Shown piece by piece: positions 1-64,000 of a stretch of 64,000 bases of DNA. The DNA is from Iodidimonas sp. SYSU 1G8. Its GTDB lineage: Bacteria > Pseudomonadota > Alphaproteobacteria > SMXS01. The notes under the pieces were generated by a model. That model saw only the letters and a list, made by a program, of their open reading frames with translations, was not told the origin of the DNA and did no database searches. The DNA lies in NCBI RefSeq assembly GCF_039655775.1, contig NZ_JBBYXJ010000002.1:1116001-1180000 (forward strand), in the 5' to 3' direction. The position numbers were made by a program, and so were the translations under genes. Numbering within the stretch: position 1 is the stretch's first letter; each line of letters starts with the position of its first letter.

Positions 1-34
1 CCGCGTAAGCCAGTGGATCCGTGAAAACTTCTAG
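1..34 (+). CDS. ftsA: FtsA cell-division protein, C-terminal end only (partial)
   Basis: The first bases read in frame as ...[10 protein letters not shown] followed by TAG at 32-34. A W-(I/L)-x-E-N-F/EF ending is typical of the membrane-targeting amphipathic tail of FtsA, the actin-like protein that tethers FtsZ to the membrane, and ftsA normally lies directly before ftsZ. Only about ten codons are inside the window, so the call rests on this tail plus position. The gap to the ftsZ start is 28 nt. Confidence 0.75.
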
Positions 35-62
35 CCTGGCCCCCAGCCAAAAGGAGACCGAA

Positions 63-1652
63 ATGCCCATTTCTCTGAGTATGCCAGCGATCACCGAGCT
101 TAAGCCGAAGATCCTGGTTGTCGGCGTCGGCGGCGCCGGCGGCAATGCCGTCAACAACATGATCCGTTCCAAGCTGGAAGGCGTCGAGTTCATCGTCGCC
201 AACACCGACGCGCAGGCGCTGGCCAACTCGCTCTGCGAGCGCCGCATTCAGCTCGGCGTCCAGATCACCCAGGGCCTCGGCGCGGGCGCCCGTCCCGATA
301 TCGGGGCGGCTTCGGCGCAGGAAGCCATCGACCATATCCGCGAGCCACTCGCCGGCGCGCACATGGCGTTCATCACCGCCGGCATGGGCGGCGGCACCGG
401 CACCGGAGCGGCGCCCGTCATCGCCAAGATGGCGCGTGACCAGGGCATCCTGACGGTCGGCGTCGTGACCAAGCCCTTCCAGTTCGAAGGCGCGCGGCGC
501 ATGACCATCGCCGAGGAAGGCGTCGAGGAACTGCAGAAGTACGTCGATACCCTCATCATCATTCCGAACCAGAACCTGTTCCGGCTCGCCAACGAGAAGA
601 CCACCTTCGCCGATGCCTTCAACATGGCGGACAACGTGCTTCACTCCGGCGTGCGTGGCATCACCGACCTGATGGTCATGCCCGGTCTCATCAACCTCGA
701 CTTCGCCGACGTGCGGACCGTGATGATGGAAATGGGCAAGGCGATGATGGGCACCGGCGAGGCCGAGGGCGACAGCCGCGCCATCGAGGCCGCGGAAGCC
801 GCTATCTCCAACCCGCTGCTGGACGAAGTGTCCATGAAGGGTGCCCATGGCGTGCTGATCAACATCACCGGCGGCCAGGACCTGACCCTGTTCGAGGTGG
901 ACGAAGCCGCCAATCGCATCCGCAGCGAAGTGGATCCGGACGCCAACATCATCGTCGGCTCGACCTTCAGCGAGCACATGAATGGCAAGATGCGCGTTTC
1001 CGTGTTCGCCACCGGTATCGAGGCCGAAGCGGCGCGCGTGTCCAACACGGTTATGTCGTTTCCCAGCATCCCGGCGGCCCAGCCGCGCACCCTTGGCGTC
1101 GCCACCGGCGGCTACAATGGCGGCGCCGCGACGGCCATGAACCTCCAGCAGCGCCCCATGCCCACGCCCGCCATGATGGCGCAGCCGACCGCGCAGATGG
1201 CCCAGCCGGAAATCGCCGAGGAGCCGCTGACCCTCGACATGGCCGACATGGTCGAAGAGGAAGCCGCCGCCGCGCCGGCGATCACGCCGCGCCCGTCGGA
1301 CATCGTCGCGCCGACCCGCGACGCCGACTCCTTCTTCGCGCCGCCCAAGCCGATGGAGGCCGATCGTGCCACCGAGCAGGAAAGCCGCTACGTCCGTCCC
1401 GATCCGTTCGCGGAAGCGGCGATGGCCAATGGCAATCCTCCGGCGAAGCGTCCCAGCCTGTTCGAGAAGCTGACCGGTCGCGGCCCGAAGGCCGAGCCGG
1501 CTCCCGATCACGGCCGAGGCCCGCGCATGACCGCACGGGACGAGGCGCCGATGACCCTGCGCAACCCCGGCCAGCGTGCCGAAAGCGCCGGTTCCTCGGG
1601 CAGCGAGGACCAGATCGACATCCCGGCGTTCCTGCGCCGGCAGGCGAACTAA
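63..1652 (+). CDS. ftsZ: Cell division protein FtsZ (tubulin-like GTPase)
   Basis: Forms the cytoplasmic Z-ring that organises septum synthesis. The protein is 529 aa from the ATG at 63. This start has AAGGAG at 51-56, whereas the in-frame GTG at 21 lies inside the ftsA tail. Visible motifs are the N-terminal nucleotide-binding GGAGGN (residues 23-28) and the tubulin signature GGGTGTG (109-115). After the GTPase core comes a long, low-complexity Ala/Pro/Met-rich linker typical of alphaproteobacteria. The conserved C-terminal peptide [11 protein letters not shown], which binds FtsA and other partners, ends the protein. The gene follows ftsA by 28 nt. lpxC, normally next, is absent; bamD follows after 172 nt with no clear terminator. 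Confidence 0.98.
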
Positions 1653-1824
1653 AACGCCCTTCCGGCAAACAGGGACGTGCGGACATCGGATGGCTTGCTT
1701 ATCTACTCCTAGGCTTCTTAGAATGCGCGACCTCGCGGATTTTGACGGGGCCGGGTGTTCGTGCTAAGCAGCCACCGGCGTCGGTAAGCCCATGACGTCC
1801 TTGTGAGCCTGGAAAGGTGCCTGT

Positions 1825-2709
1825 GTGACCGTTGATCGCGTTCGTCCCGGAACCCTGAAGCCCCTGTCGGTCTCCCGGGGGCTGAAGTCCGCCAGGCTGA
1901 AGATTGCTGTGGCCGCCGTAGTGCTTGCGGCGGCCATGAGCGCCTGTGGGGGCGACAAGATCGAGTACGCCGACGCGGATGTCGGCACTCTCTATAACAA
2001 GGCCCACGAATTCATGGCCGGCGGTCAGTACCGCTTCGCCGCCGTGATGTTCGACGAGGTCGAGCGCCAGCATCCCTATTCGGTCTGGGCGCGGCGCGCG
2101 ACGCTGATGTCGGCCTACAACCACTACCTGTCCAATGATTACGATTCGTCGATCCTGGCGGCCCAGCGCTTCCTCGCGCTGCATCCGGGCAACCGCGACG
2201 CGCCGTATGCCTACTACCTGATCGCGATCTCCTATTACGAGCAGATCTCGGATGTGGGCCGCGACCAGAAGGCGACGCAGCAGGCCCTCGACGCGCTGAA
2301 CGAAGTGATCCGCCGTTTCCCCGGCACCGACTATGCCGAGGACGCCCGTCTGAAGGTCGAGCTGACCCGTGACCATCTGGCCGGCAAGGAAATGACCATC
2401 GGTCGCTTCTATATGGGCCAGAAGGAATACATCGCCGGCATCAGCCGCTTCCGCAAGGTCATCAAGGATTTCCAGACGACCAGCCAGACGCCCGAGGCGC
2501 TGCATCGCCTGGTGGAGTGTTATCTGGCCATCGGCCTCAATCTCGAAGCCCAGAAGGCCGCCGCCGTGCTCGGCTATAACTTCCCCGACACCAACTGGTT
2601 CAAGTACAGTTACGCGTTGCTGGAGGGCAAGGGCCTGGAGCCCTTGGATCTGCCCGAGGGACAGGGGCCGGATGGCGAGGCGAAAAACTTCTTCGATTGG
2701 CTCTTCTGA
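1825..2709 (+). CDS. bamD: Outer membrane assembly lipoprotein BamD (ComL)
   Basis: Lipoprotein subunit of the BAM complex that inserts beta-barrel proteins in the outer membrane. 294 aa from GTG 1825, with GGAAAGG at 1811-1817 as ribosome site; no better ATG precedes the signal sequence. A long N-terminal extension leads to a hydrophobic stretch and a lipobox (M-S-A-C, Cys about residue 41). TPR-like repeats follow, including the family-typical segment with ERQHPYSVWARRA, then AYYLIAISYYEQI and later repeats. It lies between ftsZ and recN, the usual alphaproteobacterial place, 39 nt before recN and probably co-transcribed with it. Confidence 0.95.
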   Translation: MTVDRVRPGTLKPLSVSRGLKSARLKIAVAAVVLAAAMSACGGDKIEYADADVGTLYNKAHEFMAGGQYRFAAVMFDEVERQHPYSVWARRATLMSAYNHYLSNDYDSSILAAQRFLALHPGNRDAPYAYYLIAISYYEQISDVGRDQKATQQALDALNEVIRRFPGTDYAEDARLKVELTRDHLAGKEMTIGRFYMGQKEYIAGISRFRKVIKDFQTTSQTPEALHRLVECYLAIGLNLEAQKAAAVLGYNFPDTNWFKYSYALLEGKGLEPLDLPEGQGPDGEAKNFFDWLF

Positions 2710-2748
2710 TTCGGGCCGGCTGAGGCCGGACCGGCTCCCGGGGGCCGC

Positions 2749-6503
<3,755 letters not shown>

Positions 6504-6523
6504 GGCCACTGATCTTCGTGTCG

Positions 6524-7168
6524 ATGGAGGGTATGACGACGTCGCCGAGGTGCCTGATATTCGACCTGGACGGAACGCTGGTCGATAGCGAACCTGCGTG
6601 CAATCAGGCGTTTCTGGATCTTATTCCGGACCTGGATCTCCAACTCGAAGAGCTTGTACGGCGCTACCGTGGGAGGAAACTCGCCACGATCATCGACGAC
6701 ATCGAAACTCATCTTGGCTCAACGCTTCCGCCGGACTTCATCGCAGCCTATCGGGCAAGGGTCGCGGTGCTTTTCGAAGACCAGCTTCTTCCCATGCCGA
6801 ACGCCGCCGAAACTCTCGCCGCCCTGACCTGTCCCATCTGCGTGGCCTCCAGCGCGCCGGTTTCAAAGATCACGCATGCGCTGCGGCTCACGGGTTTGGA
6901 GCCGTATTTCGCCGGACAGATGTACAGTTCGTACGAGGTTGGCCACTGGAAGCCTCATCCTGGCCTGTTCCTGCACGTCGCCGAGGCCATGGGCTTCCAG
7001 CCGGCTGACTGCGCGGTCGTCGATGACAGCGAAGTAGGCATCCAGGCAGCCGTCGCCGCCGGCATGGCCGCCTACCAGTTCATCCCTGACGGTGGACCGC
7101 TGGAACCGGGGGCGACGCCGATCTCGGACCTGAAGGATCTGCTGCGACTGTTTCCAGCAGCTGGCTAG
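6524..7168 (+). CDS. HAD-superfamily hydrolase (beta-phosphoglucomutase/phosphatase-like)
   Basis: Cytoplasmic hydrolase, probably a sugar-phosphate phosphatase. The nucleophile motif is DLDGTLVDSEP near the N-terminus, motif II is the Ser in VASSAP, motif III Lys is in HWKPHP, and motif IV is VVDDSEVGIQAA. About 214 aa from ATG 6524; ATG 6533 is also possible, and neither has an ideal ribosome site. A longer frame starting inside ligA is unlikely to be used. The exact substrate cannot be read from sequence. Its 3' end overlaps the convergent GNAT gene by 4 nt. Third positions look somewhat less GC-biased than in ligA, hinting that this small group was acquired separately. Confidence 0.88.
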   Translation: MEGMTTSPRCLIFDLDGTLVDSEPACNQAFLDLIPDLDLQLEELVRRYRGRKLATIIDDIETHLGSTLPPDFIAAYRARVAVLFEDQLLPMPNAAETLAALTCPICVASSAPVSKITHALRLTGLEPYFAGQMYSSYEVGHWKPHPGLFLHVAEAMGFQPADCAVVDDSEVGIQAAVAAGMAAYQFIPDGGPLEPGATPISDLKDLLRLFPAAG

Positions 7169-7623
7169 AGATTGAGCTTGTAGCCGACATGCGAGGGCTC
7201 GAAGCCAAGCCGCTCATAGAAACGGTGAGCATCGGTGCGTGACCTGTCCGTCGTAAGCTGCACCAGCCCGCAGCCTTCGTCGCGGCAACGGGAAATCGCC
7301 CATTCGACCATGGCCTGCCCGACGCCCGCGCTTCGCCGATGCCGCGCGATCCTCACTGCTTCGATCTGGCCCCGCTTCAGTCCGCCACGCGCAAGTCCCG
7401 AAATGAAGGTCAGTTGAAGCATGCCAATGAGCGCCCCGTCTTCCTCGACAACCAGGAGATACTGGTTGGGATCACTATCAATCTCGTGAAAGGCATCCCT
7501 GAAGGGCCTCTGGTCTTCCGCCTCTCGCAGTTCTCGTCTAGAGCCCAACTCATCATCCGCGAGCAGGCGGACAAGCTCAGGAAGATCTGCCTCGACGGCG
7601 CGGCGGTAGTGTCTATTGGCCAT
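7165..7623 (-). CDS. GNAT family N-acetyltransferase
   Basis: 152 aa with the GNAT fold. A central acetyl-CoA-binding segment reads VRIARHRRSAGVGQAMVEWA (R-x-x-G-x-G/A type), followed by an LTTDRSRTDAHRFYERLGF end typical of the family. The substrate is unknown. It converges on the HAD gene with a 4-nt overlap. A second, unrelated GNAT gene lies 60 nt upstream on the same strand, so the two may be co-transcribed. Confidence 0.88.
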   Translation of the reverse strand: MANRHYRRAVEADLPELVRLLADDELGSRRELREAEDQRPFRDAFHEIDSDPNQYLLVVEEDGALIGMLQLTFISGLARGGLKRGQIEAVRIARHRRSAGVGQAMVEWAISRCRDEGCGLVQLTTDRSRTDAHRFYERLGFEPSHVGYKLNL

Positions 7624-7665
7624 GATCTATCGTGTCGACGTCATGAACATGGCAAACTCAGTCCG

Positions 7666-8085
7666 CTACAGAGGTTTGCGCAGGAAGAACCGCTTATGGC
7701 CGATGGGGTGGTCGTCCAGCGTGCCGAACAGTTCGAAGCCCAGCTTCTCGTAGAATCCTCGGGCTTGGAACTCGTAGGTGTCGAGCCACAAACCGACGCA
7801 GTCATTCGCGCGGGCGATCCGTTCCGCCTCGTGCATGAGAGCGGTTCCATGGTTCTGCCCGCGATGCGTCTCGGGCACGGCGAGAAGTTCGATGAACAGC
7901 CAGTCATAGGCGCAGCGGCCCCAAAGACCGCCGACCCGTTCGCCCTGCTCGTCGGTCAGCAAGATGGCGACGGGCCGGATGCGCGGGTCGCCCGCCCGGC
8001 TGATGTTGTAAGCGCGTAGCGGCGCGATAACCGCCTCGCGATCGGCCTCGGACGGATTTTCAGGGATGGTGATGCGCAGGGTCAT
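7666..8085 (-). CDS. GNAT family N-acetyltransferase
   Basis: About 139 aa from ATG 8085; an upstream in-frame TTG at 8103 is the alternative. The acetyl-CoA loop is LAVPETHRGQNHGTALMHEAE, followed by WLDTYEFQARGFYEKLGFELFG, a standard GNAT C-terminal half. The GTLDDHPIGHKRFFLRK ending is typical of a subgroup of small GNAT proteins of unknown substrate. It sits with another GNAT and a HAD hydrolase in an insert between ligA and prmA. Confidence 0.85.
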   Translation of the reverse strand: MTLRITIPENPSEADREAVIAPLRAYNISRAGDPRIRPVAILLTDEQGERVGGLWGRCAYDWLFIELLAVPETHRGQNHGTALMHEAERIARANDCVGLWLDTYEFQARGFYEKLGFELFGTLDDHPIGHKRFFLRKPL

Positions 8086-8178
8086 CCAGCGAGGATATCG
8101 CAAAGGCGCCGCTGTTCAACGGTAGCTGTCAGAACAATGGCGCCCGTGGCGAGAAGCCCCGAAAAGCTTCTGACTGTC

Positions 8179-9060
8179 CTACCTCTTCCCCAGCACCAAC
8201 GTCACCCATTGCCCTACCAGATAGCGCTTCAGCAGGCGCATGCCGCGATGGCGGTAGGCGGCGAACACGCCGGCTTCCTGCTGCTTGAGGAAACCGGACA
8301 GGACCAGCACGCCGCCCGGCTCCAGCGCGCGGGTCAGGTCGCCGGCCAGCTGGATCAGCGGCTTGGCGAGGATGTTGGCGGTGATCAGGTCGTACGGGCC
8401 GCGTTCGCGGATGACCGGATGGTGCAGGCCGACGGCCGTCACCACGTCCATGCGGCCGCCCACGCCATTGTCGCGGGCATTGGCGATAGCGACGGTCACG
8501 GCTTCGGGATCGATGTCGCTGGCCAGCACCTTGACCGGCCAGGCCTTGGCGATGGCCATGGCGAGGATGCCGCTGCCCGATCCCACGTCCAGCGGATTAC
8601 GGGCGGTGCCGGTACGCGCCAGCATGTCGATGGCGCGCAGGCAGCCCGCCGTCGTCTCGTGCTGGCCGGTGCCGAAAGCCATGCCCGCGTCGATCAGGAT
8701 CGACCAGCGGTCCAGCGCCGGCTTGGGGTGATGGCTGCCATACACATAGAACCGCCCGGCGCTGACCGGCTGATGGTGTTTCAGGGATTCGGCGACCCAG
8801 TCGACCGGCGCCAGCTCCGTCACCTCCAGCGCGGCCGGGTCCATGCCCAGGCGCACGAGCGTGTCGTTGACGCGCGCGGCCAGCGCTGCCTCGTCCACCG
8901 GCTCGTCCAGCACCACGTCGATGCCCCACAACTGATCGTCGACGATCTCGAAGCTCATCACCACGGGCGGCTCATCGGCGCCGCCGAGCGTGCTGAACAG
9001 CGCCTCCAGCGCGGCCACCGCCTTGCGCGGGGCTTCCACATGGACCTGCCAGGCGGTCAT
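8179..9060 (-). CDS. prmA: Ribosomal protein L11 methyltransferase PrmA
   Basis: SAM-dependent methyltransferase that modifies ribosomal protein L11. 293 aa. The SAM motif DVGSGSGILAMA is at about residues 158-169, preceded by the family-typical AFGTGQHETT. The catalytic-region motif TANILAKPLIQL follows. The N-terminal 100 residues are the variable L11-recognition domain. Its ATG overlaps the uvrD stop by 4 nt (ATGA), so it is translated as part of a uvrD-prmA operon on the minus strand. Confidence 0.95.
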   Translation of the reverse strand: MTAWQVHVEAPRKAVAALEALFSTLGGADEPPVVMSFEIVDDQLWGIDVVLDEPVDEAALAARVNDTLVRLGMDPAALEVTELAPVDWVAESLKHHQPVSAGRFYVYGSHHPKPALDRWSILIDAGMAFGTGQHETTAGCLRAIDMLARTGTARNPLDVGSGSGILAMAIAKAWPVKVLASDIDPEAVTVAIANARDNGVGGRMDVVTAVGLHHPVIRERGPYDLITANILAKPLIQLAGDLTRALEPGGVLVLSGFLKQQEAGVFAAYRHRGMRLLKRYLVGQWVTLVLGKR

Positions 9061-11372
9061 GCCGGCTCCACGAAGGAGTCGAGGACGCGCTTGATCCCGG
9101 CTTTCTCGAATTCGATTTCCAGCTTGTTGCCCTCCACGTCGACGACGCTGCCATAACCGAATTTCTGGTGAAACACACGCTCGCCGATGGCGAAGTGGGA
9201 CGGCGCGGTCTGGCTGACGACGATCTTGTCGGCCTTGGCGATGATGGTGCGCGAGGCGTATTGCGACGCGGCGCGCCGCTCACCCAGCGACCGGTAGTCG
9301 CCGCTGGCGAAACTGCCGCCGGGCACGCCGCCGCCATAGGCGTTGTAGTTCTGGTAATCGAACCGATTGCCCTGATAGAGGCCGGGAGCGGCCTCGCGGT
9401 CCACGTGCTCTTCGGGCAGTTCCTCGATGAAGCGGGACGGCATGGACGATTGCCACTGGTTGTAGACGCGCCGGTTGGCCGCGGCGGTGATGAAGGCGCG
9501 CTCGCGGGCGCGGGTGATGCCCACATAGGCGAGGCGGCGTTCCTCCTCCAGCCCGGCATTGCCGCTCTCGTCCAGCGCGCGCTGGTTCGGGAACACGCCT
9601 TCCTCCCAGCCGGGCAGGAACACGGCGCGGAACTCCAGACCCTTGGCGCTGTGCAGGGTCATGACGTTGACCTTGTCGTCGTCGGCCATCTCGTCGACAT
9701 TGGTCGCGAGCGCCACGTGCTCCAAGTATCCGCCCAGATTTTCGAACGGTTCCATGGCGCGGATCAGCTCGCGCAGATTGTCCAGCTTGCCGGGCGCCTC
9801 GATGGAACGGTCCATCTGCCACATTTCCGTATAGCCGGATTCGTCCAGGATCATCTCGGCCAGCTCGGTGTGGGGAATGCTGTCCAGCAGCTTGCGCCAG
9901 CGCCCGAAATTCTCCACCACCTGCCGCAGCGAGGCGCGCGCCTTGGGACGCTGATCCTCGCTTTCCGACAGCATGCCGGCGGCGACGATCATCGGCACCG
10001 CCTGCTGGCGCTGCACGTCGCGCATGGCCTTGATGGCCACGTCACCCAGGCCGCGCTTGGGAACGTTGACGATGCGCTCGAACGCCAAGTCGTCGTCGGG
10101 CTGCTGCACCACGCGCAGATAGGCGAGGGCATCGCGGATTTCGGCCCGCTCGTAGAATTTCAGGCCGCCGAGCACGCGGTAGGGAATGCCCACCGTCATG
10201 AAGCGTTCCTCGAACTCGCGGGTCTGGAACCCGGCGCGCACCAGCACGGCCATGTGGTTGTAATGCATGCCGTTGCGGTGCAGATCCTCGGCGGTGTCGC
10301 CGACGACGCGCGCCTCTTCCTCGCCGTCCCAGACGCCGATCACGCGAATCTTGTCGCCCCTGTCGGTCTCGGTCCACAGCGTCTTGCCCAGACGGCCCGC
10401 ATTGGCGGCGATCAGGCCCGAGGCGGCACCGAGAATGTGCGGCGTCGACCGGTAATTCTGTTCCAGCCGGATGATTTTCGCGCCGGGGAAGTCCTTCTCG
10501 AAGCGCAGGATGTTCCCCACTTCCGCGCCGCGCCAGCCATAGATGCTCTGGTCGTCGTCGCCGACGCAGCAGATGTTGTGGTGCTTCTGCGCCAGCAGCC
10601 GCAGCCAAAGATACTGCGACACGTTGGTATCCTGGTACTCATCCACCAGCAGGTACTTGAAGCGGCGGTGATACTCGCCCAGCACGTCGGGATGCTGGGT
10701 GAAAATGGTGATGTTGTGCAGCAGCAGGTCGCCGAAATCGCAGGCGTTCAGCGTCTTCAGCCGTTCCTGATAGGCGCGGTACAATAGGCCGCCCTTGCCG
10801 TCGAAGGAATAGATGTCCTCGTTCGGCATGCGGTCGGGCGTCAGGCCCTTGTTCTTCCAGCCGTCGATCAACCCCGCGAAGACGCGGGCGGGCCAGCGTT
10901 TGTCGTCGATGTTCTCGGCCTGCAGCAACTGCTTGATGAGGCGGATCTGGTCGTCGGTGTCGAGGATGGTGAAGTTGCTGCGCAGGCCGACCAGCTCGGC
11001 GTGGCGGCGCAGGATGCGGGCCGCCACCGAATGGAAGGTGCCCAGCCAGGGCATGCCCTCGACCGCCTGGCCGATCAGCTCGGCGACCCGGTGCTGCATC
11101 TCGCGGGCGGCCTTGTTGGTGAAGGTCACCGACAGGATCTGGCCGGGCCACGCCCGGCCGGTGGTGATGATATGGGCGAGCCGCGCGGTCAGCGCCTTGG
11201 TCTTGCCCGTGCCGGCGCCGGCGAGGACAAGGACAGGGCCGTCCAAGGTGGTGACGGCCAGCCGCTGCGGTTCGTTGAGTCCGCGCAGATAGGGTGGCTC
11301 GGCGCCGAAACCGGGCTGGTTCAGGGGGCTCGGATCGGCCGGGAAATCGTCGAGGTCGAAAGGATCTGACAT
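9057..11372 (-). CDS. uvrD: UvrD/PcrA-type superfamily I DNA helicase
   Basis: ATP-dependent 3'-5' helicase in excision and mismatch repair. 771 aa. Walker A GAGTGKT is at 52-58, the DExx box is LLVDEYQDTN, motif III is DDDQSIYGWRGA, motif IV LEQNYRS, motif V TLHSAKGLEF and motif VI VGITRARERA. The C-terminus after about residue 650 carries a Tudor-like end (FHQKFGYGSVV) typical of PcrA/UvrD. Start is ATG 11372. A possible near-leaderless promoter lies just upstream (GGTCAG/GTTATA on the plus strand, 11404-11409 and 11382-11387). It overlaps prmA by 4 nt. Confidence 0.97.
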   Translation of the reverse strand: MSDPFDLDDFPADPSPLNQPGFGAEPPYLRGLNEPQRLAVTTLDGPVLVLAGAGTGKTKALTARLAHIITTGRAWPGQILSVTFTNKAAREMQHRVAELIGQAVEGMPWLGTFHSVAARILRRHAELVGLRSNFTILDTDDQIRLIKQLLQAENIDDKRWPARVFAGLIDGWKNKGLTPDRMPNEDIYSFDGKGGLLYRAYQERLKTLNACDFGDLLLHNITIFTQHPDVLGEYHRRFKYLLVDEYQDTNVSQYLWLRLLAQKHHNICCVGDDDQSIYGWRGAEVGNILRFEKDFPGAKIIRLEQNYRSTPHILGAASGLIAANAGRLGKTLWTETDRGDKIRVIGVWDGEEEARVVGDTAEDLHRNGMHYNHMAVLVRAGFQTREFEERFMTVGIPYRVLGGLKFYERAEIRDALAYLRVVQQPDDDLAFERIVNVPKRGLGDVAIKAMRDVQRQQAVPMIVAAGMLSESEDQRPKARASLRQVVENFGRWRKLLDSIPHTELAEMILDESGYTEMWQMDRSIEAPGKLDNLRELIRAMEPFENLGGYLEHVALATNVDEMADDDKVNVMTLHSAKGLEFRAVFLPGWEEGVFPNQRALDESGNAGLEEERRLAYVGITRARERAFITAAANRRVYNQWQSSMPSRFIEELPEEHVDREAAPGLYQGNRFDYQNYNAYGGGVPGGSFASGDYRSLGERRAASQYASRTIIAKADKIVVSQTAPSHFAIGERVFHQKFGYGSVVDVEGNKLEIEFEKAGIKRVLDSFVEPA

Positions 11373-11381
11373 GGTCGTCGC

Positions 11382-11409
11382 GTTATAGCACGGAGGATTT
11401 GGCGGTCAG
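11382..11409 (-). promoter_or_regulatory. Candidate uvrD-prmA sigma70 promoter
   Basis: On the minus strand CTGACC (11404-11409), a 16-nt spacer and TATAAC (11382-11387) resemble a housekeeping promoter. Transcription would begin only a few bases before the uvrD ATG at 11372. The match is partial, so this is tentative. Confidence 0.35.
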
Positions 11410-11497
11410 CAGTTTTCCCTGTGGCATGGGGCGCGGACGGTTAAGGTCTATATATAAACCGATAGACGCTCGTGCGAGGGCGGGAACGGAGCTGTCG

Positions 11498-14400
11498 TTG
11501 AAGAGGGCATGGATCTGGGGTTCGGGCGCGGCCGCCGCGATCATCGTGGCCGGCTTTGCCGTGCCGCGCATGATGGACTGGAGCGATTACAGGAGCGTCA
11601 TCGAGGGACAGATCGAGGCGGCGACCGGCCGCGAGGCGCGGATCGGGGGGACGGTTCATTTCGCGCTGCTTCCCTACCCGTTCTTTACCGTCCGCGACGT
11701 GCGCGTCGCCAATCCCGAAGGGGCCACTGAGGCCGACTTCATCACCGCCGAGTCCGTGGATATCGACGTGGCCCTGCTGCCGCTACTGTCAGGCAAGATG
11801 TGGCCCACCGATGTTACTCTGCACCGGCCCAGGATTGCGCTGGAGGTGCTGACCGACGGCGGCAAGAGTTGGGTGTTCTCAAAGGCCGACAGGGCGCGCA
11901 AGCGCGACCGGGCCGGCCGACGGCCGCTGTCGGTGCGTGACTTTCGTGCCCGCGACGCCACCATCGTCTACCGTCCGCGCCGCGGCGAACCGCTGGTGCT
12001 GGCGGGGGTGAATATGGCCCTTTCGGCGCCGTCGTCCTCCGGCCCATTCGAGATCAAGGGCAACATGCGTCGCGGCGGCGAGCGCCTCGAATTCAAACTT
12101 GCGACGGGAACGCTGGGCAACGCACCGGCGCCGTTCGATCTGCGACTGAATGCCCCGGGAAAGACTGTCCTCAAATACCGGGGAAAGGCCTCGCTCGGCC
12201 TCGCCGAGCCCGCCATCGACGGAACGCTGGATCTGGTGTCCCGGGATGCGAATGCCCTGCTGGTGTTCCTCGGCGGCCGCGAGAGGCCCGGTCTCGGCGG
12301 TGTCAGGCTCGGCGTTAAGGGGACCGTCACCGGGGGGGGCGATGCCTTTACGGCGCGCGGTCTCCAGATCGCTCTCGGCGACACGTCAGCCACGGGAGAG
12401 GCCGAGCTGCGCCTCGGCGATGACGCGCATCTGGACCTGCGGCTCGACGCCCAGACCATCGACCTCGATGCCGTGCTCGCGGCCGATACCGACGAGGCGG
12501 AATCGGAAAAAACGGCCGCCCTGTTGCCGGGAACCGCGAGCGCGCGGCTTCGCCTCAACGCCGATACGGTGCTCTATCGTCAGCAGGCGCTGCGCAATAT
12601 CGTGCTGGACGCCCGAGTTGGGAACGGACAGCTGCAGGTTCCCGCCCTCTCGGCGGAGCTTCCGGGCCGCACCTCGCTGACATTCAAGGGCGGTGAAGAT
12701 GCGGGCGAGAGCCTGAGCGGCACTTTGCGGCTGGTGGCGGGCGACCCGCGCGCTTTCCTCGCCTGGGCAGGCCTCGACCTGACCGACGCGCCGGACGACA
12801 GGCTGAAGACGCTGACCGCATCTGCGGATGTCTCCGGTGACACCGGCCTGATCAAGCTGGACAATCTGCTGATCAAGCTCGACGGCACCACGATCGACGG
12901 CTGGATCGACCATGGCTTGAAAACGCCTGTCTTCGTGACGGCCGACTTGCAGGCTGACCGTCTCGATCTGGACGCCTACGCGTCGCGCAAGGACCGGGAA
13001 CAACCATTCGATTGGAGCCGTTTCGCCTTCCTCGCGGACTGGGATGCCGATATCCGCGTGGGCGTAACCCGGCTCGGCGTCGCGGACGCCGCGCTCAATG
13101 GGGCCGTCGCCGAAATCGCCCTCAAGGACGGCGTGATGACGGTGCGCCGCGCGGGCGCCCAGGGCGCCGACGGCGGCTCGCTGGCGCTCGAGGGTACCGT
13201 CACCGAGTTTGGCCGGCCGCCGCGCTGGAAGCTGATCGGCACTCTGACGGCCGAGCGCCTCGGTGATATCGTCAGCCTCGGCCATGGCAACGATGCGCGC
13301 CACGGATTGATGGACAGCCCCGTGGCGCTGGCGTTGACGTCTGAAGGCAATGCCGAGACGGCGACCTTTTCGGCGACCGGTACGGCAGGTGGGACGGACG
13401 TCTCCCTTTCCGGCGAGCGCAAGACCTGGAACAAGGAGACTGCCGAGCTGGTAACGCGGCTCGAGTTGAAGAACGGTAGCTGGGCGGCGTTCGCACGGCA
13501 GGCCGGTCTGGCGTGGCTCGCGCCCCTTGATGGTCATGATGGTCCGTTCTCGATGAAGGGCACGCTCACCGCCACGGGTGACGTCTACAAGGCCGATCTG
13601 GTCGCCGAACTGGCCGGCGGGCGGCTGTTGCTGGCAGGGCCATTCTCGCTGGCCGAGAATGCTGGATCGTATGAGCTGACGATGACGGCACAGGCCAATG
13701 ACGCGGCGCGCTTCCTGCGCGCGGTCGGGGTCGCGTTCCGGCCGGATCCAGGGGGCGCGGCCGGCGGCTTCATGGCCAAGGGAGCGCTCAAGCGTGACGG
13801 CAAGACATTGACGGTGGCTGACCTGCACCTGGAAACAGGCGCCGCCAGTGTCAACGGACGCCTCAGCTGGGACGAAAGCGGTGCGCGCCCCCGCGTCGAG
13901 GCCAGCATCGAGGCCGGATCCATCGACATCGATCAGTTCCTGCCGCCGCGTGACGCTGGGCCCGATCTGGTGCGTGAACCGGGCGGTGCGCGCTGGTCGG
14001 ACGAGCCGTTCGCCTTCGAGGGTCTGCGCGGCGTGGATGGGCGGATATCGGTCAAGGCCGAGCGCATCGCCTATCGCCGCTATGCTTTCGACAAGCCGGC
14101 ACTGGACGCGGTGCTGGACCAGGGTGTCCTGCGGGTCGGGAAATTCGATGCCGGCCTGTTCTCAGGCAGACTAAGCGCTAGCGGCTCTCTCGACCTGCGC
14201 GCGGCGCCGGCCGTGAACCTCGATCTCGCAATTGAGGATGCCTCGGTCGGAGAGGCGCTGGCCGCTGCGGCGGACGTGGATTTCGCCACGGGCCGCTTTG
14301 CCATGAAAGGACGCTTCGCGGCACGCGGCGCCAGCGAGCGCGACATGATCGCCACTTTGAATGGCACCGCGACCCTTGAAGCCCAGCACGGTGTCGTGCG

Positions 14401-14923
14401 TGGCTTCGATCTGCCGCGGCTCAGCAACGAACTACTCGGCCTCAAGCGATATGGTGACTTCATCGACCTGGCCGACGCGGCGCTAAGCGGCGGTGAGACG
14501 GCATACACAAGAGCGGGCGGCAGCCTCAACATCCGCGAGGGCGTGGTCCGGACGGATGACCTGACGGCGGCCCTGGCCGCCGGCGAGGCCAAGGCAGCGG
14601 CGACAGTCGATCTTCCCGCCTGGACGGTGGATGCCGAATTGGCGCTGGGATTGACCGGGGCGGAACACGTCCGCACGCCCGGTGTCGGCATCCTGCTGAC
14701 CGGACCGATCGACGATCCACGTCAGAAAAACCGGCTAGGTGCGTTGGGTAAGCATGTCGGCAAAAAGCTGGCCGGGACGGTGCTGCGCGATGTTCTGGGG
14801 GACGAGGTCGATGATCCTGACGAAGATCCCGCCGAGCGGCGCGGCAAGACCAAACGTGTGCTCAACAAGCTGCTCGACAAGCTGGAGAAACGGGGCAGGA
14901 GCGACGATCCAAGCGGATACTGA
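11498..14923 (+). CDS. AsmA-family protein (large envelope/lipid-transport type)
   Basis: About 1141 aa from TTG 11498. GGAG at 11488-11491 supports this start; an in-frame ATG at 11426 lacks a ribosome site. One N-terminal membrane helix (about residues 7-25, WGSGAAAAIIVAGFAV) is followed by DWSDYRSVIEGQIEAATGREARI, the classic AsmA N-terminal pattern. A very long beta-rich periplasmic region follows, then an AsmA C-terminal domain with LNGTATLEAQHGVVRGFDLPRL. AsmA-like proteins are thought to be bridge-like phospholipid carriers between membranes; the role here is inferred. The gene is divergent from uvrD and ends 13 nt from the convergent RHH gene. Confidence 0.88.
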   Translation: MKRAWIWGSGAAAAIIVAGFAVPRMMDWSDYRSVIEGQIEAATGREARIGGTVHFALLPYPFFTVRDVRVANPEGATEADFITAESVDIDVALLPLLSGKMWPTDVTLHRPRIALEVLTDGGKSWVFSKADRARKRDRAGRRPLSVRDFRARDATIVYRPRRGEPLVLAGVNMALSAPSSSGPFEIKGNMRRGGERLEFKLATGTLGNAPAPFDLRLNAPGKTVLKYRGKASLGLAEPAIDGTLDLVSRDANALLVFLGGRERPGLGGVRLGVKGTVTGGGDAFTARGLQIALGDTSATGEAELRLGDDAHLDLRLDAQTIDLDAVLAADTDEAESEKTAALLPGTASARLRLNADTVLYRQQALRNIVLDARVGNGQLQVPALSAELPGRTSLTFKGGEDAGESLSGTLRLVAGDPRAFLAWAGLDLTDAPDDRLKTLTASADVSGDTGLIKLDNLLIKLDGTTIDGWIDHGLKTPVFVTADLQADRLDLDAYASRKDREQPFDWSRFAFLADWDADIRVGVTRLGVADAALNGAVAEIALKDGVMTVRRAGAQGADGGSLALEGTVTEFGRPPRWKLIGTLTAERLGDIVSLGHGNDARHGLMDSPVALALTSEGNAETATFSATGTAGGTDVSLSGERKTWNKETAELVTRLELKNGSWAAFARQAGLAWLAPLDGHDGPFSMKGTLTATGDVYKADLVAELAGGRLLLAGPFSLAENAGSYELTMTAQANDAARFLRAVGVAFRPDPGGAAGGFMAKGALKRDGKTLTVADLHLETGAASVNGRLSWDESGARPRVEASIEAGSIDIDQFLPPRDAGPDLVREPGGARWSDEPFAFEGLRGVDGRISVKAERIAYRRYAFDKPALDAVLDQGVLRVGKFDAGLFSGRLSASGSLDLRAAPAVNLDLAIEDASVGEALAAAADVDFATGRFAMKGRFAARGASERDMIATLNGTATLEAQHGVVRGFDLPRLSNELLGLKRYGDFIDLADAALSGGETAYTRAGGSLNIREGVVRTDDLTAALAAGEAKAAATVDLPAWTVDAELALGLTGAEHVRTPGVGILLTGPIDDPRQKNRLGALGKHVGKKLAGTVLRDVLGDEVDDPDEDPAERRGKTKRVLNKLLDKLEKRGRSDDPSGY

Positions 14924-14936
14924 CGGCCAAGCGTGA

Positions 14937-15152
14937 TCAGCTCGCGGTCTCGCGCAGACGTTCCACGAGCCACGTGCGGATGGCGCTGGAAAGATTCGCG
15001 GCGCGGCCTTCGTCGATGGATGTCACGAGGCCGCCGATGCTCTTGCCTTCACGTTCGGCCGCCTCGGTCAGCAGCGTCCAGAACACGGGTTCCAGCGACA
15101 CGCTGGTGCGGTGTCCCGCGATGGTAATGGATCGTTTGACTGGTCCGCTCAA
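14937..15152 (-). CDS. Ribbon-helix-helix domain protein (RHH_4-like)
   Basis: 71 aa. The sequence [23 protein letters not shown] gives a beta strand followed by a helix-rich segment with [12 protein letters not shown], the pattern of the small ribbon-helix-helix proteins widespread in alphaproteobacteria. It is a probable DNA-binding protein of unknown target, and no toxin gene adjoins it. Its start overlaps the fumC stop by 4 nt, so it is the last gene of an sspB-fumA-fumC-rhh run. The link to fumarase expression is only positional. Confidence 0.8.
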
Positions 15153-16555
15153 AGATCGTCCTCCGATGGTCCTAACATCCGTTCGGGCCGCACGGCGCGG
15201 TCGAATGTTTCCTCATCCACATAACGCAGGGCGAGGGCCGCTTGTTTCAGCGTCAGGCCATTCTTGTGGGCGTATTTGGCGATTTCCGTCGCCTTGTCAT
15301 AGCCGATCACCGGCGTGAGCGCGGTGACCAGCATCAGCGATTTGTCGACCAGTTCGGCAATCCGGCCCAAATTGGGCTCTATTCCGGACAGACAACGAGT
15401 CCGGAAGCTTTCGCAAGCATCGGCCAATAGTCTGACCGATTGCAGAACATTGTGAGCGATCACCGGCTTGAAGGCATTCAACTCGAAATGCCCTTGGGAA
15501 TCCGCGATGGTCACGGCGGTATGATTGCCCATTACCTGAACGCAGACCATGGTCAGCGCCTCGACCTGGGTCGGGTTGACCTTGCCCGGCATGATGGACG
15601 ATCCAGGCTCGTTCTCCGGCAGAGACAACTCGCCCAGTCCCGCCCGCGGGCCGGAGCCGAGCATGCGGATGTCGTTGCCGATCTTGAGCAGCGCCGCTGC
15701 CAAGGCGGTCAGCATGCCGGAGAGGGCGACGAAGCCATCATGGGCCGCGATTCCGGCGAACTTGTTCGGCGCGACGCGAAAGGGCAGGCCCGACAGCGCC
15801 GCGATCTCCTTCACGATCGCTTCATCGAAGCCGGGCGGCGCGTTGAGACCCGTTCCCACCGCCGTGCCGCCCTGCGGCAGATCGTGCAACTCGGGCAGGC
15901 ACGTCTTGATGCGGACCAGTGACGCCGCGATCTGCTGGGTATAGCCGGAGAATTCCTGCCCCAGGGTCAGCGGGGTCGCGTCCTGCGTATGCGTGCGGCC
16001 GATCTTGATGATGTTGGCCCAGGCGCGGCTCTTGGCGTCGAAGCTCGCCTCAAGGCGCTCCAGCGCGGGAACCAGCTTGTCGCTCAGCAGGCGGCAGACC
16101 GCCACATGCATGGCGGCCGGAAACGTGTCGTTCGACGACTGGGCGCGGTTGACGTGGTCGTTCGGGTGCACCAGCCGCTGCTGGCCGCGTTCGCCGCCCA
16201 ACAATTCGCTGGCCCGGTTCGCGATGACCTCGTTGGCGTTCATGTTGGTCTGGGTGCCGGAGCCGGTCTGCCAGACCACCAGCGGAAAATGATCGTCCAG
16301 ATCGCCCGCCGCCACTTCCGCCGCGGCGGCGGCGATGGCGACACCAAGTTCGGACTCGAGTCCGAAGCCGGTATTGACGATGGCGGCCGCCTGCTTGATC
16401 AGCCCGAGGGCGTGGATCAGGCCAGCCGGCATGCGCTCATGACCGATGGGAAAGTTCTCCAGCGACCGCTGGGTTTGCGCGCCCCAATAGCGGTCAGCCG
16501 GAACCTCGATGTCGCCGAAGCTGTCGCGTTCGATCCGTGTCCCGATGCCGCTCAC
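15149..16555 (-). CDS. fumC: Fumarate hydratase class II (FumC)
   Basis: Iron-independent TCA-cycle enzyme converting fumarate to L-malate. 468 aa from the GTG at 16555, which has AAGGAG about 5 nt upstream; a longer frame reaching 16663 is the shadow of fumA. The superfamily signature [11 protein letters not shown] is at 318-328, and [17 protein letters not shown] and [16 protein letters not shown] match the other conserved regions (S and H catalytic groups). It lies 40 nt after the iron-sulfur fumarase, an unusual direct pairing of the two isozymes. Confidence 0.96.
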
Positions 16556-16595
16556 TGTCACTCCTTGTGCGCGGCCTCGACGATGGCGCCGCGCG

Positions 16596-18206
16596 TCAGA
16601 TGTCTTCGAAGAAGTCGTTGCCCTTGTTGTCAACGACGATGAACGCCGGGAAGTTCTCCACATCGATCTTCCAGACGGCTTCCATGCCGAAATCCTCGAA
16701 GTCGAGAACCTCGACCTTGCGGATGTTGTTCTGCGCCAGGATCGCGGCCGGACCGCCGATGGAGCCCAGGTAGAAACCGCCGTTCTGGGCGCAGCTGGAC
16801 GTTACCTGCTTGCTGCGATTGCCCTTCGCCAGCATGACCATGCTACCACCAAGCGGCTGGAATTGGGGAACGTAGCTGTCCATGCGTCCGGCGGTGGTCG
16901 GGCCGAACGAGCCGCTCGCATAGCCGTCGGGCTTCTTCGCCGGGCCGGCGTAATAGACGATGTGGTCCTTCATGTATTGCGGCATGGGCTCGCCGGCCTC
17001 GATCTTTTTCAGGATCGCGGCATGGGCCAGATCGCGGGCGACGACGATGGAGCCTGTCAGCGACAGGCGCGTCTTGATCGGATACTGGTTCAGCGTCCGC
17101 AGAATTTCGGCCATGGGCTGGTTCAGGTCGATCTGCGCCACCTCGCCGTCCAGATCGCCTTCGCCCGGCTCGGGCAGATACTGGGCGGGATCTGTCTCCA
17201 GCTGTTCGAGATAGATGCCGCTGTCGGTGATCTTGCCTTTGGCTTGGCGGTCGGCGGAGCAGGATACGCCGATACCGATCGGCACGGACGCGCCGTGGCG
17301 GGGCAGGCGGATGACGCGCACGTCATGGCAGAAATACTTGCCACCGAACTGGGCGCCGATGCCGGTCTTGGCGGTCAGCGCATGGATCTTGGCTTCCATC
17401 TCGATGTCGCGGAACGCGTGGCCGCCCGGACCGCCTTCGGTTGGCAGGTTGTCCAGATCGCGCGCCGAGGCCAGCTTCACCGTCTTCAGCGTCATCTCGG
17501 CGGACAAGCCGCCGATCACCACCGCGAGGTGATAGGGCGGACAGGCCGAGGTCCCGAGCGTCTTGATCTTCTCGTCGATGAACGGCAGCAGCTTGTCCTC
17601 TCGCAGCAGGGTGGGCGTGCCCTGATAGAGGAAGGTCTTGTTGGCCGATCCGCCACCCTTGGCCATGAAGAGGAACTTGTAGGCGTCGCCGGGCGTCGCG
17701 TAGATGTCGATCTGCGCCGGCAAATTGGTCTTGGTGTTGACCTCCTCGAACATCTTGAGGGGCGCCATCTGCGAATAGCGCAGATTGGTGTTGGTGTAGG
17801 TGTCCAGCACGCCGCGCGACAGCGCTGCCTCGTCGTTCTCGCTGGTCCAGACATACTGGCCCTTCTTGCCGACAACGATGGCCGTGCCCGTGTCCTGGCA
17901 GCTGGGCAGCACCATGCCGGCCGCGACGTTGGCGTTCTTGAGCAGCTCAAGCGCCACGAAGCGATCGTTCGCCGATGCTTCCGGGTCGTCCAGGATCTTG
18001 CGCAGCTGGGCCAGATGTCCCGGACGCAGCAGATGCGCGATGTCGCGCATGGCGTCGCGCGCCAGCAGGGCGAGTCCGTCGCCATCCACGGTCAGGATCG
18101 ACTTGCCGCCGATCGTTTCACGGCCCACGAAGTCGCTGGTCAGCTTCTTGTAGGGCGTGGTGTCCTCGCCCAGCGGGAACATCTCTTGAAAGGCGAATGC
18201 GTTCAT
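16596..18206 (-). CDS. fumA: Fumarate hydratase class I (iron-sulfur, FumA/B type)
   Basis: [4Fe-4S] enzyme interconverting fumarate and malate. 536 aa in a single chain, close to the E. coli FumA length. The N-terminal catalytic domain has [11 protein letters not shown] (C103), and two more cluster cysteines are in SACPPYH and [19 protein letters not shown] is typical of the family, and the C-terminal swivelling domain carries [10 protein letters not shown] and [12 protein letters not shown]. It is followed at 40 nt by fumC and preceded at 68 nt by sspB. Class I enzymes are oxygen-sensitive, so the pair can cover iron-rich and oxidative or iron-poor states; that division of labour is inference. 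Confidence 0.95.
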
Positions 18207-18274
18207 CGGGACCCTCGGTGTTTCGGGGCGCCAGCCGGCTGTCGTGTGACGCCGACTCGGCGGTCGGCGGCGGA

Positions 18275-18766
18275 TTATTGTTTGCGGAAGATATCCAGGG
18301 CAATCACGTTGTTGCCGCCGTCTTCGGCGGGCTGCCCTTCGGCTTTCGCGGGCTTCTCGGCGGGCGCCGGCGCTTCCGCCTCGGGTGCCGCCACCTCGCG
18401 GAACTGCAGGGCGAACTGCACGCTCGGGTCGAGGAAGCCGACCAGGGCATCGAACGGGACGGTCAATTTCTCGGCCTTGCCGTTGAAGCTCAGCTTCACC
18501 GAGAACATGTCCTCGGTCACCGTCAGGTCCCAGAACTGATTCTGGAGCACGATGGTCATGTCCTTGGGATGCAGCGCCCGGAGATATTCGGGGATGGCGA
18601 CGCGCGGATGCGTCGTGCTGAACGCCAGGTAAAAATGGTGGTTGCCGATCAGGCCGCCTTTGGCGGCGTCGGCCAGCAGGTCGCGTACCACGCCGATCAG
18701 CGCGGCGCGGATCAGCGCGTCATAATCGATGGACCCGCCATCGGATGTCTTTTGTCCGGAAGTCAT
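18275..18766 (-). CDS. sspB: SspB-like ClpXP adaptor (alphaproteobacterial type)
   Basis: Adaptor that tethers ssrA-tagged proteins to ClpX for degradation. 163 aa. The folded domain (about residues 12-125) includes [13 protein letters not shown], a variant of the SspB substrate-groove segment. A flexible Ala/Pro/Glu-rich linker follows, ending in [10 protein letters not shown], the ClpX-docking tail. Nearby ssrA (19895-20182) makes the tag this adaptor recognises, a functional neighbour 1.1 kb away. It is the first gene of the sspB-fumA-fumC-rhh run. Confidence 0.92.
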
Positions 18767-18801
18767 GGTGCCTCAGCCTAAACGCGCCGTCACAGGAGTC
18801 A

Positions 18802-18828
18802 ATTATGCGCCCCCGGGTTATACGTCAA
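18802..18828 (-). promoter_or_regulatory. Candidate sspB promoter
   Basis: On the minus strand TTGACG (18823-18828), a short 15-nt spacer and CATAAT (18802-18807) lie 36 nt before the sspB ATG. Both boxes match sigma70 five of six, but the spacer is short. Confidence 0.45.
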
Positions 18829-18854
18829 TTCTGCGCTTGCGCCGGAATTGTTTA

Positions 18855-18882
18855 TTGACGCAATCGTGTATCGATTTAAGAT
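18855..18882 (+). promoter_or_regulatory. arsR-CDF sigma70 promoter
   Basis: TTGACG (18855-18860), a 16-nt spacer and TAAGAT (18877-18882) form a good housekeeping promoter. The expected transcription start near 18889 falls inside the dyad operator at 18881-18900, so repressor binding would block it. Confidence 0.65.
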
Positions 18883-18900
18883 ATGAATATCTGTTCAAAT
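18881..18900. promoter_or_regulatory. ArsR/SmtB-type operator
   Basis: ATATGAATATCTGTTCAAAT contains inverted TGAA (18884-18887) and TTCA (18894-18897) separated by six bases within an A/T-rich imperfect dyad. This closely resembles the 12-2-12 operators of SmtB/ArsR metal sensors. It overlaps the -10 box and start site of the arsR-CDF promoter, consistent with autorepression relieved by metal. Confidence 0.65.
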
Positions 18901-18913
18901 GTACTGGTATGTA

Positions 18914-19234
18914 ATGCCCGATCGCGAACACCTCCTCCCTCAGGTGGCCGACACATTCAAGCTGATGGGTGATCCGTCACGCCTTGCCATTCTGATCCGC
19001 TGTCTTGATGGCGCCGTGGCCGTGGGCGAGATCGCCGAACGGCTCTCGCTTTCGCCATCGCTGGTCAGCCATCACCTTCGGCTGTTGCGCGCGGCGCGGC
19101 TCGTACGGGCTGAGCGACGCGGCAAACAGGTCTTCTATGAGGCAGAAGATCATCACATCCGCTGCATCGTCGCGGACATGATGGAACACGCGGCCGAGGA
19201 AGCGGGCCTCGATACGGACAGGAGCGCGGCATGA
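18914..19234 (+). CDS. ArsR/SmtB-family metal-responsive repressor
   Basis: Winged-helix regulator of 106 aa from ATG 18914. The upstream in-frame ATG at 18899 lies inside the operator, and neither start has a clear ribosome site, so translation may be nearly leaderless. The DNA-recognition helix is LSLSPSLVSHHLRLLRAARLV. No ArsR-type ELCVCDL cysteine motif is present; the C-terminal helix has HHIRCIVADMMEHAAEE, a His/Asp/Glu set like the alpha5 zinc site of SmtB/CzrA. With the downstream CDF exporter this suggests Zn/Cd/Co sensing. It overlaps the exporter by 4 nt (ATGA). Confidence 0.9.
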   Translation: MPDREHLLPQVADTFKLMGDPSRLAILIRCLDGAVAVGEIAERLSLSPSLVSHHLRLLRAARLVRAERRGKQVFYEAEDHHIRCIVADMMEHAAEEAGLDTDRSAA

Positions 19235-19881
19235 GCGGGTGTTGCGGCGGCCACGATCACCACGGACATTCGCACGACCATGACATGACCGGTGTCTACC
19301 GGAACATCCTGTGGATCGCCTTCGGCATCAACGCGGCCATGTTCGGCGTCGAGGCGATTGCCGGCGCGGTCGCCGGATCCGTGTCTTTGCAGGCCGATGC
19401 GCTCGATTTCCTGGCGGATGCCGCCAATTACCTGATCGCGCTTTTCGTGCTCAACCGCACCATTCAGTGGCGCGCGGGCGCGGCCCTCGTGAAGGGCGGC
19501 GCCATGGGCATGTTCGGACTCTACGTGCTCGGGTACTCGGTCTACACCGCGACGACGGGCGGTGTTCCCGAGGCGCCGATCATGGGTGTGGTCGGCGCCA
19601 TGGCGCTGGTGGCCAACGTGGCGACGGCGATCATGCTCTACCGGCACCGCAAGGGCGATTCGAACCGGCAGTCGGTCTGGCTGTGCAGCCGCAACGACGC
19701 CATCGCCAATGTGGCGGTGATCGGCGCGGCAGGCCTCGTCTACCTGACGCAGAGTCATTGGCCTGATCTGGCGGTGGGGTTCTTCATGGCGGCGCTCAGC
19801 CTGCACAGCGCCTGGCAGATCATTCGCCAAGCCCGAGGCGAGCTGCGCGAGGGTCGGGCACATGGTCACCCGGCGGAATAG
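19231..19881 (+). CDS. Cation diffusion facilitator family metal exporter, short form
   Basis: Inner-membrane metal/proton antiporter, 216 aa. The N-terminus is His-rich (GGHDHHGHSHDHD), a likely metal-loading tail. Predicted helices run from about residue 24 to 195. The paired metal-site acidic residues are in LQADALDFLADAANY and CSRNDAIANVAVI. The usual cytoplasmic C-terminal ferredoxin-like domain (about 90 aa) is missing; after the last helix only a short basic/His tail follows. It is translationally coupled to the ArsR gene, giving a two-gene metal-efflux operon. Substrate likely Zn or Cd/Co; not decided by sequence. Confidence 0.88.
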   Translation: MSGCCGGHDHHGHSHDHDMTGVYRNILWIAFGINAAMFGVEAIAGAVAGSVSLQADALDFLADAANYLIALFVLNRTIQWRAGAALVKGGAMGMFGLYVLGYSVYTATTGGVPEAPIMGVVGAMALVANVATAIMLYRHRKGDSNRQSVWLCSRNDAIANVAVIGAAGLVYLTQSHWPDLAVGFFMAALSLHSAWQIIRQARGELREGRAHGHPAE

Positions 19882-19894
19882 ACTAGCTGGAGAG

Positions 19895-20182
19895 TGAAGT
19901 GACGGGGCTTCTGTTGCCCGGTGCCCCGCCGAACCGCGCTTAAGCATGCTTATTAGGCAGCTACTGCGAATGCCTCATTATCGTTGGCATTTGTACAATC
20001 GGCCCGATAACGGCGGCTACCATACCGAGCGAAAGACAGGTCTTTACCACGCACGTCGATCCTATTTCGCCCCCATGAACCCAACCTCTCGGAGGGTGAA
20101 TGGTGGAGGCGCCGGGTACCGCCCCCGGGTCCGTAACGCTTATTCCACAAGCCGTTTATCGCCATAGTCGGGTTGCCCCGAC
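19895..20182 (-). ncRNA. ssrA: Two-piece (circularly permuted) tmRNA
   Basis: Rescues stalled ribosomes and adds a degradation tag. On the minus strand the acceptor piece comes first and ends in CGCCTCCACCA at 20101. A short intervening loop (about 20075-20100) follows. The coding piece then starts at 20074 with GGGGGCGAAATAGGATCGACG, the conserved tmRNA 5' pattern. GGGGGCG pairs with CGCCTCC (one G-U) to rebuild the acceptor stem, which shows the permuted order typical of alphaproteobacteria. The T-stem is CCGGG/CCCGG with loop GGCGGTA. The tag frame is at 19953-19988, and a C/G-rich hairpin (19903-19928) closes the 3' side. Exact mature ends are estimated. It lies between the CDF exporter and thyA. 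Confidence 0.95.
19953..19988 (-). other. tmRNA proteolysis-tag reading frame
   Basis: Within ssrA the minus-strand codons from 19988 read A-N-D-N-E-A-F-A-V-A-A followed by TAA. ANDN at the start and VAA at the end are hallmarks of alphaproteobacterial ssrA tags; the end is read by ClpX and the start by SspB. Confidence 0.95.
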
Positions 20183-20188
20183 AGACCC

Positions 20189-20216
20189 TATATAGGCCGT
20201 TCCCACCGATTGTTAA
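20189..20216 (-). promoter_or_regulatory. ssrA promoter
   Basis: On the minus strand TTAACA (20211-20216), a 16-nt spacer and TATATA (20189-20194) form a strong sigma70 promoter, with an expected start about 20182 just before the acceptor piece of the tmRNA. Confidence 0.75.
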
Positions 20217-20316
20217 AGAGGGGCGAACTGCGGTGGGACGCCGTCATTTGGGGGAGGTCTGTCATGACCGGACAGAATCGGGTTATAAAACGCCAGATGC
20301 GAACCCGGAGCAGCCC

Positions 20317-21111
20317 GTGAAACAGTATCTCGACCTCATGCGCCATGTCCGTGACCATGGCACCGTGAAGACGGACCGGACGGGCACGGGCACGAAAAGC
20401 GTGTTCGGCTATCAGATGCGCTTCGATCTGGCGGAGGGCTTTCCGCTCACCACCACCAAACGGCTGCACCTGAAGTCCATCGTGCACGAGTTGCTGTGGT
20501 TCCTCACGGGCGAAACCAATATCCGCTACCTGAAGGAAAACGGCGTCAGCATCTGGGACGAGTGGGCCGACCAGAACGGGGATCTTGGCCCGGTCTATGG
20601 GCATCAGTGGCGCAGTTGGCCCACGCCGGACGGTCGGCACATCGACCAGATCGCCAATGTCATCGAGCAGATCAAGCTGAAACCCGACAGCCGCCGCCAT
20701 ATCGTCAGCGCGTGGAACGTGGCCGAGGTGGACGAGATGGCGCTGCCGCCCTGTCACTGCCTGTTCCAGTTCTACGTGGCCGACGGCAAGCTGTCTTGCC
20801 AGCTCTACCAGCGCAGCGCCGATATTTTCCTCGGCGTGCCGTTCAACATCGCCTCCTATGCGCTGCTGACCGTCATGATGGCGCAGGTCTGCCGGCTGCA
20901 ACCCGGCGAGTTCATTCATACGTTCGGCGACGCGCACCTCTATCTCAACCATCTCGAGCAGGCCGACAAGCAGCTCCGACGCGAGCAATTGCCTCTTCCG
21001 ACGCTGCGGCTCAACCCGGCCATCACCGATCTGTTCGCCTTCACCTATGACGACATCGTCATCGAGAATTACCAGGCTCACGGCCACATTCCCGCGCCGG
21101 TGGCGGTATGA
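20317..21111 (+). CDS. thyA: Thymidylate synthase ThyA
   Basis: Makes dTMP from dUMP with methylene-tetrahydrofolate. 264 aa from GTG 20317, preceded by CGGAG with a 6-nt spacing. This gives the same length as E. coli ThyA and puts the catalytic Cys (LPPCHC) at position 146. A longer frame to 20173 would run into the ssrA promoter. Other motifs include the phosphate-binding RTGTGT near the N-terminus, [18 protein letters not shown] and HLYLNHLEQ. It overlaps folA by 4 nt, so methylene-THF consumption and DHF recycling are encoded together. Confidence 0.97.
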
Positions 21112-21605
21112 CCGTCTCTCTGGTTGTCGCCATGGCCGCCAACCGTGTGATCGGCAAGGCCAACGGCATGCCGTGGCGCCTGCCCGGCGAGCAGAAATAT
21201 TTCAAGGCGGTCACCATGGGCAAACCCATGATCATGGGCCGCAAGACCTACCAATCCATCGGCCGTCCGCTTCGGGGCCGCGCCAACATCGTGGTGACGC
21301 GCACGGGTGAGGTGGATGCCGAGGGCATCACCGTGACCCATGATTTTCACGAGGCGTTGCTGCTTGCGCGGGTCATCGCCGAGGGGAACGAGACCGACGA
21401 GGTCATGGTGATCGGCGGCGGCAACATCTACGAACAGGCGCTGCCGCTGGCCGACCGGATCTACCTGACCGAGATTCACGCCGACTTCTACGGCGACACG
21501 TTCTTTCCGCCGCTGGGCGACCAGTGGCACGAGGTTTCGCGCCTGCCGGGCACGCCGCCCGAGGGCGGTCCCGCCTATGACTTCGTCGTGCTGGAGCGCG
21601 CCTGA
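21108..21605 (+). CDS. folA: Dihydrofolate reductase FolA
   Basis: NADPH-dependent reductase that regenerates tetrahydrofolate after ThyA. 165 aa. The N-terminal [28 protein letters not shown] contains the substrate-site region, [16 protein letters not shown] the NADPH site, and [15 protein letters not shown] the GG motif. Starts with ATG in a 4-nt overlap with thyA. Its 3' end overlaps the convergent glutathionyl-hydroquinone reductase gene by about 31 nt. Confidence 0.97.
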
Positions 21606-22558
21606 GCGCCGATCCGGCCGCGCCCGTGCGGCGCGTCGAAATTGAGATCCGGGCCGATGGGCACGATGCCGGTCGGGTTCACCTTGGGATGACTCTCGTA
21701 ATAATGGTGCGCGATATGGTCGAAATGCACCGTCTCGCGGATTTCGGGGATCTGGTAGATCTCGCGGGTGTAGCCGAGCAGCGACGGGTAATCGACCAGG
21801 CGCCGGCGGTTGCACTTGAAGTGTCCGTGATAGGCCGTGTCGAAGCGGATCAGGGTCGGGAACAGCCGCAAATCGGCTTCCGTCAGCGCGTCGCCGCAGA
21901 GATAGCGCTGCCGCGATAGCCTGTCTTCCAGCTCGTCCAGCATCTCGAAGACGCCGGCGACGGCTTCGTCATAGGCGTCCTGGCTGGTGGCGAAACCGGA
22001 CTTGTAGACGCCGTTGTTAAGGCTGTCGTAGATCCGGGCCGAGATCCCGTCGATCTCGGGCCGCAGCGGCTCGGGGTAATAATCGTCCGGCGCCGCGCCG
22101 ATTCCGTCGAAGGCGCTGCCCAGCATGCGCAGGATGTCGGCCGACTCGTTGTTGACGATGCAGTTCTGTTGCGTGTCCCACAGCACGGGCGTCGTGGCCC
22201 TGCCCTTGTAGTCGGCCGAATCCGCCCGGTAGACGTCCATCAGGTGGCGGGCGTTCAGCAGCGGGTCGGCGATGACCCCGGGTCCGGCATCGAAGCTCCA
22301 GCCCTCGGGCCCCATGTACCAGTTCACCACCGAGATCGGAATCATGTCCTTGATCCGTTTCAGGGCGCGGATGATCAGCGTGCGGTGTGCCCAGGGGCAC
22401 GCATAGGCCACGTAAAGATGATAGCGGCCGGCTTCGGCCTTGAAACCGCCCTTGCCGGTGGGTCCTGCGGCGCCATCGGCCGTGATCCAGTGACGAAAGG
22501 TGGAGTCCTCGCGTTCGAAGCGTCCGCTCTTGCCTGTCCGGTTGTCCTGCTTGGCCAT
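21575..22558 (-). CDS. Glutathionyl-hydroquinone reductase (Xi-class glutathione transferase)
   Basis: Removes glutathione from glutathionyl-hydroquinones. 327 aa from ATG 22558 (GGGAG about 7 nt upstream); a longer frame to 22870 is the shadow of the mrp gene. The thioredoxin-fold catalytic motif is CPWAHRTLI, with the Xi-class segments VNWYMGPEGWSF, YKGRATTPVLWD and NNESADILRML. The all-alpha C-terminal domain has LCGDALTEADLRLFPTLIRFD, typical of YqjG/ECM4. It converges on folA. Useful in quinone detoxification during aromatic degradation, an inference from the catabolic genes elsewhere in the window. Confidence 0.93.
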   Translation of the reverse strand: MAKQDNRTGKSGRFEREDSTFRHWITADGAAGPTGKGGFKAEAGRYHLYVAYACPWAHRTLIIRALKRIKDMIPISVVNWYMGPEGWSFDAGPGVIADPLLNARHLMDVYRADSADYKGRATTPVLWDTQQNCIVNNESADILRMLGSAFDGIGAAPDDYYPEPLRPEIDGISARIYDSLNNGVYKSGFATSQDAYDEAVAGVFEMLDELEDRLSRQRYLCGDALTEADLRLFPTLIRFDTAYHGHFKCNRRRLVDYPSLLGYTREIYQIPEIRETVHFDHIAHHYYESHPKVNPTGIVPIGPDLNFDAPHGRGRIGAQARSSTTKS

Positions 22559-22628
22559 GATCTGCTCCCATTGCTGAGAGGAGAACGGGATGAGTCGGCG
22601 GGTGTTCCGTTTTCGCCGCTGGCCAGCG

Positions 22629-23723
22629 TCAGTTGAACGAGATGCTGGGACCCTTGCGCCCGCCGCCGGCGCCGATCTTGGCCGCGATCTTGCTGGCGAT
22701 TTCCAGATAGGCTTGCGCATGGGGGCCGTTCGGTTCCTTGACCACGATCGGCGTACCCGCGTCGGCGCTTTCGCGGATCGCCATGTGCAGCGGCACCTCG
22801 CCCAGAAAGTCCACGCCCAGCTTGCCGGCTTCGGCGCGGGCGCCGCCATGGCCGAAGATGTGAGATTCATGGCCGCATTGTGGGCAGATGAAAGTGCTCA
22901 TGTTCTCGACGATACCCAGCGTCGGTACCTTCACCTTCTCGAACATGGCAAGGCCCCGGCGCGCGTCCAGGAGGGCGAGATCCTGTGGGGTGGACACGAT
23001 CACGGCCCCGGTCAGCGGCACGCGCTGGGCGATGGTCAGCTGCGCGTCCCCGGTGCCTGGCGGAAGGTCGAGCACCAGCACGTCCAATTCCCCCCAGGCC
23101 ACGTCGCCCAGCATCTGGGTGATGGCGCTGACCACCATGGGGCCGCGCCAGATCATGGCGGTTTGTTCGTCGACCATGAAGCCCATGGACATGCACTTCA
23201 TGCCATAGTTCTCCATCGGCAACAGCACCTTGCCGTCGGTCTTCGGCCGGCCGGTCAGTCCCATTAGCCGGGGCACGGACGGGCCGTAGATATCCGTGTC
23301 GAGCAAGCCGACCTTGAGGCCGAGCGCCTGCAGCGCAAGGGCGATGTTCACGGCGGTGGTCGATTTGCCCACGCCGCCCTTGCCGCTGGCCACGGCGATG
23401 ATGGATTTGACCTGATCGATGCCCGCGCCCTTTTTCGTGCCGTCCAGCGACGTCGGCTTGCGCGCTTCCTCGCCGCGTTCGGCGGTGAGCACCGCGGTGA
23501 CGGCGGTCACGCCGGCCAAGGCTTGCACGGCCCGTTCGGCCGCATGGCGCAGCGGTTCCTGCTCGGGGCCTTCACCCGGCCGCACGGCGAGCGCGAACCG
23601 GACCCTGCCGTCCTGCACATGGACCCCCTGCACCCGTCCGTCGCTGACGATGTCCCGTCCGGTCGCCGGGTCGCGCACCGCGCGAAGGGCGTTGATGACG
23701 TCGGATTCCGTGATCGAGGGCAT
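22629..23723 (-). CDS. mrp: Mrp/ApbC-type Fe-S cluster carrier ATPase
   Basis: Cytosolic P-loop ATPase that carries and delivers Fe-S clusters. 364 aa: an N-terminal MIP18-like domain (about 1-95), a linker, then the deviant Walker A GKGGVGKST and DTDIYGPSVPRLMG, and the cluster-binding CxxC in FICPQCGHES. LGEVPLHMAIRESADAG is family-typical. It is divergent from hflK across a 150-nt spacer that has only weak promoter-like elements. The fumA Fe-S enzyme nearby could be a client, though that is conjecture. Confidence 0.95.
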   Translation of the reverse strand: MPSITESDVINALRAVRDPATGRDIVSDGRVQGVHVQDGRVRFALAVRPGEGPEQEPLRHAAERAVQALAGVTAVTAVLTAERGEEARKPTSLDGTKKGAGIDQVKSIIAVASGKGGVGKSTTAVNIALALQALGLKVGLLDTDIYGPSVPRLMGLTGRPKTDGKVLLPMENYGMKCMSMGFMVDEQTAMIWRGPMVVSAITQMLGDVAWGELDVLVLDLPPGTGDAQLTIAQRVPLTGAVIVSTPQDLALLDARRGLAMFEKVKVPTLGIVENMSTFICPQCGHESHIFGHGGARAEAGKLGVDFLGEVPLHMAIRESADAGTPIVVKEPNGPHAQAYLEIASKIAAKIGAGGGRKGPSISFN

Positions 23724-23873
23724 GGTCGGACACTCCAGAAGGCGACTTCATATAGAACGTTGCAAACAACTTGATAAGAGGTTCTGGTCTACCGAGCACC
23801 CGTTCCTATATAGAGGGACAACCAGAGCCCCCGGATTGTGCGGGGCCAATCACTGACGGAGGAAGATCCGCCG

Positions 23874-24962
23874 ATGCCTTGGCAGAACAATCCCGGTGGC
23901 GGTCGAGGCCCTTGGGGCCAGGGGCCCCGCCAGAACGGTCCGACGCCCCCTAATCTCGATGATCTGTTCCGGCGCGGCCAGGACCGTATGAAGACCATGA
24001 TGCCCGGCGGCTTCGGCGGCAAGAAGGGCATTATCATCGGCGTCGGCGTCCTTTTCATGCTTTGGCTTCTGAGCGGCATTTACCGGGTTGTCCCGGGCGA
24101 ACAGGGCGTCGAACTGATCTTTGGCCGTTGGGATGGCACGACCAAGGCGGAAGGCCTTCACTGGGTGCCGCCGGCGCCGATCGGCAAGAGCTTCACGCCG
24201 CGCGTCGCCGAAGTACGGCGCCTGGAAGTCGGGTTCACCACCGGCGAGGGCGCGCGGACCAATGCCGCCGAGCGTAACGCGCCGACCGAAAGCCTTATGC
24301 TGACTGGCGACGAGAACATCATCGATATCGACTTCGAGGTGTTCTGGCAGATCAAGGACGCGGGCCTTTACCTGTTCAACATCCAGGGACAGGAAGAAAC
24401 CGTGAAGGCCGTGGCCGAAAGCGCCATGCGCGAAGTGGTCGGCAGCCGCCCCCTGGAGACCGCATTGACCCGGGGGCGTCTCGAGGTCGAGGAAGAAACG
24501 CAGGAGATGATGCAGCAGATTCTGGACAGCTATCAGGCTGGCGTGCTGATCACCGACGTCAAACTGCGCAAGGCCGATACGCCGCCAGAGGTCATCGACG
24601 ATTTCCGCGATGTGCAGGCCGCCGGCGCCGACCGCGAAGCCCGGATCAACGAAGCGCAGCGCTACCGCGCCGAGGTTGTCCCCGCTGCCCGAGGCGAGGC
24701 CGCCCAGATCGTGCAGCAGGCGGAAGCCTACAAGGCCGAGGTCGTTGCCCGCTCTCAGGGTGAGGCGGCGCGCTTCACGTCGGTCTACAACGAATACCGG
24801 CAGTCGCAGGACGTGACAAAGCGCCGGATGTATCTGGAGACGATGGAAGAGATTCTGCGCAACGTGAACAAAGTCGTCATCGACAGCAAAGGTGCCTCGG
24901 GCGTAGTGCCCTACCTGCCGCTGCCCGAAGTCCAGAAGCGTCAGCAGGGAGCCGGCCAGTGA
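23874..24962 (+). CDS. hflK: FtsH protease modulator HflK
   Basis: SPFH/prohibitin-family inner-membrane protein that with HflC surrounds and regulates FtsH. 362 aa from ATG 23874 (GGAGGAAG at 23858-23865); the earlier in-frame start at 23838 is unlikely. A Gly/Pro/Gln-rich cytoplasmic N-tail is followed by one membrane helix (about 51-68, IIIGVGVLFMLWLLSGIY) and a band-7 domain beginning YRVVPGEQGVELIFGRWD. A long helical C-terminal region has DVKLRKADTPPEVIDDFRDVQ. It overlaps hflC by 4 nt (GTGA). Confidence 0.96.
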   Translation: MPWQNNPGGGRGPWGQGPRQNGPTPPNLDDLFRRGQDRMKTMMPGGFGGKKGIIIGVGVLFMLWLLSGIYRVVPGEQGVELIFGRWDGTTKAEGLHWVPPAPIGKSFTPRVAEVRRLEVGFTTGEGARTNAAERNAPTESLMLTGDENIIDIDFEVFWQIKDAGLYLFNIQGQEETVKAVAESAMREVVGSRPLETALTRGRLEVEEETQEMMQQILDSYQAGVLITDVKLRKADTPPEVIDDFRDVQAAGADREARINEAQRYRAEVVPAARGEAAQIVQQAEAYKAEVVARSQGEAARFTSVYNEYRQSQDVTKRRMYLETMEEILRNVNKVVIDSKGASGVVPYLPLPEVQKRQQGAGQ

Positions 24963-25831
24963 ACCCGAAATACACCGTCGCCGGTCTGGTCCTGGGCGGC
25001 ATCGTCCTGGTCCTCCTCTTTACCTCACTCTTCACCGTGCAGGTCACCCAGCAGGCGCTGATCCTCCAGTTCGGTAGTTATGTGCGGACAGTTCGCGAGC
25101 CGGGCCTGCATATCAAGGCGCCTTGGCAGGACGTCACCTACATGGACAAGCGCGTGCTTGCTCTCGATCTGGCGCCGCAGGAAGTCATCGCCTCGGACGA
25201 GAAGCGCGTCGTCGTCGATGCGCTGGTACGTTTCCGCATCAACGATCCCCTGCAGTTCTACAAGACGGTGCAGGGTGACGAGCGGATCGGCCGCGCCCGT
25301 CTGGGCACCACGGTGGTTTCAGCCATGCGCCGGGTCCTCGGCAGCGAAGACTTCAATGTTTTGCTGACCGATCGCCGCAGCGAATTGATGAACCGCATCC
25401 GTGACCTCGTGGGCGAGGGCGTGAAGCCGCTAGGCGTCGAGATCATCGACGTGCGGCTCAAGCGCGCCGATCTGCCCCCCGAGATCAGCCAGGCGATTTT
25501 CGAGCGCATGCAGAAGAACTACAACGAGCAGGCCGCCGGCCGCCGCGCGAGCGGCATGGAGGAGGCCCAGCGCATCCGCGCCGAGGCGGATCGTGAAAAG
25601 GCCGTCATCATCGCCGAGGCCAACAGGCAGGCCCAGATCCTGCGCGGCGAGGGCGATGGCGAGGCGGTGAAGATCTTTGCGGAATCATTCGGCAAGGATG
25701 TGAACTTCTTCGAGTTCTATCGCTCGATGCAGGCGTACCGTGCCACGATCGGCAAGGAGGACACGCTGGTCCTGTCGCCGGATAGCGACTTCTTCAAGTA
25801 CATCCGCGACATGAACGCCACCGGTCGCTGA
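24959..25831 (+). CDS. hflC: FtsH protease modulator HflC
   Basis: Partner of HflK in the FtsH-regulating membrane complex. 290 aa from GTG 24959, overlapping the hflK stop. The N-terminal membrane helix (about 8-27, AGLVLGGIVLVLLFTSLFTV) is followed by the SPFH domain (QQALILQFGSYVRTVREPGLH) and a helical region with VRLKRADLPPEISQAIFERM. DUF2065 follows after 6 nt and degP about 340 nt later, the conserved alphaproteobacterial order. Confidence 0.96.
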   Translation: MNPKYTVAGLVLGGIVLVLLFTSLFTVQVTQQALILQFGSYVRTVREPGLHIKAPWQDVTYMDKRVLALDLAPQEVIASDEKRVVVDALVRFRINDPLQFYKTVQGDERIGRARLGTTVVSAMRRVLGSEDFNVLLTDRRSELMNRIRDLVGEGVKPLGVEIIDVRLKRADLPPEISQAIFERMQKNYNEQAAGRRASGMEEAQRIRAEADREKAVIIAEANRQAQILRGEGDGEAVKIFAESFGKDVNFFEFYRSMQAYRATIGKEDTLVLSPDSDFFKYIRDMNATGR

Positions 25832-25837
25832 CGCGGC

Positions 25838-26026
25838 ATGTGGGCCGATCTGGCTGTTGCGTTCGGGTTGATGCTGGTGATCGAGGGCGTGCTGTATGCG
25901 CTCGCCCCCGGCACCATGCGCCGGGTGATCGAAGCGGTGACGGCGTTGCCCGAGCAGACCATGCGCTTTACGGGTATCGCCGTCGCCATTGCCGGTCTTA
26001 TCATCGTGATGTTCGCGCGCGGCTAG
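25838..26026 (+). CDS. DUF2065 small membrane protein
   Basis: 62 aa with two predicted membrane helices (about 4-24 and 42-60) and a short basic/acidic loop between them (GTMRRVIEAVTALPEQ). This is the pattern of DUF2065, a small family regularly found after hflC. Function unknown; co-occurrence suggests a link to the HflKC-FtsH or DegP quality-control system. Starts 6 nt after hflC. Confidence 0.85.
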   Translation: MWADLAVAFGLMLVIEGVLYALAPGTMRRVIEAVTALPEQTMRFTGIAVAIAGLIIVMFARG

Positions 26027-26055
26027 ATGCGCGAGGCACGCAGGGGACCGTTTTC

Positions 26056-26084
26056 TTGAAAGCGAAGGTTGGTCTGCTTAATTT
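26056..26084 (+). promoter_or_regulatory. degP promoter
   Basis: TTGAAA (26056-26061), a 17-nt spacer and TAATTT (26079-26084) form a good sigma70 promoter about 90 nt before degP. The preceding C makes CTTGAAA, which also matches the RpoH -35 core, though no RpoH-type -10 is evident. Confidence 0.6.
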
Positions 26085-26175
26085 CTCCTGTGCCCCGCCC
26101 TGCGGGCGCAATTCGGCGGAGGCCAACCGCCGTTGAGGTTCCCCTCTCGCTAGGTCAAGGAAAAGGAGCGGCTTC

Positions 26176-27684
26176 GTGAGCCCAAGACATGACATGCCGG
26201 AACCCACTCAACTCCGGCGGAACGGCGTTTTCCAGCGTTTCCTGATGGTAGCCCTGCTCGCGTTTTTCTCGGCGGCCACTATCGCCCCGGCGTCGGCGCG
26301 CCCCGCGCCCGAAGGCTTTGCTGACCTCGCTGAGCGGCTGCTGCCCTCGGTGGTGAACATTTCGACCACCCAGGAAGTCGGAAGCCCCTTCGGCGAAACC
26401 GGCGAGGACGGCGAGCAGCAGCAATTGCCGCCCGGCATTCCCGATTTCTTCCGCGACTTCTTCGAGAACCGGCGCATTCCGCCACAGGAAGCCCACGCCA
26501 TGGGCTCGGGCTTCATCATCGATCCCAGTGGCGTGATCATCACCAACAATCATGTGGTGGATGGCGCCAACAAGGTGGTCGTCATCCTGAACGATGGCAC
26601 GGAACTGGACGCCGAGGTTCTGGGACAGGACCGGCGCACCGATATCGCACTGCTCAAGGTCAGCAGCCCCAAGCCGCTTCCCGCGGTGCAGTTCGGCGAT
26701 TCCGACAAGCTGCGCGTCGGTGAATGGGTCATCGCTGTCGGCAATCCTTTCGGCCTCGGCGGTACGGTGACCGCCGGTATCGTCTCGGCGATCGACCGCG
26801 ATATCAACGCCGGCCCCTATGATGATTTCATCCAGACCGATGCGGCCATCAATCAGGGCAATTCGGGCGGTCCGCTGTTCGACATGGACGGTAACGTCGT
26901 CGGCGTGAACAGCGTCATCATCTCGCGGACCGGCGGCAATGTGGGCATCGGCTTCTCGATCCCGTCGCGGCTCGTCCAGCGCGTCATCACCGATCTGCGC
27001 AAGTATGGTCAGGTGCAGCGCGGCTGGCTCGGCGTCGGTATCCAGCAGGTGGATCAGGCCATCGCCGACAGCCTCGGGCTGAAGGAAGCCAAGGGCGCCA
27101 TGATCACCAACGTGGTGGAGGGCGATCCGGCCGAGAAGGCGGGCATCAAGAGCGGCGACGTGATCCTGCAGTTTGACGGCAAGGAAATCGCCGACACCCG
27201 GGCCCTGCTGCGCGCGGTCGCCGACACCCCCGCCGGCCAGAAGACCCCGGTCATCGTATGGCGTGATGGCGCGCGCAAGACCCTCAGCGTGGAGGTCGGC
27301 CAGATGCAGCCCGACGACGAGAAGCCCGCTGCCGGAACCGAGAAGGCCGAGCAGCCGGCAACGCCGGCGGGAAGCTCGGTCGATGTGCTCGGCATGACGC
27401 TGGCGGCCATTGACGACGCCGCCCGCAAGGAACTGCAGCTGCCGGAAAAGGCGACGGGTGTCGTCGTCGCCAAGGTCGATCGCGTGAGCGAAGCGGCCCA
27501 GAAGGGCATCAAGCGCGGCGACATCATCGCCCGCATCGGTGACCGGGATGTCAAGACCCTGGCCGAGGCCAAGGCGGCGGTGGCCGCCGAGAAGAAGTCC
27601 GGCAAGGCCACGACCCTGCTGAGGGTACGCCGGGGTGACAACTTCCTCTTCATCGCGCTGAAGGCGAAGGAAGAGAAAAAGTAG
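26176..27684 (+). CDS. degP: Periplasmic serine protease DegP/HtrA (Do family)
   Basis: Protease and chaperone for misfolded envelope proteins. 502 aa from GTG 26176 with AAGGAG at 26163-26168. A signal peptide runs to about residue 42 (ending TIAPASARP). The catalytic triad is H126 (TNNHVVDGA), D156 (RRTDIALLKV) and S230 (NQGNSGGPLFD). Two PDZ domains follow, the first near GWLGVGIQQVDQ and the second after a Pro/Glu/Ala linker (about 375-395), with GVVVAKVDRVSEAAQKGIKRGD. It has its own promoter and a strong terminator at 27722-27750. Confidence 0.97.
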   Translation: MSPRHDMPEPTQLRRNGVFQRFLMVALLAFFSAATIAPASARPAPEGFADLAERLLPSVVNISTTQEVGSPFGETGEDGEQQQLPPGIPDFFRDFFENRRIPPQEAHAMGSGFIIDPSGVIITNNHVVDGANKVVVILNDGTELDAEVLGQDRRTDIALLKVSSPKPLPAVQFGDSDKLRVGEWVIAVGNPFGLGGTVTAGIVSAIDRDINAGPYDDFIQTDAAINQGNSGGPLFDMDGNVVGVNSVIISRTGGNVGIGFSIPSRLVQRVITDLRKYGQVQRGWLGVGIQQVDQAIADSLGLKEAKGAMITNVVEGDPAEKAGIKSGDVILQFDGKEIADTRALLRAVADTPAGQKTPVIVWRDGARKTLSVEVGQMQPDDEKPAAGTEKAEQPATPAGSSVDVLGMTLAAIDDAARKELQLPEKATGVVVAKVDRVSEAAQKGIKRGDIIARIGDRDVKTLAEAKAAVAAEKKSGKATTLLRVRRGDNFLFIALKAKEEKK

Positions 27685-27721
27685 AGACCCGAACGCCGGG
27701 TTCTCCGGCTGACGGGAAACG

Positions 27722-27750
27722 GGGCGGTCCGGCGACGGGCCGCCCTTTTT
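27722..27750 (+). terminator. Rho-independent terminator after degP
   Basis: GGGCGGTCC (27722-27730) pairs with GGGCCGCCC (27737-27745) across a 6-nt loop, with one G-U pair, and is followed by TTTTT (27746-27750). It lies 38 nt after the degP stop and 6 nt from the end of the convergent protease gene. Confidence 0.9.
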
Positions 27751-27755
27751 CGTGC

Positions 27756-30092
27756 CTAGAAGCGCATGTCGGCGCGGAGCAGGACCATCAACGCGTCCGC
27801 GGCACTCGCCACGTGATTGGGGTTCATCCGGTAGATCAGGTTGCTCTGGAGGCTGACCAGCCCACCGTCCCAGAAAGCGTGGCTGATTTCGACATCGACC
27901 TCTCGTCCGGTAGGAGCGAGGTTGAGCATGTGACGGTCGAACAGGACCGCATCGGTTTCGGCGTCGCGGCCGGTCGGCACGTCCAGCGTGGCGCGGCCGG
28001 TCTCCACACGGAGCGGCTGGGAAATGGCGAAGCCGATGCTGTGTCCGGCGAGCGGCGTCCGCCAGACGGCGCCCAGGCTGTAGGATGAGGTCTCGATGCC
28101 CGAATAGGAATGTAGAAGCGCCGAACCCTGCTCCGCGACACCCGTCCAGCCGCGGCCGGCATTGGCCACCAGGGTCACGTCGCCAAGCCGATAGGTCGCC
28201 GACAGCGTCACGAACCGGGTGGTGGCGCCCTCGATGCCGTCGAACGCGCCGGTCGCCACCGTGTCGAGCAGCGTTCCTTCCTCATGCAGCACGCCGAACT
28301 GGGCGCCGATGGCAAGGGCGCCGCCCACCGCATGATCGATCTGGAGGGCGGCCAGCTCGCGCTTGACCGGTTCCATGCCCTCGAATGGTTCGAACCGGCC
28401 TGTGTTGGCCGCGAACCCCAGACTGGTATACGCGCCCAGTTGCTGGCGCAGCGCAATTCCGGTGCCGTCCTCGGTGAACTGCAGATACGCCCCGCCCGGC
28501 TGCGCTGACCGCAGCATGGCGGTCTCGGGAGCCATGTCGAATGTCTGCGCAAAAGCGCCGCCATGACTGACGCCAATGACCGTGCCGGGGGCTAGGGCGT
28601 GGACGAAGCTAAAGGACATATCCTCGAAGCGGCGGTCCATTCCCAGATTGGGAAACAGGGCCGTCTCGTCCAAAACGCCCCATTCATCGGTGAATGACAT
28701 CTGGAACGCGCCGATGCCGGGCACGTAGCCGCTGGTACCGCGCCGGTAGACGCTGGACCGTGCGAAGCTGGCCATGTCGAATCGGCTGTCGGTCATGCTG
28801 CCGATACTGGTGTTGAAGTTCGCCACATACGCCCTGTCGTACTTGTCGATGACGATGGTGCCCTGCAGCAGGGCCGAGGCGGTCTGGTCGCCGGTGATGG
28901 AATCGCCGAAGGCCGCGCCGAAGGAAATCGTGCTGTTCTGGGCCGCGATGCCGCCAGCGCTGGTCGGCACGGACAGGATCCCCTGTGGCGAAAGAGCCGC
29001 CTCGATATCCAGAAGTCCGGCGCCATAGACCGCGTCGACGCCCGCCGCGCCGCGGTCACGCGCCGTGTCGAGCAGGATCTGAACCACCTCTGCGCCATCC
29101 AGATTGGGAAAGCTCTCCAGCATGAGCGCCACGGCGCCGGCGACGATTGGCGCCGAGAACGAGGTACCGCTTTGGGTGACGACGGTCGACCCTGCGTCGG
29201 TGGTTTGAACGGCGGCACCGGGGGCGACCAGGAAGATTCCGCTGGCAGTCCCCGCGCGGTTCGAAAAGCCGGCAATGGTATCGCTCGAAGTGCTGGCGCC
29301 GACGATCAGCGACGTCCCCAGCGCCTCGGGTGACAGGGCAAAGCCAGTCGAGCCGGTGGGATTGGCGCCGCCATCGTTTCCGGCTGCGAAGACGAGGACG
29401 ACGCCGGCGGCCGCGGCGCGCTGCTGTGCCGCGAGAAGATCACCTGTGGGCGCGTTGTCGCCGCCATGCGACAGGTTGATCACCCTGGCGCCATTGTCGA
29501 TGGCATAGTTGATGGCCGCCGCCAGGTTGGTGTTGTTGAACGTGCAGGAGGGGTTGCAGCTGCCGGGGGTATCGGCCCGGACCATGAGCAGCGTGGCGTC
29601 GTAGGCGATGCCATGAATGCCGACGCCGTTCTTCTCGGCCGCGATCAGGCCGGCGACATGGGTGCCATGCATGGAATCCGGCTGCAAAATGCCTCGGCCG
29701 ACCACGACGTCCTGGCTGAGGGGCGACAGATTGGCGCCAAACTCGGAATGCGCTGGATCGATACCCGTGTCGACGACGGCGACCACGATGCCATCGCCGG
29801 TTATGCCCGCCTCGTACGCCGCAAGCGCATTGACCCGGCCAAGTCCAAAATTGCGACGGTATTCCGAGGTGTTGAACGGGCTAGTCGGCGTCGGGGTGGG
29901 GGTGGGCGTCGGCGTCGGCGCGGGAGTGGGAGTGGGAGCGGGCGTCGGCGTCGGAGCGGGAGTCGGAGTCGGACTGGGCGGTGCCGGCGTCAGACCGCCG
30001 CCACCGCCGCCGCCACAGGCCGTCAGCATCACGGTCGTGGCCACGATGGTACCCAGCACGGGCGCACTACGAGTCAGGTTTCTTATGCTCAT
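27756..30092 (-). CDS. Subtilisin-like (S8) protease with lipoprotein signal and probable C-terminal beta-barrel
   Basis: 778 aa. An N-terminal signal with lipobox L-T-A-C (Cys26) is followed by a Gly run and a Pro-Thr repeat linker (about 37-71). The S8 catalytic domain has D108 (VVDTGID), H142 ([10 protein letters not shown]) and S311 (SGTSFSAP), with the oxyanion region FAAGND. After about residue 370 comes a long beta-rich region ending in aromatic R-A-D-M-R-F, as in autotransporter or outer-membrane barrels. It is probably a surface-displayed or self-processing protease. The lipobox together with a barrel is unusual. Start ATG 30092 has a GGGGGGCGG ribosome site. No partner gene adjoins it. 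Confidence 0.85.
29885..29980 (-). repeat. Pro-Thr/Ala coding repeat in the S8 protease linker
   Basis: Tandem six-base units (GTCGGC/GTGGGA-type on the plus strand) encode P-T-P-A and P-T-P-T repeats separating the lipid anchor from the protease domain. Such runs vary in copy number by slippage. Confidence 0.75.
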
Positions 30093-30233
30093 GATTGCCG
30101 CCCCCCAGCGACGCCGGAATCGTCAGCGTTCATCGTCCTTTAACCAACAAGCCAATGCAACCCCGAGACGGCAGGTTGCGGAAGGGCGGTCAGGGCGGAT
30201 AGTCTCGTGGCCTTCTAAACAGGGGGACGATCC

Positions 30234-30689
30234 ATGGCCGATTCCAAACCGACGCCCACACTGGCATCCAAACAGGTCCTGACGCTGGAGCTTGCCAAGC
30301 TGATGGCCGAAGGCGCCGAGGCGTATGGCGCGGAAAAGGGCTTGCCGCCGCTCGGCATCGCCATCGTCGATGATGGCGGTAATCTGGTGCTGTTCCACCG
30401 TCAGACCGGCGTGGTCGAGGGCGGTGCCCGTTATTCGCGCCTGAAAGCACAGACCGCCGGCCTCCTGGGCAGCAGCACGCGCTTCATTGGCGATCTGGAT
30501 TTCGCCGATGCGAACCGGCCGTTGGGGATCGGCCAGGTCGAACATTTCACCGTAACCCCCGGCGGGTTCCCGATCCGCTCCGGAGCGGGCCAGCTGCTCG
30601 GCGGAATCGGCGTCTCGGGCGCCGCCGCCGAGGATGACGAGGCTGCGGCGAAGGCGGGAATCGAGGCGGTCAAAGCCTATCTTGGCTAG
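30234..30689 (+). CDS. HbpS/GlcG-like heme-degrading-superfamily protein (DUF336)
   Basis: 151 aa. The family pattern is clear: [37 protein letters not shown] at the N-terminal half and [37 protein letters not shown] at the end. Members bind haem or cobalamin-like ligands or act as accessory proteins in catabolic operons; the specific role is unknown. No signal peptide, so cytoplasmic. Divergent from the S8 protease and convergent with the PhyH gene. Confidence 0.88.
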
Positions 30690-30702
30690 ATCCGCCCCGG
30701 TC

Positions 30703-31551
30703 TCAGTGGTCCAGCAGCCTTAGCGGGCTGCGGCCTTCGACGAAACCCATGGCGGCGCCCACGACCCACCATCCGGTCAGCCGCTGCAGGACGCGCGGCA
30801 TCTCGCGGACCGTCTCGCGCGGCACCGCCAGATACTGGTTCTCCTGCTGACGCAGCCAGGCGCGGCAATACAGGATGATCACCCCCCGGCGGATACTGTC
30901 GGCGCTGACATTGGCGCCGCCGCCATGCCAGAGCGCGCCGGTCCAGAGCAGCACCGATCCTGCCGGCATCTCCACGTTGATGGCCTTCTGCGCCGGTTCG
31001 CTCTCCGATGGCGGATTATGCGAACCGGGAATCACCAGCGTCCCGCCATTCTCTGCGGTGAAGTCGTCGAGCGCCCAGATCGTCGAGACGGACAGCGGCG
31101 CGTGCGGGTCGGGCAGGTTATAGAAGCCATCGTCGCGGTGCAGGGTCTGGGCCGGCTGCCCAGGATGGAGCGTCGCCGCCGTCAGGCTCGAAAGCTGGAT
31201 CTGGTCCTCCATATGCGCTTCGCTGATGGCCACCACGTCGGGATGCGCGGCCAGCGGCCAAACCGACCGGGCCTTGCCCAGCAGGCCATAGGGGCGCTGG
31301 GTCTTCTCGCCCAGGAAGGCGCTGCGCGCGAAGCCGGTACCGCTGTTCACGTCATCCAGGCCGTTGCGAATATCCTCCAGCTGTGCCGGGCTCAGCGCAT
31401 TCTTCACGATCACATAGCCATGTTCGGCGAGATGACCGATCTGCGGCGCCAGCCGCTCGCGGTCGGCGTCCGTGGATATCCGGTCGCCATACTCGGCTTC
31501 CTGAACCGACTTGCCAAACGGATCGCGGCCATAATCGCCATCAGCGCGCAT
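30703..31551 (-). CDS. Phytanoyl-CoA dioxygenase (PhyH) family Fe(II)/2-oxoglutarate oxygenase
   Basis: 282 aa. The HxD iron motif is TLHRDDGFY, the distal His is in GGTLVIPGSH, and an Arg in SIRRGVIILY can bind 2-oxoglutarate. Family members hydroxylate alpha-carbons of CoA esters or small hydrophobic acids; the substrate here is not known. It overlaps the upstream EthD gene by 11 nt on the minus strand, and this pair is divergent from the Rieske oxygenase operon. Confidence 0.9.
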   Translation of the reverse strand: MRADGDYGRDPFGKSVQEAEYGDRISTDADRERLAPQIGHLAEHGYVIVKNALSPAQLEDIRNGLDDVNSGTGFARSAFLGEKTQRPYGLLGKARSVWPLAAHPDVVAISEAHMEDQIQLSSLTAATLHPGQPAQTLHRDDGFYNLPDPHAPLSVSTIWALDDFTAENGGTLVIPGSHNPPSESEPAQKAINVEMPAGSVLLWTGALWHGGGANVSADSIRRGVIILYCRAWLRQQENQYLAVPRETVREMPRVLQRLTGWWVVGAAMGFVEGRSPLRLLDH

Positions 31552-31936
31552 GCGACGTCTCTCCTAACGCAATGATCTCCCTTTCCTCATTGTACCAGAG
31601 CGGCGACTGGGCAAGGTCGATGAACTTGCGCTCGTCCTCAAGCAGCACGCGGCCTGCTTCGCGCCCGGCGGGATCGCGGCCGACGGCCTCTATATCCTCG
31701 CGGCTGTCCCAGTACAGCTCGGCGATGCCATCGAACGGCTCGGGCGCGCCGCGGCTCAGCGCCAGGCCGGCGGACAGGGCGGCGTCGCCGAGCGAATGGG
31801 TCTGCACGTAGCGGCGGACCCGCATCGCCTGCATGAAGCTGCGCACCAGCGGCCCATGGTGGTTCAGCCAGTAGTCCTGGAATTCCTCGCGCGACAGATG
31901 GGGCAGGCGGCGCAGGCAAAAGGTCAACTTAATCAT
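31541..31936 (-). CDS. EthD-family protein
   Basis: 131 aa from ATG 31936, with GGGGGAAAG as ribosome site; the frame could start at 31975 but that codon lies in the dyad. A ferredoxin-like dimeric alpha-beta barrel fold is suggested by MIKLTFCLRRLPHLSREEFQDYWLNHHGPLV, with the EthD-type W-x3-H-G/P motif. EthD proteins accompany ring-cleaving or oxidative catabolic operons. Overlaps the PhyH gene by 11 nt. Confidence 0.85.
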   Translation of the reverse strand: MIKLTFCLRRLPHLSREEFQDYWLNHHGPLVRSFMQAMRVRRYVQTHSLGDAALSAGLALSRGAPEPFDGIAELYWDSREDIEAVGRDPAGREAGRVLLEDERKFIDLAQSPLWYNEEREIIALGETSHAR

Positions 31937-31959
31937 ATTGAATCTTTCCCCCCGTTTTT

Positions 31960-31976
31960 TATGCTGCGTCAGCATA
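31960..31976. promoter_or_regulatory. Perfect dyad between divergent EthD and Rieske genes
   Basis: TATGCTG (31960-31966), CGT and CAGCATA (31970-31976) form a perfect 7-3-7 inverted repeat in a divergent spacer of only 56 nt (31937-31992). It is a good candidate operator controlling both transcription units. A poly-T/A run (31955-31960) adjoins it, but a terminator reading is unlikely between two start codons. Confidence 0.55.
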
Positions 31977-31992
31977 GCGGGGAGACATGCGG

Positions 31993-33336
31993 ATGGCTAC
32001 GAAGGCCGAGGATGTCGTGGGGCGGACGCCGCCTTTCGATCCGGCGAAACCCTTGCCTGATCTGGGAAGCGAGCCAATCTCCGGCGAACGGTTTCATTCC
32101 CGGGACTGGATGGACAAGGAATGGACCCGCATGTGGCGCAGGGTCTGGAACATGGCCTTCCGCGCGAGCGACGTGCCCGAGCCGGGCGACACCTTCACCT
32201 ACGAACTCGGCAAGGAGAGCTTCGTCTTCGTTCGCGGCCATGACGGCCGGATCCGCGGCTTCTACAATGTCTGCCAGCACCGGGGAAACCTGCTGATGCT
32301 GAATGGCGAGGGCTGCGGCCACGTGGAGAGCTTCCATTGCGGCTATCACGGCTGGCAGTGGAACCTGGAGGGTGTGCTGCAGCACATTCCCGATGTGGAA
32401 ACCTATCCCCAGTTCCGCGATGGCGTGCCTGCCCACACGCTCGGCATGGAGCCGGTCGAGACCGATATCTGGGGCGGCTGGGTGTGGTTCAAGATGGATC
32501 CCGGCGGGCCAAGCCTGCTGGAGTTCCTCGACCCCATTCCCGCCCACCTCGATCCCTACGAAATCGAAAAGTGGGACATCATCGATTACAAGACATTCGA
32601 ATGGCGCTCGAACTGGAAGGCCGTGTGCGACGCCTTCAATGAAAGCTACCATTTCCAGGCGCTGCATCCGCAGATGATGCAGTGGTCGAACGGCATGGCC
32701 ACGGTGGAACTGCTCGGCATCCACAGCCGTATGGTCAACGAATATGGTACCGTGGATCCACGCTATCACGACCAGAAGGATCCAGGGCCGGAAATGCGCC
32801 AGTTCATGGGGCTGCTGGGCATCGATCCCGATACATTCGACCGGCCGCCACAGGAAGTCCGGCTCGAGCTGCAACGGCTCAAGCGCTCCGTCCAGGACAA
32901 AACCCATCTGCCGTATCGGAAGCTGCGCGACGACCAGCTTTCCGATACCTACCACTACACGATCTTTCCGAACGTCTCGTGGAACGTCACGTCCGAGACC
33001 ATCAACGGCTTCCGCTACCGGCCGCACCCGAGCGACCCCAATATTTCCTACTACGACCTGATCATCATGCGTCACGCGCCGCCGGGCGTGCCGAAGATGG
33101 ACTACACGCACCGGGTGATCCCGGCGGACAGCATGCCCCGCTCGTACCGGGACGTGCTCGACATGGACATGCATCCGATCATCTCCAAGGTGCTCGAGCA
33201 GGACGGCGCCAATCTGGGCGCGGTCCAGCGCGGCCTCAGTTCCGACGGGTTCCGGGGCATGGTGCTGTGCGACCAGGAATTGCGGGTGCGCCTGTTCCAT
33301 CAGGTCGTCGAGGATTATGTGGAGGGCAGGCGCTGA
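31993..33336 (+). CDS. Rieske [2Fe-2S] aromatic-ring-hydroxylating oxygenase, alpha subunit
   Basis: 447 aa from ATG 31993 (GGAG at 31981-31984, 8-nt spacing); ATG 31987 is too close to that site. The Rieske cluster is C-x-H in NVCQHRGN and C-x2-H in FHCGYHGWQW (about residues 94 and 116-119). The mononuclear iron site is NESYHFQALH (E-x2-H-x4-H) with a distal Asp in LEQDGANLGAVQRG. No beta subunit, ferredoxin or reductase gene is adjacent, so electron supply must come from elsewhere. It overlaps the enoyl-CoA hydratase by 1 nt. Substrate unknown. Confidence 0.93.
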   Translation: MATKAEDVVGRTPPFDPAKPLPDLGSEPISGERFHSRDWMDKEWTRMWRRVWNMAFRASDVPEPGDTFTYELGKESFVFVRGHDGRIRGFYNVCQHRGNLLMLNGEGCGHVESFHCGYHGWQWNLEGVLQHIPDVETYPQFRDGVPAHTLGMEPVETDIWGGWVWFKMDPGGPSLLEFLDPIPAHLDPYEIEKWDIIDYKTFEWRSNWKAVCDAFNESYHFQALHPQMMQWSNGMATVELLGIHSRMVNEYGTVDPRYHDQKDPGPEMRQFMGLLGIDPDTFDRPPQEVRLELQRLKRSVQDKTHLPYRKLRDDQLSDTYHYTIFPNVSWNVTSETINGFRYRPHPSDPNISYYDLIIMRHAPPGVPKMDYTHRVIPADSMPRSYRDVLDMDMHPIISKVLEQDGANLGAVQRGLSSDGFRGMVLCDQELRVRLFHQVVEDYVEGRR

Positions 33337-34157
33337 TGGCCTCGGTGGTCTCGTTGGAATGGCCGTCGGACGGCGTCGCGCTGGTCACCATGACCAATCC
33401 CGCGATCAACAATCACGGCTCCTGGGCCGGCATTCACGAGCTCTGGCAGACGCTGGTCGCCGCTCGCGAAGCCGGGGCGCGCGTCGTCGTGCTGGCTTCG
33501 GGCGTGCCGGGACACTGGTTCGAGCATGCCTGGCTGCGCGACCTGTCCAACATGTTCCAGCGCAAGGAGCTTTCCGGTCCGTCCGACGGCTGGTTCGGCT
33601 GCCTCACCGAGCTGTCCAAGACTGACATGGTGTCCATCGCGGCCATTTCGGGCGACACGTCCGGCGGCGGCTGCGAGATCGGCTGGGCGTGCGACCTGCG
33701 CGTCGCCGAGGAGCAGGTGCTGTTCAGTCAGCCGGAAGTGCGCATCGGCGTCGGCACCGGCATCGGCGGCACCAGCCGTCTGGTGCGGCTGATCGGACGC
33801 ACCGTCGCCGCCGAGATGGTGCTGGACGGGGCGCCGGTGACCGCGCGGCGTATCCATGAACTGGGCGGCGTGAACAAACTCGTGCCGACGGGGAAGGCGG
33901 TCGAGGTCTCGCTGGCTTGGGCGATGCGCCTTGCCTCCCATCCCGCCGATGCGCTGGCGGGCATGAAGCGCATGCTGGCCCAGTCGGAGGAGCATCCGCT
34001 GACCGAGGCGATCATGAATGACCAGAAGATATTCCAGTCGTTCTCCGGCAAGCCGGACGCCATCGCCAGGATGGAGGAGGTGCAGGCCAAATTCGATGCG
34101 GGCGCCACCATTCGCGATACCTACTGGCCGGACGAGATCGGTGAGGGCAAGCCATGA
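33336..34157 (+). CDS. Enoyl-CoA hydratase/isomerase family protein
   Basis: 273 aa from ATG 33336, sharing one base with the Rieske gene stop; GGAGGG lies upstream. The crotonase fold is seen in WPSDGVALVTMTNPAINN, the oxyanion-hole region SGDTSGGGCEIGWACDLRVA, and RIGVGTGIGGTSRLVRLIG. A Gly/Gly oxyanion pair is present, but the usual catalytic Glu positions are not obvious, so hydratase activity is not certain. Third cistron downstream is a cupin (4-nt overlap). Confidence 0.9.
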   Translation: MASVVSLEWPSDGVALVTMTNPAINNHGSWAGIHELWQTLVAAREAGARVVVLASGVPGHWFEHAWLRDLSNMFQRKELSGPSDGWFGCLTELSKTDMVSIAAISGDTSGGGCEIGWACDLRVAEEQVLFSQPEVRIGVGTGIGGTSRLVRLIGRTVAAEMVLDGAPVTARRIHELGGVNKLVPTGKAVEVSLAWAMRLASHPADALAGMKRMLAQSEEHPLTEAIMNDQKIFQSFSGKPDAIARMEEVQAKFDAGATIRDTYWPDEIGEGKP

Positions 34158-34468
34158 GCAGCCTGTACTCGGCGCGGAACAGGGAATGGCGCGCAACGCC
34201 CTTTCCGGGCATCGAGATCTGCCCGATGGGCGGTGGTGACGCGGTCAACAGCGCGGCGTATCGGGTCGCGGCGGGCGTCGTCCTGCCGCCGCACCAGCAT
34301 CCTGTCTGGGAACTGGTGACCGTCTTGTCGGGAAGCATCCGACTGGGCGATGCGGTGATGAAGCCGGGCGACGTTCTGCACACCGGGCCGGGTGAAACGC
34401 ACGACATCGAGGCGCACGAGGAAAGCGTGTTCATTGTGACCGTCGGGCAGGACCGGCAACTGGGCTGA
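34154..34468 (+). CDS. Small cupin-domain protein
   Basis: 104 aa. The cupin metal motifs are LPPHQHPVWELVTVLSG (H-x-H ... E) and PGDVLHTGPGETHDIEA (G-x5-H). A possible metal-binding isomerase/dioxygenase or sensor; the exact function is unknown. It overlaps the enoyl-CoA hydratase by 4 nt, so it forms the Rieske-ECH-cupin operon. Confidence 0.87.
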   Translation: MSSLYSARNREWRATPFPGIEICPMGGGDAVNSAAYRVAAGVVLPPHQHPVWELVTVLSGSIRLGDAVMKPGDVLHTGPGETHDIEAHEESVFIVTVGQDRQLG

Positions 34469-34470
34469 AC

Positions 34471-35181
34471 TCAGGGACGGCGCATCAGCGCGTTCAGTTC
34501 GCAAAGGGCGCCCGTCCTGAAACGGCCGACCACGGACAGGTTCTGCAATGCGAAGCCGGCGTCCTCGTAAAGGCGCAGGGCGTCGAGATAGTGGGGCATG
34601 CCGGCATAGATCGCCTTGACCGAGACTTCCGACTGCAGGCCCAGCACCTGGTCCATGCAGCCGCTCGCGCCGCGGAAAACCTCGAGGTCATAGCCCTGCG
34701 TATCCATTTTCAGGAAAACGCGCGGCGCGTCGACACCGGGAAACAGGCCGGCGAAGCACTCATCGAGACGGCACACCTGCACCTCCTCCGCATGGGTCGT
34801 GGCAATGCCATGCACGGGCTCGAGCAGCGAACTCATCACGGAATTGTCGGCCACGTTCATGGTCATGGCCTCGTTGCGGCTGCCGAGCGCCATGTTGTAG
34901 CCGCGCCATAATCTGTCGCCGGCCATCGCCCGCTGCATGGCGGCGAATTCGCTGGGCACCGGCTCGAACGACGCGATATGGCCGGCAAAGCCGATGGCCC
35001 GCAAATCCTGGGCGAACTGACCCCGATTGGCGCCGACATCGATGACGCAGTCGATCTTCAGATCGGTCAGCACTTTTCGCAGTTGCCGGAACTCGAGATA
35101 GCGGTCGATCGGAGACGCCGGCACGGGGATACCGGCCCTGATGAGGCGCATGGCCAGCGGCCGGATGAAACCTGATAGCAT
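34471..35181 (-). CDS. FkbM-family methyltransferase
   Basis: About 236 aa from ATG 35181; a frame extending to 35226 overlaps the next gene. The SAM motif is CVIDVGANRGQFAQDL, followed by FEPVPSEFAAM and VFLKMDTQGYDLEVFRGA, all typical of FkbM O-methyltransferases, often acting on polysaccharides, lipids or small molecules. Convergent with the cupin operon (gap 2 nt). Confidence 0.88.
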   Translation of the reverse strand: MLSGFIRPLAMRLIRAGIPVPASPIDRYLEFRQLRKVLTDLKIDCVIDVGANRGQFAQDLRAIGFAGHIASFEPVPSEFAAMQRAMAGDRLWRGYNMALGSRNEAMTMNVADNSVMSSLLEPVHGIATTHAEEVQVCRLDECFAGLFPGVDAPRVFLKMDTQGYDLEVFRGASGCMDQVLGLQSEVSVKAIYAGMPHYLDALRLYEDAGFALQNLSVVGRFRTGALCELNALMRRP

Positions 35182-35212
35182 TGACGTATCCCAGGCCGGG
35201 ATGGCCCTGCCC

Positions 35213-36238
35213 CTAACCGGAGGCACCGTCGAGGCGAACCATCAGCTTGCCCGTATTCGTACCATCGAACAATGCCCGGAAAATCGCCGGCATGTTCTCG
35301 AAGTCGGTTCGGACGTCCTCGCGGGCATCCAGCGCGCCGGCGCGATACCAGGCTTCCAGCCGCTCCAGCGCGGGATCGATGTTGGCGGCGAAATCCGGCA
35401 GCAGGAATCCTTCGATAGAGGCGCGTTTCACCAGCAGGTTCCAGAGATTACGCGGGCCGGGACGGGGGTCGATGTCGTTGTATTCGGCGATGGAGCCGTT
35501 CATGACGATCCGGGCGTGCAGGTTAATGTTATCCAGCACGGCCTCCAGCATGGGGCCGCCCACATTGTCGTAATAGATATCGATGCCTTCCGGGCACACG
35601 CGCTTCAGCGCCGCGGCCAGGTCGGCCTCGGCCTTGTAGTCGACCGTGGCCGCGAACCCCAGTTCCTGCTCCAGGTACCGGCACTTCGCCGCACCGCCGG
35701 CCGAGCCGACGACCCGCAGCCCCATCAGCCTGCCGATCTGACCGGCGATGGTGCCCATGTTGCCCGCGGCACCCGAGATGAACAGGGTTTCGCCGGCTTT
35801 CGGCTTGCCGATCTCTTCCAGCGCGATCAGCGCGCTGCAGCCCATGCCGCCCAGAAGGCTGTTGAACTTGGGCAGCGGGATGTCGTGATCCGCCGGCAGT
35901 GTGCGGAACACGAAGCCGGCGCCCAGCAGGGAATAGTCCGACCATGATCCGATGGCGTAGAGCCGCTGGCCAACGGGGAAGTCGTCATTTCGCGAGGCGA
36001 TCACCTCGCCGATGATCCCGGCGCTGACGGGCGCGCCCAGCGGGATCGGCGGGAAGTAATTACCGCCTTCGTCCATCCAGCCCCGCTGCGCGGGATCGAC
36101 CGACAGGATCAGGTTCCGGGTGACGAATTCACCCTCGCCCGGGACGGGTACAGGCGAGTGCACGAGCGCGAAATCCGCGTCGGTCGGCACACCTCGCGGT
36201 CGCCGTGCCAGTGTCCATTGCCGATTGAGTGCGGTCAT
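35213..36238 (-). CDS. Zinc-independent NADP-dependent oxidoreductase (MDR, leukotriene B4-dehydrogenase-like), paralogue 1
   Basis: 341 aa. N-terminal RQWTLARRPRGVPT is the family start, with LSVDPAQRGWM in the catalytic domain and the nucleotide-binding SGAAGNMGTIAGQ and IYYDNVGGPML. Members reduce alpha,beta-unsaturated carbonyls with NADPH. It is the first of three homologues in the window (also 41214-42254 and 45066-46100). Start ATG 36238; the next gene (FkbM) follows on the same strand. Substrate unknown. Confidence 0.9.
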   Translation of the reverse strand: MTALNRQWTLARRPRGVPTDADFALVHSPVPVPGEGEFVTRNLILSVDPAQRGWMDEGGNYFPPIPLGAPVSAGIIGEVIASRNDDFPVGQRLYAIGSWSDYSLLGAGFVFRTLPADHDIPLPKFNSLLGGMGCSALIALEEIGKPKAGETLFISGAAGNMGTIAGQIGRLMGLRVVGSAGGAAKCRYLEQELGFAATVDYKAEADLAAALKRVCPEGIDIYYDNVGGPMLEAVLDNINLHARIVMNGSIAEYNDIDPRPGPRNLWNLLVKRASIEGFLLPDFAANIDPALERLEAWYRAGALDAREDVRTDFENMPAIFRALFDGTNTGKLMVRLDGASG

Positions 36239-36341
36239 CGCGTCTGCCTCTGCGTTGCCGGGTGATCAGGCTCCCGGTTCTGTGCCATACTTTTCACGCG
36301 GTTTCACGATAACATGACGCCGTCAACCGAGGGCAGGGTGC

Positions 36342-37127
36342 ATGGCAAAGAACGACCACGGCAAGGATCCCGACCTGGGCAGCTATCGCAAGAGGTTGCA
36401 CGCGCTGCAGATCGAGCTGGTCAAGCTGCAGAGCCATACCATCGCCCACGACGAAAAGATCCTCGTCATCGTCGAGGGCCGCGACGCCGCCGGGAAAGAC
36501 GGCGCCATCAAGCGGATCACCGAACATCTCAGTCCGCGCGAGACCCGCGTGGTCGCGCTCGGTAAACCGTCCGACAGGGACAAGACCGCGTGGTACTTTC
36601 AGCGCTGGGTGGCGCATCTGCCGGCCGCCGACGAGTTCGTCCTGTTCAATCGCAGCTGGTACAACCGCGCCGGTGTGGAAAAGGTCATGGGGTTCTGTAC
36701 CGATGACCAGCTGCGCGAGTTCTACGAGACAGTATTGCCATTCGAGCAGATGTTGATCCGCTCCGGGATCCATTTGTTCAAGTACTATCTCGATATCTCG
36801 AGGGATGAGCAGAAGAAGCGCATGAAGGAACGGCGGCGCAATCCGCTCAAGCAATGGAAGATCAGCCCGATCGATCAGGTGGCCGAGAAAAAATGGAAGG
36901 AATACAGCGCCGCCCGCAATGACATGTTCACCCATACCCATAGCCCGCTATCGCCCTGGAGCATCGTCAAGGCGGACGACAAGAAGCTGGCCCGTGTCAA
37001 TCTGATCACCGACATCCTCAATCGTCTGGAATATGACGGCAAGGATGCTCGGATGCTGCTCAGTGATCCCCAGATCGTGTTCGGGTTCGACCCCGCCTAT
37101 GTCGAAAATGGCCTCATCGCACCCTGA
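36342..37127 (+). CDS. ppk2: Polyphosphate kinase 2 family protein (class I)
   Basis: Transfers phosphate between polyphosphate and nucleotides. 261 aa. Walker A GRDAAGKDGA and the lid/Walker B region FNRSWYNRAGVEKVMGFC are diagnostic. YLDISRDEQKKRMKERRRNPLKQWKISPID is typical of one-domain class I PPK2, which make NTP from NDP. It ends one base before the CYTH-CHAD gene at 37129, so the two form a polyphosphate operon. Confidence 0.93.
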   Translation: MAKNDHGKDPDLGSYRKRLHALQIELVKLQSHTIAHDEKILVIVEGRDAAGKDGAIKRITEHLSPRETRVVALGKPSDRDKTAWYFQRWVAHLPAADEFVLFNRSWYNRAGVEKVMGFCTDDQLREFYETVLPFEQMLIRSGIHLFKYYLDISRDEQKKRMKERRRNPLKQWKISPIDQVAEKKWKEYSAARNDMFTHTHSPLSPWSIVKADDKKLARVNLITDILNRLEYDGKDARMLLSDPQIVFGFDPAYVENGLIAP

Positions 37128-37128
37128 C

Positions 37129-38634
37129 ATGGAAACCGAGATCAAGCTGAAGCTGTATCGGGGCGACCTGTCCGCCCTGCTGGTGGCGTTGAACCAGACG
37201 GCATCCATCACGGCGCCGGCCCAGGTCAAGATGCTGGACAGCCGTTACTACGACACGCCCGACCGGCAGCTCGGCGCCAAGCGCATCGCCCTGCGGGTGC
37301 GGCGCACCGACGCGGGGTTCATCCAGACCGTAAAGACCGAAGCGCAGGGCGAGAGCGTTCTGTTCGCACGCGGCGAGTGGGAAACACCGGTGCCCTCCTT
37401 CGTGCCGCGGTTCGAGGGGATGGACACGCTGGGCGAAATATTCGCGACCGAGATCGAGCGGCGCAAGCTGATCGCCCTTTATCCGCCCGGCAGCGCGGCG
37501 GCCACGCGGATCGAGGTCGCGATCGACCAGGGCCTGATCCGGGCCGGTTCAAAGGAAGAGTCCGTCAGCGAGGTCGAACTCGAACTGTTGGACGGGCATC
37601 CGGCCGATATTTTCGACATGGGTGCCCGCCTTTCCGAACAGGTGCCGTTGCAGCTATCCATCGACAGCAAGTCGGCTCGGGGCCATCGGCTGGCCGCTGG
37701 CGAGCCGCCCCGGACAACCAAGGCGGACAAGCTGGAATTTGACGCCGATGTCTCGCTGGAAGCGGGAATGCGGGCCAGTCTGCGCGCCTGCGTCCAGCAC
37801 TGGTTCGCCAACCAGGCCGCCGTGATCGACGGCCGGGATAGGGAAGGCGTGCATCAGATACGCGTCGCCTTGCGCCGCCTGCGTTCTGCCATCGTCTTCT
37901 TTCGCCGCTATATTCCCGATCCGCCCCTGACGGAATTCAAGGATCAGGCGAAATGGGTCGCGAGCAGCCTTGGACCTGCACGGGACTGGGACGTCTTTCT
38001 GACGGAAACCCTGGATCCGGTCATGTCCCTCTGGCCCGAGCATCGCGGATTGCGTGCCCTTGCCTCGGCCGCCGAACACAAACGCCGGGCCGGTTATACC
38101 GAGGCCCGCATGACCATCGCCTCGCCGGCCTATACGGTCTTCGCGCTGCGGCTTGCCGGGTGGATTGAACGTGCGGGTTGGCGCGCCGGTCTCGATGCGG
38201 AACAGATGGCGGCGTTGGAGCGGCCCATGACCGAACTCGCGGCGCCCTTGCTGGACAAGCTCTACGAGAAGGCGCTGAAGGCGGGGAAGCACTTCGAGAC
38301 GCTGGATGTGCATGAAAAGCATGAGGTGCGTATCGCGCTCAAGAAGCTGCGCTATGCGGGCGAGTTCTTTCGCAGCCTCTACCCCAAGAAGGATGTGAAG
38401 CGATTTCGGGATGCGCTGACCGACACGCTGGAGTTGCTCGGCAAATTGAACGACCTAGCGGTCGCGCGCGAGCTCTGCGGCCGGCTCATGGACGCGGGCG
38501 AGGATGGCGGTCAGATGGAGACGGGGACCGCCGCGCTTCTGGACTGGCACGAACGCCAGGGCCACGTCTCCGATGACGCGTTGGCGAAGGCGTGGGACGG
38601 TTTCCGGGATGCCGAGCCGTTCTGGCGCGGTTGA
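37129..38634 (+). CDS. CYTH-CHAD domain protein (inorganic triphosphatase with polyphosphate-binding domain)
   Basis: 501 aa from ATG 37129, 1 nt after the ppk2 stop. The CYTH motif ExExK is at residues 2-6 (ETEIK), followed by the tunnel-fold pattern LDSRYYDTPDRQL and RVRRTDAG (about 1-200). CYTH phosphatases cleave inorganic triphosphate. After about residue 215 a CHAD domain has VHQIRVALRRLRSAIVFF and HEVRIALKKLRYAGEFF, paired His and Arg/Lys helices that bind polyphosphate. Placement with PPK2 strongly suggests polyphosphate turnover. Confidence 0.93.
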   Translation: METEIKLKLYRGDLSALLVALNQTASITAPAQVKMLDSRYYDTPDRQLGAKRIALRVRRTDAGFIQTVKTEAQGESVLFARGEWETPVPSFVPRFEGMDTLGEIFATEIERRKLIALYPPGSAAATRIEVAIDQGLIRAGSKEESVSEVELELLDGHPADIFDMGARLSEQVPLQLSIDSKSARGHRLAAGEPPRTTKADKLEFDADVSLEAGMRASLRACVQHWFANQAAVIDGRDREGVHQIRVALRRLRSAIVFFRRYIPDPPLTEFKDQAKWVASSLGPARDWDVFLTETLDPVMSLWPEHRGLRALASAAEHKRRAGYTEARMTIASPAYTVFALRLAGWIERAGWRAGLDAEQMAALERPMTELAAPLLDKLYEKALKAGKHFETLDVHEKHEVRIALKKLRYAGEFFRSLYPKKDVKRFRDALTDTLELLGKLNDLAVARELCGRLMDAGEDGGQMETGTAALLDWHERQGHVSDDALAKAWDGFRDAEPFWRG

Positions 38635-38637
38635 GCG

Positions 38638-39906
38638 TCAGCGGACCAGCCACCAGGCCAGCGCGCCGGCAGGCAGGGCGGCCAGCAGGCCGGGCGCGAC
38701 ACGTGCCGCCATGTCCCTGCCGCCTGTCCAGGCGATGATCGTGAACTTGGCCAGGATGTTGACCGCCACGGCGATCAGGATAGCGAGTGCTCCCGTCGCG
38801 GCAGGCAGACCCCGTGCGACGCGTTCGGCGGCGGTCAGCGTCGGGGCATCCACGTCGGTCAGGCCGGCGATGCCCGAGACCAGCAGCAATCCCGCGTCGC
38901 CCAGCCAGGACTGCAGGCCTGCGGAACTCACCATGACCACCGCGAGCACGGCGGCGAATTTCAGTGGGACCGACAGGCTGAAGGGCTTCATGCCGTGAAG
39001 GTCTTCGCCCGCGCGCGCCGAATCCCGCGCGTCCGGTCGGCGCGGCCACATGATGATGATCACGACCAGCCCGGCAAGAGCCATGGCGCCCAGGATCGGC
39101 GCCAACCGTCCCGCGAGCGTGGGGGAGAATGCCGCCGATACCGCCAGCAGCCGGATATAGACGACGGTGGAACTGGCGACGGCGGCCGTCGCGGCGGCAG
39201 GCCGCACCGTTTCGCTGCCTCTGCCGAGCCGCGCCATGCTGACCGCCACGGCCGTCGAGGAGGCGAGGCCGCCCATGATACCGGTCACGATGAGGCCAAG
39301 GCGGGGGCCCGCCCATTTCACCGCCATGTAGCCGGCGAAGGACAGGGCCGAGATCAGGACGACCATCAGCCAGATCAGATACGGGTTCAGCGCCTGCCAC
39401 GGTCCAAATCCTTCATTGGGCAGAACCGGCAGGATCACCAGCGACATCACCAGCAACCGGATGGCGCCGTGGATCTCCGGCCTTTCCAAATTCTCGACCC
39501 ATTTATGCAGCGGCGGTTTGAACGCCAGCAGGACGGTCGTGACGACGGCGGCGGCGGCGGCGATGCTGTGCTCGCCATACCCTGCCGTCGCGCCCAGGGC
39601 GAAGGTCAGGACGACCGCGATTTCCGTGGTGATCCCGCGGTTGCCGGCATCGTATGGAGTACGCACCAGCGATGCGACGACGATGAGACCGACCAGCGCC
39701 GCAAGGGCGATCAGGACCCAGATCCCCTGTTGCTGCGACAGATAGGCGGCCAAGCCCCCCAGCAGGCCGATCAGGGTGAAGGTCCGCAGGCCCGCCATGC
39801 GCCCGCCGTCGGGCTTGTCGCGCTGCGACCAGCCGCGTTCCACGCCGATCATCAGGCCGATGCCGAGCGCGGAGGCGAGATCGAGCAGCGGCTGATGATC
39901 GAGCAT
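38638..39906 (-). CDS. MgtC/SapB-like and DUF4010 membrane protein
   Basis: 422 aa, many predicted membrane helices across the whole length. The N-terminal part has ASALGIGLMIGVERGW and GLRTFTLIGLLGGLAAYL (MgtC/SapB pattern); the C-terminal part has GGLASSTAVAVSMARLGR and VASSTVVYIRLLAV (DUF4010). It is an inner-membrane protein of unknown substrate, possibly linked to Mg2+ or ion homeostasis. Convergent with CYTH-CHAD (gap 3 nt) and divergent from the acyl-CoA dehydrogenase. Confidence 0.85.
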   Translation of the reverse strand: MLDHQPLLDLASALGIGLMIGVERGWSQRDKPDGGRMAGLRTFTLIGLLGGLAAYLSQQQGIWVLIALAALVGLIVVASLVRTPYDAGNRGITTEIAVVLTFALGATAGYGEHSIAAAAAVVTTVLLAFKPPLHKWVENLERPEIHGAIRLLVMSLVILPVLPNEGFGPWQALNPYLIWLMVVLISALSFAGYMAVKWAGPRLGLIVTGIMGGLASSTAVAVSMARLGRGSETVRPAAATAAVASSTVVYIRLLAVSAAFSPTLAGRLAPILGAMALAGLVVIIIMWPRRPDARDSARAGEDLHGMKPFSLSVPLKFAAVLAVVMVSSAGLQSWLGDAGLLLVSGIAGLTDVDAPTLTAAERVARGLPAATGALAILIAVAVNILAKFTIIAWTGGRDMAARVAPGLLAALPAGALAWWLVR

Positions 39907-40047
39907 GACGGATCCTTGAGGGTCGTTTCGCCCATGTTACGCCCTCCCATGTGGAAATTCACGACACGTGCGGGTTTTCGGCGCTTCAGTAACGCACTAT
40001 AAGCGTCGGCGAGTTCGCCCAGCCGAGACAAGAAACGGGAACATGCC

Positions 40048-41202
40048 ATGATCCGCGACCAGGAAATTTTCAATCAGCTCCGTGACACCATTCGTCGCTT
40101 CGTCAACGAACGCCTGATCCCGGCGGAAGACCGGGTGGTCGAGGACAACGCCGTACCCGCCGAAATCCTGCGCGAGATGCGCGAGATGGGCCTCTACGGC
40201 ATGACCGTTCCGGAGGAATATGGCGGGCTGGGCCTGACCACCGAGGAAGAAGCCTACATCATCATGGAACTTGGCCGCGCCTCGCCGGCGTTCCGGTCCA
40301 AGATCGGCACCAATAACGGCATCGGTTCTCAGGGCATCGTCATCGACGGCACGCCCGAGCAGAAGGAACGCTTCCTGCCCAAGGTCGCGGCGGGAGAATA
40401 TGTCGCCTCCTTCGCGCTGACCGAGCCGGACGCCGGCTCCGACGCGGCGAGCATCCGCACCACCGCGATCCGTGACGGCGACCATTACGTGGTGAATGGC
40501 ACCAAGCGCTACATCACCAACGCGGCCGACGCTTCGATCTTCACCCTGATGGCGCGCACCGATCCGTCGAACAAGGGCGCGGGCGGCGTTTCGGCCTTCA
40601 TCGTCGAGAAGAACAGCCCCGGCCTGACCGTGGGCAAGCCCAACAAGAAGATGGGCCAGTCGGGCGCCAATGTGTACGACGTCATCTTCGAGAATTGCCG
40701 CGTGCCGGCCGAGAACCTGATCGGCGGCGTCGAAGGGCAGGGCTTCAAGACCGCCATGAAGACACTCGATCGCGGCCGTCTGCACATCGCGGCGCTGTGC
40801 GTGGGCGTGTCCCAGCGTCTGGTCGAGGAATCCGTGCGCTATGCCGTCGATCGCAAGCAGTTCGGCCAGGCCATCGCCGACTTCCAGCTGGTGCAGGCGA
40901 TGCTCGCCGACAGCCGGACGGAATCCTACGCGGCCCAGTGCATGGTCCTGGACGCGGCGCGCAATTACGACGCGGGCAACCGTAATGTGGGCGACATCGC
41001 CGCCTGCAAGTACTTCGCTTCGGAAATGGTCGGCCGCGTCGCCGACCGGGCGGTGCAAATCCACGGCGGCGCGGGCTACATGTCCGAGTACCCCGTCGAG
41101 CGCTTCTACCGCGACGTGCGTATCTTCCGTATCTACGAGGGCACTTCGCAGATCCAGCAGCTGCTGATCGCGCGGAACCTGATCAAGGAATACCGGAACT
41201 AA
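40048..41202 (+). CDS. Acyl-CoA dehydrogenase
   Basis: FAD enzyme introducing a double bond in acyl-CoA. 384 aa. Signature 1 is FALTEPDAGSDAA, and signature 2 near the C-terminus is YMSEYPVERFYRDVRIFRIYEGTSQIQ with the catalytic Glu in YEGTS. DRKQFGQAIADFQ is typical. It is followed after 11 nt by an MDR oxidoreductase. Substrate chain length cannot be told. Confidence 0.95.
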   Translation: MIRDQEIFNQLRDTIRRFVNERLIPAEDRVVEDNAVPAEILREMREMGLYGMTVPEEYGGLGLTTEEEAYIIMELGRASPAFRSKIGTNNGIGSQGIVIDGTPEQKERFLPKVAAGEYVASFALTEPDAGSDAASIRTTAIRDGDHYVVNGTKRYITNAADASIFTLMARTDPSNKGAGGVSAFIVEKNSPGLTVGKPNKKMGQSGANVYDVIFENCRVPAENLIGGVEGQGFKTAMKTLDRGRLHIAALCVGVSQRLVEESVRYAVDRKQFGQAIADFQLVQAMLADSRTESYAAQCMVLDAARNYDAGNRNVGDIAACKYFASEMVGRVADRAVQIHGGAGYMSEYPVERFYRDVRIFRIYEGTSQIQQLLIARNLIKEYRN

Positions 41203-41213
41203 GGGGAAAGCCG

Positions 41214-42254
41214 ATGAGCGCGAACGACATCAACCGCCAGTGGCTGTTGAACGGACGGCCTGAAGAAAACAACCCGGTCGTCCTCGACGAGCACTTCAAG
41301 TACAACGAGGCACCGCGCCCGGAAGTAGGTCCCGGTCAGTTTCTCGTCCGTTCCATGTACCTCTCCATCGACCCGGCCATGCAGGGCTGGATGCGCGAGC
41401 TGGCCGATTACATGGCGCCCATGAAGATCGGCGACGTGATGCTGGGGCGCGCGGTGGCGCGCGTCGTTGAATCGCAGCATCCGGGATATCAGGTCGGTGA
41501 TCTGGTCTACGGTGTGTTCGGCTGGCAGGACTACTACGTCTCCGACGGCCGTGATCGGAACGGTATTCCGGTCAACAAGCAGCCGAAGAACGCGCCGCCC
41601 ACGGCGGTGCTCGGCGCGCTGGGCACCACCGGTCTGACGGCCTATTTCGGCCTGTTCGATGTGGGCCGTCCCGTGCCCGGCGACGTTGTGCTGGTCTCCG
41701 GCGCCGCTGGCGCTGTCGGCTCGCTCACGGGCCAGCTCGCCAGGCTGGCGGGCTGCAAGGTGATCGGCATCGCCGGCGGCCCCAAGAAGTGCGACTGGGT
41801 GGTCAAGGATCTGGGCTTCGATGCCTGCATCGACTACCAGACGGAGAAGGTCGCCGACCGCATCGCGGCGCTGGCGCCCGGCGGCATCAACGTGTTCTTC
41901 GACAATGTGGGCGGCTCCGTGCTGGAGGCGGGCCTCGCCAATCTGGCGATGAACGCCCGTGTCGCCCTGTGCGGCGGCATCGCCGGCTACACCAAGATCA
42001 TCCCCGGCCCGGCCAACTACATGCAGCTCATCATGAAGCGCGCGCGCATGGAAGGCTTCATCGTGGTCGATTACATGAGCCGCTGGCCGGAAGGCATGGC
42101 CCGCCTCTCGCAATGGATCGCGGAAGGTAAGCTCAAGGAGACCGTGGATGTGGCGGACGGCTTCGACAAGACGCCGAAGGCGCTGATCGGTCTTTTCAGC
42201 GGCGCCAACATGGGCAAGCAACTGGTGAAGATCGGCGACGATCCCTTCTCCTGA
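41214..42254 (+). CDS. Zinc-independent NADP-dependent oxidoreductase (MDR), paralogue 2
   Basis: 346 aa. N-terminal MSANDINRQWLLNGRPEENNP, substrate-domain YLSIDPAMQGWMR, NADP site SGAAGAVGSLTGQ and INVFFDNVGGSVL. Probable alkenal/enone reductase family member. Lies 11 nt after an acyl-CoA dehydrogenase (likely co-transcribed), suggesting reduction of an unsaturated intermediate. Convergent with the hybrid kinase. Confidence 0.9.
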   Translation: MSANDINRQWLLNGRPEENNPVVLDEHFKYNEAPRPEVGPGQFLVRSMYLSIDPAMQGWMRELADYMAPMKIGDVMLGRAVARVVESQHPGYQVGDLVYGVFGWQDYYVSDGRDRNGIPVNKQPKNAPPTAVLGALGTTGLTAYFGLFDVGRPVPGDVVLVSGAAGAVGSLTGQLARLAGCKVIGIAGGPKKCDWVVKDLGFDACIDYQTEKVADRIAALAPGGINVFFDNVGGSVLEAGLANLAMNARVALCGGIAGYTKIIPGPANYMQLIMKRARMEGFIVVDYMSRWPEGMARLSQWIAEGKLKETVDVADGFDKTPKALIGLFSGANMGKQLVKIGDDPFS

Positions 42255-42260
42255 GGGCGC

Positions 42261-43802
42261 TTAACCCGCCAGAACCTGGCGCACCTTGAGCGCCAGATCG
42301 ATCTTGCCGAACGGTTTGGCTATGAATCGCGTGGTGTCGTCGTCGGCAGGCCCGTCGGGAAACGTGCCGGCGGTATAGCCGGACATGAAAAGGACTTTCA
42401 TGTCTGGCCGCTGGCGTCTGGCCTCGTGGGCCAGCGCCATGCCACTGATGCCCTTTGGCAGCACCAGATCGGTCATCAACAGATCGATGGGCTGGTTGCC
42501 GCGCAGGATTTCGAAGGCCGTGGCGCCTTCTTCCGCCTCGATGGTCTTATATCCCAGGGACATCAGCATCCGGAGAACCAGCTTGCGGACCATCGCGTCG
42601 TCCTCCACCACCAGAACCACCTCACCTTTGGCGGCGGACGTGTCGGCGACAGGCGTGGGCGGCGCGACCTCCGCCAGATCGGCTTCGATCGCCGGGAAAT
42701 AGAGGTAGACCGTGGTGCCGTGGTCCGGGCGGGTCTCGATCTTGAGGCCACCCTGGGATTGGCGAACGAAGCCGAGCACCTGACTGAGACCCAGGCCCGT
42801 TCCCTTGCCCAGCGGCTTGGTGGTGAAGAAGGGCTCCAGTGCCTTGGCGACGATGTCGTCCGGCATGCCTGTTCCGGTGTCACCGACGGCCAGCGCCGCA
42901 TAGGCACCCGCCTGCATCTCGCCATGAATGTCCGGATCAGGGGCGGTGATATCCGCGTTCATGCCGCTAATGGTCAGGGTGCCGCCACCGGGCATCGCGT
43001 CGCGGGCATTGACCGCCAGATTGAGCAAGGCACTTTCCAGCTGACTTTGATCGGCGCGAATCTTCCACATCCCCGAAGGCATTCTGGTGTGGATATCGAT
43101 GGTTTCGTCCAGCAGGCGCCGGAGCAGTTTGGTCAGATCCGCGACCAGCGCGGGCAGGTCCAGCACCTGGGGCAGCAGCGGCTGCCGGCGTGAATAGGCC
43201 AGCAGCTGCTGGGTCAGGCTGGCGCCGCGCGATGCCGCGCGCAGCGCGTCCTGAATCATGTCGGAGAGCTCGGGACTGGGAGCGAGGTCCTTCATGAGCT
43301 CCAGATTGCCCTGTATCACCGCCAGCAGATTGTTGAAGTCGTGCGCCACGCCGCCTGCCAGTTGGCCGATCGCCTCCAGCTTCTGGGTCTGGTGCGTCCG
43401 TTCTTCCTGTTCGCTTCTCGCGGTCTCGGCCTTCTTGCGCTCAAGCGCCATCTGGATGGTCGCGTGGAGCTCCCGTTCGGAAAACGGCTTCAGCAGATAA
43501 CCATGGGGCTGGGTCTCCCGCGCCCGCGCCAGCGTCGCCTCCTCGGAATACGCCGTCAGATACACCACCGGGATGGGATTGTCGGAGGGCAGCCGCGATG
43601 CGGTTTCGATCCCGTCCATGTCGCCGTCGATCTTGATATCCATCAGGATCAGGTCGGGACGCTCCCTGCCGACACGGTCCAGGGCCTGCTGGCCCGAGGA
43701 GACGACGGCGGGCACCTCGTAACCCAGCTTTTCCAGCTGCTGCCGCAGGTGCAGGGCGACGATTCGTTCATCTTCGACAACCATGATCTTGGGCATATTC
43801 AT
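42261..43802 (-). CDS. Hybrid histidine kinase with N- and C-terminal receiver domains
   Basis: 513 aa, no signal or membrane helix, so cytoplasmic. An N-terminal receiver ([11 protein letters not shown]; phospho-Asp in [10 protein letters not shown]) is followed by a HisKA helix with [14 protein letters not shown], a HATPase domain ([15 protein letters not shown] ... GDTGTGMP ... GKGTGLGLS) and a C-terminal receiver ([21 protein letters not shown]). The receiver-kinase-receiver layout allows phosphorelay within one chain. The upstream gene (11 nt) is an HWE-type kinase, so the two likely form a relay whose output is unknown. Confidence 0.93.
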
Positions 43803-43813
43803 CGAGCGCCTCG

Positions 43814-44878
43814 TTACTTGGAATGAGGGAGCGTCAGCGTGAACCGTGTCGGGTTCGATCGCTGAAGCGTGAGGTGGCCACCCACCTGATCGGCGAGGAG
43901 TGTCACCAGTTGCAGGCCCAAGGTCGGCGTGGTGTCGATATCAATGGTCTCCGGCAGACCGATGCCGTTGTCGGCAACCCAGATCGTGATGTTGTCGTCG
44001 CCATCCTGCGCCAGGCCCACGACGATACGGCCTTCCGATTGGCCGGGAAACGCATGCTTGAGCGCGTTGGAAAGCAGTTCATTGACGGCAAGCCCGCAGG
44101 GAATTGCCGTGTTGATGGGGAGCGCGACGGGCTCTGCTTCCACCGAAACCTGAATCCGTCCCGCGTCGAGGCCGTAGGAACTGGTCAGGGTCTGGGCAAG
44201 AGAGTCGATGAAACGGCTGAAATCGACGCGCGCGAAATCCTCCGACTGGTAAAGGGTCTGGTGTATCAGCGCCATCGAGCGGATGCGGTGCTGGCTCTCG
44301 CGCAACATGTCCGCGACGGCGGGGTCGTCCAGTCGCATCATCTGCAGGTTCAGGAGGCTGTCGATGATCTGCAGATTATTCTTTACCCTGTGATGGACTT
44401 CACGGAGCAGGACGTCCTTTTCCTTCAGGGCGGCCTCGATCCGCTGTTCCTTCTGTTTCCGGTCGGAAATGTCGACGATGGCCGACAGCACCATCTTGCC
44501 ATCGGCCATCTCGATTGGGTTGAGACCGATCTCCACGGGAAATTCGGTGCCGTCCTTGCGCAACGCGTAGAGGTCGCGGCCCGCGCCCATGGGCCTTGAC
44601 TCCGGATGGGCGTAGAACAGCTCCCGCAGGGGAGGGTGGTTGCCGGCAAAACGGCCGGGTACCAGCATTTCCACGGGTTGTCCCAGCATCTCGGCGCGGG
44701 TATAGCCGAACACGCGTTCTGCCTGCGTATTCACCATTTCGATCCGGCCGTGGGTGTTGATCATCACCATGGCACTGGGCGCGGCCTCCACGACCCGACG
44801 GAAACGCTCCTCACTGCTGCGAAGAACATTCTCGATCTGCTGGAGGCGCAATTCCTCCGACTGCATGGGTTCGGGCAT
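43814..44878 (-). CDS. PAS-domain sensor histidine kinase (HisKA_2/HWE-like)
   Basis: 354 aa, cytoplasmic. A PAS domain (about 20-140, RFRRVVEAAPSAMVMINTHGRI ... ISDRKQ) is followed by a dimerisation region with EVHHRVKNNLQIIDSLLNLQ (phospho-His, HisKA_2/HWE-like) and a HATPase with NELLSNALKHAFPG and DNGIGLPE. No membrane segments are visible. It lies 11 nt upstream of the hybrid receiver-kinase-receiver gene, suggesting a joint signalling pair. Confidence 0.9.
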   Translation of the reverse strand: MPEPMQSEELRLQQIENVLRSSEERFRRVVEAAPSAMVMINTHGRIEMVNTQAERVFGYTRAEMLGQPVEMLVPGRFAGNHPPLRELFYAHPESRPMGAGRDLYALRKDGTEFPVEIGLNPIEMADGKMVLSAIVDISDRKQKEQRIEAALKEKDVLLREVHHRVKNNLQIIDSLLNLQMMRLDDPAVADMLRESQHRIRSMALIHQTLYQSEDFARVDFSRFIDSLAQTLTSSYGLDAGRIQVSVEAEPVALPINTAIPCGLAVNELLSNALKHAFPGQSEGRIVVGLAQDGDDNITIWVADNGIGLPETIDIDTTPTLGLQLVTLLADQVGGHLTLQRSNPTRFTLTLPHSK

Positions 44879-45065
44879 TATGAGCGCATCTAATATTCGC
44901 CTGAGTCTGGCGGGCGCGATCCGGTAATACGGGCCGGAAAGCCAAGGGGTTCATGGACATAGTCTAGACCACATGCCAGCGGCGCACCATGGCAGGTTTT
45001 GCCGGTCCGGGCGGTGTGCTTCGCCCGTGCATGTAGTAGGCTTGCTGAAAATGAGGGAGGGCAGG

Positions 45066-46100
45066 ATGACCGACATGAACCGGCAATGGTGCGTTGCCGA
45101 CGCGCCCGGCGGCAGCGGATTGGGGCTGACTCACGAGCAGTTTGAGTACCGCGAGGCGGCCATTCCGGAGCCGCGTGACGGCGAGGTCCTGATCCGCAAT
45201 GTCTATTTCTCGTGTGATCCCATGAACCATGCCTGGGTCAAGGGGATGGAGGAACGGTTTCGGGCCATTCCCATCGGTCAGCCCATGTGCGGCGGCGTCG
45301 CGGGACGCGTCGTGGCATCGCGCCATCCGGATTTCAAGCCGGGGGACGCGGTGACCGGCTTTCTCGAGTTCGCCGATTACGTCACCACGGGCGCCTTCGA
45401 CCGCACTGGTACACCGCTGCAGCGTATTCCTACGGACTTTTCGCTGGCGTCGGGCCTTGCGACGCTGGGCATGACCGGCCTGTGCGCCTATTTCGGTCTC
45501 GCGGACATCGGCAAGCCCACGCTTGGTGACACAGTCGTGGTTTCCGGCGCGGCGGGCGCCATCGGCACCATCGCGGGCCAGCTCGCGAAGCTGAGCGGCG
45601 CCCGGGTCATCGGCATTGCCGGCGGCGGGTCCAAATGCGCCATGCTGACCGGTGAACTGGGCTTCGACGCGGCCATCGACTACAAGGCCGAGGATGTGGC
45701 GGCGCGCATGGCGGAATTGGCGCCGCGCGGCATCGATGTCTTCTTCGACAATGTGGGCGGCGGCATTCTGGACGCGGCGCTGGCCAACATGGCCCATGGC
45801 GGGCGCATCGTCATCTGCGGCGGCATCGCCGGATACAACGCGCAGGCGCCGGGTTTGCATAACCACATGGCGCTCGCCATGCGCGGCTGCACCATGGCGG
45901 GATTTTTCTTCTTCGATCATGTTGGGCGGTTCGCCGAGGGCGTGGCCCGGCTCGCCGACTGGATGCGGGGTGGTCATATAAAGGAAGTCCTCGATATCGC
46001 CGATGGCTTCGACAAGGTTCCGGAAGCGGCGCTGGGTCAGTTCATGGGCGCCAACCGGGGTAAGCAGCTCGTCAAGATCGTCGAAGATCCTGGAACATGA
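45066..46100 (+). CDS. Zinc-independent NADP-dependent oxidoreductase (MDR), paralogue 3
   Basis: 344 aa from ATG 45066 (GGAGG at 45056-45060); an earlier in-frame start at 44973 is not needed. N-terminal MTDMNRQWCVADAPGG, YFSCDPMNHAWVKG, NADP site SGAAGAIGTIAGQ, IDVFFDNVGGGILDA and GANRGKQLVKIVEDP are the same family marks as in the two other copies. Stands alone with its own promoter region; substrate unknown. Confidence 0.9.
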   Translation: MTDMNRQWCVADAPGGSGLGLTHEQFEYREAAIPEPRDGEVLIRNVYFSCDPMNHAWVKGMEERFRAIPIGQPMCGGVAGRVVASRHPDFKPGDAVTGFLEFADYVTTGAFDRTGTPLQRIPTDFSLASGLATLGMTGLCAYFGLADIGKPTLGDTVVVSGAAGAIGTIAGQLAKLSGARVIGIAGGGSKCAMLTGELGFDAAIDYKAEDVAARMAELAPRGIDVFFDNVGGGILDAALANMAHGGRIVICGGIAGYNAQAPGLHNHMALAMRGCTMAGFFFFDHVGRFAEGVARLADWMRGGHIKEVLDIADGFDKVPEAALGQFMGANRGKQLVKIVEDPGT

Positions 46101-46208
46101 ACGCCAGATAAACAGATGCCGATAGAATTATTTGAAAAATCTCCGAAGGGTTTTCCGAAGAGCTGCGTTAAAGGCAAGGTCTAACGAAGACGATCACGGA
46201 GAGAAAAC

Positions 46209-46718
46209 ATGGCTAATAAGGTTCTGATCACGGCGCTGGTCACGGGTTTCGCAATGACGTCCGGTGTGGGCGCGGCGTTTGCCGGTTCTCATGAGGGCCA
46301 TGGTCCCGGCGGGCACAAGACCAAGATGCTCGAGATGCTGGACACCAACAAGGATGGCTCCATCAGCAAGGCGGAATTCGAGGCCAAGCGCGGCAATGAA
46401 TTCTCGGCGGCCGACGCCAACAAGGACGGCGCGGTCACGCCGGCTGAACTCACGGCCTATCACGAAAAGAAGATGGAAGAGCGCAAGGCCGAACGCCAGA
46501 AGCGCATGTTCGACCGCCTCGACACGAACAAGGACGGCAAGGTCTCCAAGGAGGAGTTCGCGGCCGGCGGCATGTTCGAGCGGATGGACAAGAACAAAGA
46601 CGGCAAGATCACCGCTGACGAAATGCAGTGGAAGGGCAAGCGCGGTCACGGCCACGGCGGCCATGACAAGGACGGCCCCGACAAGGACGGTCCTGACGGG
46701 GACGATGCCGCTGAATAA
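46209..46718 (+). CDS. Exported EF-hand calcium-binding protein
   Basis: 169 aa with a signal peptide (about 1-25, ending AAFAGS). Four EF-hand loops start at about residues 45 (DTNKDGSISKAE), 69, 105 and 127, each with the D-x-N/D-x-D-G pattern. His/Gly-rich segments flank them (GHGPGGH and GHGHGGHD), and the tail is Asp/Lys-rich. Probably a periplasmic Ca2+ buffer or sensor. Two direct TCCGAAG elements lie upstream (about 46142-46162) and a strong terminator follows. Confidence 0.9.
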   Translation: MANKVLITALVTGFAMTSGVGAAFAGSHEGHGPGGHKTKMLEMLDTNKDGSISKAEFEAKRGNEFSAADANKDGAVTPAELTAYHEKKMEERKAERQKRMFDRLDTNKDGKVSKEEFAAGGMFERMDKNKDGKITADEMQWKGKRGHGHGGHDKDGPDKDGPDGDDAAE

Positions 46719-46741
46719 TCCGGCATTGCCGTGACGGAATC

Positions 46742-46771
46742 GGGCGCCCGGCCATGGCCGGGCGCCCTTTT
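46742..46771 (+). terminator. Rho-independent terminator after the EF-hand gene
   Basis: A perfect palindrome runs from 46742 to 46767 (arms GGGCGCCCGGC, loop about CATG) and is followed by TTTT at 46768-46771. Confidence 0.9.
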
Positions 46772-46840
46772 CGTTTGTGCGCTCGCTTGGTCCGGCGGCG
46801 CGGGCGTGGCATCCTCTCGCTTCATCGCAGGAGACGCTTC

Positions 46841-47725
46841 ATGCCACGGATTACCGCCAACGGCCTCGCCATCGAATATGACGAACGCGGCCCGGCCGAC
46901 GCACCCGCCATTCTGTTGGTCATGGGGCTCGGCGCGCAGATGCTGCTCTGGCCCGACCGGTTCTGCAGTGGGCTCGCCGAGCGGGGATACCGGGTCATCC
47001 GCTTCGACAACCGCGACATCGGCCTCTCCCAGAAGCTGGACAGCGCGGGCATCCCCGATCTGGCGGCCCTCGGCAAGGCGCTGGCGGCGGGCGAGGCGGT
47101 GAGCGTGCCCTATCTGCTCGCCGACATGGCCGCCGACGCGGCCGGTGTTCTGGACGAGCTCGGCGTCGGCAAGGCGCATGTGGTCGGCGCCAGCATGGGC
47201 GGCATGATCGCCCAGCTCGTCGCGGCCCGATATCCCGGCCGGGTCCGTTCGCTGACTTCCATCATGTCGACCAGTGGCCGCCCCGGTTTGCCACCCGGCG
47301 CTCCCGAGGCGACGGCGGCGCTCATGTCGCGACCGGCTGGCTTCGACCGCCAATCGGTGGTGGATCATGGCGTCAAGCTGGCCAAGGTCATCGGAAGTCC
47401 CGGATATCCGGTCCCGGACGAGATCGTCCGTTCGTTCACGGAAAAACTCTACGACCGCTCGTTCTATCCCCTAGGCATGCTACGGCAATATGCCGCCATC
47501 ATGGCGTCCGGTTCCCGAGAGACGGTGCTGCCCGGCATCGCGGCGCCGGCGCTGGTCATACACGGCGATGCCGATCCGCTGCTGCCGCTCGCCCATGGCG
47601 AGGATACCGCCCGACTGATCCCCGGCGCGAGGCTGGAGGTGATCGAGGGCATGGGGCACAATTTCCCGCCGCAGCTCAATGACCGGCTGGCCGATCTGAT
47701 CGCCGCTCACGCCGGGGCGGCGTGA
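46841..47725 (+). CDS. Alpha/beta-fold hydrolase
   Basis: 294 aa from ATG 46841 (AGGAG 7 nt upstream); a longer frame to 46754 overlaps the terminator. The nucleophile elbow is VVGASMGGMI, the acid is in VIHGDADPLLP and the His in GMGHNFPPQ. FDNRDIGLSQ is common in esterase-type members. Substrate unknown. Ends 3 nt before the convergent exported hypothetical. Confidence 0.9.
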   Translation: MPRITANGLAIEYDERGPADAPAILLVMGLGAQMLLWPDRFCSGLAERGYRVIRFDNRDIGLSQKLDSAGIPDLAALGKALAAGEAVSVPYLLADMAADAAGVLDELGVGKAHVVGASMGGMIAQLVAARYPGRVRSLTSIMSTSGRPGLPPGAPEATAALMSRPAGFDRQSVVDHGVKLAKVIGSPGYPVPDEIVRSFTEKLYDRSFYPLGMLRQYAAIMASGSRETVLPGIAAPALVIHGDADPLLPLAHGEDTARLIPGARLEVIEGMGHNFPPQLNDRLADLIAAHAGAA

Positions 47726-47728
47726 CGG

Positions 47729-48250
47729 CTACAGGCCGGCGGTGGCGGCAAGTCGGGCGACGAGGTTCCTGAGCTGCCGCATCCCGCATTCCGTCCCGGC
47801 CTCGCCGGACATGCCATCGCCGTCGGCATCCTGTCCCTGGTCGAGCTGAGCAAGGCGTGCGGCGATGAGCTGATGGTCGGCGCCGGGCGCGCGGGCAAAA
47901 GCCGCGAGTGCCAGCGCCCGATCGACCATGCCGTCGGCGCATGCCTCTGCGCGGACCGCTGTGGCCTTGAGGCCTTCCGCGCCCTTGCCTTGAGCCGCCA
48001 GAGCGGCATTCGCCGCGATGGCGGCCACGGAGCGGACAAAACCGCCATCGTCGGCGTCCAGTTCCGCCGCCGCGTTTTCCGGTTTGGCGATGGCGGCCCG
48101 CAGGTGACTTTCCGCCCGATCCAGCAGTGCGAGACCGCCCGGGGTCGCGGGCGACCCGCGCACTATGTTGATGATGGGCTGCCGGTCAATTTCCTGCGCC
48201 ATGGCCGCCTGCGGGAGCAGGAGAAGGGCGATGAGCGGGAGTCGGGTCAT
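47729..48250 (-). CDS. Small exported protein of unknown function with an EF-hand/dockerin-like loop
   Basis: 173 aa, not recognised. A signal peptide (about 1-19, ending AMAQE) is followed by an Ala-rich helical region with scattered Cys (EACADGM, TECGMRQ). A DADGDGMSGEAG segment (about residues 142-153) resembles a calcium-binding loop. It overlaps the yjbQ stop by 4 nt and is the last gene of a minus-strand run, so it may just be a hitch-hiker. Confidence 0.7.
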   Translation of the reverse strand: MTRLPLIALLLLPQAAMAQEIDRQPIINIVRGSPATPGGLALLDRAESHLRAAIAKPENAAAELDADDGGFVRSVAAIAANAALAAQGKGAEGLKATAVRAEACADGMVDRALALAAFARAPGADHQLIAARLAQLDQGQDADGDGMSGEAGTECGMRQLRNLVARLAATAGL

Positions 48251-48663
48251 GCGCCGATCACATGCAACGCGACCTCGCGCCGGTGCGGCCGGTCACGGTG
48301 TTCGAACACGTAGATCCCCTGCCAAGCGCCCAGTACCATGCGGCCCTTCGACACAGGAATGGACAGCTGCGTTTGCGTCAGCGCTGCGCGAATATGCGCG
48401 GGCATGTCGTCCGGCCCTTCGGCATCGTGGCGATAAGGCACCGCCCGGGGCGCGATCCGCGCGAAGAAATCCTGCAGGTCACGCAACACGTCTGGATCGG
48501 CGTTCTCCTGGATCGTCAGCGAGGCGGAAGTGTGCCGGATGAACAGGGTGAGCAGACCATCGGACAAGGGCTGGCCAGAGAGCCAGCCCTTGACGGGGGA
48601 TGTAATGTCGATGAGGCCGGGACCCGGGGTCGGGATCGTCAAACTGGTCTGGAACTGCTTCAC
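48247..48663 (-). CDS. YjbQ/UPF0047 family protein
   Basis: 138 aa from GTG 48663, the normal family length; a longer frame to 48732 is possible but unlikely. Family marks are RHTSASLTIQENADPDVL and the C-terminal GAWQGIYVFEHRDRPHRREVALHVIG with conserved His and Asp/Glu. Called a secondary thiamine-phosphate synthase on the basis of an E. coli protein; the true role is not settled. Part of a closely spaced minus-strand run. Confidence 0.88.
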   Translation of the reverse strand: MKQFQTSLTIPTPGPGLIDITSPVKGWLSGQPLSDGLLTLFIRHTSASLTIQENADPDVLRDLQDFFARIAPRAVPYRHDAEGPDDMPAHIRAALTQTQLSIPVSKGRMVLGAWQGIYVFEHRDRPHRREVALHVIGA

Positions 48664-48683
48664 CCGGAACCCCGGCGCTGCCT

Positions 48684-49373
48684 CTACTGGGCGGCAGGGT
48701 GCGACATGGCGCGCAGGGTGTCCAGCACCCATGTCTCGCGCGCGGGGTCTTCCGGCGAGGCGAACGATACCGCGAGAACGTCGCTCGTTACCGTCCCGGT
48801 GACGACGGGAGTCGCCAGCACGTTGCGGTCCAGCAGGGTGGCGATCTGGCGGCCGGCGTTGGCGTTGGTCAGGGCCGCGACCATCTGGCTGCCTTCCGGG
48901 CTCAGCTTCAGCATCAGGGCGGCGGCGCCGCGGTTGTTCTGCGCCTCTGAGACCGCCTCGATCTTGTCGGACAGATCAATGGACGTGCCCACCGCCCAGA
49001 TATCCACCCTGTCAGGCGCTTCCAGCGCGTCGATCTCGTCCATGGCCACGCCGCTCTCCACCAGCGGGATCAGGCCGGCGTCGGCATAGAGGTCTTCGTC
49101 GGGGGAAACTTCGCGGAGCACGCGGTTGCCGCGCACGATCAGCAGGGTATCGCCGTCATGGGCGTCGAGAAAGGTCTCGAGCCTTCCTGTATCCACATCG
49201 CCGGGACGCGCGACCGGGCCAAGTTCTGCCTCGTTGCCGGCAAGATCGAGCTGGCCGGGCGTGAACGAGAACATGCCTTCGACAGGCGCCATGTAGAGGC
49301 GGTTTTCCTCGGCATGGGCGGCGGACATGGAGGCCGTGCCGAGAAGGACGACGGCGAGAAGGGTGCGGATCAT
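48684..49373 (-). CDS. Exported protein with a SecD P1-head-like domain
   Basis: 229 aa from ATG 49373, with a signal peptide (about 1-22, ending SAAHAEE). The C-terminal half, with ALMLKLSPEGSQMVAALTNA, NAGRQIATLLDRNVLATPVV and a following Val/Ser-rich stretch, resembles the periplasmic P1-head domain of SecD (IAIVLDGKVISAPVI pattern). No membrane helices follow, so it is a free-standing periplasmic protein. Function unknown. It lies 20 nt upstream of the YjbQ gene and 76 nt from the TIGR03084 gene. Confidence 0.7.
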   Translation of the reverse strand: MIRTLLAVVLLGTASMSAAHAEENRLYMAPVEGMFSFTPGQLDLAGNEAELGPVARPGDVDTGRLETFLDAHDGDTLLIVRGNRVLREVSPDEDLYADAGLIPLVESGVAMDEIDALEAPDRVDIWAVGTSIDLSDKIEAVSEAQNNRGAAALMLKLSPEGSQMVAALTNANAGRQIATLLDRNVLATPVVTGTVTSDVLAVSFASPEDPARETWVLDTLRAMSHPAAQ

Positions 49374-49449
49374 GGCGCTACTCCAGAAGGGATGGCTGCT
49401 GTCTGAACGTCTTCCATGCAGCCAAGTTCCGCCGGCGCAACGATCCATC

Positions 49450-50253
49450 TCAGCGCTGGAGGAACCGCGTTCCCGGCGGCGGCGGATCTTCCGGCGCGCC
49501 CGCGAAACACTGCGCCATGGCCATCCAGCGCCCGGCGGTGTCCCCCGTTGTCCTCAGGCCGGTATCAGCCACGTTCCGTACCTGGGTGACGACCTGACAG
49601 AAGTCGGTGGCTTCGCCCTCGATCCTGTTGTCCTCGCTCGGCTCGTGCCATTCCCAGATGTCGCCGGAAGGCGCCGTCAGACGAACGTAAGGCGGGTTGG
49701 CGGGCGGCTCCAGGCCCCGGTTGACGAAGGTCCAGCCATAGGTGTTGATGCCGATGACGGCGATGTTCCGGATACGATCCGTATCGATCCGCTCGACACC
49801 GAGCACATCGTAAACGGCCTGGCCATGCGCCCATGTTTCCATGAGGCGGGCGGTGATGCTGGAGCGCACAGACATGTCGGGGCCGCCCCACTTCACCCGT
49901 TTCTTCGGGTCCGCCTCGGCAAACTGTCCGGCGATGTCGCGGGTGAGGTCCCGCCACTGGTGCAGCAGTTGCTGGTTCTTCACCCCGGCCAGCCAGTCAT
50001 GGTTGAACTGCAGATGGCTGCCGCCCGCCTTGATGACGTCGCCGATGCGGGCGCGGAAGGCGACGAAGCCATCGCTGTCGCGCAGGGTCAGGCCGGCGGC
50101 GAAGTTCCATAGATGGAGATGGGCGATGACATCGTTGATGGTCCAGCCCTTGAACTGGGTGACCGTCGCCCAGTCCTCCTCCGCCAGCGGCTCCAGCAGC
50201 GCGTAGAGCGCCTCGCTTTCGTCAAGGAAGTCCTGGGCCTGTTCGATGGTCAT
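49450..50253 (-). CDS. TIGR03084-family DinB-like metal-binding protein
   Basis: 267 aa from ATG 50253. The N-terminal DinB/mycothiol-transferase-like four-helix fold is seen in WATVTQFKGWTINDVIAHLHLWN; the likely metal His are there and in METWAHGQAVYDVLG. The C-terminal half includes VRLTAPSGDIWEWHEP, typical of the TIGR03084 subgroup. Family found in actinobacteria and sphingomonad-like degraders, function unknown. One-base overlap with the SDR stop (TAATG). Confidence 0.83.
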   Translation of the reverse strand: MTIEQAQDFLDESEALYALLEPLAEEDWATVTQFKGWTINDVIAHLHLWNFAAGLTLRDSDGFVAFRARIGDVIKAGGSHLQFNHDWLAGVKNQQLLHQWRDLTRDIAGQFAEADPKKRVKWGGPDMSVRSSITARLMETWAHGQAVYDVLGVERIDTDRIRNIAVIGINTYGWTFVNRGLEPPANPPYVRLTAPSGDIWEWHEPSEDNRIEGEATDFCQVVTQVRNVADTGLRTTGDTAGRWMAMAQCFAGAPEDPPPPGTRFLQR

Positions 50254-51008
50254 TACGCCGCGCTCCAACCGCCGTCGATGGGCATCTCGATGCCGGTGAT
50301 ATAGCGCGCCAGGTCCGAGCAAAGAAACAGGGAACCGTGCGCGATGTCCTCGGGCTCGCCCATGTCGCCCATGGGGATGGCGGCCTTGATCGCCGCGTCC
50401 AGCTCGGGCGTCAGATTGCCGAGAATGGGCGTGCGGATCTGGCCCGGATGAATGGAGTTCACGCGGACGCCGCGCTTGACGTATTCCAGCGCCGCCGATT
50501 TCGACATCAGCCGCACCGCGCCCTTGGTCGCGTGATAGGACAATGAGCCTGGGCTGCCGACAAGGCCATAAAGCGACGAGATGTTGACGATGGCGGCGTT
50601 CCCCGTCTTCAGCAATTCGGGCATCGCCGCCTTCATGCCGAGCCAGACCGAGGTCTGGTTGATCGCCACCATCCGGCTCCAGCCTTCCTCGGTCTCTTCC
50701 TCGACGCCGCCGGGGTGATAGATGCCGGCATTGTTCACCAGCGTCGTCAGCCGTCCATACGCCGCGATGGCGACGGCGACGGCGTGTTGCCAGTCGGCCG
50801 GGCTGGTGACATCGAGGCGCACGAAGCGCGCCTCGCCGCCGGCCGCATTCACCGCCTCGACGACCGCCTGGCCCCTGTCTTCCTGGATATCGGCGGCGAT
50901 GACACGGGCGCCCGCGCGAGCGAACACCTCCACATGCGCCTTGCCGATGCCGCTGGCCGCTCCGGTCACCAGTGCGGTTTTGCCGGCGAGCATTTCCTTG
51001 ATGTCCAT
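50253..51008 (-). CDS. Short-chain dehydrogenase/reductase (SDR)
   Basis: 251 aa from ATG 51008 with GGAGGACG as ribosome site. The NAD(P) site is TGAASGIGKA, the active-site motif YHATK (Tyr/Lys), with the Ser about 13 residues earlier in NISSLYG, and NNAG in NNAGIYHPGG. A classical SDR probably acting on a hydroxyl or keto group. Lies between a KstD-like flavoprotein and a TIGR03084 protein, on a run consistent with steroid or terpenoid oxidation. Confidence 0.92.
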   Translation of the reverse strand: MDIKEMLAGKTALVTGAASGIGKAHVEVFARAGARVIAADIQEDRGQAVVEAVNAAGGEARFVRLDVTSPADWQHAVAVAIAAYGRLTTLVNNAGIYHPGGVEEETEEGWSRMVAINQTSVWLGMKAAMPELLKTGNAAIVNISSLYGLVGSPGSLSYHATKGAVRLMSKSAALEYVKRGVRVNSIHPGQIRTPILGNLTPELDAAIKAAIPMGDMGEPEDIAHGSLFLCSDLARYITGIEMPIDGGWSAA

Positions 51009-51111
51009 GTCTCGTCCTCCCCGGCCCAAGCGTAGCGCAACCGGGGACGGCATGCATCAGACGACCGACCCTAATATCTCAGGACCACCCGCCCGATGCC
51101 CACCTTAACGT

Positions 51112-52743
51112 CTAGCGGTTGGTTCGGCGTTCGGCGGCGTGCTTGCCCGACAGATAGCCGAATACCATGCCCGGGCCGAGCGTGCCGCCCGGGCCGCCAT
51201 AGGTCATGCCGAAGGGGGACGCCATCACGTTGCCGGCCGCGTAGAGGCCGGGGATCGCATTGCCGTCGATGTCGACCACGTTGCCATGCACGTCCGTCTG
51301 CGGACCGCCCTTGGTGCCCAGCGCGCCGCTGCGCACCTCGACGGCGTAGAATGGGCCGCGATCCAGCGGGCCCAGCGTCGCGTCGCGCTGGCCCTTGCGG
51401 TAGGGGTCGCCCCACCAGCAATCGAACGCGCTGTCGCCGCGCCCGAAATCCGGATCGCTGCCGCCGGCGACGTTCTCGTTCCATCGCGCGACCGTCTTTT
51501 CCAGTTCATCGGCGGGAATCTCCAGCGTCTCGGCCAGCGCCTGCAGGGTCGGTGCCCGGATCACCCAGTCAGGCGCCTGGCCCGGCCCGGCGGCAAGCAT
51601 GCCGAAACCATAGGTTTCCAGATATCCCTGGTCGAAGATGAGCCAGCTGGGGATGTTGGCATATTCGAACTTCGCCACGTCCTCGACGTGGAAGGCCGCG
51701 CCGAACGCGTTGTAGTTGGCGGCCTCGTTGGTGAAGCGGCGGCCGCGCTTGTTGACCATGATCGAACGCGGCATGGTGCGCTGACCCATGATCATCATGC
51801 GCTCCATGGGGTTTTCCTCCACGGGGACGGAGGCGACCGGCGTCCACCAGGCCTCGCGCATGTTGCCCAGCATGGCCCCCGCCTTCATGGCCATCTTCAG
51901 ACCGTCACCCGTATTGGTCTTGATCGAGACCTGATGGGTGAGCGGGCCGCGCAGGAAGGCGCGTTTCAGGTCGTCATTCCATTCGAAGCCGCCGGTGGCC
52001 AGGATCACGCCCGTGCGCGCGCGGACCTTTAGTTCGCCATCCGGCGTATCGAAGATCACGCCGACGATGGCGCCGTCCTCCAGGATCAGCTCCCGGGCCG
52101 CGCATTCGGTCTGCGGTTCGATGCCGCGGTCCAGGCAGCCCTTCAGCAGCCGGCCGATCAGCGCCTGGCCGCAGCCACGTTCGTTGCGAATCTTGCGGCG
52201 GGCGATTTCCTCGGCCGAGGGCGGCTGCGGCACGGATTTGCCCAGCGGCGTCTCGCTCATGGTGATGTGCGGATTGGGATAGTAGGGCGAGGGCGTGACC
52301 CGGTCGGCCCACGCGCCCAGTTCCTCATAGGCATAGATCGGGCATTCGATGGTGCGCCCGCCTTTCGGACTGCCGCCGGGAAACTCCGGATGATAGTCGG
52401 GCATGTCCTTGACCGAATAGAACTGCACCGGCGTGCGCGACTCCAGGAAGTTCACCATCTCGGGGCCGGCGTCCACATAGGCCTCGGTCAGGTCCTGTCG
52501 CATCAGATCGCGCGAGAGCGACATCATGTAGGTGATCGCCTTCTCGCGGCTGTCGTCGATGCCGTGATCCTTCATGTGCGGATTATTCGGAATCCATACC
52601 TGGCCCCCGGACCATGCGGACGTGCCGCCGACCTTATCGGCCTTCTCGAACACGCCCACCGAGGCGCCGCCTTCGGCGGCCGTGATCGCGGCCGTCAGGC
52701 CAGCCGCGCCGGTGCCCAGCACCACCACATCGAATTCCAGCAT
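51112..52743 (-). CDS. FAD-dependent 3-ketosteroid-delta1-dehydrogenase-like oxidoreductase
   Basis: 543 aa. FAD site VVVLGTGAAGLTAAITAAEGGASVGV (GxGxxG), GGTSAWSGGQVWIPNN, an ATGGFEWN flavin motif, and near the C-terminus GNVMASPFGMTYGGPGGTLGPGMVFG, the pattern of KstD flavoproteins. The substrate may be a ketosteroid or a similar cyclic ketone. Start ATG 52743; the SDR follows after 103 nt. Together with the TonB receptor on the same strand it suggests uptake and oxidation of a hydrophobic polycyclic compound; this is inference. Confidence 0.87.
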   Translation of the reverse strand: MLEFDVVVLGTGAAGLTAAITAAEGGASVGVFEKADKVGGTSAWSGGQVWIPNNPHMKDHGIDDSREKAITYMMSLSRDLMRQDLTEAYVDAGPEMVNFLESRTPVQFYSVKDMPDYHPEFPGGSPKGGRTIECPIYAYEELGAWADRVTPSPYYPNPHITMSETPLGKSVPQPPSAEEIARRKIRNERGCGQALIGRLLKGCLDRGIEPQTECAARELILEDGAIVGVIFDTPDGELKVRARTGVILATGGFEWNDDLKRAFLRGPLTHQVSIKTNTGDGLKMAMKAGAMLGNMREAWWTPVASVPVEENPMERMMIMGQRTMPRSIMVNKRGRRFTNEAANYNAFGAAFHVEDVAKFEYANIPSWLIFDQGYLETYGFGMLAAGPGQAPDWVIRAPTLQALAETLEIPADELEKTVARWNENVAGGSDPDFGRGDSAFDCWWGDPYRKGQRDATLGPLDRGPFYAVEVRSGALGTKGGPQTDVHGNVVDIDGNAIPGLYAAGNVMASPFGMTYGGPGGTLGPGMVFGYLSGKHAAERRTNR

Positions 52744-52817
52744 CGAACACTCCCCGGTATTTTGTATCCATTGTTATATTATCTCTGCGTCCCAGCGTCC
52801 AGACGGTTTGCCGGCAT

Positions 52818-52854
52818 AAAAAACGGGCGGTGTGGGAATGTCCCGCACCGCCCG
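52818..52854 (-). terminator. Rho-independent terminator after the TonB receptor gene
   Basis: CGGGCGGTGTGGGA (52824-52837) pairs with TCCCGCACCGCCCG (52841-52854) around a 3-nt loop with one G-U pair. On the minus strand the stem is followed by TTTTTT (52823-52818). It ends the receptor transcript before the KstD-like gene. Confidence 0.92.
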
Positions 52855-52885
52855 CCAGGGTTATCCGAAGGGATCGGATTCTGTT

Positions 52886-55330
52886 CTAGAACCTGTAGGT
52901 GACCTGGATCTGCACCTGCCGCTTGCGCTGGGTCGCGGCGAAGGCATCCGCGCGGATGCCGGCGCCGACGGACCCGGCAGGACGTCCGGCTGGTCCGCCG
53001 GTCAGAGGCCGCTCGGAGCTGTTGAGCAGGATCACTTCATTGGTCAGGTTCCGGCCGATCAGCGCCAGTTCCCAGCGATCGTTCAAGCTGTAGAGCCGGG
53101 CCACGGCATCGACGGTGATGTAACCATCCTGGAAAAGGTCGGGCCGGTTCTCCGGCAGCAGCGGATAGGAGCTGACATAGCGGACGTCCGAGGCGATGGA
53201 GAAGCCCAGATAGTTGCTCAGGTTCCAGTCATAGGTGAAACCCAGGCTCAAATTCCAGTCGGGCGAGATCGGCGGGTGCTTGCCCGACAGATCCTGCGAC
53301 GTCGGGAATCCGGTATTGGGATTGACCAGCTGGTTGCAGCCTTCTTCCTGCGTCTGCCCCGCGAAACAGGGACCGAGGAAGTCGCGGTAGCGGGCCCGGT
53401 TGTAGGCCACGTTGCCGCGCAGCTGAAGCTGGTCGGTCGCCACGTAGATCGCGTCCAGTTCCACGCCGGTCGTCCGGGTACGGGCCGCGTTCTCGATGGT
53501 GAACGAGGTTGTCTCGGCGTCGAACGCGCTGACCTGCTGGTCCTTGAAATCGTAGCGATACGCGGCGCTGGACAGCTGCAGGCGGCCATCGAGCAGGGTC
53601 GCCTTGGCGCCGATCTCGAAGCCTTCGACCTTCTCGCTGTCGAAGGTCAGCCGGTCGAGATTGATCCCCTGAACCAGCACGGCGGTGTGCGAGAACCCGC
53701 CGGCCTTGAAGCCGGTCTTGTACGCGCCGTAAAGGGTCAGGTCGTCCGTCGGCTTCCAGGTCAGCGTGGCCTGCGGCGAGACGTTCGAGTCCAGGAATGT
53801 GTCGTCGAAGCGCTGTCCGGTGAGTGCCCCAGCAAGCAGCGTGTGAATATAGGCGTTCTGGACGGTGGACACCTTGCGTTCGTTGGAATAACGCGCGCCG
53901 GCCGACAGCTCCAGTTGCGGCACGATCTCCCAGATCACCTCGCCGAACACCGACCAGCTGCGGCCATCCTGGCGCGATGGCCGCCGGAACGAGAAATAGC
54001 TGCCCGTGACCGGATCGGCGGGCAGGGGCGCGATATCCGCCTGTAAGTCGTAATCGAAATTGCTGTCCTGATAGAAGGCGCCCAGCATGAAGTTCAGCGG
54101 TCCCTCGAAGTCGCTGAGCAGGCGCAACTCCTCGCTGAACACCTCGTACTCCTCGATCTCGCTGGCCCAGATCTGGCCCGCCGCCGAGTAATCCTGATTG
54201 TCGCTGGACGCGTTCTTGTACCAGTTCCAGCCAGTGACCGAGGTCAGCGTGACGCCGCCCATGTCATAGTTCACCAGCAGCGAGCCGTTGTAGGATTCGT
54301 AGTCGGTGAAGGGTACGCCGCCGCGGAAGTCGAAGGGCGCGTTGGCCGCAAGCTCGGGGGGCGCGTCGCTCTTGGATATCTTGAAGTCGGGCTTGCAATC
54401 GTCGAACGGGTCCGGCACGCCAAAAACCGGTTGCGGCGTACCACCCGGACCCTGGCAGCCGATCTTCTGGTTCATGGTGTTCTGACCGGCATTCTTGGTG
54501 GTGTTGCCTTGGAATTTCAACGTGGCATCGAAATTGTCGGTCGGCGTCCATTTGGCGGTAATACGGCCGGTGAACTCCTCGGACGAGTTGTAAAGATGGG
54601 CAGGACCCGGAATGACCGGGAAACCCTGCGGATCGACGCCGAACTGGGACTGGGCCACGTTCTTCATCCAGCCGCGCATGTCGGTGAAGCGTGCCGCGAT
54701 GCGGACGCCGAACTTGTCGGACAGCGGCATGGAGGCCATCGCCTCGCCGATCCATTCCCGCGCCTCGATCTCGTAGGACAGCCGCGCGAGTCCCTCGAAC
54801 TCGTCGCCCGGATCGGCGGTGGTGACGATGACCACGCCGGCGGGCGTGTTCTTGCCGAAATAAAGCGCCTGCGGCCCCTTGAGGACCTCGATGCGCTCCA
54901 TGTCCATGAAAGCCTGCTGCATCCAGCGGGCGCGATTGTAAAAGACCCCGTCGATCACCGTGCCGACCGTCTGATCGAAACCCAGATTGCCACCGGAGCC
55001 GATACCACGCAGATACAGGATGGCGCCCGCATTCGAGCCGCCGGCGTTGATGGTGAGTTGCGGCGTCATCTTGGCGGCCGAGACGAGGTCGCTGACTGCG
55101 TAACGGTCGAGGCTGGCTTTATCCAGCGCGGTTACCGCGACCGGTACGTCCTGCAGGCTTTCCTCGCGTTTGCGGGCGGTGACCATCACCTGATCGATCT
55201 GCCGGTGAACGGTGGGTGGTGTGGCTGGCCCGGACTGTGCTGTCGCGGTTCCAATGGCGCCACCAAACGACATGACGCAGGCGAAGCCCGAAAGCCCCAG
55301 CAGGCCGTACGATGAAAGTCTTTTCCCCAT
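52886..55330 (-). CDS. TonB-dependent outer-membrane receptor
   Basis: 814 aa, energised uptake of a large or hydrophobic ligand. A signal peptide (about 1-31) precedes a TonB-box-like region (QVMVTARKREESLQDVPVAVTALDK) and the plug domain. The C-terminal barrel ends in VQIQVTYRF, with an aromatic last residue. The size and the QVMVTARKREESLQDVPV pattern fit the Cir/BtuB-like receptors common in sphingomonad-like degraders. Start ATG 55330 has GGGGAGG just upstream. It is divergent from a TetR gene across 377 nt carrying the probable promoter and operators. Confidence 0.94.
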   Translation of the reverse strand: MGKRLSSYGLLGLSGFACVMSFGGAIGTATAQSGPATPPTVHRQIDQVMVTARKREESLQDVPVAVTALDKASLDRYAVSDLVSAAKMTPQLTINAGGSNAGAILYLRGIGSGGNLGFDQTVGTVIDGVFYNRARWMQQAFMDMERIEVLKGPQALYFGKNTPAGVVIVTTADPGDEFEGLARLSYEIEAREWIGEAMASMPLSDKFGVRIAARFTDMRGWMKNVAQSQFGVDPQGFPVIPGPAHLYNSSEEFTGRITAKWTPTDNFDATLKFQGNTTKNAGQNTMNQKIGCQGPGGTPQPVFGVPDPFDDCKPDFKISKSDAPPELAANAPFDFRGGVPFTDYESYNGSLLVNYDMGGVTLTSVTGWNWYKNASSDNQDYSAAGQIWASEIEEYEVFSEELRLLSDFEGPLNFMLGAFYQDSNFDYDLQADIAPLPADPVTGSYFSFRRPSRQDGRSWSVFGEVIWEIVPQLELSAGARYSNERKVSTVQNAYIHTLLAGALTGQRFDDTFLDSNVSPQATLTWKPTDDLTLYGAYKTGFKAGGFSHTAVLVQGINLDRLTFDSEKVEGFEIGAKATLLDGRLQLSSAAYRYDFKDQQVSAFDAETTSFTIENAARTRTTGVELDAIYVATDQLQLRGNVAYNRARYRDFLGPCFAGQTQEEGCNQLVNPNTGFPTSQDLSGKHPPISPDWNLSLGFTYDWNLSNYLGFSIASDVRYVSSYPLLPENRPDLFQDGYITVDAVARLYSLNDRWELALIGRNLTNEVILLNSSERPLTGGPAGRPAGSVGAGIRADAFAATQRKRQVQIQVTYRF

Positions 55331-55707
55331 GATCCTCCCCTGTTCCCCGCGCTTGGCGGATCGTCCCCGGTACGTCTGCTCCCCAGCGACGTATCGGGTG
55401 GATACCGGTGGTCCCCGGGATCCCGGGCGGTATCGGAGATAACGACAAGCGACCCTGACTTTTTTTACTTATACGCCTCCGCTTCCATCACTATCAAGCA
55501 AACAATTACTTATTTTTGCGCTCCGCTAGGGTTGTGTCGGGAGGTGTTCTATAATAAAGTAATCACTTACATTTAAATCAGTGGGGTGTCAGGCTGACGT
55601 CATCCTCGGCTTTCTTGCGCAGGTTCCGTCGCGGAACTCCGTATCGAGTTTAGCGTCGAACGGGCGTAAGGTCGCCAGGTCAACGACGTGGCCAAGGCGT
55701 GGGGACA
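55331..55707. promoter_or_regulatory. Divergent TonB receptor-TetR control region with repeated TTACTTAT elements
   Basis: AT-rich 377-nt gap. TTACTTAT occurs at 55465-55472 and 55506-55513, a near copy TCACTTAC at 55563-55570, and an inverted copy ATAAAGTAA at 55554-55562. The last two form an inverted pair AAGT-aatc-ACTT (55557-55568), a likely TetR operator. On the minus strand TTGATA (55492-55497), an 18-nt spacer and TATAAG (55468-55473) make the receptor promoter, whose -10 overlaps the first element. A perfect TATAAT (55550-55555) next to the inverted pair may serve the TetR gene, though it lacks a clear -35. Confidence 0.6.
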
Positions 55708-56340
55708 ATGACCGACAGCAAGCAGAATACCGCCGAACCGGGGGGGCGCCGGCGCCGTCTTTCGGCACCCGAACGGCGTCGCCAGATCATCGCGGCCGCC
55801 CAGGAGGTCTTTATTCGATCGAGCCTGAGCGGGGCCCGGACCCGTGAAATCGCGGCGGAAGCCGGAGTCAACGAAGCCACGCTGTTCGCGCATTTCGAGT
55901 CCAAGGAAGCCCTTTTCGAAGCCGCCGTGCTCGAACCCCTGCGCGAGGCCGTGAGCGAGCAGGTCGCGATCGCACGTGCCCGCGCGCCGCAGGACCAGCC
56001 AGCCCGTGACGCCAGCCTGCAGGCCCATGACCGCTTCCTGCGCACCATGCTCAAAAGCTATCCGCTGCTGGTCACGGCTCTGTTCTCGGAGAGGGCCGCC
56101 GGCGAGGAGATGTACCGAAAGCACATCTTCCCCATGATCCGCACCCTTGCCGATATCACGCGCGAGCGAGCCGGCGAGGACCGCCTGAAACATGTGGATG
56201 TGGAGTTGATGACCCTGATGGGTTTCGGCGTGCATCTGATGGTCGTGATGGATCACCATTTTCGCGGCACCGAGATGGACGTGGAAAAGACCGCTGCCGC
56301 GATCACCGCCATGTTCGATCACGGCCTGCGGCCTGATTGA
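55708..56340 (+). CDS. TetR-family transcriptional regulator
   Basis: 210 aa from ATG 55708; an in-frame GTG lies 9 nt earlier. The N-terminal helix-turn-helix is RRQIIAAAQEVFIRSSLSGARTREIAAEAGVNEATLFAHF with the TetR pattern (xxIAxEAGVxxxTLFxHFxSKE). The C-terminal ligand-binding part is all-helical and not assigned. Divergent from the TonB receptor and next to repeated TTACTTAT operators, so it likely represses the receptor and itself in response to a small ligand. Followed by the cupredoxin operon 87 nt later. Confidence 0.92.
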   Translation: MTDSKQNTAEPGGRRRRLSAPERRRQIIAAAQEVFIRSSLSGARTREIAAEAGVNEATLFAHFESKEALFEAAVLEPLREAVSEQVAIARARAPQDQPARDASLQAHDRFLRTMLKSYPLLVTALFSERAAGEEMYRKHIFPMIRTLADITRERAGEDRLKHVDVELMTLMGFGVHLMVVMDHHFRGTEMDVEKTAAAITAMFDHGLRPD

Positions 56341-56371
56341 ACGAGCCCCCCGCCAGTCCACGCATACCGGT

Positions 56372-56399
56372 TTGTTTCGGGGCTGGTGTGAACTATGAT
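56372..56399 (+). promoter_or_regulatory. Promoter of the cupredoxin-EAL operon
   Basis: TTGTTT (56372-56377), a 16-nt spacer and TATGAT (56394-56399) form a plausible sigma70 promoter. The ATG at 56395 lies inside the -10, which supports ATG 56428 as the true start of the cupredoxin gene. Confidence 0.5.
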
Positions 56400-56427
56400 C
56401 CGTGATGACGAGAGCTTGAGGGGCCGC

Positions 56428-57075
56428 ATGAAGCGTCTGCGCCGCGCGTTATTGTGTTACCTGTCGGTATGCGGTGCCGTCCTCGGGCAGACCGGGCCGG
56501 CGGCGGCCAACGAGGTGACCGTTGCCGTGGTCGATGATACGGGCGCCGCGGTCCCCGATGCCGTGGTCAGTTTCACATCGCCGGACCCGGCGTTGAATGT
56601 CGCCGCTGAACGCCGTCAGGCAATCATGGTGCAGCAGAACAAGGAGTTCGCGCCTCATATATTGCCGGTGCGTACCGGCGCCACCGTCCGGTTTCCGAAC
56701 CGGGATGAATTCCGGCATTCGGTCTATTCCTTTTCCAAGCCGAAAATATTTCAGTTCAACCTGTATGGCGGCGACGAGGAAAAGAAGGAGGTATTCGACA
56801 AGCCCGGTGTCGTCGCCCTTGGGTGCAATATCCACGACAACATGCTCGCCTACATCTATGTCCTTGATACGGATAATTTTGCTCAGACTGGCGAGGATGG
56901 CGCCGCGGGCTTCGGCACGCTTCGGCCCGGTCGGTATAACGTGGCGGTCTGGCATCCCCGCCAGCGTGCCGAGGTGCCGGCACAGGATGTCGCCCTCGTT
57001 GCCGGCCAGGCGCTGACGGTCTCGTTCCGTCTTCCGCTCAAGCCTCCGGCGCCGCCCCGAGGCGTGCCACAGTGA
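56428..57075 (+). CDS. Exported cupredoxin (methylamine-utilisation/amicyanin-like)
   Basis: 215 aa from ATG 56428 (GAGGGG upstream; the earlier ATG 56395 overlaps the promoter). A signal peptide runs to about residue 28 (GPAAANE). Type-1 copper ligands are H97 (EFRHSVYSFSK), C133, H136 and M139 in LGCNIHDNM, giving C-x2-H-x2-M, the spacing of amicyanin. The N-terminal part (EVTVAVVDDTGAAVPDAVVSF) looks like a carboxypeptidase-regulatory-like beta domain. It is probably a periplasmic copper protein that passes electrons or senses copper or redox state. Its stop overlaps the GTG start of the EAL gene (4 nt). Confidence 0.85.
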   Translation: MKRLRRALLCYLSVCGAVLGQTGPAAANEVTVAVVDDTGAAVPDAVVSFTSPDPALNVAAERRQAIMVQQNKEFAPHILPVRTGATVRFPNRDEFRHSVYSFSKPKIFQFNLYGGDEEKKEVFDKPGVVALGCNIHDNMLAYIYVLDTDNFAQTGEDGAAGFGTLRPGRYNVAVWHPRQRAEVPAQDVALVAGQALTVSFRLPLKPPAPPRGVPQ

Positions 57076-59432
57076 GATTGCCCGCCCTGAACAGGTTTCA
57101 GACCAAGCTTGTCCTGCTATTCCTGTCGCTGTTCATTCTGGTTCAGATCGCCACCTATGTGGCCGTCTATCTGGTGACGGTCCGCAACCTCGACCGCGAG
57201 GCGATCCGGCATCTGTCATATTCCGGCGAGATATTCACCCGCGCCATGCAGGAACGCGCCGACATGCTGGCCGATGGCGCGGCCGTGCTGTCCAACGATT
57301 TCGGCTTCCGCGAAGCGGTCGCCACCGATGACGACCCGACCATCATATCCGCTCTGTCGAACCTGGCCGGGCGGATAGGGGCCGACCGCTCCTTTCTCAT
57401 CGGGCTGGACCGTCTGGTCCGGGCCGATACTGGAACCAGCGCGCCGCTGGTCGGCCAGTCCTTTCCCATGTCCGGACTGCTCGATCACGCCGAACAGCAC
57501 GGGCGCGCCGTCGCCATTCGTGAACTGGACGGCCAGCTTTACGATTTCGTCGTCATGCCGGTTCTGGCGCCCGTCACCATCGCGTGGGTCGGTCTCGGCA
57601 TCCGGCTCGACGATGCCGAGGCCCGGGCCGTCCGCGACCTGATGCCGCAAGGCATGGAGGTGGCGTTTCTCGATGCCTCCGGCAGCGGTCCTCAGGTGCT
57701 GGCGTCCAGCATGCCTCTTTTGGCTCCGGATATTCCCGCGGTGCTTCCCCGCGGCGGCGGTCCGGCGAGCCTCGATCTCGCGGGCGGGGAGTATCTGGCG
57801 CGAGCGATCGATCTGCGCAACGATGATGGGGTGATTGGCGCCACGGCGTTTCTGCAATACTCGATGGATGTGGCTTTTGGTCCTTACCGAGCGCTGATCT
57901 ACGCGTTGCTGGCCTTGCTCGCGGTTGGCATGGCCGTTCTTGCCTGGAGCAGTACGCTGGTCGCCGGCAGTGTGTCGCGCCCGCTGCGGCTGCTCGCCGA
58001 CGCGGCCGGGAAGGCGTCGCGCGGCGACTACCAGCCGGTAGCTCTGATGCCATCGCGTGATGAAATCGGGCAGTTGACCGACAGCTTCAATCGTATGGTG
58101 ACGAGCATCGAGGAACGCGAACGCACCATCACCTACCAGGCCGAACACGACAGCGAAACCGGTCTGCCGAACCGCCGGAAGTTCGAGGCGCTGCTCAACA
58201 TGTTCATCGAGACCTCTCCGCACCAGAGCATCAGCGTGGTTGTGGTGACGGTGGAACGGGTCAACGAGGTCCGGAATACGTTCGGCTTCGCTACATGGGA
58301 AAGGTTGATCGGCCTGATCGGTCCCCGTCTCATCGACAGCGCTTCAGGCGCCGGCATGATCGCGCGGCTGAGCACGGTTTCCTTCATCATCGCCTTTCCG
58401 GGACTGGACGTCGCCGCGGCACGGCGGGCGGCCGAAGACCTTCGCAACGGTTTCGAGCAGCCCTTCACCATTGATGCCTTCACCATCGATTCCAATGCGC
58501 AGATTGGCATCGCCAATTATCCCGACCACGCATCGACGGCTGAGGGATTGGTTCAAAAGGCCAGTATCGCGGTGATGCAGGGACAGACTGGCGGCGCCAC
58601 CGTCAGCGTCTATGACCCCGAACGGGATTCCCACACCGCCGAGCGCCTGTCGCTGATGGGCGATCTCAAGAAGAGCCTCGCCGCCGGCGAGGTGCTGTTC
58701 TACTACCAGCCCAAGATCGACCTGAAGCGGGGCGTCATGAGCCATGTCGAGGCGCTCGTTCGCTGGCGCCACCCCAAGCTCGGCTTCATCCCGCCCGATG
58801 AATTCATTACCCTCGCGGAGCAGACCGGACATATCGGCCATCTCACTGCATGGGCGTTGGAAAGCGCCATCCGCCAGTGCGGCGCCTGGCACGAAGCGGG
58901 CCATGCCATCCGCACCGCCATCAATCTTTCCGCGCGTGACCTCGCGGATCGCACCTTGCCATTCGTCATTGCAAGGCTGCTCAAAAAATACGCCGTCAAT
59001 CCTGGATGGATTGTGCTTGAAGTCACCGAGAGCGCGGTGATGCAGGATCCCGGCCAAGCGATTGACGTGCTCGATGAGCTCAAGCGCATGAAGCTGACGC
59101 TTTCCATCGACGATTACGGCACCGGTTATTCCTCGCTCAGCTATCTGAAGAAACTGCCGATCGACGAGCTCAAGATTGATCGCTCTTTCGTCACCAGTCT
59201 GGCGACCAGCGCGCAGGATCAGATACTGGTCCGTTCCACCATCGACATGGGGCACAGCCTGGGGCTGAAGGTGACCGCGGAGGGCGTCGAGGACGAGGCA
59301 TCGGCCGATCTGCTGCGGGCGTTTGGCTGCGATCTGGCGCAGGGGTATTTTTTCAGCCGGCCCATACCGGTCGAGGAACTGGACCGGTTTATCCAGGTCT
59401 CGCCTTACGGCAAGGTCGCCGCCGTCGAATAG
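57072..59432 (+). CDS. Membrane c-di-GMP phosphodiesterase with degenerate GGDEF and active-type EAL domain
   Basis: 786 aa from GTG 57072. Layout: membrane helix (about 15-35), periplasmic sensor region (about 40-270, CACHE-like), second helix (272-294), HAMP (about 295-350), GGDEF-like domain (355-520) and EAL domain (530-775). The GGDEF signature is replaced (R432-LSTVSF), so no cyclase activity is expected. The EAL signature (E560-A-L), INLSARD, EVTES, DDYGTGYSS and KIDRSF match active phosphodiesterases. It is coupled to the upstream cupredoxin and convergent with the haemoglobin operon. Likely lowers c-di-GMP in response to a periplasmic signal; the link to copper/haem is inference. Confidence 0.93.
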   Translation: MRLPALNRFQTKLVLLFLSLFILVQIATYVAVYLVTVRNLDREAIRHLSYSGEIFTRAMQERADMLADGAAVLSNDFGFREAVATDDDPTIISALSNLAGRIGADRSFLIGLDRLVRADTGTSAPLVGQSFPMSGLLDHAEQHGRAVAIRELDGQLYDFVVMPVLAPVTIAWVGLGIRLDDAEARAVRDLMPQGMEVAFLDASGSGPQVLASSMPLLAPDIPAVLPRGGGPASLDLAGGEYLARAIDLRNDDGVIGATAFLQYSMDVAFGPYRALIYALLALLAVGMAVLAWSSTLVAGSVSRPLRLLADAAGKASRGDYQPVALMPSRDEIGQLTDSFNRMVTSIEERERTITYQAEHDSETGLPNRRKFEALLNMFIETSPHQSISVVVVTVERVNEVRNTFGFATWERLIGLIGPRLIDSASGAGMIARLSTVSFIIAFPGLDVAAARRAAEDLRNGFEQPFTIDAFTIDSNAQIGIANYPDHASTAEGLVQKASIAVMQGQTGGATVSVYDPERDSHTAERLSLMGDLKKSLAAGEVLFYYQPKIDLKRGVMSHVEALVRWRHPKLGFIPPDEFITLAEQTGHIGHLTAWALESAIRQCGAWHEAGHAIRTAINLSARDLADRTLPFVIARLLKKYAVNPGWIVLEVTESAVMQDPGQAIDVLDELKRMKLTLSIDDYGTGYSSLSYLKKLPIDELKIDRSFVTSLATSAQDQILVRSTIDMGHSLGLKVTAEGVEDEASADLLRAFGCDLAQGYFFSRPIPVEELDRFIQVSPYGKVAAVE

Positions 59433-59435
59433 CGC

Positions 59436-59855
59436 CTATTTTTCCACCACGTCACGGTGCATGGGCGCGAGCAGGGCAAGCAGGCGGTTCTGGGTCGCGC
59501 TGGGAATGCCTGCCTCGCGCATGGCCTGCTGCAGCACCTCGACGAGCGCATTGAAGTGCAGGCTGGTCAGCCCCAGTCCCTGGTGGGATTTCTTCATGTC
59601 GACGCCGGTATAGGTGCACGGGCCGCCGCTGAGCGCGCAGAACTGTTCCGAAATCATCTTCTTGAGATAGTCGGGCTTGGAGTTCTTGAAGGTGTGCGCG
59701 ATGCGTGGATCGGTAAAGGACAGGTCGATCGTCCGTCCGACGAACGCAGCGATTCCCGCCTTGCCGCCGAGCTCGTCGTAGAGGCTTCCGGCGAAAGCGG
59801 CTGGCGCGGCAAGGGCAAGCCCGGCGGCCAACAGAAGCATGCGCGCGATCTTCAT
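59436..59855 (-). CDS. Exported group I truncated haemoglobin
   Basis: 139 aa from ATG 59855, one base after the DUF3034 stop. A signal peptide (about 1-23, LAAPAAFAGS) makes it periplasmic, unusual for truncated haemoglobins. The core has SLYDELGGKAGI and YTGVDMKKSHQGLGLTSLHF, the proximal haem His being H91 by comparison with mycobacterial HbN. The position equivalent to Tyr B10 appears to be Ile43 in an ungapped alignment, so the usual NO-dioxygenase pocket is altered. Converges on the EAL gene (gap 3 nt). Confidence 0.88.
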   Translation of the reverse strand: MKIARMLLLAAGLALAAPAAFAGSLYDELGGKAGIAAFVGRTIDLSFTDPRIAHTFKNSKPDYLKKMISEQFCALSGGPCTYTGVDMKKSHQGLGLTSLHFNALVEVLQQAMREAGIPSATQNRLLALLAPMHRDVVEK

Positions 59856-59856
59856 C

Positions 59857-60741
59857 TCAGAACCCCGCCTGTATGGATGCGTAGACGCCCTGCTGCCGCC
59901 CTTGCAGCGCGATCGGTCCGAGATCAACGCCCGCCAGGGTAAGGGAAAGGTGCTTGCTCGGAAACCACGCGACATAGATGGCCTTGGCATCGCCTTCCCG
60001 CGCGAAGGCCAGATTGTCCGGCTTGGTGCGGTAATCGACGCCCGCCACGAGGCGCCGGCTGATCAGATAGACCGCCGAGAACTCCCATTGCAGCCGGTAG
60101 TCGGCCCCGGCGGCGCTGCCGAAGCCGAGCAGGCCGAAATGATTGGCCTTGGTCATGCGGGCCGTCGCGCTCAGCAGCACGCTCTGGCTCAGCAGCAGTT
60201 TGGTCGCGGCCAGATAGAAATCCACGCCGTCATTCCCGCCCGCGCCGACCGCCGCCAGGATCGGCGCCTTGCCGGCACGCTTGTACTGGATACCCGCCGC
60301 GATCTGAGGCAGCCAGCGGTCCTGATCATAGACCGCGTCGCCGATCAGACGCACTTTCGCGCCCACGATATCCTGTGAAAAGGTGAAGCCGTTCCCCAGC
60401 CCGAGCGCGCCGCCGGTCTTTCCGGTATCGAACGATTGCCGCGTATAGGAAATCTCGAGCCTGTCGAACAGGCCGACGGAGACACCGCTGCCGTGGAACG
60501 TGAAGTCATCGAGCACGGCGGAGGTATGATGCGCGTTGATGCCGACGCCCCGGTCGGTGCCATAGCCCGAGATCACGGCCCATGTGCTGAGACCGGCGCC
60601 CGCCGCGCCCTCGACCTGGCTGACGCCGCCGGTGGCCAGGAGCTTGCCCCTGTCGAAGAGCGCCTCGGCCTGGGCGGTCTGCCCCGATGCCAGCACGCTG
60701 AGGATGGCCATCAGGCGCGAGGCCCATTTTCCAGATATCAC
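59857..60741 (-). CDS. DUF3034 family outer-membrane-type protein
   Basis: 294 aa from GTG 60741 with GGGGGAG as ribosome site. A signal peptide (about 1-25, ending TAQAEAL) precedes amphipathic beta-strand-like alternation throughout (many Gly and aromatic residues) and a C-terminal aromatic end (YASIQAGF), as in outer-membrane barrels. KLLATGGVSQVEGAAGAGLSTWA at the N-terminus is typical of DUF3034. Function unknown. It is the first gene of the DUF3034-truncated haemoglobin operon, below a perfect inverted repeat (60785-60804). Confidence 0.82.
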   Translation of the reverse strand: MISGKWASRLMAILSVLASGQTAQAEALFDRGKLLATGGVSQVEGAAGAGLSTWAVISGYGTDRGVGINAHHTSAVLDDFTFHGSGVSVGLFDRLEISYTRQSFDTGKTGGALGLGNGFTFSQDIVGAKVRLIGDAVYDQDRWLPQIAAGIQYKRAGKAPILAAVGAGGNDGVDFYLAATKLLLSQSVLLSATARMTKANHFGLLGFGSAAGADYRLQWEFSAVYLISRRLVAGVDYRTKPDNLAFAREGDAKAIYVAWFPSKHLSLTLAGVDLGPIALQGRQQGVYASIQAGF

Positions 60742-60784
60742 TTCGTGGCTCCCCCAAGCCTTATCAGCCGTACAGGCGGATTAA

Positions 60785-60804
60785 TCTTGCATATTCCTGC
60801 AAGA
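60785..60804. promoter_or_regulatory. Perfect inverted repeat upstream of the DUF3034-haemoglobin operon
   Basis: TCTTGCA (60785-60791), TATTCC and TGCAAGA (60798-60804) form a perfect 7-6-7 dyad between the DUF3034 start (60741) and the end of the enoyl-CoA hydratase gene (60821). It could be a repressor/activator operator. It does not clearly match a known consensus (FNR/DNR/NsrR) from memory. Confidence 0.6.
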
Positions 60805-60820
60805 CTAAGAGGGTATCATA

Positions 60821-61600
60821 TTACCGGCCGTTGAAGATCGGTTTGCGCTTCTCCATGAAAGCCCGGCGCGCGTTGCGAAAATCCTCGCTGTCGGCGCAGG
60901 CGGCGACGGCACGGGCGCTTCGTTCGGCGTCCGGCGTCTCCTTCAGCAGTTCCGAAATGACGATCTTGGCCGCGCGCTGCGTCAGCGGCGCGTTGCCGGC
61001 GATCCCCTCGGCGTAATCCTTGACGAAGCCTTCCAACTCTGCGGACGCCACCACCCGGTTCACGAGGCCGATGGCGCGTGCCTCCTCGGCGGGATAGCGC
61101 CGTGCCGTGTACAGAAACTCCTTTGCGACGGCGGGTCCGACCAGATCGGCCAGCAGTTTGACGAAGTCCGCCGAATAGCCGATGCCAAGCCGCGCCGCCG
61201 GCACGCAGAACACGCCATCGTTGGCCGCGATGCGCAGGTCGCAGCAGGTGGCGAGGGCTACGCCGCCGCCGAAGCAGATTCCCCGGATCATGGCGACGGT
61301 CGGTTTCTCCACGTCGCGCAGGGCAAAGAACATGCGGGTCGTGGCGCGGGCATACTCGTCCGCCTTGGCGGAATCGCTGCGGCGTTTCTCGAATTCCGAG
61401 ATGTCGGCGCCGGACACGAAGGCCTTGCCGCCCGCGCCGGTTACCACCAGCACCCGTTCGTCATCGGCCGCGGCGAAGGTCTCGATGACCTCGAGGGCGG
61501 CGGCGGACATGTCGAGCGACAGGGCATTGTGCTTTTCGGGCTTGTTGAAAATCAGCCAGCGAACGGCACCGTCCCTGCGGGTCTGGACGTGATCGGTCAT
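60821..61600 (-). CDS. Enoyl-CoA hydratase/isomerase family protein
   Basis: 259 aa from ATG 61600, 7 nt after the CoA-transferase stop. Crotonase marks are NKPEKHNALSLDM, VSGADISEF (oxyanion residue), and IRGICFGGGVALATCCDLRIAAND. The catalytic Glu equivalents are not clearly assigned. It forms a CaiB-ECH pair on the minus strand, typical of carboxylic-acid activation and degradation. Confidence 0.92.
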   Translation of the reverse strand: MTDHVQTRRDGAVRWLIFNKPEKHNALSLDMSAAALEVIETFAAADDERVLVVTGAGGKAFVSGADISEFEKRRSDSAKADEYARATTRMFFALRDVEKPTVAMIRGICFGGGVALATCCDLRIAANDGVFCVPAARLGIGYSADFVKLLADLVGPAVAKEFLYTARRYPAEEARAIGLVNRVVASAELEGFVKDYAEGIAGNAPLTQRAAKIVISELLKETPDAERSARAVAACADSEDFRNARRAFMEKRKPIFNGR

Positions 61601-61607
61601 GGCGTCC

Positions 61608-62792
61608 TCATACGATGTTGGCGCCGCGCAGGGCGGCGATGTCGGCGGCCGAATACTCCAGCCATGCCAGGATTTCATCCGTGTGTTCACCGCATTCCGG
61701 CGCGGCGGCGGCGATCCTGCTGTCCGTGCGGCTCAGATGCACGGGCTGGCCGACCAGCCGGATTTCGCCGAGCGCGGGCGAGGCCACCGCTTGCGCGATC
61801 CCCAGATGCGCGACCTGCGGATCGGCGAAGGTCTGGTCGATGGCGTAGATCGGCCCGCAGGGAATGCCCGCGGCGTTCATGATGTCGATCCAGTAAGCGC
61901 TGTCGCGGGTCACGGTCACGGCCTCGATGGTGCTGTTGACGAGCGCCCGGTTGGCGCGGCGGTTGGCCATGGTCGCGAAATCGGGGTGGGCCGCCAGGTG
62001 CCCGATCCCCAGCGCCTTACAGAACTTGGCCCATGCGCCGGGCATGGGCGCCATGTTCACATGGCCGTCCGCCGTGCGGAAGCAGCCCATGGGCACGGCG
62101 GTGGGGTGATCGTTGCCGGCCTGTCCCGGCACCTCGCCCCTGATCAGCCAGCGCGCGGCCTGGAAGTCGAGCATGAATATCTGGGACTCCAGCAGCGACG
62201 TCGTCACCCACTGCCCTTCGCCGGACACCTCCCGCTCCAGCAACGCGGTCAGCGTTCCGTTCGCGGCCAGCAGCCCTGACGCCATGTCCGACACCGCGAT
62301 GCCGGCCCGCATCGGTCCGCGTCCGGCCTCGCCGGTGATCGACATCATGCCGCCCATGCCCTGCGCGATCTGGTCGAGTCCCGGGCGGTCCGCATAGGGA
62401 CCATCCTGGCCGAAACCGGAAATGCTGACATAGACGAGGTGCGGATTATCCGCCTTCAGCGTCTCGTAGTCGATGCCCAGCCTGCGTTTCACGTCGGGCC
62501 GATAATTCTCGATGAGCACGTCCGCCTTGCACGCCAGGCGTCGCAGGACGGCGACGCCGTCGGGTGCCTTCAGGTCGAGCGTCAAGCTGCGCTTGTTGCG
62601 GTGCAGATTCTGGAAGTCCGGGTCGTGCCGGCTGGCGAAATCGGCAGGCTCTCCCGCCGAAGGCGGCGCCTCTACCCGGATCACATCGGCGCCCCAGTCG
62701 GCCAGCTGCCGCGCGCAGGTCGGCCCGGCGCGGGCACGCGTCAGGTCGATCACGGTAAAACGGGACAAGGCGGACGAGGCGCGGACATTCAT
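61608..62792 (-). CDS. CaiB/BaiF-type (family III) CoA-transferase
   Basis: 394 aa from ATG 62792; a longer frame to 62939 is not needed. Family III transferase marks are VIDLTRARAGPTCARQLADWGADVIRVEAP and NRNKR-like HRNKRSLTLDLK; the catalytic Asp is expected near PGLDQIAQGMGG. It activates an acid by exchange of CoA; partner and substrate unknown. Operon with the enoyl-CoA hydratase. A GGGGAGAG ribosome site lies upstream. Confidence 0.93.
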   Translation of the reverse strand: MNVRASSALSRFTVIDLTRARAGPTCARQLADWGADVIRVEAPPSAGEPADFASRHDPDFQNLHRNKRSLTLDLKAPDGVAVLRRLACKADVLIENYRPDVKRRLGIDYETLKADNPHLVYVSISGFGQDGPYADRPGLDQIAQGMGGMMSITGEAGRGPMRAGIAVSDMASGLLAANGTLTALLEREVSGEGQWVTTSLLESQIFMLDFQAARWLIRGEVPGQAGNDHPTAVPMGCFRTADGHVNMAPMPGAWAKFCKALGIGHLAAHPDFATMANRRANRALVNSTIEAVTVTRDSAYWIDIMNAAGIPCGPIYAIDQTFADPQVAHLGIAQAVASPALGEIRLVGQPVHLSRTDSRIAAAAPECGEHTDEILAWLEYSAADIAALRGANIV

Positions 62793-62838
62793 CGATAACT
62801 CTCCCCGCCGCGAGTGTGGCCGCAGCGGCGGGGCCGGG

Positions 62839-63762
62839 TCAAGGCATGGTCCGGGGTGCGAACCGAGCGGCGATCGGGAAATGATCCGAGCCGATGTATG
62901 GAAGGGTCCTGAAGCGGTCGCTCTTTGCGCCTCGGACAAGAATATGGTCGATTTGGATGCCGAGCGGCCTGAACCCGGTAGGCCATGTCCAGGCCATGCC
63001 GGTGCGGTTCGCGGGAGAAAAGCCAGCGCTGATCAGAGGCTTCATAGTGTCTGCCCAGAGCGTGGTGTTCAGGTCGCCGGCAATGATCATGGGCTTGCTG
63101 GTAGCCTCGGCCAAATACAGGATCTCCCGCAGATAGCGCTTCTGGCTATCCGCACCCTGCCGGCCAAGGGGCGGCGGGGGATGGGCTGCGATCAGGACGA
63201 ACGAGCCGAAATCCAGATGGAAAAGTGGAACGCTTCCGGGGTCAACCCGAATGACCCTGCCTTGAAAAGGTCGTTTCGAAAGGACCGCCATGCCGAAATT
63301 ATCCAGTCTCGGATAACTGAGCTGGTGCGGATATTGCGCGTCAGCAAACCTGAGTGCGTCGGTCCACTCGTGGTCTGCCTCCAGCGCGACGAAAATGTCC
63401 GGGGCCTCCCGCTGGATCATGGCGCGAACGGCCTGATGGTCGTTGTTGGAGGACAACAGGTTCGCGGAGATCAGCGATACGGGTTCATCGGATACAGTCT
63501 GGGGCTGACTTTGGACAGTCAGGAGACGTGTCGCGATCAGTCCGCCATTCAAGAGCAGGATGAGACATGCCAACACCACACCCGTCCGGTATCTCAGAGC
63601 AACACCGAAAACGAGGAGGGTAAGACCGGCGACCAGCGCCTGGGGCCTGAAATGATTGAACAGGTCGAAGAACCAGTGCGAGCTGCCCAAAAGGCCGGTG
63701 AGGCTGCACACTCCTGTGAGCGTGGCGAGAGCCAGAACAATACCTTGCAAGACCGATCTCAT
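62839..63762 (-). CDS. Membrane-anchored endonuclease/exonuclease/phosphatase (EEP) family protein
   Basis: 307 aa. Three predicted N-terminal membrane helices (within about 5-82) precede an EEP catalytic domain with ISANLLSSNND, FVALEADHEW, AGDLNTTLWA, IDHILVRG and GSDHFPIAA, the metal and catalytic motifs. In similar membrane-bound members the substrate is unknown. Start ATG 63762, 2 nt after the SRAP stop, so probably co-transcribed with it. Confidence 0.88.
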   Translation of the reverse strand: MRSVLQGIVLALATLTGVCSLTGLLGSSHWFFDLFNHFRPQALVAGLTLLVFGVALRYRTGVVLACLILLLNGGLIATRLLTVQSQPQTVSDEPVSLISANLLSSNNDHQAVRAMIQREAPDIFVALEADHEWTDALRFADAQYPHQLSYPRLDNFGMAVLSKRPFQGRVIRVDPGSVPLFHLDFGSFVLIAAHPPPPLGRQGADSQKRYLREILYLAEATSKPMIIAGDLNTTLWADTMKPLISAGFSPANRTGMAWTWPTGFRPLGIQIDHILVRGAKSDRFRTLPYIGSDHFPIAARFAPRTMP

Positions 63763-63764
63763 CG

Positions 63765-64000
63765 CTACGGATTGTCCGGCAATGTGCCTGGACGGTTCAG
63801 CGCGGGCGAGGCGGGTTCGATCCGGAGCGGCGCGGCCGATGGCGCGAGCAGCGCTTCGTCCGGAGCCTCGAGCCAGCGGTCGATGGCGTCCGCCTCGAGG
63901 ATCACGGGCATGCGGTCGTGGATCGGCTGCATCTGGTCATTGGCCGTCGTGACGATCACCGTGCAGGACAGCGTTCCCAGTGCCAGGTTGCGATCCCACA
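63765..64000 (-). CDS. SRAP-domain protein (YedK/HMCES-like), C-terminal part only
   Basis: Partial: the N-terminal part is beyond the window. The fragment reads ...LGTLSCTVIVTTAND then QPIHDRMPVILEADAIDRWLE, the C-terminal half of SRAP proteins (the His in IHDRMPV is conserved). SRAP proteins protect abasic DNA by crosslinking through an N-terminal Cys that is not visible here. Ends 2 nt before the EEP gene. Confidence 0.85.
   Translation of the reverse strand, partial: WDRNLALGTLSCTVIVTTANDQMQPIHDRMPVILEADAIDRWLEAPDEALLAPSAAPLRIEPASPALNRPGTLPDNP

Follow-up and report, generated by a model that had tools for sequence, protein, structure and literature searches.

The window, i.e. the whole stretch of 64,000 nucleotides of Iodidimonas sp. 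SYSU 1G8 DNA analyzed here, contains two operons which converge end to end (Table 1). The ORF coordinates agree with the preliminary description of this DNA both in the 3-nt gap between the operons and in the 4-nt overlap (57072-57075) of the cupredoxin gene (CUP) with the gene of the EAL protein. On the opposite strand, 1 nt separates the stop codon of the DUF3034 gene from the ATG of the globin gene (GLB). A terminator-like site was not found in the 3-nt junction. For CUP, the signal peptide is cleaner when translation begins at a second in-frame ATG (56428), which is a likelier start than 56395. Upstream of the cupredoxin ORF, at a distance of 54 nt, the same strand carries a gene for a TetR-family regulator (55699-56340, + strand), which adjoins a gene for a TonB-dependent receptor (PF00593, PF07715; 52886-55330, - strand). 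The TetR gene was considered as a member of the module and rejected, as no relative of it was present at any other locus examined.

Table 1. Features of the four-gene locus in the window
Feature	Position	Strand	Basis or remark
CUP ORF, exported type-1 cupredoxin (predicted)	56395..57075	+	likely start 56428
Copper-ligand His codon (H70, mature protein)	56716..56718	+	invariant 38/38
C-N-I-H-D-N-M, Cys/His/Met copper ligands	56824..56844	+	invariant 38/38
dCache_3-HAMP-GGDEF(degenerate)-EAL protein	57072..59432	+	ORF, Pfam
Periplasmic dCache_3 sensor, conserved DFGFR motif; proposed CUP docking surface	57216..57806	+	Pfam, alignment
HAMP linker	57957..58115	+	Pfam
GGDEF-like domain, degenerate motif (STVSF)	58140..58586	+	Pfam, alignment
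EAL domain with the full catalytic set E,N,E,D,D,K,E,Q	58662..59363	+	invariant in 35 aligned sequences
Gap separating convergent operons, 3 nt	59433..59435		ORF coordinates
GLB, exported group-N truncated hemoglobin (predicted)	59436..59855	-	Pfam, alignment
DUF3034, predicted 12-strand outer-membrane beta-barrel	59857..60741	-	Pfam, structure prediction

None of the Pfam cupredoxin models reaches its cut-off with the CUP protein (Cupredoxin_1: 13.4 bits, cut-off 27), and its assignment is therefore based on the ligand set and the predicted fold. The ligands H70, C106, H109 and M112 are invariant in all 38 aligned relatives from alpha-, beta- and gammaproteobacteria, and the ligand loop is of the amicyanin type (C-x2-H-x2-M). 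The AF2 model shows a Greek-key cupredoxin fold (pLDDT 92.6), for which Foldseek retrieves Thermus NirK, amicyanin and pseudoazurin with E values of 8e-7 to 1e-5. As judged from alignment and model, CUP is a type-1 cupredoxin and is predicted to bind copper. The amicyanin-type cupredoxin of the preliminary description is thus borne out by loop and fold, with the correction that it lies below the threshold of every Pfam model. When the N- and C-terminal parts of CUP are joined and the middle is removed, the resulting sequence matches CarboxypepD_reg over positions 2-81 of 82 with 38.4 bits (cut-off 32.3), whereas intact CUP gives a partial match with 31.2 bits; the cupredoxin is thus inserted in a split CarboxypepD_reg domain. 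CUP shares the cupredoxin fold with amicyanin and pseudoazurin, but differs from both by this insertion and by adjoining signaling genes. The label given to it by annotators, 'methylamine utilization protein', suggested a role in methylamine metabolism. This was dismissed since no methylamine dehydrogenase gene was recognized by eye beside CUP in the neighborhoods read.

In the EAL protein, a Pfam scan identified EAL (PF00563, E=2e-73), HAMP (3e-12) and dCache_3 (1e-9, residues 49-245). The catalytic residues E560, N618, E650, D680, D681, K701, E737 and Q757 are present in 35/35 sequences. Going by these residues, the protein is a phosphodiesterase with an intact site, predicted to hydrolyze c-di-GMP. 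Thus, the membrane EAL phosphodiesterase seen in the preliminary description stands, and the dCache_3 sensor and a degenerate GGDEF-like domain have to be added to it; the motif of the latter, STVSF in the window protein, reads GGDEF or otherwise in relatives. For the sensor part, a sequence search of the PDB returned no relatives. The GGDEF-EAL architecture is shared with DosP, DibA and LapD, which differ from the window protein with its dCache_3 domain in the input domain. The NCBIfam scores of 344 bits for DibA, 311 for DosP and 122 for LapD are far from the respective equivalog cut-offs of 980, 857 and 1020.

GLB matches Bac_globin (PF01152, E=2e-13), its proximal histidine H69 is present in 58/58 sequences, and its nearest solved relatives are group-1 truncated hemoglobins (TrHbs). 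Tyr B10 and Gln E11 of HbN are both replaced by Ile in the window protein. In the GLB alignment, E11 is hydrophobic in all 58 sequences and B10 is V, L, I, M or A in 53 of them and never Tyr. Hydrophobic residues at B10 and E11 characterize the TrHbN-2 subgroup of group-N truncated hemoglobins, which includes SbHbN (PMC11904497), and by these residues GLB is of the TrHbN-2 type. Fold, proximal His, hydrophobic B10/E11 and a Cys at E16, invariant among the GLB sequences, are common to GLB and SbHbN (PMC11904497). GLB differs from SbHbN in having a signal peptide or lipobox, a second Cys seven residues further on (56/58) and a strict linkage to DUF3034. A location outside the cytoplasm is supported by the lipobox-like sequences in several relatives (e.g. 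L088, L111 and L077). The exported truncated hemoglobin of the preliminary description can accordingly be specified, by its Bac_globin match and the conserved proximal His, as a group-N protein with a hydrophobic distal pocket and predicted heme ligand.

The DUF3034 protein matches its family over the full length (PF11231, 1-255/255, 313 bits with a cut-off of 25, E=2e-93). It carries a signal peptide and ends in SIQAGF with a terminal Phe. Its AF2 model (pLDDT 86) consists of 12 long strands and is placed by Foldseek near OmpG, FapF and porins, with TM about 0.5 and an identity of about 10%. DUF3034 is thus predicted to form an outer-membrane beta-barrel. A viral origin was considered, and a DUF3034 scan of viral contigs came back empty. 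The titles and abstracts of the open-access literature contain no paper on the function of DUF3034, which may have been described earlier beyond open access. All four products appear to face the envelope, as had been claimed before.

Co-occurrence in Pseudomonadota genomes

The association of the four genes was assessed in 299 Pseudomonadota genomes sampled evenly across the phylum; DUF3034 is present in 25. According to a profile of the module globin, the GLB subfamily is present in 25/25 of these genomes and in 1/274 others: the DUF3034 genomes score at least 140 bits, the single exception (G154) 138, and the next genome 97. CUP, at a threshold of at least 100 bits, was found in 24/25 DUF3034 genomes and in 11/274 others. 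Fisher tests give 1e-35 for GLB and 6e-26 for CUP, with genomes treated as unrelated and phylogeny ignored. In the 24 DUF3034 genomes other than that of the window, GLB is always adjacent to DUF3034, CUP is nearby in 19 and a dCache_3-EAL gene in 17. All four parts are encoded in 23/25 DUF3034 genomes, in six of them scattered over the same genome (G126, G261, G213, G225, G246 and G142). The two genomes lacking the full set are G078, with DUF3034 and GLB only, and G019, where CUP lies beside genes for an ECF sigma factor and RskA. The preliminary description had treated the four genes as a unit and stated that DUF3034, a truncated hemoglobin and a 'methylamine utilization protein' occur together elsewhere. 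Both claims hold, the EAL gene included, and the neighborhood search of DUF3034 homologues which it proposed had the opposite outcome to the one it named as speaking against it.

The order of the genes varies. In Caballeronia they form a single operon, DUF3034-GLB-CUP-EAL, annotated as 'DUF3034 family protein', 'group 1 truncated hemoglobin', 'methylamine utilization protein' and 'EAL domain-containing protein'. Herbaspirillum has CUP-EAL-DUF3034-GLB; the arrangement is divergent in many Caulobacterales, and convergent in the window and the congener G304. Since the four genes have been reassembled in differing orders, their linkage argues for a functional relationship and against the mere common ancestry of one inherited block. 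Chance clustering is excluded because the arrangement is conserved over alpha-, beta- and gammaproteobacteria. DUF3034 is present in 1/6 other genomes of the genus and in 0/3 others of the family, a patchy distribution which points to frequent gain or loss. Copies are also found on plasmid-classed replicons.

The four genes are thus a conserved and apparently undescribed cassette. Two further arrangements were seen at DUF3034 loci. The 2.3-Mb genome G078 retains an intact DUF3034-GLB pair, shows no cupredoxin or dCache_3 match, and contains a second, decayed copy of DUF3034 and globin with in-frame stops (contig C3, 72197-73313; L026-L028, L115). At Methyloversatilis-type loci (e.g. L077, 8873-10855), DUF3034-GLB lies beside a PQQ-dehydrogenase-type beta-propeller protein, with CUP and EAL not nearby.

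CUP, its sensor partner and their exchangeable neighbors

Ninety-four loci with CUP at 100 bits or more were collected. As 56 of them were fetched via DUF3034, the locus counts are biased toward the four-gene form, while the genome sample and the CUP-fetched loci are unbiased. A dCache_3-HAMP protein is encoded within 400 bp of CUP in 77/94 loci and anywhere in the fetched locus in 81/94; 70 of the 77 neighboring genes lie on the strand of CUP, mostly with a spacing of -4 to +60. The remaining 13 loci lack a dCache_3-HAMP sensor in the fetched stretch, and it is likewise missing from some DUF3034 loci (L080, L082, L084 and L086). In three genomes where CUP is apart from the sensor (G158, G142 and G015), a dCache_3-HAMP protein is encoded elsewhere in the genome; dCache_3 is rare, with one to three per genome.

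The output domain of the 77 CUP-adjacent sensors is EAL in 63 cases and in a further, frameshifted one (L197). Six loci have a class III nucleotide cyclase (L146, L147, L188, L196, L200 and L202), six a Ser/Thr kinase (L154, L204, L206, L207, L209 and L210; in L208 the kinase lies farther from CUP) and one a histidine kinase (L195). These assignments were made by Pfam for L146, L147 and L154, and by similarity to the domains of these proteins for the others. L075 encodes a dCache_3-HAMP-GGDEF protein besides the EAL one. The DFGFR motif was tried as a marker of every CUP sensor and discarded, being absent from the STK-type CUP sensors. The central position given to c-di-GMP in the preliminary description therefore has to be revised: with EAL as the commonest output it is one case of a wider scheme, in which the pair of cupredoxin and sensor is elsewhere joined to cyclases, to Ser/Thr kinases and, once, to a histidine kinase.

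The outer parts vary as well. DUF3034 is replaced by a barrel-like family of ~410 aa in ten loci (L150-L153, L159, L162, L195, L200, L201 and L203), and a weakly porin-like protein of ~290 aa is the outer partner in five (L147, L148, L189, L193 and L198). CUP is also found without DUF3034 and GLB, and is then usually still located beside a dCache_3-HAMP protein. Furthermore, the evolutionary distances of CUP correlate better with the sensor domain (rho 0.67) than with the EAL domain encoded in the same gene (0.45; partial correlation 0.56), and DUF3034 correlates with GLB (rho 0.57), although such correlations can also reflect common species history or rates. Judging from gene content, the constant core is CUP plus the dCache_3-HAMP sensor, around which output, barrel and globin are exchangeable or, for the latter two, absent, and globin and DUF3034 are a second, separable pair. 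At one locus (L204, 3994-8420), DUF3034, CUP and a dCache_3-HAMP-Ser/Thr kinase are neighbors; no globin was detected over the 11 kb.

A proposed signaling route across the envelope

We propose that the cassette is a modular trans-envelope signaling system in which the copper or redox state of CUP is the input of the Cache sensor, a reading to which we assign a probability of roughly 0.6. A small ligand or redox-active compound would enter the periplasm via the barrel. The globin would bind O2, NO or peroxide, or pass an electron, and exchange its redox or ligand state with the copper site. In one copper state the cupredoxin would dock on the dCache_3 domain, and HAMP would relay the resulting change to the EAL domain and alter c-di-GMP hydrolysis; most simply, the presence of the signal would lower c-di-GMP, and such a decrease is the commonest predicted output of the cassette. 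In other species the same input would drive class III nucleotide cyclases, Ser/Thr kinases or a histidine kinase. Docking on dCache_3 is the best supported of these putative steps because of the adjacency of the genes, the exchange of outputs and the distance correlation; entry through the barrel and exchange between globin and cupredoxin we infer solely from compartment and chemistry. Against the proposal stand the 13 CUP loci and the DUF3034 loci that lack the sensor, the ECF sigma/anti-sigma pair that neighbors CUP in L105, and the missing DFGFR motif of the STK-type sensors. More tentatively, at somewhat less than even odds, the cassette may exemplify a general class of transmembrane signaling in bacteria. 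The receptors of this class, Cache-HAMP proteins, would take their input from the redox or copper state of a periplasmic type-1 cupredoxin dedicated to them, instead of binding a small molecule themselves, and evolution would have swapped the inner output (phosphodiesterase, diguanylate cyclase, class III cyclase, Ser/Thr kinase or histidine kinase) and the barrel and globin around the pair. In titles and abstracts of the open-access literature, no cupredoxin is tied to c-di-GMP, to HAMP or adenylate cyclase, or to a truncated hemoglobin; an earlier description may exist beyond open access.

The strict invariance of the copper site, the sole chemistry of this kind common to all full-length variants, and the frequency of CUP-sensor loci without globin would also suit a copper-status sensor, in which the signal is apo versus copper-loaded CUP, the barrel admits copper or a copper chelate and the globin is ancillary. 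We regard this as unlikely, since no copper-homeostasis gene was recognized among the neighbors read by eye and the type-1 electron-transfer geometry usually goes along with tight holding of copper. Less probable still is a redox enzyme pair of globin and cupredoxin, the latter as electron donor, which detoxifies NO or peroxide and whose phosphodiesterase gene is merely co-regulated. Type-1 copper and heme share one compartment and peroxide reactivity is reported for another globin of this subgroup (PMC11904497), but GLB has neither the TyrB10 nor the GlnE11 of HbN-type globins, and the cupredoxin recurs with dCache_3 sensors of four output kinds in globin-free loci. A locus for biofilm or matrix export, with DUF3034 as secretion barrel and the phosphodiesterase tuning matrix production, is very improbable: FapF is among the best Foldseek matches of DUF3034 together with OmpG, but these matches are generic, none of the recurrent neighbors was recognized as a gene for exported matrix or amyloid, and barrels of other families replace DUF3034.

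The proposed signaling cassette resembles known trans-envelope systems. In YfiBNR/TpbB, an outer-membrane component, a periplasmic protein and an inner-membrane HAMP c-di-GMP enzyme act in series. A similar series is proposed for the cassette. YfiBNR differs in having a YfiR unrelated in type to cupredoxins, a cyclase (YfiN) in place of an EAL enzyme, and no globin; we know of no exchange of the output class in YfiBNR. A Pfam scan of seven products gave no match to YfiR, nor to any Yfi family among the four. LuxP-LuxQ and NspS-MbaA have a membrane sensor of the Cache/PAS type whose actual input is a soluble protein of the periplasm. These soluble partners are solute-binding proteins, whereas that proposed for the cassette is a type-1 copper protein. 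The cassette would thus work like YfiBNR, LuxPQ and NspS-MbaA and be a member of none of them, because the partner families differ and the scores for LapD, DosP and DibA are far from equivalog level.

The cassette provides a functional frame for two dead ends of annotation, the 'methylamine utilization protein', whose name is a misnomer, and DUF3034, and suggests a role for a subfamily of exported globins. It also points to a candidate route by which c-di-GMP and, where domains have been exchanged, kinases and further second messengers could respond to periplasmic copper and heme redox chemistry. Because outputs are exchanged, the contact of cupredoxin and dCache at the heart of this route can be put to a direct test with purified domains.

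Variant loci around CUP

Several loci depart from the patterns described above. Eleven distant CUP relatives (L211-L221; 77-98 bits, mostly 240-280 aa) have no dCache_3 sensor nearby. CUP of L161 (3239-5791) has a DUF4394 protein and a small GGDEF protein as neighbors. Genes for an ECF sigma factor and an RskA anti-sigma factor take the place of the dCache_3 sensor in two cases, overlapping CUP in L105 (3452-5541) and near GLB in L065 (4914-6286). As a regular output they were rejected, being confined to these two loci, with weak and more distant matches in Herbaspirillum. In favor of the proposed signaling role, the neighbor of a short cupredoxin in L032, L034 and L035 is a PAS histidine kinase, which has another type of sensor. 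Finally, in L112 (3826-5955) such a PAS histidine kinase and a cupredoxin share a single frame, in which a hydrophobic, signal-like segment lies internally, and this kinase-fused cupredoxin passes the Pfam Copper-bind model.
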